The notes under the pieces: generated by a model | Told to the model about the DNA's origin: nothing | The model's database searches: none | What the model saw: the letters and a program-made list of their open reading frames with translations, nothing else | Translations under genes and position numbers: made by a program | Shown here: positions 1 through 64,000 of the stretch, piece by piece | Layout of the letters: each line of letters begins with the position of its first letter | How positions within the stretch are numbered: position 1 is the first letter of the stretch | DNA from: an uncultured Chthonomonadales bacterium | GTDB lineage: Bacteria > Armatimonadota > Chthonomonadetes > Chthonomonadales > CAJBBX01 | NCBI GenBank assembly: GCA_938005745.1 | Contig: CALLMM010000016.1 | Coordinates: forward strand, 35,223-99,222 | Direction of reading: 5' to 3' | Length of the DNA: 64,000 bases

Positions 1-697
1 GCCGGTCTTCCCGCGCCGGGATGGTGGTGGGTGAGAGGGGATCGTTGCGCCATGCCAGATCGTTGAAGAGGCGGTAGGCGTCTTTCGGATAGCGGTTTTT
101 CAGGAAGGTGAAGAGGAGCATGTTGCGAAGCTCTCCGCCTTCGCCGCCGCCAAATCGTCGCGCCATCATCTGCCCGATGGCGATGGTATCGGTTACGCGC
201 CAGGGGCGCAGATCGGCGGGGGTCAGCTTCACGGGGAAGTTAGCGGGCTGATCCGGCAGCGCGGCTTGCCCGGACTGCAGCGCCTGCAGATAGGCGTTCA
301 CGCCGTCCGCGTAGGCGGTGAAGACCGTTTTGATCTCCGGCGAGAGGCGGGCGAACTGCGCCTCCCGTTCCGCTTCGGTATAGCCGTCCAGACGGGTTTC
401 GCGATCCGCAGCGACCGCGCTGGAGCCGACCAGTTCCGCCATCTCGCCCCGCGCGGTGCGCCGGTAAAGCTCCATCTGCCCGAGCCGATCCTGCGCGACC
501 GCATAACCGTTGCCGAAGAAGAGTCCGCGCCGGGTGGAGGCGAAGACATGGGGAACGCCGTAGCTGTCCCGGAGTATGGTGACGGTATCGCCGTCCACGT
601 TCAGCGTTACCGGCTGGTTCTCCGTCTGCGGCTGGCTCACTCCGACCGCGCAGCAGAGCAGGAGAAACGCGCCGATCCAGCCCATCCATCGTTTCAT
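1..697 (-). CDS. Penicillin acylase (amidase) family protein, N-terminal part, runs off window edge
   Basis: Own translation from ATG at 697 (minus): MKRWMGWIGAFLLLCCAVGVSQPQ...GDTVTILRDSYGVPHVFASTRRGLFFGNGYAVAQDRLGQMELYRR, the typical penicillin amidase N-terminus; absent from the ORF track because it is open at the edge. Confidence 0.8.
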   Translation of the reverse strand, partial: MKRWMGWIGAFLLLCCAVGVSQPQTENQPVTLNVDGDTVTILRDSYGVPHVFASTRRGLFFGNGYAVAQDRLGQMELYRRTARGEMAELVGSSAVAADRETRLDGYTEAEREAQFARLSPEIKTVFTAYADGVNAYLQALQSGQAALPDQPANFPVKLTPADLRPWRVTDTIAIGQMMARRFGGGEGGELRNMLLFTFLKNRYPKDAYRLFNDLAWRNDPLSPTTIPAREDR

Positions 698-972
698 AGG
701 CAGTGCCGGGAGAGCGGCTGCGCGCCTCTCTCCCGGAGTCCTCCTCTCTCAAAAGTGTGGAAATCCGGTCTCCTGTATGTGCCTATCTGTTCGGCGCGGA
801 GGGGGGCTGGTTCCTGCCGCGGGGCGTCGGTTTTTGCTCTGCCAGAGCGAAATAGAGGAGTTCGTAACGGCATCGTCGAACAGTAACCGGCAAAAAGATC
901 GTACAGTGTGGGGGGACAGCCAGCCGCATCTTTGATGCGATACGCACTCATCACACCCTAAAGGAGAGAACC

Positions 973-1389
973 GTGACAAACGAAGAGATTGTGGAGATAC
1001 TCAACTATCATCTGGAGGAGGAGATTCGCGCCATTCTCCAGTACCTGCAGCATGCCTACATGGCGCGCGGCGTGGACCGCCTGCCGATCTATGAGTTCAT
1101 GGAGAAGGCGTCCATCGGCGAGATGAAGCATGTGGAGATCCTTGCCAAGAAGGTGGTGGCTTTCGGAGGAGTTCCTTCCATGCGCGCCAAGAACATAGAC
1201 AGTTCGCCGGACATCAAGGATATGCTGCGCGCCGATATCGCGCTGGAGGAGGAGGCGGTCCGGAAGTACTCGGAGGATGTCGCGAAGCTGGACGCGGCGG
1301 GACAGATTGCGCTGAAGGTGATCTTCGAGAACCTGGTCGAGGATGAGCAGGAGCATCTGGACGAGCTGCGGATTCTGCTCGGAGAGTAG
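973..1389 (+). CDS. Ferritin-like / bacterioferritin-type protein
   Basis: ORF; LNYHLEEEIRAILQYLQHAYMARG...EMKHVEILAKKV...EDEQEHLDEL ferritin-like E/H pattern; AAAGGAGAG RBS. Confidence 0.8.
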   Translation: MTNEEIVEILNYHLEEEIRAILQYLQHAYMARGVDRLPIYEFMEKASIGEMKHVEILAKKVVAFGGVPSMRAKNIDSSPDIKDMLRADIALEEEAVRKYSEDVAKLDAAGQIALKVIFENLVEDEQEHLDELRILLGE

Positions 1390-1412
1390 GCAGGAGCGCG
1401 GAGTGTGCAGGG

Positions 1413-1446
1413 AGGCAGCCTGAGCGGTTTCAGGCTGCCTCTTTTG
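1413..1446 (+). terminator. Intrinsic terminator AGGCAGCCTGA-N-TCAGGCTGCCT-CTTTT
   Basis: 11-bp inverted repeat plus T-rich tail after the ferritin-like gene; overlaps the 3' end of the convergent Hpt gene. Confidence 0.75.
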
Positions 1447-1822
1447 CCAGATAGGCGGAGAGCTGCGGCTGAAGGCGATCCCACTCCTGCAGCGCATACC
1501 GCAACAGGGTGGGGGTCTCGGAGAGCGTCTCCTGTTTGCCCGCCATCTCCAGCTGCAGGCAGATCTGCGCCATCGCCTCCGCGCCGATGGTTCGGCTGGA
1601 ACCCTTCAGGGAGTGGGCGTTCAGCGTCAGATCGGGCGCGCTGCCCGACCCCACCGCCCCGCCAATCTTCGCCAGAAGGCTCGGTGCGGTCTCCAGGTAC
1701 TCGGCGATCACCTCCTGCGCGATCTCCAGATCGTAGCCGCACATCTCCTCCAGGCTGGCTGCGTTGAACGACTCGCCGTAATGGTCCGGAGCGTTGGAAG
1801 CCTGCGAGGACATCATCTGCAA
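1430..1822 (-). CDS. Hpt (histidine phosphotransfer) domain protein
   Basis: Motif LNAHSLKGSSRTIGA (AHxLKGSS) in a 130-aa protein. Confidence 0.8.
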   Translation of the reverse strand: MQMMSSQASNAPDHYGESFNAASLEEMCGYDLEIAQEVIAEYLETAPSLLAKIGGAVGSGSAPDLTLNAHSLKGSSRTIGAEAMAQICLQLEMAGKQETLSETPTLLRYALQEWDRLQPQLSAYLAKEAA

Positions 1823-1901
1823 TTATCTCCCGAATCAGGTAGTATCAATACTAATCATTGGCAGGAACGCGGGCATTCTTCAGGCAGAGAGGCGGGGGAG
1901 G

Positions 1902-2645
1902 ATGTGGAAGAGAGAGAGGCTCGTCTCCGATCTGCAGGCGATGCGCGTGCGGGAGGGGGACTCGCTGATCGTTCATGCGTCGCTGCGGGCGATCGGGCGG
2001 ATGGAGGAGGGAGCGGATACCTTTCTGGACGCGCTGCTGGAGGCGGTCGGCGCGCAGGGAACTGTGCTGATTCCGGCGTTTCGTCTGGAGCGGGATCGCG
2101 AGTCGGACTTTCCGGCGCCATGTCTGCTGCAGCGTGAGGGAGCCGTCTCCAGCCGCCATCCCCTGCTGCCCTTTGCCGCGCTCGGAGCCAACGCCGCCTT
2201 TCTGACCGCCGGCGCCCCCTTTCACTATCCGCTTGGAACCAACAGCCCGCTGGCGCGCCTGTACCAGTTGAACGGGGGCGCGCTGCTGATCGGCGTGGGA
2301 TATGCCGCGCACGCCGCGCTGCATCTGGCGGAGAACTGGGCGGACGCGCCCTATGCGCGGCGGAGACGTCTGGTGCGCGTGGAGGAGGATGCGTGGCAGG
2401 AGATGGAGGGCAGTCCGGAGTGCAGCGCGGGGTTTGGGAAGATCGAGCCGGTGCTGCGGCAGGCGCGTCTGCTGCGTGAAGGGTATGTCGGCAACGCCCC
2501 CGCGCAGTACATGCGCCTTCAGCAGGCGGTCAGCATGGCGCGGGAAATGCTGTGCGGCAACCCAGAGTCGCTTCTGTGCGACGCACCGGACTGCGAGCCG
2601 TGCACGCAGGCGCGCCGGTTCACGCGCCGCCAGGATGTGCGATAG
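1902..2645 (+). CDS. AAC(3)-family N-acetyltransferase
   Basis: GDSLIVHASLRAIGRMEEGADTFLDALLEAVGAQGTVLIPAF...HPLLPFAALG...PLGTNSPLARLYQLNGGALLIGVGY; GGGGGAGG RBS before ATG 1902. Confidence 0.8.
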   Translation: MWKRERLVSDLQAMRVREGDSLIVHASLRAIGRMEEGADTFLDALLEAVGAQGTVLIPAFRLERDRESDFPAPCLLQREGAVSSRHPLLPFAALGANAAFLTAGAPFHYPLGTNSPLARLYQLNGGALLIGVGYAAHAALHLAENWADAPYARRRRLVRVEEDAWQEMEGSPECSAGFGKIEPVLRQARLLREGYVGNAPAQYMRLQQAVSMAREMLCGNPESLLCDAPDCEPCTQARRFTRRQDVR

Positions 2646-2673
2646 AAGGCGCCTATGCCTCGCACACAAACGC

Positions 2674-2708
2674 GCGGCTCCTCCGCTACCATCAAGCGGA
2701 GGAGCCGC
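2674..2708. terminator. Bidirectional hairpin between convergent genes
   Basis: Perfect 14-bp inverted repeat GCGGCTCCTCCGCT...AGCGGAGGAGCCGC. Confidence 0.65.
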
Positions 2709-2745
2709 TGAACCTTCTGGACAGTCTGTAGTCTCTGCGCTGCCA

Positions 2746-3216
2746 CTACCACGTAGGCGGGAAGATCGAGATACGTCCCTTGAGCAGAGGTTTCGGCTCA
2801 TCGGGAACCAGCGCATCGGAGCTCATTCGCACCACGCCGTTAACGGCGATTTTGAAGCTCAGGCAACTATTCAGGCCGTCCGAGTTCATGTACATGGTGA
2901 GGGTAGCGCGGGACTTGCCGTAAAAGCCATTCGCCTCTACCATAACTTCATGGTTGGAGCTGAAGTTGACCTTGCTGACCCAGCCGTAGAAACCGATCGT
3001 TCCGCCAAGCTGGCCAACATTCAACCGGTAGGTATTGATTCTTCCGTCAGGATAGACATAGACAGAAGAGACAACGCGGTAAGTTTTGCCGGCATTGGCA
3101 ATATAAGCGTCGCTGCTGAAACCCGCCTTGCCCTGCGCGCTTGCGGGGGTTGCATTCGCCATCGCTATCGCCATCGCGCCAGCCGCAACCAGAAACATAA
3201 AGCTCTTGCGAAGCAT
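2746..3216 (-). CDS. Small secreted protein, unknown function (family 'A', copy 1)
   Basis: Signal peptide MLRKSFMFLVAAGAMAIAMANATPASA; paralogue of 4461-4925. Confidence 0.75.
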   Translation of the reverse strand: MLRKSFMFLVAAGAMAIAMANATPASAQGKAGFSSDAYIANAGKTYRVVSSVYVYPDGRINTYRLNVGQLGGTIGFYGWVSKVNFSSNHEVMVEANGFYGKSRATLTMYMNSDGLNSCLSFKIAVNGVVRMSSDALVPDEPKPLLKGRISIFPPTW

Positions 3217-3364
3217 GGTATTACTCCTTTAACCGTAACTAGTTCACGCTGCGACGTTGAACTATCAGAGTTTTCCATTCTGTTCTGGAGGGCGAGCCTA
3301 CGGGAGATACCGGGTTTTCAGGTGCTGCGCGGTGCCGGTGCGCAATTGTGGCTGCGATAAAAAA

Positions 3365-3390
3365 GATCCCCGGTGAGGTCACCGGGGATC
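3365..3390 (-). terminator. Intrinsic terminator downstream of PEP-CTERM gene copy 1
   Basis: GATCCCCGGTGA-GG-TCACCGGGGATC perfect stem followed by T-run on minus strand. Confidence 0.85.
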
Positions 3391-3416
3391 CTGAATGCTT
3401 TGGACGAGGAAGCGAT

Positions 3417-4115
3417 CTAGCGCTTGCGTCGGCGGAAGAGGAGGGCGGAGCCTGCGACGCCCATGCCGACCAGCATCGCCAGCGTGCCCGGCTCAGGAAC
3501 GAGCGTGCCGCTGATGTTGCCGCTGATCTGCGTGAACAGCTTGGTCTTCATGAAGCCATTGCCGCCAATCACCACGCCGGTGTTGGCCGGGCTGTAGCCG
3601 TTGGCGTTGGAGGTGAACGAAGCCGCCTCGTTGGTGTAGGGACCGAGCGCGTAGTCCGAAGTCAGCGTCAGGTTCACGCCGAAGAACGGATCATCTCCCG
3701 TGGAGAGATCAATGTTATTGACAAAGCCCTGCGTATATGCCGCGATATCACCGCCCGGTACATTCGGGAAGACGGGGGTCGCCACGCCCTTGATGTAGGT
3801 CACCGTTCCGGCAGCATTGGTGATCTTAAAGGTGAAGCTGGAAAGACCTTGGAACCCGAAAAAGCCCGGATTGGTGGCGGCGCCGCTGAAGGTCAGTTTC
3901 GCGGTAGCGTCTAGAAAGCCGGGTACCAGCGAGAGACCGGAGGTGTGAGTGAATTTGCCGGTCTGGGAGCCGGAGAGAACCTGCGTGGCGTTGTTGAAGG
4001 TGACGGTTCCCCCGTTGCCATCCCATCCCAGCTGCAACAGTGTGACAGCCTGACTGGTAACAGACGCTGTGAAGAGCGCCGTCCCAGCCATCAATATTAC
4101 CAGTAACTTCCTCAT
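3417..4115 (-). CDS. PEP-CTERM sorting domain protein (family 'B', copy 1)
   Basis: Signal peptide MRKLLVILMAGTALFTASVTSQA; C-terminus VPEPGTLAMLVGMGVAGSALLFRRRKR. Confidence 0.9.
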   Translation of the reverse strand: MRKLLVILMAGTALFTASVTSQAVTLLQLGWDGNGGTVTFNNATQVLSGSQTGKFTHTSGLSLVPGFLDATAKLTFSGAATNPGFFGFQGLSSFTFKITNAAGTVTYIKGVATPVFPNVPGGDIAAYTQGFVNNIDLSTGDDPFFGVNLTLTSDYALGPYTNEAASFTSNANGYSPANTGVVIGGNGFMKTKLFTQISGNISGTLVPEPGTLAMLVGMGVAGSALLFRRRKR

Positions 4116-4266
4116 GTGCTTCCAACTCCTTGTTCTGTCATCAGTAAATCTATGATTGCGCCGTGTGAACGGATAGTCTGCCGAAATCTGGCAGCGCCAC
4201 TCACTACTTCTGCGCAGGCGCGGAGATCTCCTCTTTGAAATCTTCACGGTGTTCAATGGAAGTAGA

Positions 4267-4284
4267 ATGCAAGTTCTATGCCAA
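4267..4284 (-). promoter_or_regulatory. Sigma-54 (-24/-12) promoter candidate
   Basis: Minus strand TTGGCATAGAACTTGCAT; GG and GC 12 nt apart (consensus TGGCAC-N5-TTGCW). Confidence 0.75.
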
Positions 4285-4392
4285 AGGGAGCAGTGATGGT
4301 CATGAACAGGAGGAAAATTTCTGACTTTTTTACCGCCTGACGACTCCCTGTGCGTGAGGCTATTTGTTATAGTGTACGAATAACCAGACGAC

Positions 4393-4430
4393 AAAAATCC
4401 GTATTACCGCGTCCCAGCGGCAATACGGAT
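4393..4430 (-). terminator. Intrinsic terminator downstream of family 'A' copy 2
   Basis: ATCCGTATTGCCGC...GCGGTAATACGGAT followed by TTTTT on minus strand. Confidence 0.8.
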
Positions 4431-4460
4431 GAGCATCGGCGGTTTTCAGGATAGGAGAGG

Positions 4461-4925
4461 TCAGGGCGCGACGACCGTCACCCTGCCGGAGAGGATCGTT
4501 ACCGGGTCGCCGGCAACCTGATCCAGGGTGTTCAGAACATTCACACCATTGACCACAATACGGAAGCCGATCGCGCTGTTGGCGCCGTCCGACCGCAGAT
4601 ACATGTACAGCACTGCGCGGGAGCGACCCCAGAAGCCGTTCGCGGTTGCCTGCACCTCGTTCTCCGACAGAAAGTTGAGGCCGGAGACCCAGCCGTAAAA
4701 TCCGATAGTGCCGCCCAGCACGCCGATATTCAGCCGGTAGGTGGAGATGCTGCCGTTAGGATTGACATAGACGGAAGAGACCACGCGGGCAGTGCCGGAG
4801 GGGGTGGGGACCTGTGCGTCGGTTGCGAATCCGGTATACTGCGCCCGGGCGGGAGAACTGAAAGAGAGTGCGACCAGCAGCGCCGCCAGTAAAGCGCTGC
4901 GAGAGATCAACGAAGACCAGTGCAT
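4461..4925 (-). CDS. Small secreted protein, unknown function (family 'A', copy 2)
   Basis: Signal peptide; shares RVVSSVYVxPxGxIxTYRLNxGxLGGTIGFYGWVS and ANGFxGxSRAxLxMYxxSDGxNS with 2746-3216. Confidence 0.75.
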   Translation of the reverse strand: MHWSSLISRSALLAALLVALSFSSPARAQYTGFATDAQVPTPSGTARVVSSVYVNPNGSISTYRLNIGVLGGTIGFYGWVSGLNFLSENEVQATANGFWGRSRAVLYMYLRSDGANSAIGFRIVVNGVNVLNTLDQVAGDPVTILSGRVTVVAP

Positions 4926-5235
4926 GATTTCCTCCAGTTGGTGGCTAAATAGATTGGCTGCTGAAAGGCATATCGGATAAGCCCAAAAGGTTTTGACTCT
5001 CGCCGTTCGAGCATCTGTGAGATGGATGGTAGGCGGTTACTATTTATAACCATTAACTTCAACAGGGAGCCTGCTCGGTGGATTTCAGACACAACAGACA
5101 TGTGGCAAGAGGCGGGGGCGCGCATAGCCTTAATATTTTGTAATATGGCAAGAGAGAGACAAAAATAGTGTGTGTGAATGATATTCAGAAATCCGTTTGT
5201 CTGACGACCGTATCCCGAGAGAGGTTCCCTAATTG

Positions 5236-5270
5236 CGAAAAAATCCCGGAGGAACTCCGGGATTTTTTCG
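5236..5270. terminator. Bidirectional intrinsic terminator
   Basis: Perfect palindrome CGAAAAAATCCCGGAG-GAA-CTCCGGGATTTTTTCG. Confidence 0.9.
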
Positions 5271-5286
5271 ATGGTCATGTAGGGCG

Positions 5287-5976
5287 TTAGCGCTTGCGTC
5301 GGCGGAAGAGGAGGGCGGAGCCTGCCACGCCCATGCCGACCAGCATCGCCAGCGTGCCCGGCTCGGGAACGACCGTCTCGCCGCTGATATTGCCGCTGAT
5401 CTGCGAGAACGTCTTGGTCTCCATGAAGCCGTTGGCATCAATCACCACGCCGCCGCCCGGGCTGTAGCCGTTGGCGTTGGAGGTGAAGGAGGCGGCGTTG
5501 GAGGTGTACGGACCGATCGCGTAGTCCGAGGTCAGCGTCAGCATAATCCCGCCGATCGGATCGTCACCGGTGGAAAGACCGATGCTGTTGGCAAAGCCGG
5601 TGGTATATGCTGCGACATCATCGCCCGGGATGGCGGCGGTCGCCACGCCCTTGATGTAGGTCACCGTTCCGGCGGCGTTCGTGATTTCGAACGTGTAGCT
5701 GCTCAGACCCTGAAAGCCCGGAAAGCCGGGGTTGGTCGCGGCGCCGGTGAAGATCAGCTTCGCAGTCAGATCCGTGAAGCCCGGCGCCAGGGAGAGGCCG
5801 GAGGTGTGGGTGAACTTACCAGTCTGGGTTCCGGACAGAACCTGGGTGGCGTTGTCGAACTTGATGGTGCCGCCCGTGCCGTCCCAGCCGAGCTGCAGCA
5901 GGGTAACGGCCTGGCTAGTGACCGCAAGGGTCGCCAGAGCGGCGCCCGCCAGCAGAGTGCTCAGGAACTTCTTCAT
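5287..5976 (-). CDS. PEP-CTERM sorting domain protein (family 'B', copy 2)
   Basis: Signal peptide; ...VVPEPGTLAMLVGMGVAGSALLFRRRKR; very similar along its length to 3417-4115. Confidence 0.9.
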   Translation of the reverse strand: MKKFLSTLLAGAALATLAVTSQAVTLLQLGWDGTGGTIKFDNATQVLSGTQTGKFTHTSGLSLAPGFTDLTAKLIFTGAATNPGFPGFQGLSSYTFEITNAAGTVTYIKGVATAAIPGDDVAAYTTGFANSIGLSTGDDPIGGIMLTLTSDYAIGPYTSNAASFTSNANGYSPGGGVVIDANGFMETKTFSQISGNISGETVVPEPGTLAMLVGMGVAGSALLFRRRKR

Positions 5977-6102
5977 CTACAGGTGGTCTCCTTTCTCGAG
6001 AAGAGAAGATAAAGGAGCGCTCGGTGATGGTCTCCTCCAGTACGTAGGAGGCTACTTCTCATCAACTACAGCGCATGGGTCGAGATCTCCATTGACTTCT
6101 GA

Positions 6103-6120
6103 ATGCAAGTTCTGTGCCAA
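6103..6120 (-). promoter_or_regulatory. Sigma-54 (-24/-12) promoter candidate
   Basis: Minus strand TTGGCACAGAACTTGCAT, near-perfect match to TGGCAC-N5-TTGCW. Confidence 0.8.
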
Positions 6121-6243
6121 AAGGAGTATGCGGGTCAACTTTTTTTTCCTGCTTTTTTCGCCGCAGTTCCTTTCGGCTTTGAACTGAGCCTTCTCATGCG
6201 TTTTTCAACATGCTACAGTATGATGCGCTCGCGTCTACCATAG

Positions 6244-6260
6244 ATGCAATTTGCGTGCCA
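6244..6260 (-). promoter_or_regulatory. Second upstream sigma-54 promoter candidate
   Basis: Minus strand TGGCACGCAAATTGCAT (TGGCACG-N4-TTGCA). Confidence 0.7.
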
Positions 6261-6313
6261 TATTCCGCATGACCGTCTCGGATCGGGGAGTTTTCAGTAT
6301 TTTTTTGCAGGAT

Positions 6314-7054
6314 TCATTCCCTCTGTTCTCCGCGTCCCGCAAAAATCGCGCGCACGCCCGCCAGATCCTCGGGCGTATCCACCGACAGAGGCGCCTTCTC
6401 GATGCGCACCATGCGGATCGTGTATCCGTGCTCCAGAGCGCGAAGCTGCTCCAGCGACTCGGTCTGCTCGAGAGGCGTCGGGGGCAGCGCGGCGAAGGCG
6501 AGCAGAAACTCCCGGCGGTAGGCGTACAGCCCTACATGCTGCATGACCGGGATCGCCGCCGTCTCGCCCCGCTGAAAGGGGATGCGCGCGCGAGAGAAGT
6601 AGAGCGCGTTGTTCTGCCGGTCGTGCACCACCTTGACGGTTGAAGGGGCGTCCAGTTCCGACTCCGGGCAGATGCACATCAGCGAACTCATCGGCAGGGC
6701 GGGGTCCGCCAGCAGCGGCGCGACCGCCTGCTCGATCACCTGCGGCTCGATCAGCGGCTCGTCGCCCTGAATGTTGACGATGATCTCAGCATCCAGGCTC
6801 GCGGCGGCTTCCGCCAGCCGGTCGGTGCCGGAGCGGTGCCGGGGCGAGGTCATCACGGCTCTCCCCCCGAACCCTTCGACGGCTTTGCGGATCGCTTCGT
6901 CCGGCGTGGCGACGAGCAGATCGTCCAGGCAGGCTGCCTGCCGAGCGCGCTCCCAGACCCACTGAATCATCGGCTTGCCCGCGATGTCGAGCAACGGCTT
7001 ATCCGGCAGGCGCACGGCGGCAAGGCGCGCCGGAATGATCCCGGTAACTTTCAT
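6314..7054 (-). CDS. kdsB: 3-deoxy-manno-octulosonate cytidylyltransferase
   Basis: MKVTGIIPARLAAVRLPDKPLLDIAGKPMIQWVWERA...NIQGDEPLIEP...SRARIPF...HVGLYAYRR. Confidence 0.95.
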   Translation of the reverse strand: MKVTGIIPARLAAVRLPDKPLLDIAGKPMIQWVWERARQAACLDDLLVATPDEAIRKAVEGFGGRAVMTSPRHRSGTDRLAEAAASLDAEIIVNIQGDEPLIEPQVIEQAVAPLLADPALPMSSLMCICPESELDAPSTVKVVHDRQNNALYFSRARIPFQRGETAAIPVMQHVGLYAYRREFLLAFAALPPTPLEQTESLEQLRALEHGYTIRMVRIEKAPLSVDTPEDLAGVRAIFAGRGEQRE

Positions 7055-7090
7055 GCCAGATCTCCTTCCAGACGGCTCGATGTGGGGGGA

Positions 7091-8170
7091 CTACGCCCCG
7101 ATCTCTCTCAGAACAGCCAGCGCCGCCTCCCGCACCGGCTCCGGAGGCAGCGCGTCGAGGGCACGCCGGTTGGCGTGGCGGTCGGCGCGTCCGGGTGAGA
7201 AGGGAGCCGTTACGACCCGATGCGGGGCGCCGTAGCCCCATCGGGCGGCGGTCTGCGGTCCCTGCACCGAGACGGTGGGAGTGTTCAGCGCGGCGGCGGC
7301 GTGCACCAGCGCGGTATCGTTGGCGATCAGCAGGTCGGCTTCGGCAAGCAGCGCCAGCGCCTCGCGCAGGTTCGTGCGTCCCGCCAGGTTTACGAAGGGG
7401 GTTCGGCTGAGCGCGGCGACCTGCGCGCAGTCGCCCTCCTCCTCCTTCGCCCCGATCAGCGCGAAGCAGGCGCGAAGACCGGCGGAGCCGTTCCCTGAAA
7501 GATGCTGCGCCAGCCCGTCGGCGACGGCGGCGAACCGCGCCCCCTCCCATCGCTTCTTGTAGGGGTCTTTTGCGCCCGGTTGAAACAGAATCAGCGGACG
7601 GGGCAGAGGCGGCGGCGCGCCCGCCCCGGCGAGCATCTCCCGCGCGCGCCGCCGCTCCTCCTCCGTCACCCACAGCTCCGGCAGACGGTATGCCGCCTCC
7701 ACGCCGACGGCGCGCAGAAGGTCGAGATAGCAGTCAATCTCGCGGGCGTCCCGGCGATAGGGAACGCGGGTCGTCAGCAGCGGTCCCCGGCACTCCGTGT
7801 CGAACCCGATCCGTCGGGGGATGCGGGCGAGGGCGGCGATCCAGGCGGAGTGGAGGGAGCGGTTGAGCAGAAAGGCGGCGTCGAACCGCGCCGCGCGAAT
7901 CTGGGAGATCAACTGCCGGTTGGCGCGCCATCCACCAGGATTCTGCGGGTCGAATGTCCAGATTTCGCTCAGATAGGGGCAGCCCTGCAGCAGGATCGGG
8001 AGCGCAGGACCGGTCAGCAGAATGACCGCCGCCTCCGGAGCGACCTCGCGCAGCCGCCGCAGGAACGGGGTGGCGACGATGGTGTCGCCCAGATAGCGAA
8101 ACTTGGTGACGACCAGAATGCGCTGTGCCTCCGCAAGCGTGCGCTGCGCATCTTCAGGCAGGGAGGGCAT
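7091..8170 (-). CDS. Glycosyltransferase family 9 (LPS heptosyltransferase-like)
   Basis: ILVVTKFRYLGDTIVATPFLRRLRE...PLILFQPGAKDPYKKRW...LLIANDTALVHAAAALNTPTVSVQG. Confidence 0.88.
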   Translation of the reverse strand: MPSLPEDAQRTLAEAQRILVVTKFRYLGDTIVATPFLRRLREVAPEAAVILLTGPALPILLQGCPYLSEIWTFDPQNPGGWRANRQLISQIRAARFDAAFLLNRSLHSAWIAALARIPRRIGFDTECRGPLLTTRVPYRRDAREIDCYLDLLRAVGVEAAYRLPELWVTEEERRRAREMLAGAGAPPPLPRPLILFQPGAKDPYKKRWEGARFAAVADGLAQHLSGNGSAGLRACFALIGAKEEEGDCAQVAALSRTPFVNLAGRTNLREALALLAEADLLIANDTALVHAAAALNTPTVSVQGPQTAARWGYGAPHRVVTAPFSPGRADRHANRRALDALPPEPVREAALAVLREIGA

Positions 8171-8179
8171 GGGATCTCC

Positions 8180-9013
8180 TCAGAGCGACGGGGCGCGCCG
8201 GGCGATCCGGTGGATCTCGACGACGGTCGTCAGCAGCGCGGGAAGCTGCGCCAGCGGGTACATGGTCGCCGGGTCGGAAAGCCCCTTCTCCGGCTCCGGA
8301 TGAACCTCCATGAAGAGGGCGTCTATCCCGGCGGCGGCGGCGGCGCGCGCCAGATGCGGGATGAATTCGCGCCTGCCCCCCGACTGCCTCCCCGCCGCGC
8401 CCGGAAGCTGAACGCTGTGCGTGGCGTCAAAACAGACCGGATAGCCCAGCGCGCGCATCTGCGGCAGGGCGGTCATGTCCACGATGAGCGTGTGGTAGCC
8501 GAAAGAGACGCCCCGCTCGGTCAGGATCAGGTTGCGGTTGCCGGTCTGCACGATCTTCTGCGCGACGTTCGCCATGTCTGCGGGCGCGAGAAACTGTCCC
8601 TTCTTGACGTTGACACAGCGTCCGGTCTGCGCGGCGGCGATCAGCAGATCGGTCTGCCGGCACAGAAAGGCGGGTATCTGCAGCACATCGGCGACCTGCG
8701 CGACCGGCTGCGCCTGCCAGGATTCGTGGATGTCGGTCAGAACCGGGACGTCGAACTCACGGCGGATGTCCGCCAGAACCTGCAGCCCCCTCTCCATCCC
8801 CTGACCGCGATAGGCGTCGGCGGCGGTGCGGTTGGCTTTATCGAAGGAGGCTTTGAAGATGTAGTGTATCCCGATCTCCGCGCAGATCGTCTTCACGGCG
8901 GCGGCGACTTCGCGGCACAGGTCGAGGCTCTCAATCACGCACGGTCCGGCGATGAGCGTCAGGGGATCCGACTCTCCGCCGATGGTGAAGCCTCCGACAG
9001 CAGCAGGGGACAT
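8180..9013 (-). CDS. kdsA: 3-deoxy-8-phosphooctulonate synthase
   Basis: [12 protein letters not shown]...[13 protein letters not shown]...[35 protein letters not shown]...[14 protein letters not shown]. Confidence 0.95.
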
Positions 9014-9197
9014 GACAGGCGCTCCCGGAAAGTGGCGTTGAGACGCGGCGCGCGTCCGCGCCCCTCTCCCATCATTGTACCCGTTCGGGAGGCGGCTGCG
9101 GCTGTCTGTGAGTCGGCAGGAGAGCGCGCAGGGCGGGGGATTCGGGAAATCTTTTTCCTTGTTTGACTAAAAAAGCGTTCGATTTGCGCCGAAATAA

Positions 9198-9227
9198 TTG
9201 ACGAGCAGGTATAAGTCGTGATATGAT
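9198..9227 (+). promoter_or_regulatory. Sigma-70-type promoter candidate for the T-box/ilvB transcript
   Basis: TTGACG-18 nt-TATGAT immediately upstream of the leader. Confidence 0.55.
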
Positions 9228-9254
9228 TATGTCCACTGTCCAAATTTTCACAAG

Positions 9255-9543
9255 GCGTGGATGAGGCAAGTACGCGCAGGCTTCGGTTTCAGAGAGTCGC
9301 CGGGTGGTGCGAGGCGATAAGGGTCTGCGCGGAAACTCCCCTCGGAGCTGAACGGTCGAACGGAGGACGCCTGCGGGCGTCGGGCTTCCTAGTAGCCTGT
9401 TACGGGCGCGCCCGTTATCGCGCAGAAAGTGGAGCGGCACTGCGGTTACACAGGGGTAACCGGCATCTTCGGATGCGCGGCTCTACAAGGGTGGTACCAC
9501 GTGAGTTCAGCCTCTCGTCCCTTGGGGATGAGGGGCTTTTTTG
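9255..9543 (+). ncRNA. T-box leader (riboswitch), probably leucine-responsive, upstream of ilvB
   Basis: Stem-I-type AGAGAG/GGTGGTGCGAG; GAAA-CTC-CCCTCGGAG specifier region; T-box AAGGGTGGTACCACG at 9487-9501; terminator CCTCTCGTCCC..GGGATGAGGGGCTTTTTT. Confidence 0.93.
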
Positions 9544-9607
9544 GTCGCAGGGCGCAAGGGCGCGCTCCCGGCGGATCTATACAGAAGCGAAAGGGTATGA
9601 AACGACG

Positions 9608-11416
9608 ATGAAAATGTCCGGCGCGAACATCATGCTGGAGTGCCTGCGGCGCGAAGGCGTGCGGCACATCTTCGGCTATCCCGGAGGGGCGGTGCTTCCG
9701 ATCTACGACGCCCTCTACGGCTACACCGACATCGAGCACGTTCTTGTTCGCCATGAGCAGGGAGCCTCGCATATGGCGGACGGCTATGCGCGAGCGACCG
9801 GTCAGGTGGGCGTCTGCCTGGCGACCAGCGGACCCGGCGCGACCAACCTCGTCACCGGGATCGCCACCGCCTACATGGACTCCATTCCGATCGTCGCCAT
9901 CACCGGACAGGTGCGCACCAGCGTCATCGGCAAGGACGCCTTCCAGGAGGCGGACATCACCGGGATCACCATGCCGGTCACCAAACATAACTTCCTGGTC
10001 AAGCGTCCTGAAGACCTGCCCCGCGTCATCGCCGAGGCGTTCTATATCGCCCGCTCCGGTCGTCCCGGTCCGGTGCTGGTGGACATCCCGCTGGATGTGA
10101 GCCTGACGAAGATCGAGTGGGATCCGGAGACCTATACCACACAGGTCAACATCCCCTCCTACAAGCCCACCACGCGCGGGCATGAGATGCAGATTCGCAA
10201 AGCCGCGCAGTTGATCGCCGAGGCGAAGCGTCCCGTGCTCTATGTGGGCGGAGGCGCGATCTCCTCCGGCGCCGCAAAAGAGGTGACCGAACTGGCGGAG
10301 CGCACCAACATTCTGGTAACAACCACCCTGCTCGGCAAGGGCGCGATTGACGAGACGCACCGACTCTCGATGGGGATGCTGGGAATGCATGGAACCGCTT
10401 ACGCCAACCATGCCGTCAACAACTGCGACCTGCTGATTGCCGTCGGGGCGCGGTTTGATGACCGCGTGACCGGCAAGGTGGACAAGTTCGCCACCGGCGC
10501 GAAGATCATTCACATAGATATTGACCCGGCGGAGATCGGGAAGGTAAAGGTGCCGGATGTGCCGATTGTGGGCGATGTGAAGACGGTGCTGACCGAACTG
10601 CTCAAGCATGTGCAGCCACGCCCCTGGACGGAGTGGAACGATCAGATCATGGAGTGGCGGGCGCGCTTCCCGCTCATCTACCCGCGCGACGGCAAGCTCT
10701 ACGCGGAGTATGTGATCGAACAGATCGGCGAGGTGACCAACTGGGAAGCGATCATGACCACCGATGTCGGTCAGCATCAGATGTGGGCGGCGCAGTACTA
10801 TAAGTGCCGACGCCCGCGCCAGTGGGTTACCTCCGGCGGTCTGGGAACAATGGGCTTCGGACTACCCGCCGCCATCGGCGTCCAGAAGGCGTTCCCCGAC
10901 GCCACCGTCGTCTGTCTCTCCGGAGACGGCTCCTTCCAGATGTGCGTGCAGGAGTTGATGACCGCCACCGTCTACGGTCTTCCCGTGATTACGGCGATCA
11001 TCAACAACCGCTCGCTGGGCATGGTGCGCCAGTGGCAGGAGATGTTCTACGAAGAGCGGTATAGCCATGTGGACCTGCAGGCGTCGCCGGACTACGTGAA
11101 GCTCGCCGAAGCCTACGGCGGCGTGGGAATGCGCGTGCAGAAGCCGGAGGATCTGCGCGCCGCGCTGGAAGAGGCGGTGAAGATTCGCAACCGACCGGTC
11201 GTGCTGGACTGCGTGATCCCGACGGAGGAGAACGTCTACCCGATGATCCCGTCCGGTCAGAGCATAGACGAGATGAAGATCCGCGAAAACCTGGAGGAGC
11301 TGAAAGCCACCGTCCATGCCGACAGCGAGACCTGGTCGTTCTCCGATGAGGAGAAGGTGCTGGAGCAGTATGTCGAGGCGGTGCGCGCCGCGGAAGCGCG
11401 CAAAGAGAAGGAGTAG
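9608..11416 (+). CDS. ilvB: Acetolactate synthase large subunit
   Basis: MKMSGANIMLECLRREGVRHIFGYPGGAVLPIYDALY...; ORF-track start at 9257 lies in the T-box and is rejected. Confidence 0.95.
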   Translation: MKMSGANIMLECLRREGVRHIFGYPGGAVLPIYDALYGYTDIEHVLVRHEQGASHMADGYARATGQVGVCLATSGPGATNLVTGIATAYMDSIPIVAITGQVRTSVIGKDAFQEADITGITMPVTKHNFLVKRPEDLPRVIAEAFYIARSGRPGPVLVDIPLDVSLTKIEWDPETYTTQVNIPSYKPTTRGHEMQIRKAAQLIAEAKRPVLYVGGGAISSGAAKEVTELAERTNILVTTTLLGKGAIDETHRLSMGMLGMHGTAYANHAVNNCDLLIAVGARFDDRVTGKVDKFATGAKIIHIDIDPAEIGKVKVPDVPIVGDVKTVLTELLKHVQPRPWTEWNDQIMEWRARFPLIYPRDGKLYAEYVIEQIGEVTNWEAIMTTDVGQHQMWAAQYYKCRRPRQWVTSGGLGTMGFGLPAAIGVQKAFPDATVVCLSGDGSFQMCVQELMTATVYGLPVITAIINNRSLGMVRQWQEMFYEERYSHVDLQASPDYVKLAEAYGGVGMRVQKPEDLRAALEEAVKIRNRPVVLDCVIPTEENVYPMIPSGQSIDEMKIRENLEELKATVHADSETWSFSDEEKVLEQYVEAVRAAEARKEKE

Positions 11417-11419
11417 GCA

Positions 11420-11947
11420 GTGGCAACGGCAATCAGCAACACGATCATGGCACAGATGCAGCAGCAGCATGTTATCACGGTTCTGGTAGAGAACCATCCG
11501 GGCGTTCTGGCGCGTGTGGCGGGTCTGTTTGCGCGGCGCGGCTACAACATCGAATCGCTGACCGTCTCCGTCACCGACGATCCGCAGGTCTCCCGCATGA
11601 CGATCGTGGTGGGGGAGGATCACCGCGTGCTGGAGCAGGTCATCAAGCAGCTTCATAAGCTGATCGAGGTGATCCGCGTCGCCGACTACGCCGAGTTTCC
11701 GGCGATAGAGCGGGAGCTGGCGTTGATCAAAGTCAACGCCGATCCGAGGCACCGCCGCGAGATCATGGAGATCGCGGAGGTCTTTCGCGGACGTATCGTG
11801 GATATGAGCGACAAGACCTTCGTGGTCGAGGTGACCGGCGGAACGGAGAAAATAGACAAAATCTACGAACTCCTGAGCGCGTATGGTATACGGGAGATGG
11901 TGCGAACGGGCGTCATCGCGATGGCGCGCGGCACGAAGACCGCGTAG
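11420..11947 (+). CDS. ilvN: Acetolactate synthase small subunit
   Basis: HVITVLVENHPGVLARVAGLFARRGYNIESLTVSVTDDPQVSRMTIVV ACT domain; 3 bp downstream of ilvB. Confidence 0.95.
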   Translation: MATAISNTIMAQMQQQHVITVLVENHPGVLARVAGLFARRGYNIESLTVSVTDDPQVSRMTIVVGEDHRVLEQVIKQLHKLIEVIRVADYAEFPAIERELALIKVNADPRHRREIMEIAEVFRGRIVDMSDKTFVVEVTGGTEKIDKIYELLSAYGIREMVRTGVIAMARGTKTA

Positions 11948-11974
11948 AGCGTTCGGCGCAGCAGAGACGGGCAG

Positions 11975-12241
11975 ATGACGGATGAGATCCGGGCGGATTC
12001 CTATCGCGATACGGAAGAGATGGGCTGCGGAGATCTGATGATCGCGCTCCGAAAGGCGATTCGACCTCTGGAACCCGGACAGGTGCTGGAGATCCGGGCG
12101 ACCGATGCGGGGGCGTCCGAAGACATTCCGGCATGGTGCCGTCTGACCCGGCATGAACTGCTTGCCGGACCGTGCGGACCCGATAACGCGCACTATTTCA
12201 TTCGGAAGCGGCGGACCGACGCTGCGCCGCAAACAGGATAG
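11975..12241 (+). CDS. TusA-like sulfurtransferase-fold protein, atypical motif
   Basis: MGCGDLMIALRKAIRPLEPGQVLEIRATDAGASEDIPAWCRLTRHELL, TusA/SirA-like but lacking CPxP. Confidence 0.7.
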   Translation: MTDEIRADSYRDTEEMGCGDLMIALRKAIRPLEPGQVLEIRATDAGASEDIPAWCRLTRHELLAGPCGPDNAHYFIRKRRTDAAPQTG

Positions 12242-12253
12242 AAGGAGAGACTC

Positions 12254-12613
12254 GTGGCAAAGCTGCTCATCAGTATCACCAACGCCAAAAACGATACCGA
12301 CCGCGCGACGGTCGGGTTCGTGGTCGCCAACGCCTCGGTGGCTTCCGATGTGGAGACGGTCGTCTTTCTGAGCACGGAGGGCGTCCGGCTGGCGCAGAAG
12401 GGCTACGCCGATGACATCCATGAAGAGGGCTTCAAGCCGCTCCGGGAGCTGATCGGCGACTTCGTGGAGGCGGGCGGAACGATCTGGGTCTGTTCGCCCT
12501 GCTTCAAAAAGCGCGGACTGGATGAGAGTGCGCTGATCGAGGGCGCAACCATCGTGGGAGGCGCGAAGGCGGTGGAGTTTCTGGCGACCGGCGGAACAAG
12601 CATCACCTACTGA
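12254..12613 (+). CDS. DsrE family protein
   Basis: KLLISITNAKNDTDRATVGFVVANASVASDVETVVFLSTEGVRLA...GGTIWVCSPCFKKRGL. Confidence 0.8.
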   Translation: MAKLLISITNAKNDTDRATVGFVVANASVASDVETVVFLSTEGVRLAQKGYADDIHEEGFKPLRELIGDFVEAGGTIWVCSPCFKKRGLDESALIEGATIVGGAKAVEFLATGGTSITY

Positions 12614-13113
12614 GCAAGGCGGTCCGCAAGAGGCTGCGGGCGCGTCTGCGCGGCGAAAGAGGCGGGATAGAGGGTAATCGGCGCGTGATGCGGCGTCCCG
12701 ATGCCGTAGACCTTCACCCATTCCGGCACGATCCGGATCCGCACATGCGGCAGACACCCGATGATCGGGTCGTTGGGGGCGATGCGCGCATAGCGCATCG
12801 CCTCCTCGAACAGCGAGGTCGGGGAGAGAAGCTGCGCGTTGGAGATGGGATAGAACCCCTGATGGCGCGCCAGCTCCCGGTAGACGGCGCGCGCGAAGAA
12901 GAGATGAAAGAAGTCGAGGGCGCGATCCCGCTCCGGCGTGAGGCGGTTTCCGAGCGCGCGGCGCACCTCGCGCGTCAGCCAGGCGGAGACGGCATGCGCC
13001 TGCGCCCGGTAGCGTCGGTCCGCGCTGCGATGCAGATACCAGGCGTTGAGCGAAATCCAGAGAGACAAGAGATACTCCCGCATTTTTTCTGTGTCGTTGT
13101 TCCACAATCCCAT
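12607..13113 (-). CDS. Hypothetical protein
   Basis: 168-aa ORF in the gap between + strand genes, overlapping the DsrE gene 3' end by 7 bp. Confidence 0.55.
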   Translation of the reverse strand: MGLWNNDTEKMREYLLSLWISLNAWYLHRSADRRYRAQAHAVSAWLTREVRRALGNRLTPERDRALDFFHLFFARAVYRELARHQGFYPISNAQLLSPTSLFEEAMRYARIAPNDPIIGCLPHVRIRIVPEWVKVYGIGTPHHAPITLYPASFAAQTRPQPLADRLAQ

Positions 13114-13202
13114 TGAAGATTACCATCTCCGCAGAGAGAGTCGCTGCGGGAGTGGAACAGGGCGCAGATCGAGAAGAGCCTGAGGACCAGAGACTTCACG
13201 TT

Positions 13203-13898
13203 ATGATTCCTCTTTACGATAACGTTCACGCGCGCTCTTTCTCCTTCGTCAACTGGGCGCTGATCGCCGTCAATGTCGCCATCTTCCTGTTTGAGGTGGC
13301 GCTAGGCGCGGGCGCTGAAGAGCTTGTCGCGGTCTTTGGCGTCGTGCCGGCGCGTCTGCTTGACCATCCCGGACCGGATCAGATCGCCACGCTCTTCACC
13401 TCGATGTTTCTTCATGGCGGATGGTCCCATCTGCTCAGTAATATGCTTGCGCTCTACATTTTTGGCGACAACGTCGAGGACCGCATGGGGGGCGGTCGCT
13501 ATCTGGCGTTCTATCTGCTATGCGGACTGGCAGCCGCCCTGACGCATGTCTTCTTTAACCCGGACTCGCCCGTTCCGACGATCGGCGCGAGCGGCGCTAT
13601 CAGCGGCGTGCTGGGCGCCTACCTGATCCTCTACCCGACCGCGCGGGTCATCACGCTGATCCCGATCTTTTTCCTTCCCTGGCTGGTCGAGGTTCCGGCG
13701 CTAGTCTATCTGGGGGTCTGGTTTCTTTCGCAGCTGCTCAACGGCGCGCTGGCGATCATCATGGACGCGCAGGGGTTCGGCGGAGTGGCGTGGTGGGCGC
13801 ATGCCGGCGGCTTCGTCGCCGGGATTGTGCTGGTGGGGCTGTTTATTCAACGGCGCTATCAGCGGCGCGTCTATGCGGATGAGTACTGGCCCTGGTGA
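13203..13898 (+). CDS. Rhomboid family intramembrane serine protease
   Basis: MFLHGGWSHLLSNMLALYIFGDNVEDRMG...GASGAISGVLGAYL...WWAHAGGFVAG. Confidence 0.93.
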   Translation: MIPLYDNVHARSFSFVNWALIAVNVAIFLFEVALGAGAEELVAVFGVVPARLLDHPGPDQIATLFTSMFLHGGWSHLLSNMLALYIFGDNVEDRMGGGRYLAFYLLCGLAAALTHVFFNPDSPVPTIGASGAISGVLGAYLILYPTARVITLIPIFFLPWLVEVPALVYLGVWFLSQLLNGALAIIMDAQGFGGVAWWAHAGGFVAGIVLVGLFIQRRYQRRVYADEYWPW

Positions 13899-14752
13899 GA
13901 GCGGAGCGGCACATGGACCTGATAGGACTGTTCTGGGTTTTTCTGATCATCTCGTCTTTGCAGCCGGTCATTCGCCAGAGAATGCTGGAGAGCGGGCGGC
14001 TGCGCCTGCTGGAGCGGCTCGAGCAGCAGCGACAGAGCCGGGTGATCGTGCTGATCCACCGTCAGGAGACGCTGAGCCTGCTCGGCTTCCCGCTCATGCG
14101 CTACATTGATATCAACGATTCGGAAGCCGTGCTGCGTGCGATCAAGATGACCGACAGGGATGTGCCGATTGACCTGGTGCTGCATACGCCGGGCGGGCTG
14201 GTGCTTGCGGCGGAACAGATCGCCTGCGCGCTGCGCAGGCATCCGGCGAAGGTTACGGTGTTTGTGCCTCACTACGCGATGTCGGGCGGGACGCTGATTG
14301 CGCTGGCGGCGGATGAGATCGTGATGGATGAGAACGCGGTGCTCGGTCCGGTAGACCCGCAGCTGGGGCAGCAGCCGGCGGCTTCCATCCTGAAGGTGCT
14401 GGAGCGCAAGCCGATCAGCGAGATCGAGGACGAGACGCTGATTATGGCGGACATCGCCGAGAAGGCGATCCGTCAGGTGAAGACGACGGTCATCGAACTG
14501 CTGTCGGATCGGTTGGGCGCGGAGGAAGCCGAGCGGATCGCCAGCGTCTTGGCGACCGGCGTCTGGACGCACGACTATCCGATCAGCGTGCGCGAAGCGC
14601 GCAGCTTCGGGCTGCCGATCAGCACCGAGATGCCGCAGATGGTATATCAGTTGATGGGTCTCTACCCGCAGACCGCGCAGCGGCGTCCGTCGGTGGAGTA
14701 CATTCCGATTCCCCGCTCGCGCGAGACGGAGCGTCGCCAGACCCACCGATGA
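13895..14752 (+). CDS. SDH/ClpP-fold membrane serine protease (SppA-like, DUF114 type)
   Basis: IDLVLHTPGGLVLAAEQIACALRRHPAKVTVFVPHYAMSGGTLIALAADEIVMDENAVLGPVDPQ; GTGA overlap with rhomboid stop, alternative ATG at 13913. Confidence 0.85.
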   Translation: MRAERHMDLIGLFWVFLIISSLQPVIRQRMLESGRLRLLERLEQQRQSRVIVLIHRQETLSLLGFPLMRYIDINDSEAVLRAIKMTDRDVPIDLVLHTPGGLVLAAEQIACALRRHPAKVTVFVPHYAMSGGTLIALAADEIVMDENAVLGPVDPQLGQQPAASILKVLERKPISEIEDETLIMADIAEKAIRQVKTTVIELLSDRLGAEEAERIASVLATGVWTHDYPISVREARSFGLPISTEMPQMVYQLMGLYPQTAQRRPSVEYIPIPRSRETERRQTHR

Positions 14753-14838
14753 GGAGATGACCCGCCTCTCCCGAGAAAGCGGATGCACGTTCACAGGGGC
14801 AGGCGCGCGCAGATGCGCCGGTCCCCGGGAGCCGAACC

Positions 14839-15582
14839 ATGCCTGAAGAGATCATCCTTGCTCCGGAGACGATACAGTCGGACGCCGTCTGCGAAGGGGG
14901 CAATCTGGACTGCGGCTCCGGTCTTCTGCTGCTGATCAAGAGAGCGATGAACCCGGTTCCGGCAGGCGGGGTGCTGGAGATACGCAGCACCGAGATCAGC
15001 GTGCGGGAGGACCTGCCCGCCTGGTGCCGCATGACCGGCAACCCCTACCTCGGCTGGAGACCCGCGCCCGATACCAACCGCTTTTTTGTGCGGCGCGGCG
15101 GGGGCGCGGAGCCGGTGGAGGACGACCTGGAGAAAGCCCGCCAGTACCGCTGGCAGTGCCGAGTGCGCTGGACGGGCGGCATGAAGGCGAAGGTCTTCGC
15201 TCGCAACCACTCCTGGGAGGTCGGGCAGCCCGCCAGTTTCGATGTGAAGGATGAGGCGCCCGGTGCGGTCGAATATCTGCTGGGGGCGCTGGGAGCCTGC
15301 CTGGCGATGGGCTTTCAGATCAACGCCTCGCGGCGGGGCGCGCCCGTGGAGGAGATCGAGGTCTCGCTCTCCGGGCAGATAGATAACATTCTGGTCTTTC
15401 TGGGACTGGAACAGACCGGGCACAGCGGCTTTCGCGAGATCACCGGGACGCTCTATGTGCGCTCTGACACCGACGAGGAGACGCTGCAGGCGATCTGGGA
15501 GCAGACGCTGGCCGCCTCTCCGCTGGCGAACTCCCTGACGCATACGGCTTCCCTGAATATCGCGATGCGGGCGGTTCCCTGA
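14839..15582 (+). CDS. TusA-like domain fused to OsmC-family domain
   Basis: N-term LDCGSGLLLLIKRAMNPVPAGGVLEIRSTEISVREDLPAWCRMTG; C-term EYLLGALGACLAMGFQINASRRGAPVEEIEVSLSGQ (OsmC). Confidence 0.8.
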   Translation: MPEEIILAPETIQSDAVCEGGNLDCGSGLLLLIKRAMNPVPAGGVLEIRSTEISVREDLPAWCRMTGNPYLGWRPAPDTNRFFVRRGGGAEPVEDDLEKARQYRWQCRVRWTGGMKAKVFARNHSWEVGQPASFDVKDEAPGAVEYLLGALGACLAMGFQINASRRGAPVEEIEVSLSGQIDNILVFLGLEQTGHSGFREITGTLYVRSDTDEETLQAIWEQTLAASPLANSLTHTASLNIAMRAVP

Positions 15583-15594
15583 AGGAGTATAGAT

Positions 15595-16770
15595 ATGGGT
15601 TCTCTTCCGTTGTTTCCCGTGACGGTGGTCGGCAGTCTGCCGCGCTCCAAGCCGATGCAGGACGCGCTGCGTAAGCGGCAGTCGGGGCGGATGACGGAGG
15701 CGGAGTTTCAGGCGGTCGCCGATGTGGCGGTGCGCGAGTGCCTGAACATGCAGATCGCCGCCGGGGTGGACATCGTCAGCGACGGCGAACAGCGGCGCGA
15801 TAACTTCTACTCATTCGTCGCGGAGAAGGTGGAGGGCGTCCGCCTGATGAGCCTGGCGGACATGCTCGAGTATGTGGAGGACAAAGCCGCCTTTGAGAGG
15901 CTGCTCAATGCGCTGGACGTGCCCGCCTTCGCCATCAAAAACCCGGTGGTCGTCGGGAAGCTGCGGCGAGCCAGACCGCTGGCGCTGGATGACTTCCGGT
16001 TTCTGAAGAACCTGACCGACCGGGCGATCAAGGTTGCGCTGCCGGGTCCCTATCTGCTGACCCGCTCCATGTGGGTCAAGAGCCTGTCGGCAGACCTCTA
16101 TCCGACCAAAGAGGCGCTGGGCGAAGATGTAACCCGCATCCTGCGCGAGGAGTTGATCGCCCTGCGGGACGCGGGCTGCGACATCGTGCAGTTTGACGAG
16201 CCGGTGCTGACTGAGGTCGCCTTTGCCGGACCGCACGCGACCCACACCTTTATGTGCGCCGCGCTCTCCGAAAAGAGCAGCCCAGAGGCGGAACTGAGCT
16301 TTGCGGTGGACCTGCTGAACCGGGTGGTCGAGGGCGTCGAGGGCGTCAAGACCGCGCTGCATGTCTGTCGGGGCAACTGGAGCCGCAACGAGAGCGTGCT
16401 GCTGCAGGGAGCCTACGACCCGCTGATCCCCTACTTCTGTCGGATGAAGGTGCGGCAGTTTGTGCTGGAGTATGCGACGGAGCGGGCGGGGAGCGTGGAG
16501 GCGCTGGCGGCGCTGCCGGAGGATCGGGAGATCGGACTGGGCGTCTGCAACCCGCGCACGTCAGAGATCGAAACGGCGGAGTTTATCGCCGCAAAGGCGC
16601 GGTCGCTGCTGAAGTTTCGTCCGGCGGAGACCCTCTACCTGAACCCCGACTGCGGCTTCGGCACGTTTGCCGACCGACCGGTCAATACGCTGGAGACGGC
16701 GGCGATGAAGCTGCGCGCCCTGCATGACGCCGCGCAGGTCCTGCGGGCGGAGCATGGGCGCGGGGCGTGA
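15595..16770 (+). CDS. Cobalamin-independent methionine synthase-like (MetE C-terminal/core type)
   Basis: TVVGSLPRSKPM...GVDIVSDGEQRRDNFYSFVAEKVEG...ALHVCRGNWSRNES...LYLNPDCGFGT. Confidence 0.85.
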   Translation: MGSLPLFPVTVVGSLPRSKPMQDALRKRQSGRMTEAEFQAVADVAVRECLNMQIAAGVDIVSDGEQRRDNFYSFVAEKVEGVRLMSLADMLEYVEDKAAFERLLNALDVPAFAIKNPVVVGKLRRARPLALDDFRFLKNLTDRAIKVALPGPYLLTRSMWVKSLSADLYPTKEALGEDVTRILREELIALRDAGCDIVQFDEPVLTEVAFAGPHATHTFMCAALSEKSSPEAELSFAVDLLNRVVEGVEGVKTALHVCRGNWSRNESVLLQGAYDPLIPYFCRMKVRQFVLEYATERAGSVEALAALPEDREIGLGVCNPRTSEIETAEFIAAKARSLLKFRPAETLYLNPDCGFGTFADRPVNTLETAAMKLRALHDAAQVLRAEHGRGA

Positions 16771-16777
16771 GACGGCG

Positions 16778-17137
16778 ATGAACGAGATGCGTGAGATCGT
16801 GACCGTCGGACAGGTGAACAGCCTGTTTCTGGCGCTGATCGTGATCGGTCCGGCAGCGGGCGCGCTGATCGGCGGAGCGATGGGCAGACGGCGGGGAGGG
16901 CTGACACGCGGCGCGCTTACGGGCGCTCTGATCGGTCTGCTCCTTGCGCTGCTGAATTTGGGTCTTTGGAGGGTCTACAACGCGATTACGGATCGTCTGG
17001 GGCTGGACAGCGTGCGCAATCTGGTGGTCAATCTGGCTCTGTTTATCGCGCTGGGAGCGGGAGCGGGACTGATCGCGGGGTATCTGTCGCGCCGCCGCGC
17101 CGCCGCGCCGGAAGAGACGCCGCCCGATGCCGGATAG
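16778..17137 (+). CDS. Small membrane protein, glycine-rich TM segments
   Basis: ORF with several hydrophobic segments, short intergenic distances to neighbours. Confidence 0.6.
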   Translation: MNEMREIVTVGQVNSLFLALIVIGPAAGALIGGAMGRRRGGLTRGALTGALIGLLLALLNLGLWRVYNAITDRLGLDSVRNLVVNLALFIALGAGAGLIAGYLSRRRAAAPEETPPDAG

Positions 17138-17822
17138 ACAGCCCCTGCGCGTCCTGCTGCTCGATCTGGACGGGACGGTCGCCGATTCGCATCATCTGAT
17201 CTATCGCTCTTTGGACCACGCCTTTCAGATGCACCTGGGATGCGCCTATCCTGTGTCGTTATGGGAGCGTTCGGTGGGAGAGCCGCTTCACAGGCTGTTT
17301 GCGGCAGGGTGCGCCGCACAGTCGCTTCCGCCGCCGACCGAGCCGCAGATGGAGCGACTGATCGAGAGCTACCGGTCGCATCTGATGGCGATAGATCGGA
17401 GCGTGCAGCCCTTCCCAGGCATCCCGGAGTCTCTGGAGACCCTGCGCCGTCGGGGTGTCCGGCTGGGGATCGTTACGACCAAGCACTCCGCCGCCGCCCA
17501 CCGCTCACTGCGCTATATGGGGCTTGCCGCTCTGTTTGAGACGGTGGTTGCCAGCGATCAGTGTGCGCGGCTCAAGCCACATCCGGAGCCGTTCCTGCGG
17601 GCATTGAGGGCGATGGAGGCGCAGGCGGAGGAGGCGGCGGGAGTGGGAGACAGCCCGCACGATATTGAGGCGGCGCGCGCGGCGGGGATGCGGTCTGTCG
17701 CGGCGATGTGGGGCGTGAAGCATCGCGACCCGCTGCTGCAGAGGCAGCCCGATGCGCTGCTGGAGCTTCCCGCCCATCTCCTCCATCTATTCGAGGACGC
17801 CGCAGCAGGAGAGCCGCGTTGA
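17127..17822 (+). CDS. HAD-family hydrolase (phosphoglycolate phosphatase/PpaX-like)
   Basis: LRVLLLDLDGTVADSHHLIYRSLDHAF...LGIVTTKH...KPHPEPFLRAL...GVGDSPHDIEAARAAGM. Confidence 0.9.
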   Translation: MPDRQPLRVLLLDLDGTVADSHHLIYRSLDHAFQMHLGCAYPVSLWERSVGEPLHRLFAAGCAAQSLPPPTEPQMERLIESYRSHLMAIDRSVQPFPGIPESLETLRRRGVRLGIVTTKHSAAAHRSLRYMGLAALFETVVASDQCARLKPHPEPFLRALRAMEAQAEEAAGVGDSPHDIEAARAAGMRSVAAMWGVKHRDPLLQRQPDALLELPAHLLHLFEDAAAGEPR

Positions 17823-17968
17823 CGGCGCCCGAAGACCCTCTCGGTCTCCGTGACGCGGACTGCTGCTGGGTGCCGTTTGAACTGGCGGCGCTGGCGGGCT
17901 GTCGGGAGAGAGAGGGCGCGCCGGCGCGCCTTCCGTAGGTTCAGGAATACACCATCAAGGAGAGATAG

Positions 17969-19045
<1,077 letters not shown>

Positions 19046-19077
19046 CGGGGGCGGCAGGTCGTCGGAGACAGAGGATC

Positions 19078-20391
19078 ATGAACAATAGGACCGCCTCCAG
19101 CCAGAGGCGACTGGAGCCCAGACAGTGGCGTCTGGAGACGATGGCGCTGCACGGTTTTCCCTCCGAGGAGAGGCATGTCGGTCCGCACTCCGTTCCGATT
19201 GTGCAGTCCGCCGCCTTTCAGTTCGCTTCGGCGGAGGAAGCCGCGGCGCGGTTTGCGCTGGACGACTTCGGACCGATCTATACACGGGTCGGCAACCCGA
19301 CGGTCGAGGCGTTCGAGGAGCGGATGGCGGCGATGGAGGGCGGCATCGGGGCGATGGCGACCGCCAGCGGGCAGGCGGCGGCGTTCTATGCGATTGCGAC
19401 CATCACGCATCAGGGGCAGAATATCGTCTCCTCGACCTCGCTCTATGGGGGGATCTACTCGCTGCTGCGCAACATTCTGCCCGGTTTCGGCATCGAGACC
19501 CGCTTTGTGCCGGTCGCCGATCTGGACGCCTGGGAGCGCGCCATAGATGGGCGGACGACCTGCCTCTACGCGGAGATGGTCGGTAATCCGCTGCTGGATA
19601 CGCCCGATCTGGAGCGGCTGGCGGGGCTGGCGCGCCGGCATCGGATCCCGCTCATCATAGACAACACCGTGCCGACCGCCTGCCTCTGCCGACCGTTTGC
19701 GTATGGCGCGGATGTGGCGGTCTACAGCGCGACCAAGTATATCGGCGGACACGGCACCACAATCGGGGGCGCGGTCGTGGACAGCGGGCGGTATGACTGG
19801 ACGAACGGACGCTTTCCGCAGTTTTCGGAGCCGGACCCGATCTATCACGGCATCCGGCTCGGCGAGAAGTTCGGGCGGATGGCGTATCTGGTGCGTATGC
19901 GCGGTCACTATCTGCGCGATATCGGCGCCTGCATCGGTCCGCACGACGCCTGGAACCTGATACAGGGGATCGAAACGCTGCCGGTGCGGATGGAGCGGCA
20001 CTGCGACAACGCCGAAGGGCTGGCGCAGTGGCTGTCCGACCATCCGAAGGTGGAGCGCGTTCTCTATCCGGGGCGGGAGGGGCATCCGACGGCGGAGTAC
20101 GCGCGACGCTATCTGAAGCGGGGCAGCGGTATGCTCGGACTCTACGTGAAAGGCGGGTTCGCGGCGGCGCGGCGCATGGTGGAGACGACCCGGCTCTTCG
20201 CCCATGCGCCGAACCTGGGAGACTGCAAGTCGCTGATCATCCATCCGGCTTCGACGACCCATTCGCAGGTGGCGCCGGAGGTGCGCCGCGCCATCGGCAT
20301 CGAGGACAACTTCCTGCGCCTGTCGGTGGGGCTGGAGCATATCGAAGACCTGAAGGACGACCTGGATCGCGCGCTGGACGGCGCGCAGTAG
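19078..20391 (+). CDS. O-acetylhomoserine sulfhydrylase / Cys-Met metabolism PLP enzyme (MetY-like)
   Basis: VPIVQSAAFQFASAEEAAARFAL...YTRVGNPTVEAFEERMAAMEGG...YSATKYIGGHGTTIGG...HPASTTHSQ. Confidence 0.9.
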   Translation: MNNRTASSQRRLEPRQWRLETMALHGFPSEERHVGPHSVPIVQSAAFQFASAEEAAARFALDDFGPIYTRVGNPTVEAFEERMAAMEGGIGAMATASGQAAAFYAIATITHQGQNIVSSTSLYGGIYSLLRNILPGFGIETRFVPVADLDAWERAIDGRTTCLYAEMVGNPLLDTPDLERLAGLARRHRIPLIIDNTVPTACLCRPFAYGADVAVYSATKYIGGHGTTIGGAVVDSGRYDWTNGRFPQFSEPDPIYHGIRLGEKFGRMAYLVRMRGHYLRDIGACIGPHDAWNLIQGIETLPVRMERHCDNAEGLAQWLSDHPKVERVLYPGREGHPTAEYARRYLKRGSGMLGLYVKGGFAAARRMVETTRLFAHAPNLGDCKSLIIHPASTTHSQVAPEVRRAIGIEDNFLRLSVGLEHIEDLKDDLDRALDGAQ

Positions 20392-20409
20392 GAAGAAGGA
20401 GGAGCAGGC

Positions 20410-21165
20410 ATGAACCGTATGTTCCGGGCGGTAAGAGCGCTTCCGCTCATGCTGATGGTGGCTGCGCTGGCGGTCGGCGGATCCGCCTGGACGCAACGGC
20501 AGTCGAAACCGAAGCCGCCGGAGAGACCGCGCTACGAATATCGCAAGGATCACGACCCCGACGGCATCGGCAAGTTCTATATGGGGCGCGAGATCGCGCA
20601 GGTGATGGGGCATCAGGCGGCGGACTGGCTGGATCGTCCCGAGCGGGAGGCGGAGGAGGCTCCCTCCATGCTGCTGCGCGCCCTCAAGATCAAGCCGGGA
20701 ATGTCGCTGGTGGATCTGGGAGCGGGAAGCGGCTACCTCACCTTCCCGATGGCGCGCCTGACCGGACCGACCGGAAAGGTCTACGCGGTGGACATTCAGC
20801 CGGAGATGCTGCAGATCATCCGCAGAAAGATGAAGGAGCAGGGCGTCTCCAATATCATCCCGGTGCTGGGAACCGTGACCGACCCCAAGCTGCCCCCTAG
20901 CTCCGCCGATCTGATTTTGCTGGTGGATGTCTATCATGAGTTCGATCATCCCTGGGAGATGACCCGCGCGATGGTGCGCGCCCTGAAGCCGGGCGGACGG
21001 CTGGTGCTGGTGGAGTACCGCAAGGAGGACCCGGACGTTCCCATCAAAGAGCTTCATAAGATGTCGGAGAAGCAGGTGAAGCGCGAGATGTCGGTACATC
21101 CGATCCGATGGGTGGAGACGATCGGCATCCTGCCCCGGCAGCATATCATCGTTTTTCAGAAGTAG
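20410..21165 (+). CDS. Class I SAM-dependent methyltransferase with predicted signal peptide
   Basis: N-term [29 protein letters not shown]; motif [19 protein letters not shown]. Confidence 0.85.
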
Positions 21166-21217
21166 AGGCATTTTACAGACAGACTGCGGGAAGCAGTTGA
21201 CAGGCGGTGAATCAACC

Positions 21218-22765
21218 ATGGCTACACGAATCTATATTTTCGATACGACCCTGCGCGACGGCGAACAGTCGCCGGGCGCGTCGCTGAATGTGCTGGAGAA
21301 GGTGGAGATCGCGCGGCAGCTGGAGCGGCTGGGCGTGGATGTGATCGAAGCCGGGTTCCCGATCTCCTCGCCGGGCGACTTTCAGGCGGTGCAGGAGGTC
21401 TGCAAGGCGGTCCGGGATGCGACCGTCTGCGGGCTGACCCGCGCGGTGATCAAGGATGTGGATGTCGCGGCGGAGGCGTTGAAGGGAGCCGTGCGCCCGC
21501 GCATCCATACCGGGCTGGGGGTCTCCGACAACCACCTGCAGTACAAGCTGAAGATGACCCGCGAACAGGCGCTGGAGCGGGGCGTCGCGGCGGTCCGGCA
21601 TGCCCGCCGGTATGTGGAGGATGTGGAGTACTTCCTGGAGGACTCCGGGCGCGCCGATCCCGACTATCTGTGCCGGGTGGTGGAGGAGGTGATCAAGGCG
21701 GGCGCGACGGTCATCAACATTCCCGACACCACCGGCTTTATGACGCCGGAGGAGTACGGACGCCTGATCGCGACGGTGGTCAACCGCGTTCCCAATATAG
21801 ATAGAGCCATCGTCAGCGTGCACTGCCATAACGATCTGGGCATGGCGGTCGCCAACTCGCTGGCAGGCGTGATGAACGGAGCGCGGCAGGTCGAGTGCAC
21901 GATCAACGGGATCGGAGAGCGCGCCGGAAATACCAGTCTGGAAGAGGTGGTGATGGCGATGAAGGTGCGCAACGACTTCTTCCAGACCGAGACGCGGATC
22001 GTCACGCAGGAGATCTACAAGACCAGCCGTCTGGTCTCGAACTTGACCGGCATTCTGGTGCAGCCGAATAAAGCCGTGGTCGGAGCCAACGCCTTCGCCC
22101 ACTCCTCCGGCATTCATCAGGATGGAGTACTCAAAGAGCGGACCACGTATGAGATTATAGATCCGCGCGAGGTCGGCATACCGGAGTCGAAAATCCTGCT
22201 GACGGCGCGTTCCGGGCGGCATGCGCTTCAGCATCGCCTGAGCGAACTGGGCTTCCATCTGAATGAGAACCAGCTGGACAAGGTCTATGAGCGGTTCCTG
22301 AAGGTCGCCGACCAGAAGAAGATGGTCTACGACGAGGATCTGGAGGCGATTGTCGCCGACGAGACCTCTGCCGTCCATATCACCTATGAACTGCTGCAGG
22401 TGCAGGTCTCCTGCGGCGATCACAGCATTCCGACCGCCACCGTCCAGCTGCGCGGACCGGCGGGAGAAATCGTCACCGACTCGGATCACGGTACCGGTCC
22501 GGTAGACGCCATCTATCGGGCGATCAACCGGATCGTGCAGCAGCCCAACGATCTGATCGAGTTCTCGATCCAGGCGGTGACGGAAGGGATAGACGCTCTG
22601 GCGGAGGTTACCATCCGGATCCGACAGGGCAACGACATCTATACCGGGCGCGCCTCGCACTCCGATATCTGCGTCGCCAGCGCCAAAGCCTACATGCACG
22701 CGCTCAATCGCCTTCTCGACCGAGTCACCCCCGCCTCGCAGCAGAAGACCCTGGAGCATGTCTGA
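21218..22765 (+). CDS. leuA: 2-isopropylmalate synthase
   Basis: [44 protein letters not shown]...[19 protein letters not shown]. Confidence 0.95.
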
Positions 22766-22773
22766 TCTGCGTC

Positions 22774-22803
22774 GCAGAGGAGAGAGCCTCCTCTCTCCTC
22801 TGC
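22774..22803 (+). terminator. Hairpin downstream of leuA
   Basis: Perfect 13-bp inverted repeat GCAGAGGAGAGAG-CCTC-CTCTCTCCTCTGC; no strong T-run. Confidence 0.5.
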
Positions 22804-22830
22804 GCGCTCTGCAAGCGGAAGTCAGGTCGA

Positions 22831-23247
22831 ATGCACTGTTTTTGTTGTGAGAAGGACCCTCATCTGCGTGAGGGCGCGCCCTCCGTTCTGCTGGAGAATG
22901 AGAGGGACATACTCCATCACCATCGTCTTGTCTGCAGCGTCTGCGCGATCGAGTACCGAACGCGCGGTTACCGGCTGCGCTCCGTCGGCGGGAAAGCCTA
23001 CCTGATCGCTCCTGAACGGGGAGAGGCGCTTCTCTCGATCCTGAGCCAGCAGGCGGGGATCCGGCAGGCGCGTATCTTCATGGCGGTCTTCGCCTTTCAC
23101 GTCTTTGCGTTTCTGCTGGCGCTGATCATCGCCACGTTCGTTCTCCTGCGTCCCGGTCCGCCCGCGCCCAAAAATCGCTGGCGCGCTACCGGCAGCCTCC
23201 TCGCTCCCGTCTCCGAGATCGCCGCTTCCCGTCAGCGGGAGGTCTGA
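22831..23247 (+). CDS. Putative zinc-ribbon membrane protein, hypothetical
   Basis: MHCFCCEKD...LVCSVCAIEYRTRGYRL (two CxxC pairs), one C-terminal TM segment. Confidence 0.55.
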   Translation: MHCFCCEKDPHLREGAPSVLLENERDILHHHRLVCSVCAIEYRTRGYRLRSVGGKAYLIAPERGEALLSILSQQAGIRQARIFMAVFAFHVFAFLLALIIATFVLLRPGPPAPKNRWRATGSLLAPVSEIAASRQREV

Positions 23248-23483
23248 ATCCGCCCGCGCGGGGCTGTTCCCTCCCTCTGTGTCTCTCCTTGAAATCACAT
23301 GGGTAGGAGGGCATAGACCAGAGGCGTTGAGACCATAACAACCCTGTCGGTCACGGAAGATGCACAGAAGAACCCAGTTTTTCGCTGCTACTTTACCGCT
23401 AGACCCGTGACCGCTTTGAGACGATCGCCTATCTGTCCAACGATAGTGATTCAGCCACTATTCAGTCACAGGAGGAAAAAGAG

Positions 23484-24770
23484 ATGCGTGTCAAACAGAT
23501 AACCCTGCTGTTCGGCGCAGCCCTTCTTCTGATGGCGGTTAGTGCGCCAGCGCAGGAGACGCAGGCGGGCAGTGTGCGTTTTCGGATCCCGAAAGGGTGG
23601 AAGCGTGTAGATCAGGCGCAGACGATAGTTCTATTACCGCCAGAAGCGACGGGCGAAAAGAATCTGGGGATAGCTATTCTCCCCGGAAGGGAGATCGAAG
23701 GCGATCTGCGGGGGGGGCGTTTGAAGCCCTGATTACGGGAGGCGTCGGTAAGGGCGAGAAGCTGGTACAGTCCAGCGAAACCCGGCAGGAGCGTTCTAAC
23801 AAAGGCTTTGACTACCTGCTGAAAATCGTGACGGTGGAGGATACGGAGAGCGGAAGATGCACCGTACGTCTCTATGCCGCAGCGAAGGTCGGCAGCCGCA
23901 TGGAGACGGTCATCGTCGCGTTCAATGATCGAGAACTGTATGAAAGATATCAGGCAGATGTGGAGGCGTTTTTCAACAGCTGGTCGTTTGTTCGGAGCGA
24001 AAAGAGTGAGCCGGAGGCTGCCCCTCGATCAAGAACAGAGCCGGCGCCCGTCCGCCGCCCCCGAAAGTCGGGACGAGACGTAGCCCCCTTTCAAATAGGC
24101 GAGTTGTACGTCGCCAATATTCTGGTGAACCGCCCGAAGACCTATGGCTTGGGCTATGAATACGTATCCTGGAACGAGTTCTGGTTGATACTGCCGGGGG
24201 GAAGGGTCTATTTCGGAATGCCTCCGGGGGATCCGGGCGATCTGGAATGGGATGCCGTTCGTCGCGAGCATCCCGAAAAGATCGCAGCCTGTTCGGTGAC
24301 GGGGGCAGTACAGGTTCACCTGGCGGAAAAGACCGATAACGCTGCCCCGTGGACTCAGCCGGATAGATCTGGGGCGCACCTTTGCCAATCAGGTCGGGAC
24401 TACCGTCTTCGAGCGAGTGGTCCCCGCATCGAACCGGAGACTATCCGGCATCTATGCACGGCGCAGCTTCGCAGACACCTCGAGCGCGTTGCAGAGCGGC
24501 GGAGTGAGCGGCGAGACGAAGTTCGGCTTTAATGAGAAGGGACAGTTCGTCGTCACCAACTTCGTCGCCTACAGCGCAGCCTCAAAACTGGACCCGGTTC
24601 CTGGAGCCTCATCCGCTTTTCCAACCGGTCCTATCAGCGTGTTGACCTGGGAGAGCAATGCCCGGTACGGAATCGATCGCATTGTTGGGAACACGCTGGA
24701 GTTAACCTACTCTGATGGAACGCGGGAGCGTCTCTTCTTCTTTCGCTATCCGGATAGGAGGAGACGGTGA
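23484..24770 (+). pseudogene. Secreted hypothetical protein gene interrupted by two compensating frameshifts
   Basis: ORFs 23484-23732 (signal peptide), 23597-24532 and the frame of 24417-24770 join into one protein if the frame shifts at G8 (23710-23717) and near AAAA (~24327). Confidence 0.65.
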
Positions 24771-24861
24771 TCTGCATTGATGGGGCAAACTATCTGCGTC
24801 GGAAGCCGTAGCGGTCCCCGCCGTATGGAGAGGGGGCGCCCCTCAACGCACGCAGCAGAGC

Positions 24862-24898
24862 AGACGCCCCGGCACAGCAGGAGCCGGGGCGTCTTTTC
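24862..24898 (+). terminator. Intrinsic terminator
   Basis: AGACGCCCCGGC...GCCGGGGCGTCTTTTC. Confidence 0.75.
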
Positions 24899-24906
24899 TG
24901 TTCGGG

Positions 24907-26517
24907 TCAGGCGGGCGTCTGAGCGGAACCCTCCTCCTCCGCTACCGCCCCCGCGCTGTCGCGCAGAAGCCCGTAGAGCACGCCGTCCAGCAGTGCGTGC
25001 CACGAGGCTTCGATCATGTTGGTGGAGACGCCGATCGTGCTCCAGGTGCGGTCGCCGTCGGAGGAGTCGATGATCGTGCGGACTTTGGCGGCGGTTCCCT
25101 CGCGGACATTGACGACGCGCACCTTGAAGTCGGTCAGCTTGATGTCGGCGAGTTCGGGGTAGAAGTCCCGCAGCGCTTTGCGCAGAGCAAGGTCGAGCGC
25201 ATGTACCGGACCGTCTCCCTCCGCCACCACCAGCTGCTCCGAGCCGTTGACCTTCAGCTTGACGGTCGCCTCGGTGATCGGTTCGCGCTCGCCGCGCTTC
25301 TCCACGATGACCCGGAAGCTCTCGACATCGAACAGCTTGCGGTAGGTTCCGACGGTCTGCATCAGCAGCAGTTCGAACGAGGCTTCAGCGCCCTCGAAGG
25401 AGTAGCCGTCGCTCTCCAGCTTCGCCACCTTTTTCAAAAGCTCCCGGGTCTCCGGCGAGTTTTTCGCCAGATCGAGGGCGTGACTGGCGGCTTTGTTGAC
25501 GATGGTGCTGCCGCCGGACAGTTCCGAGACCAGCATCCGGCGCGAATTGCCCACGCACTCCGGGTCAATATGCTCGTAGGTGGCGCGGTGCTTGAGCACG
25601 GCGTCTACGTGTACCCCTCCTTTATGCGCGAAGGCGCTGCGTCCCACAAAGGGCTGGCGGGTATGCGGGGTGAGATTGGCGATCTCGTCCACATACTGGG
25701 AGAGGGCGGTCAGGTGCTTCAGGGAGTCCGGAAGCAGGCACTGGTAGTCCATCTTCAGCGACAGATTGGGAATGATGGAGCAGAGATTGGCGTTGCCGCA
25801 CCGCTCCCCGTATCCGTTGACCGTTCCCTGCACGTGCACCGCGCCGCTGCGCACGGCAAACAGGGCGTTGGCGACCCCGCAGCCGGCGTCGTTGTGCGTA
25901 TGGATGCCGATGGGAGCCTCTACCTGGCTGCCTACTGCGCGAACGATCTCCTCGATCTCGTACGGGAGCGTGCCGCCGTTAGTGTCGCACAGCACCAGCA
26001 CCGCCGCTCCCGCCGACTGCGCCGCGCGCAGGCATTGGAGGGCGTAGTCCGGATTGTGTTTGTAGCCGTCGAAGAAGTGTTCGGCGTCGTAGATCACTTC
26101 CGGCACGCGCGCCGCCAGATAGGAGACGGTGTCGTGGATCATCGCCAGGTTCTCCTCGTAGGAGACCTTGAGCGCATGGGTTACGTGGAAGTCCCACGAC
26201 TTGCCGAAGATCGTAACGACCGGCGTCTCTGCCTGCACGAGCATCTGCACCAGCTCATCCTCGGCGGCGGCGCGGTGCGGGCGGCGCGTGCTGCCGAAGG
26301 CAGCCATCCGCGCATGGTCGAAGCGAACCTTTTTAACCCGCTCAAAGAACTCGATATCCTTGGGATTCGAGCCGGGCCACCCGCCCTCGATGTAGTCCAT
26401 GCCGAACTCATCGAGTTTGCGGGCGATCCGCACTTTATCTTCGAGCGAGAAGCTCACTCCTTCGCCCTGCGAGCCGTCGCGCAGGGTCGTATCGTAGATG
26501 GCAATCCGTTGCTGCAT
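24907..26517 (-). CDS. cimA: (R)-citramalate synthase
   Basis: MQQRIAIYDTTLRDGSQGEGVSFSLEDKVRIARKLDEFGMDYIEGGWPGSNPKD... Confidence 0.93.
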   Translation of the reverse strand: MQQRIAIYDTTLRDGSQGEGVSFSLEDKVRIARKLDEFGMDYIEGGWPGSNPKDIEFFERVKKVRFDHARMAAFGSTRRPHRAAAEDELVQMLVQAETPVVTIFGKSWDFHVTHALKVSYEENLAMIHDTVSYLAARVPEVIYDAEHFFDGYKHNPDYALQCLRAAQSAGAAVLVLCDTNGGTLPYEIEEIVRAVGSQVEAPIGIHTHNDAGCGVANALFAVRSGAVHVQGTVNGYGERCGNANLCSIIPNLSLKMDYQCLLPDSLKHLTALSQYVDEIANLTPHTRQPFVGRSAFAHKGGVHVDAVLKHRATYEHIDPECVGNSRRMLVSELSGGSTIVNKAASHALDLAKNSPETRELLKKVAKLESDGYSFEGAEASFELLLMQTVGTYRKLFDVESFRVIVEKRGEREPITEATVKLKVNGSEQLVVAEGDGPVHALDLALRKALRDFYPELADIKLTDFKVRVVNVREGTAAKVRTIIDSSDGDRTWSTIGVSTNMIEASWHALLDGVLYGLLRDSAGAVAEEEGSAQTPA

Positions 26518-26571
26518 ACGCTCTCTCTTTCGGTATCGGGGGCTTCGGCTCCGCGTTGAGCCGGTCGGGGA

Positions 26572-26910
26572 CTACAGAGCGGCGTCTCCGCGTTCGCCGG
26601 TGCGAATGCGAATCGCCTCTTCGACTTCGGAGAGGAACACCTTCCCGTCTCCGATCTCGCCGGTGCGCGCCGCCTCCAGAACGACCTCCACCGCCTCTTC
26701 CGCGCGGTCATCCGGCACGACGAACTCTAGCTTCACCTTCGGAAGCAGGTTGACGATATAGGTGTTGCCGCGATACTTCTCCGTGCGTCCGCGCTGCCGA
26801 CCGTAGCCGCGCACATCCGTCACGGTCATACCGGTGATGCCTATGGAAGAGAGCGCCTCTTTCACGTCGTCAAATTTGGTGGGGCGCATCACTACTTCGA
26901 TTCGTTTCAT
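26572..26910 (-). CDS. glnB: P-II family nitrogen regulatory protein
   Basis: MKRIEVVMRPTKFDDVKEALSSIGITGMTVTDVRGYGRQRGRTEKYRGNTYIVNLLPKVKLEFVV...GEIGDGKVFLSEVEEAIRIRTGERG. Confidence 0.96.
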   Translation of the reverse strand: MKRIEVVMRPTKFDDVKEALSSIGITGMTVTDVRGYGRQRGRTEKYRGNTYIVNLLPKVKLEFVVPDDRAEEAVEVVLEAARTGEIGDGKVFLSEVEEAIRIRTGERGDAAL

Positions 26911-26938
26911 CGCTTCCCTGAACTCTGTCGGGCGAGAA

Positions 26939-27601
26939 TCACGCCGCAGGCGGCGGCTCCATCGCTTCCGGCGCCGGCGCGGTCTCTATCTGCTGAGTCG
27001 CCGGGGGTGTCTGAGCCTCCTCCGGCGGCGTGCGGTAGCGCAGCACCTTCGCGGGGACGCCCGCCACCACGGCGTTGTCCGGCACATCCTTGACGACGAC
27101 CGCCTGCGCGCCGATAATCACGTTGTTGCCGACGCGCACATATCCGAGCACCTTTGCGCCGACGCCGATCTCCACGTTGTCGCCGATGTAGGGCGTGCCG
27201 GTGTCGGTCGCGCCGATGATGACTCCCGGCTTGATCCACAGATCTTTGCCGATGTTGGCTTTGCTGTTAATGATGATACCGCACAGATGGTCAATTCGCA
27301 GTCCGGCGTCAATGGCGGTGGTGCGCGGAATATCTATCTGCAGGCGCGTTCTCACCCAGTTGTAGAGCAGGAAGTAGTAGAGATCGCATATCTGCCGGAT
27401 GATCGGTATGCGGCAGCGATACTTCACCCACTGTCCGTAGCGATAGACGACCACTGCGAGCAGGGCGGGATGTTCATAGGCGGCGCGCGCCAGTTGTTTC
27501 AGGAACTTCCGCGACCAGGGGCGCACCTCCTTGCCCGTGTACCGCTGCATATCCGCCGTAAATGTCGCCCAGAGGTTTTTGCCGCGATCTTCCCAGCGCA
27601 T
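26939..27601 (-). CDS. Left-handed beta-helix acyltransferase (serine O-acetyltransferase-like)
   Basis: AGLRIDHLCGIIINSKANIGKDLWIKPGVIIGATDTGTPYIGDNVEIGVGAKVLGYVRVGNNVIIGAQAVVVKDVPDNAVVAGVPAKVLR hexapeptide repeats. Confidence 0.85.
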   Translation of the reverse strand: MRWEDRGKNLWATFTADMQRYTGKEVRPWSRKFLKQLARAAYEHPALLAVVVYRYGQWVKYRCRIPIIRQICDLYYFLLYNWVRTRLQIDIPRTTAIDAGLRIDHLCGIIINSKANIGKDLWIKPGVIIGATDTGTPYIGDNVEIGVGAKVLGYVRVGNNVIIGAQAVVVKDVPDNAVVAGVPAKVLRYRTPPEEAQTPPATQQIETAPAPEAMEPPPAA

Positions 27602-27624
27602 GGATAGTCCGTCCAGACGTTCGC

Positions 27625-28620
27625 CTACTGCTTGACGCCGGCGTCGCGAGTGGCGGCCGTTACGACGTTCGCCTGCGTAACCTCCATCCGCGCCGTCTCC
27701 GTCTCCATGTAGAGGCGTTTTTCCCGATCTATGGCGAAACGGCTGCTTTCGCGCACTCCAACGCGCAGGTGGTCGGCGTAGTCGTCCCGGAACCACTTGC
27801 GGCGCGTTAGCAGCAGCTTCCACTGCCGGGCGCGGGCGGTCGCCCACTGACGCAGCAGGCAGTAGAGCGCGTAGGCGTCGCCGCAGCGGACATGCTTCCA
27901 GTAGAAGGCTCCGTCGCCGATACCGTAGTTTTTCATGGTGATGGGCCACTGTTCGCGGGTGCGCGTTCCGTAGTGATCCACTTTCACCAGCGGCTCCAGC
28001 AGGATGACGTATCCGGCGCGAAAGACCCGGTAGGCGAAGTCAAAGTCCTGCGAGGAGCGCAGGGGACCGCCGCCCCCCAGCGCCTCGTCGAAGCCACCCA
28101 CCTTTTCGATGATCGAGCGGCGGATCGCCATGTTCGCGCCCATGCCGAAGACTTTGAAGCCCAGCCCCTCGCCCAGACGCTCCCGCCGGGGGATGGGCAG
28201 CGCGGGAACGATGATCCCCTGCTTGACCGATTCTTTCAGGCTTTCGGGAACCAGCACCTGCCCGTAGAGCAGACCGGCTTTCGGGTCGGCGTCCATCGCC
28301 TCCCGGATCTGGGTCAGCCAGTCCGCAGGCACGATCACATCGTCGTCGGTGAACGCCATGATCTCGCCTTCGGTCGCCTTCATGCCCAGATTGTAGGCGC
28401 GAGACAGCCCGGCTTTATCCAGGTGATGATAGACGATGGCGCAGCGATCGCGGTACTGGCGCGCGAGGGTCTCGATGATCTTCTGCGTCGCGTCCGTCGT
28501 GCTCTGATCCATGATATGGATATCGAAAGAGGGATAGTCGCACTGCGCGATGCTCTCAATCGCCTGCCCGATGGTGTCGGGACGGTCGCGGGTACAGACT
28601 ATTACGGAGATATCTACCAT
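27625..28620 (-). CDS. Glycosyltransferase family 2
   Basis: VDISVIVCTRDRPDTIGQAIESIAQCDYPSFDIHIMDQSTTD...MAFTDDDVIVPADWL. Confidence 0.9.
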   Translation of the reverse strand: MVDISVIVCTRDRPDTIGQAIESIAQCDYPSFDIHIMDQSTTDATQKIIETLARQYRDRCAIVYHHLDKAGLSRAYNLGMKATEGEIMAFTDDDVIVPADWLTQIREAMDADPKAGLLYGQVLVPESLKESVKQGIIVPALPIPRRERLGEGLGFKVFGMGANMAIRRSIIEKVGGFDEALGGGGPLRSSQDFDFAYRVFRAGYVILLEPLVKVDHYGTRTREQWPITMKNYGIGDGAFYWKHVRCGDAYALYCLLRQWATARARQWKLLLTRRKWFRDDYADHLRVGVRESSRFAIDREKRLYMETETARMEVTQANVVTAATRDAGVKQ

Positions 28621-28688
28621 GAGCACTTCCTCTCCACCGGGCACAGATCAGCTGCCTGACGGCGTCCGACGCTCTGCCGCGCAGCTTC

Positions 28689-30095
28689 TCAAGCCCATTT
28701 CCCCCAGTTTGCGTTGGCGGTTTCGGCAAATCGAACGGTCAGTTCGGGCACATCCAGCAGCGTCCAGTTCACCCATTCGACCCCCTGCATGAACGAGTGA
28801 TCCTGATTGGAGACCTCGTACCGCCACGCTCCGAAACGTCCGCGGGAGGCGATGCCGATCTTTTTCAACGCCGGTTCGATCTTCCGGAGCAGTTCGTTGC
28901 GCTCCAGAGACGGGGTCGGGTAGCCGTGCTCCGCCACATAGTACCAGGTGTGATAGACCTGGTCCCGGCTGTGGATCAGACCGGTGTTCAGCAGTCCCTG
29001 AATGGTCTCCTCCACCACGGTCTCCCGGTTAACCGGCTTGACGCCCGATTCGCTGGTCTCGGTCATCAGCGACCAGAACTTTCCGGTCTCCGGCTCCGGC
29101 ACGTTGTTGGGGGAGTAGTGCGAGAAGACGGTAACCCGATAGAAGGGGCAGTTGCTCTCCGGGAAGTACATCCAGCACTTCTTCTGCAGTTTCGCGGGCA
29201 TCTCGCCCGTCAATCCCACTCCGATGATGTGCGAATGGGAGTAGAGCAGCTTAGACGCCGGCTCCATCACCTCGTCCACGCAGGGGTGCAGCATCCTGCC
29301 CAGCACGTCGAGCGGAACGGTGCTCAGCAGGCGGTCATAGGCGATCTGCTCGCCCTCCTCGGTGCGTATTCGCTTTGCGGCATGGTCTATCGCCTGAACG
29401 CGGGTGTTGTAGCGGAAGTGCTGTGCGCCGATCTGCGACGCCAGCGCGCGCCAGACCGCTCCCGTGCCGCCGTAGCGGGGGAACTGGAAGGTGTTATTGG
29501 GTCCCCAGCTCACATCGTCTTTCTCCAGGATGATGTTCTCCGACACCCGCCCGATATCCACGACCGCCACGCGCTCTCCGACCCATCCCGCCCACATGCG
29601 CTCGGGCGGATACGCCCAGACCTTGAAGTTGTACGGCTCCATGAAGATTTCGCGCAGCCCCCTGCCGAAAGTCTGATCAATCCAGGAGCCAAAGTCCTGA
29701 TTCGGGGAGGGAGTTCGCGGGGGGCGTTCCGCCAGTCCGCGCAGCGCCTTCGCGATCATCTCGCGGGGCAGATAGCGCAGATTGTTTTGAAAAGGGTAGG
29801 GGACGAATCGGTCGGCGATCCAGACCCACGACTCGCGCTCGTGATGGAGCCAGCCGTCCTCGCCCAGAGCCTCCTTCATCGCCCGGTCGAAGTAATCGTA
29901 GTGAGAGAACTGGACATGGCCGCCGACGTCCCAGGTGAAGCCCTTCTCATCCTGGTAGCTGCTGGCGAGTCCGCCCGCCTGTTCACTGGCTTCGAGGACC
30001 TGAAAGTTGGTATATCCCAGTTTTTTAAGACGATACGCCGCCCCGATTCCGGTCGGGCCCGCGCCGATAATCACGATCTTGCCGACATCGTTCAA
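28689..30095 (-). CDS. NAD(P)/FAD-binding amine oxidase-like protein
   Basis: KIVIIGAGPTGIGAAYRLKKLGYTNFQVLEASEQAGGLASS...RYGGTGAVWRALASQIG. Confidence 0.85.
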   Translation of the reverse strand: MNDVGKIVIIGAGPTGIGAAYRLKKLGYTNFQVLEASEQAGGLASSYQDEKGFTWDVGGHVQFSHYDYFDRAMKEALGEDGWLHHERESWVWIADRFVPYPFQNNLRYLPREMIAKALRGLAERPPRTPSPNQDFGSWIDQTFGRGLREIFMEPYNFKVWAYPPERMWAGWVGERVAVVDIGRVSENIILEKDDVSWGPNNTFQFPRYGGTGAVWRALASQIGAQHFRYNTRVQAIDHAAKRIRTEEGEQIAYDRLLSTVPLDVLGRMLHPCVDEVMEPASKLLYSHSHIIGVGLTGEMPAKLQKKCWMYFPESNCPFYRVTVFSHYSPNNVPEPETGKFWSLMTETSESGVKPVNRETVVEETIQGLLNTGLIHSRDQVYHTWYYVAEHGYPTPSLERNELLRKIEPALKKIGIASRGRFGAWRYEVSNQDHSFMQGVEWVNWTLLDVPELTVRFAETANANWGKWA

Positions 30096-30181
30096 TGCTG
30101 CGGTCTCCTGATGCAGGTGTCTGGTAGGTCTCTCTTCTCCGCGCTGCCTCTGCGACGGGTTCCGGGCAGTCCGTTCGCCGT

Positions 30182-31267
30182 TCAGCGCAGCCGTTCGATC
30201 ACGCGCTCGCCCATCTCCCGGGTTCCGATCGGCGTGTCGCCCGGACCGGCGATGTCCGCCGTCCGGTATCCGGCTTCGATGGCATGCTCGACGGCGCGCT
30301 CGACGTCGAGCGCCGCCTCCTCCATGTCCAGCGAGTAGCGCAGCAGCATGGCTGCCGAGAGAATCGCCGCCAGCGGATTGGCGATGTCCTTGCCGGCGAT
30401 GTCCGGCGCGGAGCCGTGCACCGGCTCATACAGTCCCCGACTGCCGTTGCCCAGGCTGGCGGAGGGCAGCATTCCCAGACTGCCCGTCAGCATGGCGGCT
30501 TCGTCGCTGAGAATGTCCCCGAACATATTTTCGGTAACAATCACATCAAACTGGCGAGGATTCCGAATCAATTGCATGGCGCAGTTGTCTACCAGCATGT
30601 GCGTCAGTTCGACCTGCGGGTAGTCGGCGGCGACATGGGTCACGATGTCCCGCCACAGGCGCGAGGTCTCCATCACGTTGGCTTTGTCCACCGAGCAGAT
30701 GCGCCTCTGCCGGCGCAGCGCCGCCTCGAACCCGACCCGCGCGATCCGCTCGATCTCTTCGCTGAAGTAGATGCAGGTGTCAATGGCGCGATGCCCGTCT
30801 TCGGTGCGCTCTTTGGGCGTGCCGAAGTAGATGCCCCCGGTCAGTTCGCGCACGACCAGGATGTCCAGCCCTTCGCCCAGAAGCGCGTTCTTCAGCGGCG
30901 AGGCGTCGGCAAGCGCGGGATAGAGCCGCGCCGGGCGCAGATTGGCGTAGAGTGAAAGCTCTTTCCGCAGAGGCAGCAGCGCGCCCAGCTCCGGGCGCAT
31001 GGTCGGCGGCTCGATTCTGTCCCATTTGGGACCGCCCACCGCGCCGAACAGGATCGCGTCGGCGTGGCGGCAGAGCGCCAGCGTCTCCGGCGGCAGCGGG
31101 TGCCCCGTCTCGTCGTAAGCGATCCCTCCGACCAACCCCTCTTCAAACAAAACAGTGACGCCGTGCCGGCGCGCCACCGCATTCAACACCTGAACCGCCT
31201 GTTCGACCACCTCCGGACCGATGCCGTCACCGGGCAGCACTGCAATCGTCTTCACCATTTCACTCAT
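30182..31267 (-). CDS. leuB: 3-isopropylmalate dehydrogenase
   Basis: [26 protein letters not shown]...[11 protein letters not shown]...[18 protein letters not shown]. Confidence 0.95.
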
Positions 31268-31338
31268 CCCTCACCTCCCACAGAGTGCGAAGCCACAGGG
31301 CGTTATGGAGTGAAACGGCGTGTGAAAAACGCATGGCT

Positions 31339-31827
31339 TCATTCTGCGTTATCGGCGCTCCCTTCCTGTGATAAGCTCTGTTCCATCACGAACGAGACCT
31401 GATGGAATCCGGCGCGCCGCCAGAATCGAACGGCGGCTTCATTGGCGGCGACCACCTGCACCGAAACGCGCGTGATTCCTTGACGCCGCAGCGCCGCCAG
31501 TAGTTCCATCACCAGCCGCGTGCCGAACCCTCGCCCCCGATAGGGAGGCGCGACCGCCAGCAGTTCGATGACGGCGCGCTGCTGTGAGCGGCGCGAGACG
31601 TCCGGCTCAAAACGCGCCCCGACATAGCCCAGCGTGGTGTGTTCCGCGCGCGCCACCAGCGCGATTGCCTGCTCCCCCGGCAGATAGGCGCGCAGATGCT
31701 CCTCCATCTCCGTGTCGCTCATCCCTTCCCAGAGCCGGGTGTCCGGCTGCGAGGCGAAGGAGAGCGCGTCGCGAGTCAGAGACGCCATGCTTTTCAGATC
31801 CGATTCGGTCGCCGGCTCGATAATCAT
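31339..31827 (-). CDS. GNAT N-acetyltransferase
   Basis: VIELLAVAPPYRGRGFGTRLVMELLAALRRQGITRVSVQVVAANEAAVRFWRRAGF. Confidence 0.85.
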   Translation of the reverse strand: MIIEPATESDLKSMASLTRDALSFASQPDTRLWEGMSDTEMEEHLRAYLPGEQAIALVARAEHTTLGYVGARFEPDVSRRSQQRAVIELLAVAPPYRGRGFGTRLVMELLAALRRQGITRVSVQVVAANEAAVRFWRRAGFHQVSFVMEQSLSQEGSADNAE

Positions 31828-32336
31828 CCCTTCTTTCCCTCCACATCCATCCGCAGCATGCGCAGAAACGGGCGAAATCCCATCGCCTCCCAGAACTGCC
31901 CCGAGATCGGGTTCGCCTCCGAGATAAACAGTTCGATGGCGGTCACCTCATGCCTGCGAAACCAGAGCAGCAGGCTCTCCACCAGCGCGCGCCCCACGCC
32001 GCGCCGCCGCCACCCCTGCGTTACCGATATATCGGAGATGAAACCGTACTTCCCCATCGGGTAGATCGGCTTGCGGACGTGCAGTTCGCCCAGAATATAG
32101 CCGATGACGCTGCCCGCCGACACCGCGACCAGCACATGCGCGCTGCGCGAACGGATGGCGGCGTGCAGCTGACGCTGCAGTTCGCGCGCCGCATTCGGGG
32201 CGAACCGGAAGCGCGAATCGTAGGCGTGGTGGAAGTCCATCATCTCCTCCCACAACGCCACAATTGCCGGAATATCCTGTCGCTGCGCTTCTCGCAGGAT
32301 AAATCCGCCTGCCTGCGCTGGCTGGTCGGTCTGCAT
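31824..32336 (-). CDS. GNAT N-acetyltransferase
   Basis: FISDISVTQGWRRRGVGRALVESLLLWFRRHEVTAIELFISEANPISGQFWEAMGF. Confidence 0.85.
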   Translation of the reverse strand: MQTDQPAQAGGFILREAQRQDIPAIVALWEEMMDFHHAYDSRFRFAPNAARELQRQLHAAIRSRSAHVLVAVSAGSVIGYILGELHVRKPIYPMGKYGFISDISVTQGWRRRGVGRALVESLLLWFRRHEVTAIELFISEANPISGQFWEAMGFRPFLRMLRMDVEGKKG

Positions 32337-32411
32337 GTTCCTCTGGCTGGTCGGGGAGAGGAGGAGGCAGCCGCGATCCGTCTCCGGCTGCCTCCTTCGG
32401 TTTCGGGCGGG

Positions 32412-32981
32412 CTATTCCAGCGAGCGGACAAAGGCGACTCCGGGCGGCTCCTCGCCGTACTCCGGCAGACGGTCGGTGCGCGCGATACACCGCTCCAGGT
32501 CCCGCATATCGAAGTAGTTGCGTCCGACCACATTGCGAAGCTCGCGCGCCGTCATATCCGGATGCGCCACCACCGCGATTCGTTTTCCGCGTGAGCGCAC
32601 CAGTTCCAGCGCACGCTCAAAGTCGCCGTCGCCGCTGAGCAGGATGCAGGTGTCGTACAGATTGACGGTGTTGAACATATCAATCACCAGTTCAATATCG
32701 AGATTTGCCTTCTCCACGATCTCGCCGGTGGTGTCGTCCACCATCTGCTTGATGGTCTTGGTGCGAACCGTGTAGCCGGAGTACATCAGATACTCATGGA
32801 ATGCGCCGTCGCGTCCTTTGGTCTGCGTATCCGCGCCCGTATAGTAGTAGGCTTCGCTGATGATATTACCGGCTTCGCGTCCGAAATAGGAGAGAACCTT
32901 GCGAAAGTCAATATACCATCCCAGTTTCTTCTGCGCGTAGTACATATTCGCGCCATCCACAAAGATCGAAACGCGCTGCAT
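32412..32981 (-). CDS. NYN domain (LabA/DUF88-like) protein
   Basis: RVSIFVDGANMYYAQKKLGWYIDFRKVL...KANLDIELVIDMFNTVNLYDTCILLSGDGDFERALELVRSRGKRIAVV. Confidence 0.9.
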   Translation of the reverse strand: MQRVSIFVDGANMYYAQKKLGWYIDFRKVLSYFGREAGNIISEAYYYTGADTQTKGRDGAFHEYLMYSGYTVRTKTIKQMVDDTTGEIVEKANLDIELVIDMFNTVNLYDTCILLSGDGDFERALELVRSRGKRIAVVAHPDMTARELRNVVGRNYFDMRDLERCIARTDRLPEYGEEPPGVAFVRSLE

Positions 32982-33047
32982 CCGTTACCATTCCTCTCTG
33001 TCAGAACAGAAACGACGGGCGAGAGGGGGCAGGATAGCTTTCGCCCC

Positions 33048-33665
33048 TCACGCTTTCGCGCCGACGCCTCGTTTCCACGCCGGTCGGCGGGATTCGTAGA
33101 CGCGGATCGCCTCTTCATATTGCAGTGTCAGTCCAATGTCGTCCAGACCGTTCAGCAGGCAGTGTCTGCGGAACGGGTCTATCTCAAACGCCACAGAGAA
33201 GCCCTCCGAGTCGTTGACCGTCTGCGCCTCCAGGTCCACCGTCAGCTGGCAGCCGGGGTGCCTCTGCGCCCGCTCAATAATCTGCGCGACGGCGTCTTCG
33301 GGCAGTACGACCGGGAGTATACCATTTTTGAAGCAGTTATTGTAGAAGATGTCGGCGAAGGAGGGGGCGAGAATGGCGCGAAAGCCGTAGTCCAGCAGCG
33401 CCCAAGGCGCATGTTCCCGGCTGGAGCCGCTGCCGAAGTTCTTGCCTGCGGCGAGGATCGTCGCTCCCTGGTAGCCCGGCGCGTTCAGTTCGAACTCCGG
33501 ACTGAGGGAGCCGTCCTCATGGTATCGCCAGTCGAAGAAGAGAAACTCCCCGAACCCGGTGCGCTCCACGCGCTTGAGGAACTGCTTGGGGATGATCTGA
33601 TCGGTGTCCACGTTCGCCCGATCCAGCGGGGCGACGATGCCGGTGTGTCTGACAAAAGGTTCCAA
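33048..33665 (-). CDS. leuD: 3-isopropylmalate dehydratase small subunit
   Basis: [42 protein letters not shown]...[17 protein letters not shown]. Confidence 0.95.
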
Positions 33666-33683
33666 CGACGGTTCTCCTTCACA

Positions 33684-33731
33684 AGATGCCGATGCCGGCA
33701 GATGCCGATGCCGGCAGATGCCGATGCAGGC
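33684..33731. repeat. Three tandem 16-bp units AGATGCCGATGCCGGC (third with one change)
   Basis: Read directly in the leuC-leuD intergenic gap. Confidence 0.9.
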
Positions 33732-33752
33732 GCCGCCGCGCAGGCAGCGCGC

Positions 33753-35159
33753 CTACTTCTTCCAGCTTCGCACGTCCACCAGATGCCCGGCGACCGCTGC
33801 CGCCGCCGCCATCTCCGGGCTGACCAGGTGGGTTCTGCCGCCCTTGCCCTGCCGCCCCTCGAAGTTGCGGTTGGAGGTGGAGGCGCAGCGTTCGCCCGGC
33901 TGCAGGATGTCGGGGTTCATGCCCAGACACATGGAGCAGCCCGCCTCGCGCCACTCGCAGCCCGCCGCGATGAAGATGCGATCCAGCCCCTCCGCCTCCG
34001 CCTGCTGCTTGACCAGCGCCGAGCCGGGAACCACCATCGCCTTCACCGTCGGCGCGATCCGTCTGCCCTCGAGGATGCGCGCCGCCGCCCGCAGGTCTTC
34101 CATCCGTCCATTGGTACAGGAGCCGATGAAGACGCGGTCCACGGCGATCTCCTGCATCGGCGTGCCGGGGCGCAGACCCATATACTCCAGCGCGCGCTCC
34201 GCCGCCTTCCGGTCGGCGGGCGACTCAAACGACTCCGGATCGGGAACGACGCCCGTGATCGGGACGACCTGTCCGGGATTGGTGCCCCAGGTTACATGCG
34301 GGATCAGGGTAGTGGCGTCCAGCTCTACCAGACGGTCATAGAGCGCGCCCGGATCGGAGGGAAGCGCGCGCCACTCCTCCAGCGCCTGCTCCCACTCCGC
34401 CCCTTTCGGCGCGTAGGGGCGGTTCTCCAGATAGCGGAAGGTGGTCTCGTCCGGCGCGATCATGCCGGCGCGCGCGCCCGCCTCGATGGACATGTTGCAG
34501 ATGGTCATGCGTCCTTCCATCGTCAGGCTGCGGATGGTGTCGCCCGTGTATTCGATCACATAGCCGGTCGCGCCGTCGGTTCCGATCTTGCCGATGATGC
34601 TGAGGATGACATCTTTGGCGGTAACGCCGAGCGGCATCGCGCCAGTCACGCGCACCTCCATCGTGCGGGGACGAAGCTGCTGCAGGCACTGGGTCGCCAG
34701 CACGTGCTCCACTTCGGAGGTTCCGATGCCGAACGCCAGCGCGCCGAAAGCTCCGTGCGTGGCGGTGTGGCTGTCGCCGCAGACGATGGTCATTCCGGGC
34801 TGCGTCAGTCCCAGTTCCGGTCCGATGATGTGGACGATGCCCTGCCGCGGGCTGTGCAGGTCGTAGAGCGTGATGCCGAACTCCGCGCAGTTTGCCGCCA
34901 GCACCTCCATCTGTCTTTTGCTGATCGGGTCGGCGATGGGCAGGCTTCGGTCGGTGGTCGGCACGTTGTGGTCCATCGTCGCCAGGGTCAGATCGGGGCG
35001 GCGCACTCGGCGTCCGTTCATCCGCAGTCCATCGAACGCCTGCGCGGAGGTAACTTCGTGGATCAGGTGCAGGTCAATATAGAGGATCGCCGGCTTGCCC
35101 GCCTCCGCCTGCACGATATGGCTCTCCCATATCTTTTCAAAAAGGGTTTTCGGGGTCAT
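33753..35159 (-). CDS. leuC: 3-isopropylmalate dehydratase large subunit
   Basis: [17 protein letters not shown]...[21 protein letters not shown]...[32 protein letters not shown]. Confidence 0.95.
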
Positions 35160-35287
35160 CGTCTCTTTCCCATGCTCCTCTCTCGCCGATTTGCAGGAGC
35201 GGTCCGTCAATATAGAGAAAGTATACCTTACGCGGCAGGATAGCCGGGTTGATATCCGCAGCCCTGTGCCGGGCAGGAAAGAGAAGC

Positions 35288-36571
35288 ATGACCGTAGATC
35301 CGCCTCCGGAGATACCTCGCTGGCGCAGCTTTGCGCTGGGACTGTTGATGTTTCTGTCGGTTGCCACGTTCGGGTTTCTGCAGCCGTTTACCCCGCTGTT
35401 CATGGAGGCGTCCGGTCTTTCGCGCAGTCAGATCGGGCTGGTGATGGGGATGGCGACCGGCTCGGCGATGCTGGCACAGCCGTTGATCGGTCTCTTCTCG
35501 GATCGGTTCGATACCCGTCGTCTGCCGATGTTTCTGGCGGCACTTGGCGCCGGCGCCGCCTATGCCAGCTTCCGCCATGCTGATCAGATGTGGCAGTTTG
35601 CCCTGCTGTCCGCGCTGGGATCCAACAGCAGCATGTATCTGGGGGCGGCGGGCGGCGTGCTGGTCGGGCGGATGGTTACGGCGCGGGCGGAGGGGGGCGC
35701 GGCATACGTGCGTTACCGCGTCTGGGGATCGGTCGGCTATATCGTCGTCTCGCTGCTGTCGGGTCTGCTTCTGGGCGGACAGGCGGCGGATACGGCGCTG
35801 GGGCGGGAGAGCCTGGCGCGGGTCTTTCTGTGGGGACCGCAGCTTTTCCTGATGATCGCGCTGGTGGCGCTGCTGGTTCCCGACGTGAAGAACCCGGCGC
35901 GCGCCGCCGACCCGCTGCCGGATCGGCAGGCGAACCGTCTGACCCCGAACCTGCGCTGGTTCCTGCTGGCGACCTTTTTCTACATGTTCGGGCTGTACGG
36001 CGCAACCGCCTATCTGGGGCTGTATCTCAAGGGGCTGGGGGCGACGCCCCTGTGGGTGACGGCGACCTTTGCGATGGGGGTGCTGTGCGAGGTACTGATC
36101 ATGATCCAGGTCGGGCGATGGTCGGATCGCTACGGACGGCGTCCCGCCCTGGCGGTCGCCTTTCTCATCATGCCCCTGCGCCTGCTCTGCTATATCCCCG
36201 CCGCAAGTCCTGCCTGGGTGATGGCGGTGCAGTCGCTGCACGGGTTGAACTACGGCATCATGGGCGCGATCTCGGTGGTCTTCATCAACGATCTGGCGAC
36301 CAACGCCGGGCGCGGCTACGCGCAGTCCCGGCTGGCGGCGACCGGGGCGATGGCGACCTCCATCGGTCCGATCGTCTGCGGCTGGATCGCGCAGCGGTAC
36401 GGCATGGGAGCGATGTTTGCCGCCATGTCGGCAGTCGGGGCGGCGGGGGCGTTTGTCTTCATGGTCTTCGTACAGGAGTCGCATCCCTCGCCGCAGACGC
36501 TGGAGGGGCGCGGTCCGGCTATTCTCCGCCCGCTCTGGCGCGCGCTGTCGGCTCCGATCATCAAGAACTGA
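35288..36571 (+). CDS. MFS transporter
   Basis: About 12 hydrophobic segments; [24 protein letters not shown]. Confidence 0.85.
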
Positions 36572-36633
36572 CGCGGCAGCGGGGAGAGCCGGAACGCCCT
36601 CCCCGCGCCTCCTCCTCTATGTCTCGGAGCCTC

Positions 36634-37509
36634 TTACGCCTCCGCGATAACCGGATTGGTCAGCGTGCCGAGTCCGGCGATGGTCACGCTCACCGTATCG
36701 CCGGGCTGAAGAAAGACCTGCGGCTGCCGGAAGACGCCGACGCCTCCGGGCGTGCCGGTGGTAACGATGTCGCCCGGCTCCAGCGTGAAGACCTGCGAGA
36801 GATAGCTGACCAGATAGTAGACCCCGAAGATCAGGTTCCGCGTGTTGGACTGCTGCATGGTCCTGCCGTTGAGGGTCAGGCTGATGTCCAGATTGTGCGG
36901 ATCGGCGATCTCATCGGCGGTAACGAGCATCGGTCCGGTCGGGGCGAAGGTGTCGAAGGTCTTGCCGCGCACCCACTGCTTGTCGCTGAACTGGATGTCC
37001 CGCGCCGATACGTCGTTGAGGCACATGTAGCCCGCGATGTACTCCTTCGCCTGCTCCTCCGGCACATTGCGTCCGCGCCTGCCGATCACGAAGGCAAGCT
37101 CCGCCTCGTAGTCCACCTGCTCGCTCAGTTTCGGCAGCGTGACGGGCGCGCCCGGACCGATCAGGGCGCTGGGGAACTTGGCGAAGATGATGGCGCGCTC
37201 CGGGATGGGCTGTTTCTGCTCGATGCAGTGGTCGCGGTAGTTCTGCCCGATGCAGACGATCTTCTGCGGGTCGCCGACCGGAGCCAGCAGGGCGGTCTCC
37301 GCCAGCGGCGTACAGGCGTCTTTTGTGGGCGAGGCGGCGGCGACGATGCGGCGGGCGGTCTCGACGGCGTCGGCATCCGCCAGAAAGGCGCGCATGGAGG
37401 AGGGAAGCGGCGCGTCTCCCGTCCAGACCGCCGCCAGGTCCAGAACGCTCTCGCCGACGACGGCGCCGATTTTCTCTTCGGAACCGCTCCGAAAACGAAC
37501 GAGTTTCAT
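36634..37509 (-). CDS. Fumarylacetoacetate hydrolase family protein
   Basis: KIVCIGQNYRDHCIEQ...FAKFPSALIGPGAPVTLPKLSEQVDYEAELAFVIGRRGRNV...DIVTTGTPGGVGVF. Confidence 0.92.
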   Translation of the reverse strand: MKLVRFRSGSEEKIGAVVGESVLDLAAVWTGDAPLPSSMRAFLADADAVETARRIVAAASPTKDACTPLAETALLAPVGDPQKIVCIGQNYRDHCIEQKQPIPERAIIFAKFPSALIGPGAPVTLPKLSEQVDYEAELAFVIGRRGRNVPEEQAKEYIAGYMCLNDVSARDIQFSDKQWVRGKTFDTFAPTGPMLVTADEIADPHNLDISLTLNGRTMQQSNTRNLIFGVYYLVSYLSQVFTLEPGDIVTTGTPGGVGVFRQPQVFLQPGDTVSVTIAGLGTLTNPVIAEA

Positions 37510-37556
37510 GCTCTATCTCCGTGTGGTTGTCAACAGATGCCGCCCGGAAACGGCGG

Positions 37557-38084
37557 TTACTCCGCTCCGGGAAATAGCTGCTGATAGGCTTCCCGGTAGA
37601 CCCGGAAGTCCGACGATCCGAAACAGACGAAGACGACCTTCTCGATCGTCTGGTTCGACTCCAGAAATCGCTTCGTCTCGGTCAGCGCGATCTGCGCGGC
37701 GCGGGCGATGGGAAAGCCGTAGGCTCCCGTGCTGATCGCCGGAAATGCGATGGAGCGAAGGTGATGCCGCTCCGCCAGCGTCAGGCTGTTGCGGTAGCAG
37801 TCCGCCAGCAGCGCATCCTCCTGCCGGTCGCCGCCCTGCCAGACCGGTCCGACCGTGTGGATCACATAGTGCGCCGGGAGACGGTAGCCGCGCGTGATCT
37901 TTGCCTGTCCCGTCTGGCATCCGCCGAGCGTCCGGCACTCCTCCAGAAGCTCCGGTCCCGCGGCGCGATGGATGGCTCCGTCTACGCCGCCCCCTCCCAG
38001 AAGCGAGCGGTTGGCGGCGTTGACGATGGCGTCTACCGCCTGCTGCGTGATGTCTCCCTCGACGATCTCGATTCGGTGATGCAT
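37557..38084 (-). CDS. Macro domain protein (O-acetyl-ADP-ribose deacetylase-like)
   Basis: [47 protein letters not shown]...IHTVGPVW...[13 protein letters not shown]. Confidence 0.95.
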
Positions 38085-38130
38085 GATGCGTCTCCTTGCC
38101 CGGAGGCGAATGCAAACGACGTTTCGGACC

Positions 38131-38664
38131 TCAAGGCAGCCGATGCTCCGGTCTCTGTCGAATCAGCGCGGTCAGCGCGAAGAGGCAGCAGGCGACACCC
38201 ACCAGTTTCAACAGCAGGCGCGCCGACTCGACGATCTGCGGATCCATCGTCATGCCGAGCGTCTTCCCGAAGAGACTGAGGATCTTGCCTCCCGCCAGTC
38301 CGCTGAAGTAGAGCGCGACTCCCGCGATCATGGCGTTCCGGCAGCGGGGGGGCTGGCGCAGCAGGAACCGCGCAAAGATCAGCGCGAACGCCGCCCCGCC
38401 GATCAGAGCCGCCAGCAGGAAGTTGGCGGTCGAGGAGCCTCCCGGATCGAACACGCGCCGCAGCATCCGGAACGGGCGATGCAGGTTGAACGGCTCGTCC
38501 AGCGCCAGAAAGAGCAGAACCGCCGCCAGACCGATCCAGTAGAGCGTCTCGGAGCCGGACGTGCGCGCCCGGCGCGCCGCCAGTATCGCGCAGAGCAGGC
38601 TGCAGGCGCACAGCCCTCCCCCGACGATCCAGGGCGGTACGCCGGTATCGGCGTCCAGGCTCAC
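38131..38664 (-). CDS. Hypothetical membrane protein
   Basis: 177 aa with multiple hydrophobic segments; 4-bp overlap with upstream cupin gene. Confidence 0.65.
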
Positions 38665-39239
38665 GCCTCCGGTTCCGGGACGAGGGCGGGTTTGCCGTTG
38701 ATCTGCCGCACGCGCCCGCTGAAGCCGCGAGCGACGATCTCGCCGTAGTCGTGTCCGGTCTCGCTGGGCCAGTAGGAGACGAAGACCAGCGGCTCCGTCC
38801 CGATATTGGCGACCCGATGGGCAGTGCGCGGCGGAACCGCATGGACGGAGCCGGGACGCATGATCTCGGCGCGGGTCTGCCGGTTCTCATCCATCAGCAC
38901 CAGCACTCCCTCGCCGGAGACCGTAACCTCCATCTCCGGTCTGTCCTGCGCCGCATGGTAGTGCCCGCGCGTCATAAAGTACTCGTCGCCGACCCTGCCC
39001 GGCATCAGAAAGGTCGTGGCGCAGCAGATGGCTCCCTCCACCCCCTCCGGCTGCGGCTCATAGGACTGCACCCGATAGAGAACCGTCTCCGGATCCATCG
39101 CGGCGCGCGCCGCCTCGTCCCGAAAATAGCCGGCAAGCTGCCGGAGGGTCTTCACGCTCTCCGTGACGCCGGCTCCGCGCAGAACGCCGGTCTGCGGGTC
39201 GAGCGTTACCCGGGCGGGGGAAATCTCTGACGCGCTCAT
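38661..39239 (-). CDS. Cupin-type (archaeal-like) glucose-6-phosphate isomerase
   Basis: EYFMTRGHYHAAQDRPEMEVTVSGEGVLVLMDEN...PPRTAHRVANIGTEPLVFVSYWPSETGHDYGEI. Confidence 0.82.
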   Translation of the reverse strand: MSASEISPARVTLDPQTGVLRGAGVTESVKTLRQLAGYFRDEAARAAMDPETVLYRVQSYEPQPEGVEGAICCATTFLMPGRVGDEYFMTRGHYHAAQDRPEMEVTVSGEGVLVLMDENRQTRAEIMRPGSVHAVPPRTAHRVANIGTEPLVFVSYWPSETGHDYGEIVARGFSGRVRQINGKPALVPEPEA

Positions 39240-39372
39240 CGCCTCTTCTTCTCTCCTCTCTTCGCCGCGCGTATGATCCATGCCTGTTCATCGCCTGTCA
39301 GCAGGCGATATGCCCGGCAGTAGACGCCGCCTGCCGGTCTGCAGACGGAAGCCGCCGGATCGCCGGCGGGCG

Positions 39373-40527
39373 TCATAAGATCCTGCTCGCTCCTTCCGAA
39401 GCCTGGCAGACGTAGAATTTAGCTTCCCGTCCGGTCTCCTTCAGGTAGGCGGCTCCGACGATCTTCTTGAAATTCTCTACCGCCTTATCGGCAACCAGAC
39501 TGACCGTGCACCCGCCGAATCCCGCGCCGGTCATTCTCGCGCCGAAGACTCCCTCCACCTGTCGGGCGGCTTCCACCATGACATCCAGTTCCCTGCAGCT
39601 CACTTCGTAGTCGTCGCGCAGGGAGTCGTGCGAGGCGTTCATGAGCTGTCCGAACTGTGCGATGTCGCCCGCCTTCAGCGCAGCGACGCTTTTGAGCACG
39701 CGGGCGTTCTCGGTGATCACGTGGCGGGCGCGTTTGCGAATCGTCTCCGGCATCTGGTCCGCGTATCGCGCAAACGACTCCTCGTCTACATCGCGCAGGG
39801 CGGTGATGCCCGGCAGCGACCGCTTCAGTATCTCGACCGCACTCTCGCACTCCGTGCGCCGCTCATTGTATTTAGAGGCGCCCAGTCCGCGCGGCAGCCC
39901 GGTGTCCCCGATCACGAGGGAGACCCTTTGCGCGGGCAGGGGTACGGCTTCATACTCTCTGCTGCGCGTATCTATCAAGAGCGCGTGCCCCGCCCGTCCC
40001 AGGGAAGAGATAAACTGATCCATGATCCCGCACTTGACTTTCGCAAACGCATGTTCGGCGCGCTGGCAGTACAGGGCGCGCTGCACCGGGTCTATGGCGA
40101 AGCCGCCCGCCGTCTCGAACGCCAGGCAGGAGGCGATCTCCATTGCGGCGGAGGAGGAGAGTCCGCTGGCGATGGGAACCGTGCCGTGGACAACCAGGTT
40201 CATGCCCTTCAGCGGGTAGCCTTCGCTGCGCAGGACATGCGCCACGCCGCGAATGAAGTTGCTCCAGTGACCCTTTTCCCGTTCTTGAATGTCGGAGAGT
40301 GTGAAGGTGTCGGACACCAGGTATCTCGTTGAGTAGGCGCGCACCTGATCGTCCTGTCGCGGCGCGCCGGCGATGGTGACGTCGAAGTTGATGGCGGCGG
40401 GAAAGACAAAGCCGTCGTTGTAGTCGGTATGTTCGCCGATCAGGTTGACGCGCCCCGGAGCGCGCACCACAAACACGGGCGGCGTGTCATACAGTTCCGT
40501 GAATTTCTGTTGAATATCCGTATCCAT
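39373..40527 (-). CDS. galK: Galactokinase
   Basis: VRAPGRVNLIGEHTDYNDGFVFPAAINFD...PIASGLSSSAAMEIAS...MTGAGFGGCTVSLV. Confidence 0.95.
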   Translation of the reverse strand: MDTDIQQKFTELYDTPPVFVVRAPGRVNLIGEHTDYNDGFVFPAAINFDVTIAGAPRQDDQVRAYSTRYLVSDTFTLSDIQEREKGHWSNFIRGVAHVLRSEGYPLKGMNLVVHGTVPIASGLSSSAAMEIASCLAFETAGGFAIDPVQRALYCQRAEHAFAKVKCGIMDQFISSLGRAGHALLIDTRSREYEAVPLPAQRVSLVIGDTGLPRGLGASKYNERRTECESAVEILKRSLPGITALRDVDEESFARYADQMPETIRKRARHVITENARVLKSVAALKAGDIAQFGQLMNASHDSLRDDYEVSCRELDVMVEAARQVEGVFGARMTGAGFGGCTVSLVADKAVENFKKIVGAAYLKETGREAKFYVCQASEGASRIL

Positions 40528-40575
40528 CGTCGTCCATAGGGCAGTACGGCGCGCGAACGCGGCGCACGCCCGCCT

Positions 40576-41046
40576 TCAGTGATACTCTTCGTCGCCCATC
40601 AGGGTCTGAAGATAGTTGATCTGTCCCAGATGATACTGCATATGGCTAGCGGGAACAAGCATTGCCAGCGCGGACGGCATCCGCTCGCCGTCGGGCAGAA
40701 TGACCATCTCGGTCAGGCGGTCTGCCGGGATCGCGATCAGGGTGTCGCAGAGGCGGGTGAGACTGCGCTGAAGATAGGCGCTGGCTTTCGGCAGGGTACT
40801 GCATCGTTCTATGGCGGTGTCGCTCTCCGCCTGAGAGCGGAAGGGCAGGGGCGCGTTCGCCAGTACGGCGGCGTAGACCAGATTGGTGACCGCGCAGTGC
40901 CCCATCAGCGACAGCGCATGACGGGAGGCATCGTGCGGCTTCCAGGTCAGCCCCTCCGCCGGCATCGCGCGGACCGCCTGCGTCAACGCCTTGCCGGCGC
41001 GCAGGGTCATCTCCAGAGCCACCCGCTGGCACAGATGTAACTGCAT
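40576..41046 (-). CDS. DinB family protein
   Basis: MSLMGHCAVTNLVYAAVLANAP...MLVPASHMQYHLGQINYLQTLMGD. Confidence 0.75.
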   Translation of the reverse strand: MQLHLCQRVALEMTLRAGKALTQAVRAMPAEGLTWKPHDASRHALSLMGHCAVTNLVYAAVLANAPLPFRSQAESDTAIERCSTLPKASAYLQRSLTRLCDTLIAIPADRLTEMVILPDGERMPSALAMLVPASHMQYHLGQINYLQTLMGDEEYH

Positions 41047-41055
41047 CGCGATCTC

Positions 41056-41388
41056 CTACTGCCGGACCCACGCCAGCGCCGCGCAGGGAGTGCCCTTGCG
41101 GTCAATCGGGGCGTCCAGAAAGGAGAGGAAGCCCTCCGGCACGTCGGCGCGCAGCCGCTCGCGCTGCTCCTGCGCGCAGAGTATCGCCAGACGTCCGCCC
41201 AGCTTCAGCACGCGCCCCATCTCCCGCATCGCCGCGCAGACCGTCTCCAGCGACTCCGGGTCGTAGGGCGGCTCGGTCGCAATCGCCGCGAAGGTCGCGT
41301 CGGGAAAGGGCAGGGCGCGTGCGTCGGCAAGGCAGTGATGCGCTCCCATTTCGGTCAGTCCGAAATGGGAGCGCCGGCAGCTCTCCAC
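41056..41388 (-). CDS. Short SAM-methyltransferase-like protein (possibly 5'-truncated)
   Basis: LADARALPFPDATFAAIATEPPYDPESLETVCAAMREMGRVLKLGGRLAILCAQEQRERL. Confidence 0.6.
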   Translation of the reverse strand: MESCRRSHFGLTEMGAHHCLADARALPFPDATFAAIATEPPYDPESLETVCAAMREMGRVLKLGGRLAILCAQEQRERLRADVPEGFLSFLDAPIDRKGTPCAALAWVRQ

Positions 41389-41391
41389 GGA

Positions 41392-41640
41392 TCAGGCTTC
41401 GCGATCTCCATCGAACTCGCTCAGGGAGATCCCCAGCGACTCCATCCATCGCTTTGCGCGCTCCATCGCCGCCGGATCGCCGGTAAGCTCCAGTTCCAGA
41501 AAGCCGCCTTCGTGCACGTTGATATTGGCGCGGTAGACGTTGGGCTTCAAGCCGAAGTCCATCACCAGATGATAGAGCACCGGCTCCTTCACGCGCTCCA
41601 GCGGAAAGTTCAGCCGCACTCGATGGATCGCTGCGCTCAT
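41392..41640 (-). CDS. NIL-domain-like protein
   Basis: VRLNFPLERVKEPVLYHLVMDFGLKPNVYRANINVHEGGFLELELTGDPAAMERAKRWMESLGI. Confidence 0.75.
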   Translation of the reverse strand: MSAAIHRVRLNFPLERVKEPVLYHLVMDFGLKPNVYRANINVHEGGFLELELTGDPAAMERAKRWMESLGISLSEFDGDREA

Positions 41641-41818
41641 CGCAAACTCCCTCCCGACCCTCTGCCGTTCGCGGTATTATAGCCATATCCGCCGCAGGGA
41701 GTCAATTTGAGGGAGAGCGTATACGCCGAATGGAGGATAAAAAGAGGAGGGCGGTGTGCTACAATGCGGTACGTTAGACCATCCCTGAGCGTGTATGGGA
41801 TTGCGGAGTGGAGCGCGT

Positions 41819-43240
41819 ATGATGCAGAGAGAGCAGCCTGCGCTGATACAGGCCGGAATGGGAGTGCATATCTCCAGCGCGAGGCTTGCCAATGCGACGG
41901 CGCGTCTAGGCGCGATGGGCGTCGTCTCCGGCGCCGGGCTTCGTCATATCGTCGTCGAGGATATACGCGCCGGCGATCTGGACGCTCTGCGCCTCGCCCG
42001 CGCCTTTCCTTTCCCCCGTTATGTCGAAGAGCTGCTTGCCTACGCGCCCGGCGGTTCCCGGCACAATAAGCCTGTGCCGATGGATACGCCGGACCCGGCG
42101 CGCGCCGCGCTTCCCCGGCGTCTGAGCGTGATCGGAGCCTATGTGGAGGTGATGCGGGCAAAAGAGGGGCATCGGGGCATGGTCGGCGTCAATGTGATGT
42201 GGAAATGCGCGCTGACCGTTCTGCCGACGATCTACGGTGCGATGCTGGCGGGAGCCGATGCGCTTCTGTGCGGGGCGGGCGTTCCGATGGAGCTGGCGGA
42301 TATCGTCGAGCGTCTTCGGAGGGGAGAGGACCTGGAGTACGAGTCGCTCACCGGAACCGGAACCCGCGTCCAGCTGGACGTCGCCGAAGATGCGCCCGCC
42401 TCTCTTCTGCAGAGAATGCCGCCCCCGACGCTGATCCCGATCCTCTCCAACTACCCCTTCTGCAAACGGCTGACGGACAACTGGCAGCAGCGTCACGGGG
42501 TGCGTCCCGGGGCGTTTGTGCTGGAGAACCATCAGGCGGGCGGGCATAATGCGCCGCCCCGCGATAAGTCGTCGTTCGGGGCGCAGGACGATCTGGACAG
42601 CTACTTTGAGAAGGTGCTGTCGCTGGGCGTGCCGGTCTATGTGGCGGGGGCGTTTCCGCATGGCGGTTCGCGGGACGATCTGCTGATGTGGCAGGCGCGC
42701 GGCGCCTGCGGCATCCAGGTCGGGTCGCGGTTTGCGCTCTGTGCCGAGTCGGGGATGCGGGCGGACCTGCGCGAGCAGATGCTCGCGCAGGTCCGCGCGG
42801 GAACGCTGACGGTCTCCACCGATCTGCGCCTCTCGCCCACCGGCTACCCGTTCAAGGTCGCCTCGCTCCCCGGCACGTTGAGCAATCCGGAGCTTCGCGC
42901 TCAGCGCACGCGCCTTTGCAACCTCGGCTATCTGCTTCAGTCGCATTTTGAGACCGGCGAAGACGGCGTTGTGCGGGAGACCTATCTCTGTCCCGCCATG
43001 CCCGCCGCGCAGTATGCGCGCCGCGGCGGCGATCCGGCGCAGACCGAGGGACGCATCTGCCTCTGCAACGCGCTCCTCTCTACTGCAGGCTACGGTCCGG
43101 CGGACGAACTGCCCCTGATCACGCTGGGCGTCAGCGGCGTGCAGGTGGATCGGCTCTGGAGCGCGCGCGAGGTGGTGGAGGATATCCTCACCCCCGACTA
43201 CGTCGCCCGCCGCGAACGGGAGTTGCGCCTGCCGGCATAG
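41819..43240 (+). CDS. Nitronate monooxygenase / 2-nitropropane dioxygenase-like flavoprotein
   Basis: PALIQAGMGVHISSARLANATARLGAMGVVSGAG...VLENHQAGGHNAPPR...ARGACGIQVGSRFALCAESG. Confidence 0.82.
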   Translation: MMQREQPALIQAGMGVHISSARLANATARLGAMGVVSGAGLRHIVVEDIRAGDLDALRLARAFPFPRYVEELLAYAPGGSRHNKPVPMDTPDPARAALPRRLSVIGAYVEVMRAKEGHRGMVGVNVMWKCALTVLPTIYGAMLAGADALLCGAGVPMELADIVERLRRGEDLEYESLTGTGTRVQLDVAEDAPASLLQRMPPPTLIPILSNYPFCKRLTDNWQQRHGVRPGAFVLENHQAGGHNAPPRDKSSFGAQDDLDSYFEKVLSLGVPVYVAGAFPHGGSRDDLLMWQARGACGIQVGSRFALCAESGMRADLREQMLAQVRAGTLTVSTDLRLSPTGYPFKVASLPGTLSNPELRAQRTRLCNLGYLLQSHFETGEDGVVRETYLCPAMPAAQYARRGGDPAQTEGRICLCNALLSTAGYGPADELPLITLGVSGVQVDRLWSAREVVEDILTPDYVARRERELRLPA

Positions 43241-43279
43241 GACCGCGCCCCGTAACCCGCCCGGCTGTTCGCTGAGCCT

Positions 43280-44353
43280 TCACACCCCTCGATCTCTTCG
43301 CTCGCGAACAGCCCGCAATGAACGCTCCGCCTGCTCCCGCACCAGCGGCTCCGGGTCGTTTAGCGCCTGTTCCAGCGCGGCGATGGCTTCCGCGTCCTCG
43401 CGGGCGGAGAGCGCGGCGGCGACATTCCGCAGCAGACCCCTGCGCTTTGCCCGCTTGACCGGGCTGCCTCGAAACCTCTCCCGAAACTCCTCTTCGGTCA
43501 TGGACAGCAGATCGGTCATGCGGCTGGCGGCGGTTGCGGCGCGGGGCTGAAACGCCGGCTCGTCGGTCGGCTGCGAACGGCGCCCATTGAAGGGACAGAC
43601 CTCCTGGCAGATGTCGCAGCCGAAGATGCGGCTGCCCAGAGAACCCGCCAGCTCCTCCGGGATCGCGCCCTTGAGTTCGATGGTCAGGTAGGAGATGCAG
43701 CGGCGGGAATCTACCTCAAACGGTCGGACGATCGCGCCGGTCGGGCAGGCGTCCAGACAGCGCGTACAGGTTCCGCAGCCGCCCTCCGCCGGCGCGTCGG
43801 GCGGGAGCGGCAGGTTCAGGAGCAGTTCGCCCAGCAGAAAGTAGGAGCCGCGCCGGGTGTTGATCAGCATGGCGTTCTTGCCGAACCAGCCCAGCCCCGC
43901 CCGACGCGCGACCTCGCGCTCCAGGATCGGTCCCGTGTCCACATAGACCCGCCCCTGCGCCTGCGGCTCCCGCTCCTGAATGAAAGCCAGCAGCCGTTTC
44001 AGACGTCCGGTCATCACCTCATGATAGTCCAGGTTGCGGGCGTAGCGGGCGAAGACGGCGTTGTTCGGATCAGGCGCGGGGGACTCGTCGCGGACGTAGT
44101 AGTTCATCCCGACCGCCACAATGCTCTTCGCGTCCGGCATCACCTGTCGCGGGTCGAGACGACGCTCCGGGTCGCGCGCCAGATAGCCCATCTCGCCGTG
44201 AAATCCGCGCGCCAGCCAGTCGAGAAACTCCTTTCGGAAGACCGAAGGCTCCGCGGCGGCGATCCCGCACAGGTCAAACCCCAGCGCGCATGCCTGTGCC
44301 TTGATCTCCTTTGCCAGCGTAAAACCGTGCGATTGCGTCCCGTTCAAGCACAT
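43280..44353 (-). CDS. queG: Epoxyqueuosine reductase
   Basis: AQACALGFDLCGIAAAEPS...CGTCTRCLDACPTGAIVRPFEVDSRRCISYLTIELKGAIPEELAGSLGSRIFGCDICQEVCPFN. Confidence 0.95.
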   Translation of the reverse strand: MCLNGTQSHGFTLAKEIKAQACALGFDLCGIAAAEPSVFRKEFLDWLARGFHGEMGYLARDPERRLDPRQVMPDAKSIVAVGMNYYVRDESPAPDPNNAVFARYARNLDYHEVMTGRLKRLLAFIQEREPQAQGRVYVDTGPILEREVARRAGLGWFGKNAMLINTRRGSYFLLGELLLNLPLPPDAPAEGGCGTCTRCLDACPTGAIVRPFEVDSRRCISYLTIELKGAIPEELAGSLGSRIFGCDICQEVCPFNGRRSQPTDEPAFQPRAATAASRMTDLLSMTEEEFRERFRGSPVKRAKRRGLLRNVAAALSAREDAEAIAALEQALNDPEPLVREQAERSLRAVRERRDRGV

Positions 44354-44588
44354 ATCATTTCTTCAAAGCTGCTTTTCAACGCTAAAAGACTGGATAACTT
44401 GGGGAGTTTGGGGTAAGATAATCCAAACTTTTCCGTATCCTCCGCTGCCTATTATACACACGAAATCGGTTCTGGTCGGATCTTTCCCGGCAAGCCAATT
44501 TTCGTTATGGATTGCCGCCCCCTGCTGGAGTCGTATTATCGGGTGTGATCTTTAGCGGCGCGCCGTAATGAAACCCGGAGGTTCACTC

Positions 44589-45356
44589 ATGCTGCGTCAG
44601 AGACATGCTTTTACATTGATCGAGTTGCTCGTCGTGATCGCGATCATCGCGATTCTGGCAGCCATCCTATTTCCCGTCTTCTCTCAGGCTCGTGAAAAGG
44701 CGCGTCAGGCATCCTGTATGTCCAACATCAAGCAGCTTGGTCTGGGAGCCGCGATGTACTCGCAGGACTACGATGAGCGCATCATGCCGATTGCCACAGT
44801 GAGCGGTCTGAAGGTTTTCTACTGGTGGGCAAGCTTCGACAATACCACGCAGCGGCGAGTGGAGTCGGAGGGTCTGCTCTATCCCTACATGAAGAACAGT
44901 CAGATTCAGGTCTGCCCCTCCTTCCGCAACACGCTGCGCACCACGCTGGGGCTGACCGGCTATGGCTATAACTACGTCTATTTGTGTCCGTTCGTCCAGT
45001 CGGGACCGTTCTCTTACGATGTGCGCCCGGTATCACTGGCGGCGGTGCAGTCGCCTGCCGACACGGTCTTCCTGGCAGATTCTGCGCGTCTGAACTACCG
45101 GGTAGCGGGAGGTCCGCGCCTAGAAGGGAACACCTTCCTCGATCCGCCCTCGCTCGCCAATCCGGGGCTACACGGTCGGCATAACGAGATGGGGAGCGTG
45201 CTCTGGCTGGACGGACATGTGAAGGCGTTCCGCCCGGTCTATCGCTCGGGCATCTTTGGCAGCGGCTTCAATGCGGAGGATTTCAGGCGCGAAAAACTGG
45301 GAGAGCTAGATCGGGACGGCGACTTCACTACGGACGAACTGTTCGATCTGCAGTAG
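44589..45356 (+). CDS. Prepilin-like DUF1559 protein with H-X9-DG motif
   Basis: [58 protein letters not shown]...[17 protein letters not shown]. Confidence 0.93.
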
Positions 45357-45393
45357 CGCGCTCGTGAGAAGAGGCGACCAGAGCCTGTATGTC

Positions 45394-45428
45394 AGACGCC
45401 CGCGCCGGTTCGCTCTGCGCGGGCGTCT
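45394..45428 (+). terminator. Hairpin downstream of prepilin gene
   Basis: AGACGCCCGCGC...GCGCGGGCGTCT. Confidence 0.5.
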
Positions 45429-45533
45429 CTGCGTGTCCGGTTGTTTTCAGGATTCGGGCAGGAATGACGGGCTGCCGGAAAGAATCCTCTCCGCAGGTGC
45501 CTCCGGAAATCCTCAGCAGACAGGAAATCGCTC

Positions 45534-46601
45534 ATGACGAACCTACAGCGGATGCAGCAGGCGCTGCGTGACGCCCAATCCCCCGCCTTTCTGGTCAGTA
45601 GCCTCTCCAGCGTTCAGTGGCTGACCGGGTTCACCGGCTCGGCGGGGATCGCCATCGTTACGCCCGACGCCGGCGTGCTGGTCACCGACAGCCGTTACAC
45701 CCTGCAGGCGGCGGAGCAGTGCGCCGATATGCCCGTGCGCACCTTCTCCAATCCGACCCCGCAGAACGATTTTCTCTATGAGCAGATGAAGCGCATGGGG
45801 ATCACGCGGATCGGCTATGATGAGGAGAATGTAACGGTTGCAGGTCTTCGCCGCTGGTCGGAGAAGTTTGAAGGGATCGAGCTGTTTCCGATGCAGGACC
45901 CTGTCGCGACGCTGCGCATGGTCAAGTCTGCGGAAGAGGTGCGGCGCATACGCGAAGCCTGCCGCCTGGCAGACGCCTGTCTGGAGCATCTGATCCCGTT
46001 GATCCGTCCCGGCGTTACCGAGTACGATCTGCTGATCGAGGTGGAGGTCTTTCTGCGGCGTCAGGGATCGGAGACGGCGTTTCCGGCGATTGTGGTGAGC
46101 GGTGAGCGCAGCGCGCGCCCGCATGGCAGACCCGGTCAGAAGCGGCTGGAGGTCGGCGACTTCGTCACCTTCGATATCGGAGCCAGGTTCGAGGAGTACT
46201 GCAGCGATATCACGCGCACCGTGGTGGTCGGCGAAGCCTCCGAGCGGCACCGCGAAATCTACGCGCAGGTTCTCAAGGCGCAGACGGCGGCGCTGGATGC
46301 GCTCAAGCCGGGAGCGAACGGGCGAGACGTGGACGCGCTGGCGCGGCGCATCTTGGACGAGAAGGGGCTGGCGCAGTTTTTCGGTCATGGACTGGGGCAC
46401 GGACTCGGCGCGCTGGTGCATGACAGCGGTCGTCTCTCTCCCTCCAGCGATCAGCCGATCGAACCGGGGCAGGTCTGGACGGTGGAGCCGGGGGTCTATC
46501 TGGAGGGGTTCGGCGGCGTGCGAATCGAGGATGACGCGCTGGTGACGGAGGCGGGAGTCGAAATCCTGACGCACTTTACCAGGGAGCTGCTGGTCGTGTA
46601 G
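45534..46601 (+). CDS. M24 family Xaa-Pro peptidase
   Basis: VTFDIGARFEEYCSDITRTVVVGE...FFGHGLGHGLGALVHDSGRLSP...GQVWTVEPGVYLEGFGGVRIEDDALVT. Confidence 0.93.
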   Translation: MTNLQRMQQALRDAQSPAFLVSSLSSVQWLTGFTGSAGIAIVTPDAGVLVTDSRYTLQAAEQCADMPVRTFSNPTPQNDFLYEQMKRMGITRIGYDEENVTVAGLRRWSEKFEGIELFPMQDPVATLRMVKSAEEVRRIREACRLADACLEHLIPLIRPGVTEYDLLIEVEVFLRRQGSETAFPAIVVSGERSARPHGRPGQKRLEVGDFVTFDIGARFEEYCSDITRTVVVGEASERHREIYAQVLKAQTAALDALKPGANGRDVDALARRILDEKGLAQFFGHGLGHGLGALVHDSGRLSPSSDQPIEPGQVWTVEPGVYLEGFGGVRIEDDALVTEAGVEILTHFTRELLVV

Positions 46602-47690
46602 ATGAATATCATTCAGATCATCTCCAGCACCCGGACTTCCGGAGCGGAAAAACATCTGGTGGTGCTGTCCGAGTGGCTGCAGCGTCGCGGGCATAATATT
46701 CTGGCGATCTGCCCGCCCGGGGGCTGGCTTCCGGGGCAGCTGCAGCAGGCGGGCGTGCCGCATGTCGAGATACCTATGCACGGCGTTCGCGCCCCGCGCG
46801 CGATCCTGCAGCTTCGCCGCGCCGCCCGCCGGCACGACGCCGACCTGATCCATACCCATCTCACCCGTGCCACCTATATGGGCTACTTCGCCGGAATGCT
46901 GACCCGCGTGCCGGTCATCTCAACCGTGCATGTGCTGACCCGCGACTTCGCCTACCGCTATCTCCCCAGCCGCAATCACTGGTTTGTGGCGGTCTCCGAC
47001 TATCTGCGCGAGAAGCTGATCTCACGGGGCGTGCCCGAAGACCGGGTGCAGACGGTCTATAACGGAACCGACTTCTCCGCGGATTTTATGCCGGTCTCCT
47101 CGCCGCTGAGCGTGCGTGCGGAGCTGGGGCTGCCCGCCGACGCCGAACTGATCGGGCTGTTCGGGCGCGTAGACCCGTTCAAGGGGCATCCGATCCTGGT
47201 GCAGGCGGCGAAGACCATCGTCGCCGCCTGCCCGCGCGCCTACTTCGTCTTTGTCGGGGCGGCGGAGCCGGGCGTGCAGCAGGCGCTGTGGGAGATGGCT
47301 TCGCGGGAGGGAGTGGACGACCGGCTCCGCTTTACCGGCGTCCGCAACGATATTCCCCGCCTGATGGACTCCATTGATGTGGTGACCCTCCCTTCGCTGA
47401 CCGAAGCCTGTTCAATGGCGATTATCGAGGCGATGGCGATGGGCAAGCCGGTGATCGCGACCCGCGCCGGCGGAAATCTGGAGCTGATCCACGACCAGCA
47501 GACCGGCATCCTGGCGGAGCGGACACCGGAGGCTTTCGCGGAGGCGATCATCGCGCTGCTGCGCGACCCGGATCGTCGTGCACAGATGGGCAACGCCGGA
47601 CAGGAGCGCGCGCTCTCTCTCTTCTCGGCGCAGACGATGGCGCAGAACATGGAGCGGCTCTATCAGCGCATCGTCGGGAACCGGTCGTGA
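46602..47690 (+). CDS. Glycosyltransferase family 4
   Basis: SRTSGAEKHLVVLSEWLQRRGHNILAICPPGG-type GT-B start (STRTSGAEKHL); PSLTEACSMAIIEAMAMGKPVIATRAGGNLELI. Confidence 0.92.
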   Translation: MNIIQIISSTRTSGAEKHLVVLSEWLQRRGHNILAICPPGGWLPGQLQQAGVPHVEIPMHGVRAPRAILQLRRAARRHDADLIHTHLTRATYMGYFAGMLTRVPVISTVHVLTRDFAYRYLPSRNHWFVAVSDYLREKLISRGVPEDRVQTVYNGTDFSADFMPVSSPLSVRAELGLPADAELIGLFGRVDPFKGHPILVQAAKTIVAACPRAYFVFVGAAEPGVQQALWEMASREGVDDRLRFTGVRNDIPRLMDSIDVVTLPSLTEACSMAIIEAMAMGKPVIATRAGGNLELIHDQQTGILAERTPEAFAEAIIALLRDPDRRAQMGNAGQERALSLFSAQTMAQNMERLYQRIVGNRS

Positions 47691-49312
47691 CAGCCACGCC
47701 CGCTCTCTCAGACGCGCCGCCGCAGCGCCGCAACGCGGGGGGGAGAATGCTTTTCGGTCTGCTGATCGCCTTCACGCTGGCGCGTCTTCTCCTCGCTCTG
47801 CGCTTTCCTCTCGCCCCGGATGAGACCTACTACTGGGTCTGGAGCCGCCATCCGGACTGGGGCTACTACGATCAGGGACCGATGATCGCCTGGTGGATTC
47901 GCGCCGGATGCCTGCTGTTCGGGGAGACGCCGCTCGGGGTGCGGATCGGGGTCGTTCTGGCGGCGGGACTGACGCAGGGGCTTCTCTGTCTGCTGGCGCG
48001 CGATCTGCTCGGCGACAGAGCCGCGCTCTGGACCCTGCTCTTCAGCGGCTTGACCCCGCTGGCGTTCGTCGGAGGGGTCATCGCCACCTACGACCCGCTT
48101 CTGGCGCTCTTCTGGACGGCAGCCGCCTTCTTCTGCGCGCGCGCCATCTTCTTCGGATCGTCCGTCGCCTGGATCGGCGCGGGAGCCGCCTTCGGCGCGG
48201 GGCTGCTCAGCAAGCACCCGATGATTCTGTTCGCGCCCTGCCTGCTGCTGTTCCTGATCAGCAGTCCGACCTATCGCGGCTGGCTGCGCCGCCCCGCTCC
48301 CTATCTGGCGGGGCTGCTGGGACTGGCGATCTTCGCGCCCAACCTCTGGTGGCAGTCTCAGCACGACTGGATGACCTTCGGACACCTGCTCAACCTGACC
48401 GGCAAGGGAACCGATCACGGATTTCTGCGCCGTCTGGGGGACTTTCTCGGTTCGCAGGCGGGACTGCTGACGCCGCTGCTCTTCTTCGGGCTGACGGCGG
48501 CGCTCGTCCGGGCGGGCGTTCTCGCCTTTCGCCGGTCTCACGTCTCCCTGGAGGAGCCGCGCAGGGAGGCGATCCGGTATCTCTTCTGCCTGAGCGCGCC
48601 GGCGCTGACGCTCTTTACCCTGATGACGCTGAAATCGAAGGTGCAGGCGAACTGGGCGGCGTTCGGGTGGCTGACCGCCTGCGCCGTCTATGCTGCCTGG
48701 CTCACCTCCGCCAACCCGACGGAAGAGACCGCACAGCGCAGGTCGGTTCGCCGGAGGGAGTGGTATGCCCGCGCCTCCGTTGTGATGGCGGCGCTGTTGT
48801 CGCTGCTGCTGACGGTGCCGGAGGCGCGTCCGGCGCTGGGAATAGATCTCTCTCCCCGTCTGGATCAGGCGAACAAGCTCTACGGCGGCGCGGAACTGGG
48901 GGCGGCGGCGGACCGGGAGCGCGCCGCGATGGAGCGGGAGACCGGGGCATATGTGGCGGTCGGGGCGGCGACCTACGACAACGCTAGCCGCCTCTCGTTC
49001 TACATGCGCGGGCAGCCGCACGCCCGCAACTTCTTTCTAGGAACGCGCCCCAACAGCTACCTGCTCTGGAACGACCGGGCGGGACTGCGTCCCGGCGGTC
49101 ATGCGTTGATTGTAGACGACCATCCGCCCGATCACCCGAACCTGCCCGCCTTCCGCGCCATCTTTGAACGGGTGGTTCCGGCGGCGGAGCCGGTCGTTGT
49201 CTATCGTCGCCCCGTCTACCGGGAGCCGATCCATACCTACTATCTCTATCGCTGCTACGGCTATCGTCCCGATCCGGCGGTAGAGCGGCATAACCGGCAG
49301 GGCGGCGAGTGA
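47687..49312 (+). CDS. ArnT/GT39-like membrane glycosyltransferase
   Basis: RFPLAPDETYYWVWSRHPDWGYYDQGPMIAWWIRAG followed by multiple TM segments; overlaps GT4 gene by 4 bp. Confidence 0.88.
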   Translation: MTATPALSDAPPQRRNAGGRMLFGLLIAFTLARLLLALRFPLAPDETYYWVWSRHPDWGYYDQGPMIAWWIRAGCLLFGETPLGVRIGVVLAAGLTQGLLCLLARDLLGDRAALWTLLFSGLTPLAFVGGVIATYDPLLALFWTAAAFFCARAIFFGSSVAWIGAGAAFGAGLLSKHPMILFAPCLLLFLISSPTYRGWLRRPAPYLAGLLGLAIFAPNLWWQSQHDWMTFGHLLNLTGKGTDHGFLRRLGDFLGSQAGLLTPLLFFGLTAALVRAGVLAFRRSHVSLEEPRREAIRYLFCLSAPALTLFTLMTLKSKVQANWAAFGWLTACAVYAAWLTSANPTEETAQRRSVRRREWYARASVVMAALLSLLLTVPEARPALGIDLSPRLDQANKLYGGAELGAAADRERAAMERETGAYVAVGAATYDNASRLSFYMRGQPHARNFFLGTRPNSYLLWNDRAGLRPGGHALIVDDHPPDHPNLPAFRAIFERVVPAAEPVVVYRRPVYREPIHTYYLYRCYGYRPDPAVERHNRQGGE

Positions 49313-50055
49313 GCCGATCCCTGCGCCGGAAAGAGCGGATGAAGATACCGATCCTGATGTATCACAAGGTGGGCGCGCCGGTGCAGAGCAGACCGGACAC
49401 CTTTCTGAACGTCTCTGCGCGCAGTTTTGGGCGTCAGATGCGGCTGCTGCAGCGGATGGGCTATCAGGGGATCACCTTTGCGGAGGCGGCGGCGGGGCTG
49501 CGCGGCGATCTGAAGATGCCCCGTCGCCCGGTCTGCGTCACCTTTGACGACGGGTATGTGAACGTGCGCGAACACGCCGCGCCGGTTCTGGATCGGATGG
49601 GCTGGCCCGCCACCATCTTTCTGCCGACCGGCTACGCGGGGCGGGCGAACGAGTGGGATCGGCAGTACGGCAACCCGATCCTGCCGATCATGGACTGGGA
49701 GACGCTGCGCGGCTTGCAGGAGGCGGGCTGGGAGATCGCCGGGCATACCCGTTCGCACCCGAAGCTGGGCGAGATGGCGGATGAGGAGGCGGAGCGGGAG
49801 ATGCGCGCCGGGGCACAGGACATCGCGGAGAGGCTGGGGAGCGCGCCGCAGACCTTCTGCTATCCCTTTGGCAGCCATAACGACCGCACTCCCGGGCTGG
49901 CGCGGCAGTGCGGTTTTCGCGCCGCCTGCACCACGCGCAGCGGGCTTGCCGATCCCTCTGCCGACCCCTTCCGTCTGCCCCGCGTCAAGATCGCCTACCG
50001 GGATGACGTCTGGGGACTGCTCTATCGCCTCTGGATACGCCCCCGGCTGTCATGA
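49309..50055 (+). CDS. Polysaccharide deacetylase family protein
   Basis: IPILMYHKVG...RRPVCVTFDDGYVNVREHAAPVLDRMGWPATIFLPT...WEIAGHTRSHPKL. Confidence 0.93.
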   Translation: MSRSLRRKERMKIPILMYHKVGAPVQSRPDTFLNVSARSFGRQMRLLQRMGYQGITFAEAAAGLRGDLKMPRRPVCVTFDDGYVNVREHAAPVLDRMGWPATIFLPTGYAGRANEWDRQYGNPILPIMDWETLRGLQEAGWEIAGHTRSHPKLGEMADEEAEREMRAGAQDIAERLGSAPQTFCYPFGSHNDRTPGLARQCGFRAACTTRSGLADPSADPFRLPRVKIAYRDDVWGLLYRLWIRPRLS

Positions 50056-50157
50056 GAGCGGATGTTCTGCGCTGTGTCGGGCGGATGATGGATACGCTGC
50101 CGCCACGCCGCAGGGCATTCCCCCGCTGTCCCTGTGCGGGAGGCGTCAGCCCTTCCT

Positions 50158-50222
50158 TCCCTGTCATTGCGAGGGAGCGTGAGGGACCCCTTTCCTGTCA
50201 TTGCGAGGGAGCATGAGCGACC
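50158..50222. repeat. Two direct copies of TTCCTGTCATTGCGAGGGAGCRTGAGSGACC
   Basis: Copies at 50158-50188 and 50192-50222, 34-bp period, intergenic between convergent genes. Confidence 0.9.
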
Positions 50223-50239
50223 GAAGCAGTCTGCAGGCT

Positions 50240-51316
50240 CTACTGCGCGGCGTAGCTTCCGGCGCGGCTACGATTGATCTGATAGACGTAGGCGAGCACC
50301 TCCGCGACGGCGGCGTAGTGCTCGGAGGGGATCTCGCGCCCGACCTGCACGGCGCGATAGAGGGCGCGCGCCAGCGGCGGGTTCTCCACTATCGGGACGC
50401 GGTTCTCCTCGGCGATCTCGCGAATCCGCTTCGCCACCAGGTCGGCTCCTTTCGCCACCACCTGCGGAGCCATCATCGCGCCCGGCTCGTATCGCAGGGC
50501 GACGGCGTAGTGGGTCGGGTTGACGATCACGACGTCGGCTTTCGGCACCTCGCTCATCATCCGCCCGCGCGCCGCCTGCCGCTGCCGGGCGCGTATGCGC
50601 GCGCGCACATTCGGATCGGCGTTCTGCTCCTTCAACTCATCCCGCACCTCCTTCTTGGTCATGCGGATGGACTTCTCGAAAGACCAGCGCTGGTAGCCGT
50701 AGTCCGCCGCCGCCAGCACCAGTAGGAAGAGCGCGATCCGGGTCGCCAGCTGATAGAGCAGGTCGCCGATGACGGAGATACTGGTCAGCAGGTCCTGCCG
50801 ACTGGTCGCCAGCAGAACCGGGTAGCCGTTGGCGATGGTTCGATAGGCGATATAGCCGATGATTGTCAGCTTTCCGATCGCCTTGAGCGTCTCGAAGAGG
50901 CTGCGCGTGGAGAGGAGACGCTGCAGTCCCGTGAGCGGATTGAGCAGCGTGAAGTTGGGCTTGAGGGGGTAGACGGAGACGTTGGCGCCCGTCTGCGCCA
51001 AGTTGACCGCCAGTCCGATCACCAGAGCGGTCAGCAGAAACGGTCCGATCACGGCTGCCAGCAGCATGCCGAGCCGCGTGAAGAGCATCAGCGGCGTATG
51101 GACAGACAGGTCGGCGCGGTGGAGGTCGCCGAGCGTGCTGCGCATGAAGTCCTGAAGCAGCCCCAGCGAGCGGCTTCCGAAGGCGTGCAGGCAGACGATC
51201 ACGCCCAGAAAGACCACGATAGAGGTCAGTTCCATGCTGCGCGCCACCTGCCCGCGCCGCCGCACCTCCTGCCGCTTTTTGGAGGTTGCGGCTTCGGTTC
51301 TATCTTCGCCTGCCAT
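50240..51316 (-). CDS. flhB: Flagellar biosynthesis protein FlhB
   Basis: EDRTEAATSKKRQEVRRRGQVARSMELT...VIVNPTHYAVALRYEPGAMMAPQVVAKGADLVAKRIREIA (NPTH cleavage site). Confidence 0.96.
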   Translation of the reverse strand: MAGEDRTEAATSKKRQEVRRRGQVARSMELTSIVVFLGVIVCLHAFGSRSLGLLQDFMRSTLGDLHRADLSVHTPLMLFTRLGMLLAAVIGPFLLTALVIGLAVNLAQTGANVSVYPLKPNFTLLNPLTGLQRLLSTRSLFETLKAIGKLTIIGYIAYRTIANGYPVLLATSRQDLLTSISVIGDLLYQLATRIALFLLVLAAADYGYQRWSFEKSIRMTKKEVRDELKEQNADPNVRARIRARQRQAARGRMMSEVPKADVVIVNPTHYAVALRYEPGAMMAPQVVAKGADLVAKRIREIAEENRVPIVENPPLARALYRAVQVGREIPSEHYAAVAEVLAYVYQINRSRAGSYAAQ

Positions 51317-51363
51317 CGCTGTCTATCCCGGCTTCCCCGTACTGCGGTGCCGATAATCCGGGG

Positions 51364-52134
51364 TCAACGGGCGGCACGCAGAAACGCCTGCGCGTGATCG
51401 CCGAAGACGGGAAGCATCTGCCCGAAGAAGATCGCCAGCGCGGGCAGCGCCACCGCCAGCGTTACCAGCCCGACGATAATCTTCACCGGTATTCCCACTA
51501 GAAAGACGTGCATCTGCGGAACCATGCGCCCCATGATCCCGAACGCCACATCTATCACCAGCGTTACCGCCACCACCGGAACCGCCAGCCGGAAAGCCAG
51601 CAGAAACATCTCGTTGATCGCGTGGAGAAAGACCGTCTCCGCGCTGCCCGAAAAGGTCGCGGCTCCCGGCGCGATCGTGGCGTAGCTGCGCGCCAGCGTG
51701 CCGATCAAAAACAGGTGTCCGCCCATTGCCAGAAACAGCACCATCCCCAGCTGATAGAGAAACTGCCCCAGCACGGAGTTATGATGTTCGCTGTAGGGGT
51801 TCAGCAGGTTAATGATGCCGAAGCCTGCCTGCGAATCGATCAGATGACCGCCGACCTGCAGCGCGACAAAGAACAACTGGACGATCATGCCCAGACAGAT
51901 GCCGATCGCCACCTCGCCCGCCAGCCGCAGGACCAGCCCGAAGAGATCCGCCGGAGGCGCGCCGACCTGTCCGGCGACCGTCGGAACCAGCGCGATGGAG
52001 AGCGCGGCTGCCAGCCCGATCTTCACCTGCGCCGGAATCAGGCGGCTGCCGAAGATCGGCGCGCTCAGAAACAGCGCACTGACCCTGGCAAGCACAATCA
52101 GAAAGGTCCAGAACTCCTGAAGATTGACGGTCAT
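51364..52134 (-). CDS. fliR: Flagellar biosynthesis protein FliR
   Basis: ARVSALFLSAPIFGSRLIPAQVKIGLAAALSIAL...GQVGAPPADLFGLVLRLAGEVAIGICLGM. Confidence 0.93.
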   Translation of the reverse strand: MTVNLQEFWTFLIVLARVSALFLSAPIFGSRLIPAQVKIGLAAALSIALVPTVAGQVGAPPADLFGLVLRLAGEVAIGICLGMIVQLFFVALQVGGHLIDSQAGFGIINLLNPYSEHHNSVLGQFLYQLGMVLFLAMGGHLFLIGTLARSYATIAPGAATFSGSAETVFLHAINEMFLLAFRLAVPVVAVTLVIDVAFGIMGRMVPQMHVFLVGIPVKIIVGLVTLAVALPALAIFFGQMLPVFGDHAQAFLRAAR

Positions 52135-52186
52135 GGGAACTCGCTGCGCGGCAGTCGAACGGCGAACGGATGTCTGGCGGCGTCCG

Positions 52187-52456
52187 TCACGGCGAGAGTG
52201 CGGGCAGGCGGTTGAACATCGAGATAAAGAAGTTGAGCAGGACGGAGAGCATCCACGAGCCGAACAGCGTCAGCGCGAGGATCACCGCCAGCAGCTTCGG
52301 CACAAAGGTCAGCGTGAACTCCTGAATCTGCGTTACCGCCTGAAAGATGCTGACAATGGTTCCGGCAGCCAGTCCCGCCAGCAGGATCGGCAGCGCAAGC
52401 TGCAGCGTAACGAACAGAAACTGTCTGCCTATGTCGAGAACTTCGCGTTCGCTCAT
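52187..52456 (-). CDS. fliQ: Flagellar biosynthesis protein FliQ
   Basis: LPILLAGLAAGTIVSIFQAVTQIQEFTLTFVPKLLAVILALTLFGSWML. Confidence 0.95.
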   Translation of the reverse strand: MSEREVLDIGRQFLFVTLQLALPILLAGLAAGTIVSIFQAVTQIQEFTLTFVPKLLAVILALTLFGSWMLSVLLNFFISMFNRLPALSP

Positions 52457-52459
52457 GCC

Positions 52460-53323
52460 TCAGTGAAATCCTTTTGCCAGCGACCCCAGCAGCAGCAGCC
52501 AGCCGTCCGCCAGCACGAACAGCAGGATCTTCGCCGGGAGCGAGACCACCGTCGGCGGCAGCATCATCATGCCCATGCTCATCAGCGTCGAGGCGACGAC
52601 GATATCAATAATGAGAAACGGCAGATAGATGTAGAAGCCCATGATAAAGCCGGTCTTCAGCTCGCTGGTGATGAAGGCAGGAACCAGCACCGTGAGCGGA
52701 ACCTCGTCAATATTGGCGGGCGGCTTCTCCAGCCGGGCGATGCCGATGAAGAACTGGAGGTCTTTTTTATAGGTCTGGCGCACCATGAAGGAGCGCAGCG
52801 GCTTGATCGCGCGATCTACCGCCTCCTGGAAGACGATCTTGTTGTTGAGGTAGGGTTGCAGCGCGTCATTGTTGATCTGGGTGAGGGTGGGGCGCATCAC
52901 GAAAAAGGTCAGAAACAGCGCCAGCCCGATCATCACCTGATTGGGAGGAACCTGCGGAATGCCCATCGCGCTGCGCATGATCGCGAGCACGATGATGATC
53001 CGCGTGAAGGCGGTCGTCATAATCAGGATCGAGGGAGCCAGCGTCAGAATGGTCAGCAGGAAGAGCACCTGCAGGGAGGCGGAGACCTCCTGCGGACTGC
53101 CGGCGCGGTTGACCCCGACGGAGATCTGCGGAACGACCATCTCCGGGGCGGGCGTATTGACCGCCTGCGCGCCGAGACCGGTGATCAGTCCGCTGAGCAT
53201 CCCCAGACCGAGCAGGATCAGCAGGGCGCGGCTGCCGGTCAGCGCGTGAATGAGGCGCGTGGTGAAGGGGAAGGCGCGGTTTTCGCCCGATAAGCGCGGA
53301 AAGCGTTCAAACAGTCGTTTCAT
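52460..53323 (-). CDS. fliP: Flagellar biosynthesis protein FliP
   Basis: LQVLFLLTILTLAPSILIMTTAFTRIIIVLAIMRSAMGIPQVPPNQVMIGLALFLTFFVM. Confidence 0.96.
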   Translation of the reverse strand: MKRLFERFPRLSGENRAFPFTTRLIHALTGSRALLILLGLGMLSGLITGLGAQAVNTPAPEMVVPQISVGVNRAGSPQEVSASLQVLFLLTILTLAPSILIMTTAFTRIIIVLAIMRSAMGIPQVPPNQVMIGLALFLTFFVMRPTLTQINNDALQPYLNNKIVFQEAVDRAIKPLRSFMVRQTYKKDLQFFIGIARLEKPPANIDEVPLTVLVPAFITSELKTGFIMGFYIYLPFLIIDIVVASTLMSMGMMMLPPTVVSLPAKILLFVLADGWLLLLGSLAKGFH

Positions 53324-54357
53324 GCCTGTCGGTCTCGGTCAGCTCTGCGAACGCGCTCCGCGCTGCGCTCGATCACGGCGCGGGCGCTGCGCAGGGAGTC
53401 GTCCAGCGAGCCGACCACAAAGGGGATCGTAGGCTCCGCGTCGGTCTCCTCCAGCTCCTGCGCCGCCTCCGCCAGCAGCGTCCGAAACTCCTCTTCCGTT
53501 GTGGAGCGGTCGGACTTGAGTTCCGTCAGCAGATTGACGGCGCTGGCGGTCGTGCCGACCAGCAGCAGCCTGCCCCGCACCTCCACCAGATGCAGTCCCG
53601 CTCCCCCGACCGGCACCGACTCGATCAGCCGGATGCTGCTGCCGCCGACCTGCCGCGCATGGAACAGGTTGAAACCGCCAATAATCCCCTGTTTGAGGGA
53701 GGCGCTGCGCCCGCCCGGCGGGTAGACCGCCTTCAAGCCGCGAATGGAGAGCACGATCAGCAGCGCAACCGGAACGAGATAGATCAGCATCCGCAGACCG
53801 CCGCCGAGCGTGGAGGAGGGGCTGTCCTGCGGTCTGTCCGCCGGGTCGGGTCGGGTTCCGGCAAAGAAGCTGTCGGGCAGTTCAGTCGCGGAGCGCGCCG
53901 CCTGCGTTGGAGCGGAGGGCGCTGCGGGAGGCGCCGCCTGCGTTGGAACGGAGGGCGCTGCAGGAGCGGGCTTTGCGGATGGCGCAGAGGCGACGGGAGG
54001 CGCGGAGGGCGTTTTGCCTGCGCTCTGCGCGGGGCTGCTCTCCGGGACTTTCATCTCCTGTACGAAAGATGCCAGCAGCCAGCCGGCGCGTCCGTCCCGC
54101 ATCTGGATCCGGGTCCACTCTCCGCGTCTGCCGATGACCGTTACCGGCGTCTCGGCGTCCAGCAGCGTCAGGCGATCCGAACGGGCGTCGGGACCGCTGC
54201 GAATGTTGATCCGATTGCCTCTAATCTTCGCCGGGATGTTCAGCCGGGCGGAGGCGGTCGCCGGCTCTTCGGAAGAGGCGGGGGGCGTCGTCTGCGCGCA
54301 GGCGTAGCCTGTGAAAACTACCAGCATCAGCGCGTAAAAAAAGAGTCCGCGTTTCAA
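53320..54357 (-). CDS. FliO-like protein with signal peptide and SH3-type domain; likely TTG start
   Basis: SH3-like GNRINIRSGPDARSDRLTLLDAETPVTVIGRRGEWTRIQMRDGRAGWLLASFV, low-complexity A/P linker, TM, FliO-like cytoplasmic tail; AGGAGGAGCCTC-TTG. Confidence 0.7.
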   Translation of the reverse strand: MKRGLFFYALMLVVFTGYACAQTTPPASSEEPATASARLNIPAKIRGNRINIRSGPDARSDRLTLLDAETPVTVIGRRGEWTRIQMRDGRAGWLLASFVQEMKVPESSPAQSAGKTPSAPPVASAPSAKPAPAAPSVPTQAAPPAAPSAPTQAARSATELPDSFFAGTRPDPADRPQDSPSSTLGGGLRMLIYLVPVALLIVLSIRGLKAVYPPGGRSASLKQGIIGGFNLFHARQVGGSSIRLIESVPVGGAGLHLVEVRGRLLLVGTTASAVNLLTELKSDRSTTEEEFRTLLAEAAQELEETDAEPTIPFVVGSLDDSLRSARAVIERSAERVRRADRDRQA

Positions 54358-54373
54358 GAGGCTCCTCCTGCGG

Positions 54374-55333
54374 TTAGAAGCGCTTGCCCAGACTGGCGAC
54401 CCGATCCGCCGGGCTGACGATCTCTGTGATCCGGAGGCCGAAGTTATCATCAATCACCACGACCTCCCCTTTGGCGACGAGGCGTCCGTTGACCAGCAGG
54501 TCCACCGGCTCGCCCGCCACCCGCTCCAGCTCCACAATGGAGCCGGCTGCCAGTTCCAGCACATCGCGAATCAGCATCCGCGCCCGTCCAAGCTCCACCG
54601 TCGCCTCCAGCGGGATGTCCAGCAGCAGATCCATTCCGCGCGGCAGCGCCTCGGCGGCGGCGGCTCCCATGTCGAACGGCTGAAACGGCGCCGAAGCGGA
54701 AGCTCCCGGCTCCGCCCCGCCGTTCTTTCCGGTGAAGGCGGCTCCTGCCTCGCCTGCAGAGGGCGTTTCGGCGGCGGGCGTGAGGGCGAGGGCAAAATCG
54801 GGGGTGACGTAGAGACGCATCTGCCCGTCCATGACGCCCGCGATCTGGTAGGTGAAGTCCACCCGGATCGCCTGTCCGGCAAGCGCAAAGGAGGGAGGCA
54901 GGATCAACGGCTCCAGCGCAGTCGCCTCCGCGCCGACCTGCAGGGGCTGTCCGAGCATATTGCCGATGGCGTTTCCGAAGCCCTGCACGATGCCGCTCAT
55001 GGCGTTTGCCAGCGCGTTCATCTGGTCATCGAGCAGGGGCGTCGGGACGGGGACGCCCGCGCCCCCCATGATCAGGTCCACCAACATCGGCGCGTCTGCG
55101 CTGGCAAACGCCAGCAGGCTCTCGTCCGGGCAGAGCGCGGGAAATGTAAAGGTGGTCTGCAGCATCGGCTCGCTGTCCGTCATCAGTTCGTCTATGGTGA
55201 GCTGCGTGATGGACGGCTCTTCCAGCGCGACCGCCTGATTGAGGTTTTCGGAGATTGCCAGCGAAAAGGCGTCCCGCAGCGAGTTGAGCGTGGCTGCAAA
55301 GGTGGTGAGTTGATCTGCATTCAGTTCGGGCAT
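54374..55333 (-). CDS. fliN: Flagellar motor switch protein FliN/FliY
   Basis: C-term LLLDIPLEATVELGRARMLIRDVLELAAGSIVELERVAGEPVDLLVNGRLVAKGEVVVIDDNFGLRITEIV. Confidence 0.93.
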   Translation of the reverse strand: MPELNADQLTTFAATLNSLRDAFSLAISENLNQAVALEEPSITQLTIDELMTDSEPMLQTTFTFPALCPDESLLAFASADAPMLVDLIMGGAGVPVPTPLLDDQMNALANAMSGIVQGFGNAIGNMLGQPLQVGAEATALEPLILPPSFALAGQAIRVDFTYQIAGVMDGQMRLYVTPDFALALTPAAETPSAGEAGAAFTGKNGGAEPGASASAPFQPFDMGAAAAEALPRGMDLLLDIPLEATVELGRARMLIRDVLELAAGSIVELERVAGEPVDLLVNGRLVAKGEVVVIDDNFGLRITEIVSPADRVASLGKRF

Positions 55334-55410
55334 AGTCTTGATCTCCCGATGTAGGGTATGCGGGCAAACGATGGGCGGCGAGTCTTCGCTGCGGGCGGCG
55401 ACGCTGACCG

Positions 55411-56520
55411 CTATACGGGCGGCTTGGGAATCTCTTCCGTCACCACGTGGTTGATGTGTACCGCCAGCTTACGCCCGGAGACGCCCGGTTTGCCGCGAAA
55501 CTTGGTGGAGCCGCCGATCATCAGGTCCACTTCGTCGGTATGCCGGCGATTCAGCAGGATCGTGTCGCCGACATGCAGGTTCAGCAGGTCCTGCACGCAG
55601 AGATTGGCGCTTCCCAGCTGGCAGACGCAGGTTACGTAGGTGTTGGCGATCTGCCGTGCCAGTTTGGGGGTCTCTTTGCCCCGGTTGCTGGCGCTGCTGG
55701 CGGCGGAGAACCAGCGCTGTGCGGAGAGCTTGGAAGCGATCGGCTTGAGAAGCAGATAGGGGATGCAGAGGCTCATCGCGCCCCGCAGGTCGCCGACCTT
55801 CACTTCAAACAGAATGGAGACGACTATATCGTTGGGCGGAACGATCTGAATGAACTGCGCCTGCGTCTCGATTCGCTCGCGGCGCGGCGTGAAATGGGCG
55901 ATGCCTTCCCAGGCGGCTTTCAGGTCTTTGAGGGCGCGGGTGATGATGCTCTCGGTCAGCGCCTGTTCGATCTCGGTCAGCATGGTGTTATTTTTGACCA
56001 TGTTGCCGGGACCGCCCAGCAGACGGTCAATCATCGCCAGCACCACGCTGAACTCCATCTCCAGCAGCGCCTGCCCGCTGAGGGGAGCCATGCTGAATAC
56101 GGTAACGATGGAGGAGGTCAGCGAGCGCATATACTCGTCGTAGGGTATCTGCTCGACGGAGATCAGGTCCACATGGGTGGAGACACGCAGGTAGGTGGAG
56201 AGCGTGGAGGCGAAGACTCGCGCAAAGGTCTCATGCAGCATCTGGAAGGTGCGCAGTTGATCTTTAGCGAACTTGTCCGGTCGGCGGAAATCGTAGGGTT
56301 CGTAGGAGATGGTGCGTTTGTCGGAGCGGTGCGAACCGGAGCGAAGATCGGCAGCGGGCGCAGGGGCAGGCGCGGGGCTGGCAGGCGCGGGACCGCCCAC
56401 GTCTACTTCTCCCGTCCCCCCGTCATTGCTCAGCGTTGCCAGCAGCGCCTCAATCTCAGCCTGCGACAGTATCTCAACCACGAGTTCCGCCTCCCCCGGC
56501 AGACGCGCCGGAAAAGTCAA
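55411..56520 (-). CDS. fliM: Flagellar motor switch protein FliM
   Basis: LSQAEIEALLATL...YDFRRPDKFAKDQLRTFQMLHETFARVFASTLSTYLR; the true start may be an internal GTG. Confidence 0.95.
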   Translation of the reverse strand: MTFPARLPGEAELVVEILSQAEIEALLATLSNDGGTGEVDVGGPAPASPAPAPAPAADLRSGSHRSDKRTISYEPYDFRRPDKFAKDQLRTFQMLHETFARVFASTLSTYLRVSTHVDLISVEQIPYDEYMRSLTSSIVTVFSMAPLSGQALLEMEFSVVLAMIDRLLGGPGNMVKNNTMLTEIEQALTESIITRALKDLKAAWEGIAHFTPRRERIETQAQFIQIVPPNDIVVSILFEVKVGDLRGAMSLCIPYLLLKPIASKLSAQRWFSAASSASNRGKETPKLARQIANTYVTCVCQLGSANLCVQDLLNLHVGDTILLNRRHTDEVDLMIGGSTKFRGKPGVSGRKLAVHINHVVTEEIPKPPV

Positions 56521-56578
56521 ACCTTCATTCCCCTGAAATTATCGGGCAGGCGGATGCAACTCTGTAGGGAGAGAGACA

Positions 56579-56622
56579 CAAAAAATTGCCGCCCGCCGAT
56601 CTGTTCATCGGCGGGCGGCAAT
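56579..56622 (-). terminator. Intrinsic terminator downstream of anti-sigma gene
   Basis: TTGCCGCCCGCCGAT...ATCGGCGGGCGGCAA followed by T-run on minus strand. Confidence 0.85.
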
Positions 56623-56645
56623 GCTGTCGGACGATGGCGGTCGCG

Positions 56646-57362
56646 CTAGGGGAGCGTCACGGAGACGACGCGCTTTTCGCCGGTCGGAGACCAGGCGGTA
56701 ACCTCCAGATAGACGATCTGACCGCGCAAGGGCTGTCTCAGCTCAAACTGAATCTCGGTCTGCTGTCCCTTCTGCAGTCGCGCCGTCGGCGATCCGCTGA
56801 TAAACTGCCGCGATGCGCCGTCCGGACCGACCTCCACCGAGATCTCTTGCGGGGCGTCGGTGGTGAGAGGCACCACCAGCATCCTGCGCCCCTCGTAGAT
56901 TTCGATGCGCGGCTCTCCGGCGGTAACGCTCCATGTCTTCGGCGCATCGCGGCTGATCTGCGGCGCGCCGTAGAAGAGCGACCACGGGAAGACCATGCGC
57001 GCCGCCGTATAGCGTCCGGGAATGACGACGCCCGTCAGCACGATCAGGACGAGAACGGCGGTCGCCCATCCCAGAGAGCGCGGCGTCAAGAGGGCGCGCC
57101 AGCGGAACGGAGCGCGTCTCGGCGTCTCCTTCTGCGCCTGCTCCGCCGCATCAATGCGTTCCCAGACCATCAGGCGGAAGCGGGCGGGCGGCTCGACCTC
57201 CGGCAGCGATTCGAACGAGGCGTAGACCTCGCGCAGACCCTCTGCCTGAGCGCGGCACGCCGCGCACTCTTTCAGGTGGCTCTCCAGCGGAACGCTCAGG
57301 GCGGTCTGCAGAGTTCCCTCACAGTAGTCCGATAGTAGTTCTATAGCTTTATCACAACGCAT
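56646..57362 (-). CDS. Zinc-finger anti-sigma factor-like membrane protein
   Basis: MRCDKAIELLSDYCEGTLQTALSVPLESHLKECAACRAQAEGL plus TM. Confidence 0.8.
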   Translation of the reverse strand: MRCDKAIELLSDYCEGTLQTALSVPLESHLKECAACRAQAEGLREVYASFESLPEVEPPARFRLMVWERIDAAEQAQKETPRRAPFRWRALLTPRSLGWATAVLVLIVLTGVVIPGRYTAARMVFPWSLFYGAPQISRDAPKTWSVTAGEPRIEIYEGRRMLVVPLTTDAPQEISVEVGPDGASRQFISGSPTARLQKGQQTEIQFELRQPLRGQIVYLEVTAWSPTGEKRVVSVTLP

Positions 57363-57447
57363 CTTCGTTGACCATGCTCTCAAAGGCGACCCTGCGATAG
57401 AGAATACCTTTGACACTGCCTTTATGGTATCGCTTTATCGGACTCTC

Positions 57448-58050
57448 TTAATAGGGAAAATGTTCCCGCTCCGTCTGCAGTTTTTCGCGCAGGGAGAGCC
57501 GCGCGCGGTTCAGGCGCGATTTCACCGTTCCGATCGGCAGGTCCATCACCTCCGCGATCTCCTCATACGACCTGCCCTCGACATGGTACATGACGATCAT
57601 CAGGCGCTGGTAGTCGGGGAGCGTCTGGATCGCCGCCTGCAGGATCTCGGTGCGTTCGCGCCCCTCCGCCCGCTCTTCCGGCGAGGGCGCCGGGTCTTCA
57701 TACTGGCGGCGAACGCTGTTCTCCTCCAGTTCGATCATGCTCTCCAGAGACTGGTTGGGGCGGGCGCGCTGACGCTTGCGCTGATCGAGGTAGATGTTGG
57801 TGATGATGCGGAACAGCCAGGTAATGAAGCTGGAGTCTCCGCGAAAGCTGTTCAGGGAGTTATAGAGGCGTACAAAGGTCTCGGCGGCGATGTCGCTGGC
57901 TTCGTCGTAGTTGCCGCAGAGGCGAAAGGCGAAGTTGTACACCCGCTTCTCGTAGCGGCGTATCAACGCATCAAAGGCGATGCGATCCCCTTTTTTACAC
58001 CGCTCCAGGAGCAGCCGCTCCTCATGGATACCGGAGGCGTTGTCCGTCAT
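57448..58050 (-). CDS. ECF (RpoE-type) RNA polymerase sigma factor
   Basis: FDALIRRYEKRVYNFAFRLCGNYDEASDIAAETFVRLYNSLNSFRGDSSFITWLFRIITNIYLDQRKR...SYEEIAEVMDLPIGTVKSRLNRARLSLREKL. Confidence 0.95.
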   Translation of the reverse strand: MTDNASGIHEERLLLERCKKGDRIAFDALIRRYEKRVYNFAFRLCGNYDEASDIAAETFVRLYNSLNSFRGDSSFITWLFRIITNIYLDQRKRQRARPNQSLESMIELEENSVRRQYEDPAPSPEERAEGRERTEILQAAIQTLPDYQRLMIVMYHVEGRSYEEIAEVMDLPIGTVKSRLNRARLSLREKLQTEREHFPY

Positions 58051-58075
58051 AGATGAGATGCCGCCTTCACCGATC

Positions 58076-58582
58076 TCATGCTCGCTCCGCCTGCTGCATC
58101 GCCTGCTGCTCTTCGCGCGTGAGCGGATGGCTGGGCTGCCCTTTGCGAATGGCTTTGGCGTAGACCCGCACATCCGTCCGACTGAAGACGCTGCTGACGA
58201 CGATCCCGTTGCGCTGCGCGTCCAGCAGGGCGAAGGCGAAGCTCTGCTCGCCCCCCACATCCTCGAAGGCGTCGAAACGCACCAGCCCCACCTGCTGCAG
58301 GCAGGTGAGCTGCACCTGTCCCTGTCGGGTCAGCTCGGTTTCGAGCGTATCCATCCTTCGGGAGACGCTCCGGACATCGTCCATGTAGCCCTGCAGGATC
58401 TCCTCCAGATTGCCGCCGCTGGTGCCGCGGGTCAGGCGGTTGTAGACGCGATTGAGTTTGCTCAGACGCAGGCTCATCCAGAGGGTCAGGATACACAGGA
58501 TCGCGACCACGATCAGCATCACGCCGAGAATGAGTTCGTTATTTTCACGCAGAAGCGCGGACAGAGGTCCGGGCGCTGGCAT
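58076..58582 (-). CDS. DUF4446 family protein
   Basis: TM then coiled-coil then VGLVRFDAFEDVGGEQSFAFALLDAQRNGIVVSSVFSRTDVRVYAKAIRKGQ. Confidence 0.82.
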   Translation of the reverse strand: MPAPGPLSALLRENNELILGVMLIVVAILCILTLWMSLRLSKLNRVYNRLTRGTSGGNLEEILQGYMDDVRSVSRRMDTLETELTRQGQVQLTCLQQVGLVRFDAFEDVGGEQSFAFALLDAQRNGIVVSSVFSRTDVRVYAKAIRKGQPSHPLTREEQQAMQQAERA

Positions 58583-58726
58583 CGGTCGTTGTGTCCTCCC
58601 ATATCAGACGGATTCCGGGGCGTCGTCTTCAAGGCGCAGGGCGGTCCCGGGAGCGAACATAGGCAAACAAGCGTAAATCTGCTATACTTATCGGGTTTCA
58701 GAGGGGTCGCTGAGGTCGTCCTGAAC

Positions 58727-59194
58727 ATGAATCGCACACGTCGGCAGATTATCGCAGTGGCAGTCTTTCTCCTGGTTGCCGGGTACTTCGGCTTCACCTA
58801 TCGTGTCGCGGTCGTGCGCGGAGAATCGATGATCCCTACCTACAGCGACGGGCAGTATGTGCTGGTGAACCGTCTGTTCCAATGGACCGGCGGTCTGCAT
58901 AAGGGCGATGTTGTGCTCATCCGCAAGGGCAATGAGGTGCTTATCAAGCGTGTCGCCTATCTGCCCGGAGAGGTGCTGCGCGGGAGAGAGGCGCGACCCT
59001 TTTTCCGCAGCGTGGAGTTTTTTGACCGCCCCTCCCCTGCCGAGTTGGAGGATCGTCGCAGCCTGAAGGTTCCCGCAGACAGCGTGGTGGTGCTGGGCGA
59101 TAATCGCGCCGTATCGGAAGACAGCCGCCTCTTCGGACCCATCCCCCTCTCCGATGTGCTGGGGCGCGTTGTAAACGCTCCGCCCAAACCCTGA
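58727..59194 (+). CDS. lepB: Signal peptidase I
   Basis: VVRGESMIPTYSDGQYVLVNRL...GDVVLIRKGNEVLIKRVAYLPGE...VVVLGDNRAVSEDSRLFGPIP. Confidence 0.93.
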   Translation: MNRTRRQIIAVAVFLLVAGYFGFTYRVAVVRGESMIPTYSDGQYVLVNRLFQWTGGLHKGDVVLIRKGNEVLIKRVAYLPGEVLRGREARPFFRSVEFFDRPSPAELEDRRSLKVPADSVVVLGDNRAVSEDSRLFGPIPLSDVLGRVVNAPPKP

Positions 59195-59472
59195 CCGACA
59201 GAGCGGTGTTGCGAATATGCTGACGGTATTGTAACACGCGCAAGCCCGTTTTGTAAATCGGCGCATCCCGCCGCCCCGCACTCTTCTCTCCCCTGCGCCT
59301 GCGAGAATCCTGATGAGTACCCGGCGAATGAGCCGGCGGGCTGCCCGGCAGCCGGATTCGCCGTCGTGCTGCGCGGCGTCGGAGGATAAAACGGATACGA
59401 CGTCGAACCTACTGCCCACTTCAGACGATTGCTCCGGGAGAGCCGAACGCGCTCCCGAAAGAGTGGGAGAGT

Positions 59473-62286
59473 ATGACCCTGTCGAAAATGACGGCATCGC
59501 TGACCGGGATGACACTGCTGCTCTGCGGTGCATTGCTGCTGCCGGGACAGAGCAGAGAGGAGACCGCCCGGAAGGCGACCGCGCTGCTGACCACGAAATG
59601 TATGCCCTGCCACGCCTCCAGCGCAAAGGCGGGAGGGGTAGACCTCTCCGACCGGGCGTATGCCCTGCAGACCCATGCCTTTGTCGCGGGCGATCCCGCG
59701 CAGAGCCGTCTGGTGGCGATGACGAAAGCCGGCAAGATGCCGCCCTCCGGCAGACTGTCTGAGGCGGAGATCGCTCTGCTGGAGCGGTGGGTGGCGGAGG
59801 GAGGCACCTATCCGGCGAAGCTCGTCTCCGCCCCCGATCCGGCGATGCGCCCCCTCTGGTCGTTCCAGCCGGTGCGGCGATACGCCGTGCCGAAAACCCC
59901 GTTTGACTCGCTCTCCGCCAACCCGATAGACCGTTTTCTGTTTCAGAAGCTGGCAGCCGCCGGACTGAAGCCGTCTCCCCCCGCCTCCCGGACGGCGCTG
60001 CTGCGGCGCGTTACCGTAGACCTGACCGGGCTGCCTCCGACGCCGGAGGAGACGGCGGCGTTTCTGGCGGACCGCTCTCCCAACGCCTATGAGAAGGTGG
60101 TGGATCGTCTGCTGGCTTCTCCCGCCTACGGAGAGCGATGGGGGCGCCACTGGCTCGATGTGGTGCGTTATGGCGAGAGCCACGGGTATGAGCAGAACCA
60201 TCTGCGCCCGAACGCCTGGCACTATCGCGACTATGTGATCCGCGCCTTCAACGCCGATACGCCCTATCCGCAGTTTATTCTGGAGCAGCTGGCGGGCGAT
60301 GTGGTCAGCGGGGGCGATCCGCGCATTGAGGCGGCGACCGGCTTTCTGGTGGCGGGCATTCACGACACGGTGGGCATCCAGACCGAGGAAGGGACGCGGC
60401 AGCAGCGCGCCAACGATATCGAGGATATCGTTTCGACGACCTCCGCGGCGTTTCTGGGGCTGACGGTCGGCTGCGCCCGCTGCCACGATCATAAGTTCGA
60501 TCCCATTCCCCAGAGGGACTTCTACCGTCTGGCGGCGGTCTTCGCGGGCGTGCGGCACGGAGAGCGTCCTCTCAAGCCCCTGACGGAGGCGGAGAGGCGC
60601 GAGAGCGCAGAGATCGAGCGTCAGTTGACCGCGCATGCCAACGCCATCCGGGAGATCGATTCGCGGGCGCGGGAAGCCGTGCTGCGCAGCCGCGGAGAGT
60701 CGCCGCAGACCCGCCCCGCCGTCAATGCGCGGCGCAACGTGGATGAGTTCCCAGCGGTGACGGCGCGCTTCGTGCGCTTCACGGTTCTGGCGACCAACGA
60801 CGGCGCGGAGCCGTGTCTGGACGAGATCCAGCTGTTCGGTCCCGGTAGCGAGGAGAATCTCGCGCTGGCATCCTCCGGCGCGCGCGCAGAAGCCTCCTCC
60901 CTGCTGCCCGGCTTTGCGATCCATCAGATAGCGCATCTGAACGACGGGAGGCTTGGCAACGACTTCTCCTGGATCAGCGGGACGCGGGGCACCGGCTGGG
61001 CGCAGATCGAACTGCCTGCCCCGAAGACGATCCATCGGGTTGTCTGGAGCCGCGACTCTGGCGACATCCCCCGGTTTGATGACCGGCTTCCCGTCTCCTA
61101 TCGCATCGAGGTCTCGCTGGATGCTCAGGAGTGGCGCGTCGTCTCCAGCGATCAGGGACGCAGCGGGTCGGGCGATTATATTCATCCGGACGCCCTGCGC
61201 GCCGCCATGACCCCCGAGCAGCGCAGTCTGCGAGACCGCCTGAACGCCGAGCGGGAGAAGCTGGAGCAGCGGCGCAGCGCCTTGCGTAACCGGCAGATGG
61301 CGTACATCGGGCAGTTCTCTGCTCCGGAAGAGACCTATATTCTGCGGCGCGGCGACGTGATGCAGCGGGGAGAGCGGGCGCTGCCGGGTGCGCTGTCTCA
61401 GATCCGGACGCTGAACGCCGATCTGTCCGCTTCGGCGAATAAGCCGGAGCCGGAGCGTCGTCTGGCGCTGGCGCGCTGGATCGGCAACCCGAAAAATCCG
61501 CTCACCGCCCGCGTGATCGTCAATCGGGTCTGGCAGTACCACTTTGGGCGCGGGATCGTCGGAACACCGTCCGACTTCGGGCGCAACGGCGAGCGACCCA
61601 CCCATCCGGAACTTCTCGACTGGCTGGCATCCGACTTTATGGCGAACGGCTGGCGGTTCAAGCGGCTGCACCGGCAGATCGTAACCTCCTATGCCTACCG
61701 TCAGTCCTCCGCGGCGACCGCGCAGGGGATGGCGAAAGATGCCGGAAATCGTCTGCTCTGGCGGATGCCGCTGCGGCGCATGGAGGCGGAGGCGCTGCGT
61801 GACGCGATCCTGCAGACCTCCGGCAAGCTGGATCGCACAATGGGCGGACCGGGCTACCGGCTGTTCAAGTACCGGGTGGTCAATGTCGCCATCTATGAGC
61901 CGCTCGAGGAGTTTGGACCGGAGACGTGGCGGCGCGGGGTCTATCAGCAGTCTGCCCGCGCCATCCGCGACGATCTGCTGAGCGCGTTCGACTGTCCGGA
62001 GTCGTCCCAGCGCGCCCCGCGCCGCGAAAGCACTACCACTGCTCTTCAGGCGCTCAGCCTGCTCAACGGCTCCTTCATCCAGCAGCAGGCGGGCTTCTTT
62101 GCGGAGCGGGTTCGGCGGGAGGCGGGGGAGAAGCCGGCAGCACAGGCGGATCGCGCCTTCCGGCTGGCGTTCGGGCGCAGCCCGCGCCCGGCGGAGCGGC
62201 AGGCTGCGCTCTCCCTGATGCGCTCCGACGGGCTGACCGCACTCTGCCGCGCCCTGCTCAATGCCAACGAGTTTCTCTACTACTGA
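59473..62286 (+). CDS. PSD1/cytochrome c domain protein (DUF1549/DUF1553)
   Basis: LLTTKCMPCHASSAKAGGVDLS...NPIDRFLFQKLAAAGLKPSPPASRTALLRRVTVDLTGLPPTPEE...RVIVNRVWQYHFGRGIVGTPSDFGRNGERPTHPELLDWLA. Confidence 0.93.
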   Translation: MTLSKMTASLTGMTLLLCGALLLPGQSREETARKATALLTTKCMPCHASSAKAGGVDLSDRAYALQTHAFVAGDPAQSRLVAMTKAGKMPPSGRLSEAEIALLERWVAEGGTYPAKLVSAPDPAMRPLWSFQPVRRYAVPKTPFDSLSANPIDRFLFQKLAAAGLKPSPPASRTALLRRVTVDLTGLPPTPEETAAFLADRSPNAYEKVVDRLLASPAYGERWGRHWLDVVRYGESHGYEQNHLRPNAWHYRDYVIRAFNADTPYPQFILEQLAGDVVSGGDPRIEAATGFLVAGIHDTVGIQTEEGTRQQRANDIEDIVSTTSAAFLGLTVGCARCHDHKFDPIPQRDFYRLAAVFAGVRHGERPLKPLTEAERRESAEIERQLTAHANAIREIDSRAREAVLRSRGESPQTRPAVNARRNVDEFPAVTARFVRFTVLATNDGAEPCLDEIQLFGPGSEENLALASSGARAEASSLLPGFAIHQIAHLNDGRLGNDFSWISGTRGTGWAQIELPAPKTIHRVVWSRDSGDIPRFDDRLPVSYRIEVSLDAQEWRVVSSDQGRSGSGDYIHPDALRAAMTPEQRSLRDRLNAEREKLEQRRSALRNRQMAYIGQFSAPEETYILRRGDVMQRGERALPGALSQIRTLNADLSASANKPEPERRLALARWIGNPKNPLTARVIVNRVWQYHFGRGIVGTPSDFGRNGERPTHPELLDWLASDFMANGWRFKRLHRQIVTSYAYRQSSAATAQGMAKDAGNRLLWRMPLRRMEAEALRDAILQTSGKLDRTMGGPGYRLFKYRVVNVAIYEPLEEFGPETWRRGVYQQSARAIRDDLLSAFDCPESSQRAPRRESTTTALQALSLLNGSFIQQQAGFFAERVRREAGEKPAAQADRAFRLAFGRSPRPAERQAALSLMRSDGLTALCRALLNANEFLYY

Positions 62287-62303
62287 TCGGTACGGAGGTC
62301 GCC

Positions 62304-63776
62304 ATGCCGCACTACGATGACACGCCGCTGGATACGGAGCGTCTGTTCAGTCGCCGGGAGTTTCTGGGAAGCATGGGAACCGGGCTGGGAACGATCGCGC
62401 TCGCCTGGCTGCTGGCGCAGGATTCGGCTGCGGGTCAGAGCGGGGCGCATCGGGCGGAGAACCCCGTCGCGCCGCGCACGCCGCACTATCCGCCGAAGGC
62501 GAAGCGTGTGGTGCAGATCTTCTGTCCCGGAGCCGCCAGCCAGATAGACCTGTGGGAGTACAAACCGGAGCTGCAGAAGCGGCACGGTCAGCCGATGCCG
62601 GGACTGACGGGCGTCAGCAGCTTTCAGGGCGGCAACGGCAACCTGATGCGCAGCCCCTGGGAGTGGAAGCGGTACGGACAGTGCGGCAAGTGGATCTCCG
62701 ATCTGGTTCCGCATCTGGGCGCGTGCGTGGACGAGATCGCCTTTATCCATTCGCTGACGGCGAAGAGCAACACGCACGGTCCGGCGATGCTTCAGATGAA
62801 CACCGGCTTTGTGGTGGACGGCTTTCCGAGCATGGGCGCGTGGGTTACCTACGCGCTGGGGACGGAGAACCAGGACCTGCCCGCCTTTGTCGCCATTCCC
62901 GATATGCGAGGCTATCCTCCGAACGGTCCCGGCAACTGGAACGCCGGCTTTCTGCCCGCCGCCTATCAGGGAACCGCCTTCAACACCGAGACGCCGATCG
63001 CAAATCTGCGCTCTCCGCAGGGCACGACTCCGGAGGGCGAGAGGCGGCTGCGCCACTTTCTGAACACGCTCAACCGGGAGCACCTGCGCCAGAACCCGGG
63101 GCACTCCGACCTGAATGCGCGGGTCGCCGCCTACGAACTGGCGGCGCGGATGCAGTTGAGCGCGCCGCAGGTAACCGACATCTCCCGCGAGAGCGCCTCC
63201 ACCCTGCGCGACTACGGCGCGGACAGCGACAATCCGCTGAAAGCCTCCTATGCGCGCAACTGCATTCTGGCGCGGCGGCTGATCGAGCGGGGCGTGCGCT
63301 TTGTGCAGGTCTACTGCGGGGCGTCCGCGTCGGCGGTGGATGGTCTGCTCAACTGGGACGCGCATAAGACCCTCAAAGCCGACTATGAGCGTCATGCGCC
63401 GATCCTCGATCAGCCGACCGCCGCGCTGCTCAAAGACCTGAAGCAGCGGGGGCTGCTGGACGATACGCTGGTGCTGTGGACGACCGAGTTCGGTCGGATG
63501 CCGACTCATCAGGTGGGCAGCGAGGGCAGAGATCACAATCCCTACGGATTTACCGCCTGGATGGCGGGGGCGGGCGTTCGGGGAGGCTTCTCCTACGGCG
63601 CGACCGACGAGTTCGGGTACCGAGCCGCCGAGGATGTCTGCACGATCTACGACTTTCACGCAACGGTCCTGCACCTGCTGGGACTGGATCACAAACGCCT
63701 GACCTACTACCACAACGGCTCGCAGCGCCGTCTGACGGATGTGCATGGAGAGGTCATTCGCCCGGTGCTCGCCTGA
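62304..63776 (+). CDS. DUF1501 domain protein, Tat-type signal
   Basis: SRREFLGSMGTGLGTIALAWLLA...VVQIFCPGAASQIDLWEYKPEL...TTEFGRMPTHQVGSEGRDHNPYGFTAWMAGAGVRGGFSYGATDEFG. Confidence 0.93.
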   Translation: MPHYDDTPLDTERLFSRREFLGSMGTGLGTIALAWLLAQDSAAGQSGAHRAENPVAPRTPHYPPKAKRVVQIFCPGAASQIDLWEYKPELQKRHGQPMPGLTGVSSFQGGNGNLMRSPWEWKRYGQCGKWISDLVPHLGACVDEIAFIHSLTAKSNTHGPAMLQMNTGFVVDGFPSMGAWVTYALGTENQDLPAFVAIPDMRGYPPNGPGNWNAGFLPAAYQGTAFNTETPIANLRSPQGTTPEGERRLRHFLNTLNREHLRQNPGHSDLNARVAAYELAARMQLSAPQVTDISRESASTLRDYGADSDNPLKASYARNCILARRLIERGVRFVQVYCGASASAVDGLLNWDAHKTLKADYERHAPILDQPTAALLKDLKQRGLLDDTLVLWTTEFGRMPTHQVGSEGRDHNPYGFTAWMAGAGVRGGFSYGATDEFGYRAAEDVCTIYDFHATVLHLLGLDHKRLTYYHNGSQRRLTDVHGEVIRPVLA

Positions 63777-63802
63777 GCGATTCTCCGACGCCTGCATGAA
63801 AA

Positions 63803-63836
63803 AACGTCCCCCTGTCTGCGCGGGCAGGGGGACGTT
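63803..63836. terminator. Bidirectional hairpin between convergent genes
   Basis: AACGTCCCCCTG...CAGGGGGACGTT with A-run on the left. Confidence 0.75.
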
Positions 63837-63850
63837 TCCATCAGAGCGGG

Positions 63851-64000
63851 TCAGGGAACCAGTTCGATGGCGGAGATGGTGGCGTTTCTTCCGGAGATGG
63901 TGGTGGCGAAGTTGATGTTGAGGGTTCCATTCGTCACCGTCACCGGCACGCTGACCACCACCGCCCGGTTGATGCCTCCCGCCGCGGCGAAGATGTCGTA
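63851..64000 (-). CDS. C-terminus of a secreted/malectin-like carbohydrate-binding protein, runs off window edge
   Basis: Own translation: YDIFAAAGGINRAVVVSVPVTVTNGTLNINFATTISGRNATISAIELVP*. Confidence 0.6.
   Translation of the reverse strand, partial: YDIFAAAGGINRAVVVSVPVTVTNGTLNINFATTISGRNATISAIELVP

Follow-up and report, generated by a model that had tools for sequence, protein, structure and literature searches.

Two genes, one for a PEP-CTERM protein (B) and one for a small exported protein (A), occur as a B-A unit, twice in tandem, in a 64-kb stretch of DNA (the window) from a member of the Armatimonadota. To our knowledge, PEP-CTERM/exosortase systems are widespread, and the role and partners of most of the proteins that they sort are not established. 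The locus raises the question of whether A is a partner of B, or a gene that lies beside it for other reasons.

A duplicated two-gene unit beside kdsB

The window belongs to contig C16 of its own assembly (genome G000; 4.26 Mb, 94% complete). The four minus-strand reading frames A1, B1, A2 and B2, first proposed in a sequence-only reading, were all confirmed (Table 1); for B1, the ATG at 4115 was preferred to a longer frame starting with TTG. A purine-rich stretch resembling a ribosome-binding site lies 5' of each gene, and the claim that each gene is followed by its own hairpin held for all four. The cluster is situated directly downstream of kdsB, next to which lie a GT9 heptosyltransferase-like gene and kdsA; its surroundings are a KDO/LPS-core locus. 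The records to which this kdsB is closest are Armatimonadota ones named as Chthonomonadales or Chthonomonadia, in agreement with the phylum given in the sequence-only reading. On the other side, an aminoglycoside 3-N-acetyltransferase family gene (1794-2645, plus strand; PF02522, E 1e-45) is convergent with A1. A gene for a ferritin-like protein (973-1389, plus strand; PF00210) adjoins one for a stand-alone Hpt-domain protein (1430-1822, minus strand; PF01627).

Table 1. Features of the B-A cluster, its flanks and the sigma-54 activator gene (window positions unless a contig is named)
Feature	Position	Strand	Description
A1	2746..3216	-	156 aa; small exported protein, N-terminal signal peptide (MLRK...ASAQ), predicted all-beta
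B1	3417..4115	-	232 aa; PEP-CTERM (predicted exosortase-sorted) protein
A2	4461..4925	-	154 aa; A1 paralogue
B2	5287..5976	-	229 aa; B1 paralogue, PEP-CTERM
Hairpin	2674..2708	-	3' of A1
Hairpin and T-run	3363..3392	-	3' of B1; terminator-like
Hairpin and T-run	4397..4430	-	3' of A2; terminator-like
Perfect 16-bp inverted repeat	5236..5270	-	3' of B2; terminator-like
Sigma-54-type -24/-12 site TGGCATAGAACTTGCA	4268..4283	-	168 nt 5' of B1 start
Sigma-54-type site TGGCACAGAACTTGCA	6104..6119	-	143 nt 5' of B2 start
Second B2 sigma-54-type site TGGCACGCAAATTGCA	6245..6260	-	284 nt 5' of B2 start, just after kdsB
kdsB	6314..7054	-	CMP-KDO synthetase; TIGR00466 over cut-off; conserved neighbour of the B/A cluster (synteny in G002, G004, G012)
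GT9 heptosyltransferase-like protein	7091..8170	-	PF01075; flanking
kdsA	8180..9013	-	KDO-8-phosphate synthase; TIGR01362 over cut-off; flanking; also adjoins the B array in G002 C154
Sigma-54 activator	G000 C5:32647-33855 (L238:5647-6855)		402 aa; receiver, AAA+ and lid domains

Gene order and paralogy agree with the proposal of a tandemly duplicated two-gene unit. A1 and A2 are 53% identical over 133 aa (E 1e-48), and B1 and B2 are 78% identical over their full length. By the NG86 method, the A pair had a dN of 0.49, a dS of 1.03 and a dN/dS of 0.47, while the B pair had a dN of 0.14, a dS of 0.62 and a dN/dS of 0.22. Since dN/dS is below 1 in both pairs, A and B look like real, constrained genes, and both pairs look to be under purifying selection. 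Divergence at four-fold sites was similar in the two pairs (20/46 for A, 44/118 for B; p = 0.48). These values are compatible with, and not proof of, a single duplication of the B-A unit after which A diverged faster. The 5' flanks of B1 and B2 show homology to each other (z = 8.6), and outside the genes it is only in these flanks that homology is still recognisable; none could be recognised between the two copies in the B-A spacers or in the stretches downstream of A.

The B and A proteins

The PEP-CTERM assignment of B is firm. B1 and B2 scored 24.5 and 25.5 bits against PF07589 (cut-off 20.7), and the B proteins scored 23.2 bits against TIGR02595 (cut-off 16); with the identity given above, they are full-length PEP-CTERM paralogues, as had been claimed. 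The genome carries two exosortase genes (PF09721; E 6e-57 and 4e-51), and B1 and B2 are predicted to be cleaved and sorted by exosortase. The C-terminal part of B2 matched the THxN family of PEP-CTERM proteins (NF038125, E 3e-5). This likeness is essentially that of the sorting tail, and B does not belong to the family, as its scores of 18.3 and 23.6 bits stand against a cut-off of 85. A search of PDB sequences with B gave chance-level matches only, and its predicted structure (pLDDT 33) was too poor for use.

For A, no family match was obtained for either copy in Pfam, NCBIfam or PDB sequences, the last of which gave chance-level matches only. The AlphaFold model of A1 is beta-rich and weakly predicted (pLDDT 58), and fold searches of A gave no significant match, whether to avidin-like or YceI-like beta-barrels or to other folds (none with E <= 0.001 in Foldseek). 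Avidin-type barrels recur among its fold matches, at E values of 0.1-1, a TM of about 0.16 and the same model pLDDT of 58; A may also resemble 'post-COAP-1'-like beta domains. The view that A is in no known family was thus borne out by profile, PDB sequence and fold searches. Searches for A in collections of genome contigs, viral contigs, plasmids and phages found nothing, and with 200 relatives searched by sequence, A was found only in the window genome. Two candidates, in G033 and G080, were weak matches lying antisense in gltX with stops, and were rejected.

Sigma-54-type sites and their candidate regulators

Upstream of B1 and B2, TGGCAYAGAACTTGCA sequences match the sigma-54 -24/-12 consensus. 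The window holds only three strong sites of this type, all upstream of B1/B2. Genome-wide, 13 exact sites were found, as compared with 2 for a reversed control pattern; they are spread over contigs C1, C7, C10, C11, C16 and C17 of G000, and several of those elsewhere stand ahead of other PEP-CTERM genes, of a gene for an EPS sugar transferase and of one for a UDP-sugar dehydrogenase. Sites also lie 5' of a flagellar-rod-like gene and of a ParA/MinD-like gene near rpoN. Among the relatives, a strong site was present within 400 nt of 15 of the 30 PEP-CTERM genes, where about 0.02 per 400 nt would be expected by chance; in G017, the full-length B homologues have sites at -284 and -280. When the A-linked loci of the window and the relatives were taken together, 9 of 10 B genes had a sigma-54 site, and none of the 10 A-type genes had one. 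By these predicted sites, A and B are without promoter-level co-regulation: B has sigma-54-type sites and A has none.

One RpoN is encoded in the window genome, together with a single bona fide, full-strength sigma-54 activator. A GAF/PAS histidine kinase gene sits just before the activator gene. The activator scored 390 for PrsR, short of the curated cut-off of 502.6, and is closer to AtoC/NtrC; PrsK was likewise not found at its curated cut-off in the genome (best 107.6 of 300 bits). Pfam detected no HTH in the activator. In this it resembles activators that are thought to act without an enhancer site. When the sequences 5' of the sigma-54 sites were compared by 7-mers, no obvious common enhancer motif emerged.

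Two known systems are close to this arrangement. A PEP-CTERM-associated sigma-54 motif was described only in Proteobacteria, where it is tied to PrsK/PrsR/PrsT (Haft 2006, PMC1569441). Like the proteobacterial EpsH system of that study, the present genome has single-gene PEP-CTERM units preceded by long non-coding stretches that carry -24/-12 sites, as well as exosortase and EPS genes; unlike it, the genome belongs to the Armatimonadota, its PrsK and PrsR models stay below cut-offs, its sole activator has no detected HTH, no enhancer motif common to the sites was apparent, and there is a companion gene for a small secreted protein. In Aquincola tertiaricarbonis, pepA is an RpoN-dependent PEP-CTERM gene with a mapped TGGCAC/-12 promoter and its own terminator, and PepA keeps EPS on the cells (PMC9850573). 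In both cases, a sigma-54-type promoter sequence lies 5' of a PEP-CTERM gene that is followed by a separate terminator; however, Aquincola is a proteobacterium, and its pepA is followed downstream by prsT rather than by a gene encoding a small, beta-rich secreted protein (PMC9850573).

With sites above chance and with RpoN and an activator encoded, the genome would qualify as having a sigma-54-controlled PEP-CTERM regulon, and would not qualify as having the proteobacterial Prs type, for which PrsK and PrsR are expected at cut-off. What appears to be new is the specificity of strong sigma-54-type sites for B1/B2 within the window, and the occurrence of such an arrangement outside the Proteobacteria. 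The sites may mark a compact surface regulon in Armatimonadota. The locus also places the link between sigma-54 and PEP-CTERM proteins in this phylum, in which a compact surface/EPS regulon may be under the control of a single RpoN and a single apparent activator.

Recurrence of the B-A neighbourhood and the proposed partnership

If A and B act together, then A-like genes are expected beside B-like genes in other genomes. Outside the window, A-type genes were defined by position, size and signal peptide, using a uniformly applied filter (signal peptide, 110-175 aa, no PEP-CTERM tail). The signal-peptide filter was our own heuristic, drafted after the first examples were known; at high-GC loci it recovered real genes that had been masked by spurious antisense ORFs. 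A-like genes adjoin B-like PEP-CTERM genes in four further genomes from this order: G002, G004, G012 and G017. The search for further B-A pairs among relatives, suggested in the sequence-only reading, was thus successful, and neither of the outcomes that it had named beforehand as speaking against it, a known domain in A or homologues of A and B that are never neighbours, occurred.

Three of these genomes, G002, G004 and G012, have A-like genes next to PEP-CTERM genes at a kds locus, either that of kdsB or that of kdsA. In G002, which shares its family with the window genome, kdsA adjoins a tandem array of three PEP-CTERM genes together with the gene for an exported protein of 142 aa. A paralogue of this protein (62% identity) is encoded next to kdsB on a second contig; the kdsB-linked and PEP-CTERM-linked A copies of G002 are hence on different contigs. 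The order is kdsB-A-B-A in G004 and kdsB-A-B-B in G012, with A inverted. A small secreted gene was present at the kdsB loci of 4/4 genomes with a kds-linked PEP-CTERM cluster and of 0/15 others (19 loci), giving a Fisher p of 2.6e-4, or 1.2e-3 when G002, which has contig breaks at this place, is set aside; these values serve as guides, since the filter was post hoc, the loci are phylogenetically related and the test was picked after G004 and G012 had stood out. In named Armatimonadota records, kdsB neighbourhoods contained no PEP-CTERM pair.

Such a distribution could arise without any partnership, if genes that encode surface or secreted proteins gather and duplicate in the kdsB/kdsA region, and A and B lie together only as envelope genes. 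In favour of a hotspot, the pair is kds-linked in 3/4 of the other genomes, its arrangement there differs in gene order, strand and copy number (A-B-A, A-B-B, and B-B-B with A), and the promoter types of A and B differ. Against it stands G017, which belongs to a different family within the order and whose full-length B relatives lie on two contigs, away from kdsB and among unrelated genes, each followed by a 160-aa exported protein on the same strand. The pairing thus follows B rather than kdsB. Moreover, the other PEP-CTERM genes of the window genome have no such neighbour: under the same filter, none of its nine other PEP-CTERM loci had a small secreted gene beside it, and those of the other relatives gave a single one, 1.1 kb distant. 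We consider the hotspot explanation doubtful, if well worth keeping in mind.

A second alternative is that A is not a structural partner of B but regulates or processes it, for instance as a chaperone, as an inhibitor or as an accessory protein of the exosortase. Small exported proteins can serve as regulators or processing factors; A adjoins B, and in having no sigma-54 site it is predicted to be expressed independently of the sigma-54 switch. But A is confined to B-type loci and absent from the other PEP-CTERM loci of the genome, and its sequence is far more variable than would be expected of a general accessory factor. A role of this kind seems to us very unlikely.

The variability of A also limits what can be said about its ancestry. 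By pairwise shuffling, significant similarity was found between A2 and G004 (z 5.2), G002 and G005 (6.9), and G002 and G017 (5.4), and the A-like pair within G004 was also favoured; many other pairs were at chance level. The score of A1/A2 against the small proteins of G017 was reached by 57/200 column shuffles and is not significant alone, while the profiles of A with G004, and of G002 with G005 and G008, exceeded all 150 column shuffles against the G017 set. The A-like sequences are highly divergent; therefore, their common ancestry across genomes is only partly supported, and, the family link being incomplete, the 'A-type' is set by position, size and signal peptide.

The association of A with B is not obligate. 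A-type genes without a PEP-CTERM neighbour stand in G017 (contig C117, L086:9317-9772), G005 (L099, about 6161-6598) and G008 (L100, about 6083-6520); the solitary G017 copy and the two B-linked ones are 39-59% identical to one another. A might then be a secreted or periplasmic protein that acts on its own, such as a small binding or matrix protein, and its gene would have been copied along with B in the duplication. Its own promoter and terminator, its B-less occurrences and the similar four-fold divergence of the A and B pairs, as from one joint duplication, would all fit. This explanation leaves unaccounted for the A-like genes beside B-type genes in other genera and families, and we regard it as unlikely.

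Hence, the claim that A and B act together stands in part: the neighbourhood recurs in four genomes, whereas A elsewhere is known mainly by position, size and signal peptide, the promoters differ and the link is not obligate. There is now real, if partial, support for a functional link of a surface-anchored protein with a secreted partner, and it comes mainly from the recurring neighbourhood. With moderate confidence, we favour a tandem surface-protein pair at the KDO locus, composed of an exosortase-sorted, sigma-54-controlled matrix protein B and a separately expressed, hypervariable secreted companion A. Taking the tails, the paralogy, the promoter-type sites, the encoded RpoN, activator and exosortases and the recurrence together, we infer the following course for the processing and location of B, its contact with A and their function. 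B would be transcribed from its sigma-54 promoter by the single RpoN, probably with the single NtrC-like activator, and exported through Sec. Its PEP-CTERM tail would then be recognised by one of the two exosortases, and B would either be set free into the exopolysaccharide layer or become fixed there. The small, beta-rich exported protein A would be expressed from a separate promoter that is not of the sigma-54 type, and thus be available independently of B's switch; in the envelope or matrix it may be B's companion, binding, for example, B or B's glycan. Given the asymmetry of sigma-54 sites, A and B would meet only with the sigma-54 switch on. The fast sequence change of A may reflect an exposed interaction surface.

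This pair nominates a companion for one PEP-CTERM subgroup, a small secreted gene that lies beside B-type genes across genera and families. A bolder form of the proposal, which we think quite unlikely, is a two-part surface display in which a sigma-54-switched, exosortase-sorted anchor B and a separately made, hypervariable secreted ligand A co-diversify. If true, every lineage would have a matched pair specific to it, as expected of a system for self-recognition or matrix specificity.

In G012 (L132), a sigma-54 site at about position 2111, counted in the orientation of kdsB, lies ~1 kb before the first PEP-CTERM gene and is identical to the site before the second. The inverted A-type gene (L132:8289-8738, plus strand) lies between that site and the first PEP-CTERM gene, as if it had been inserted between a putative promoter and its B.
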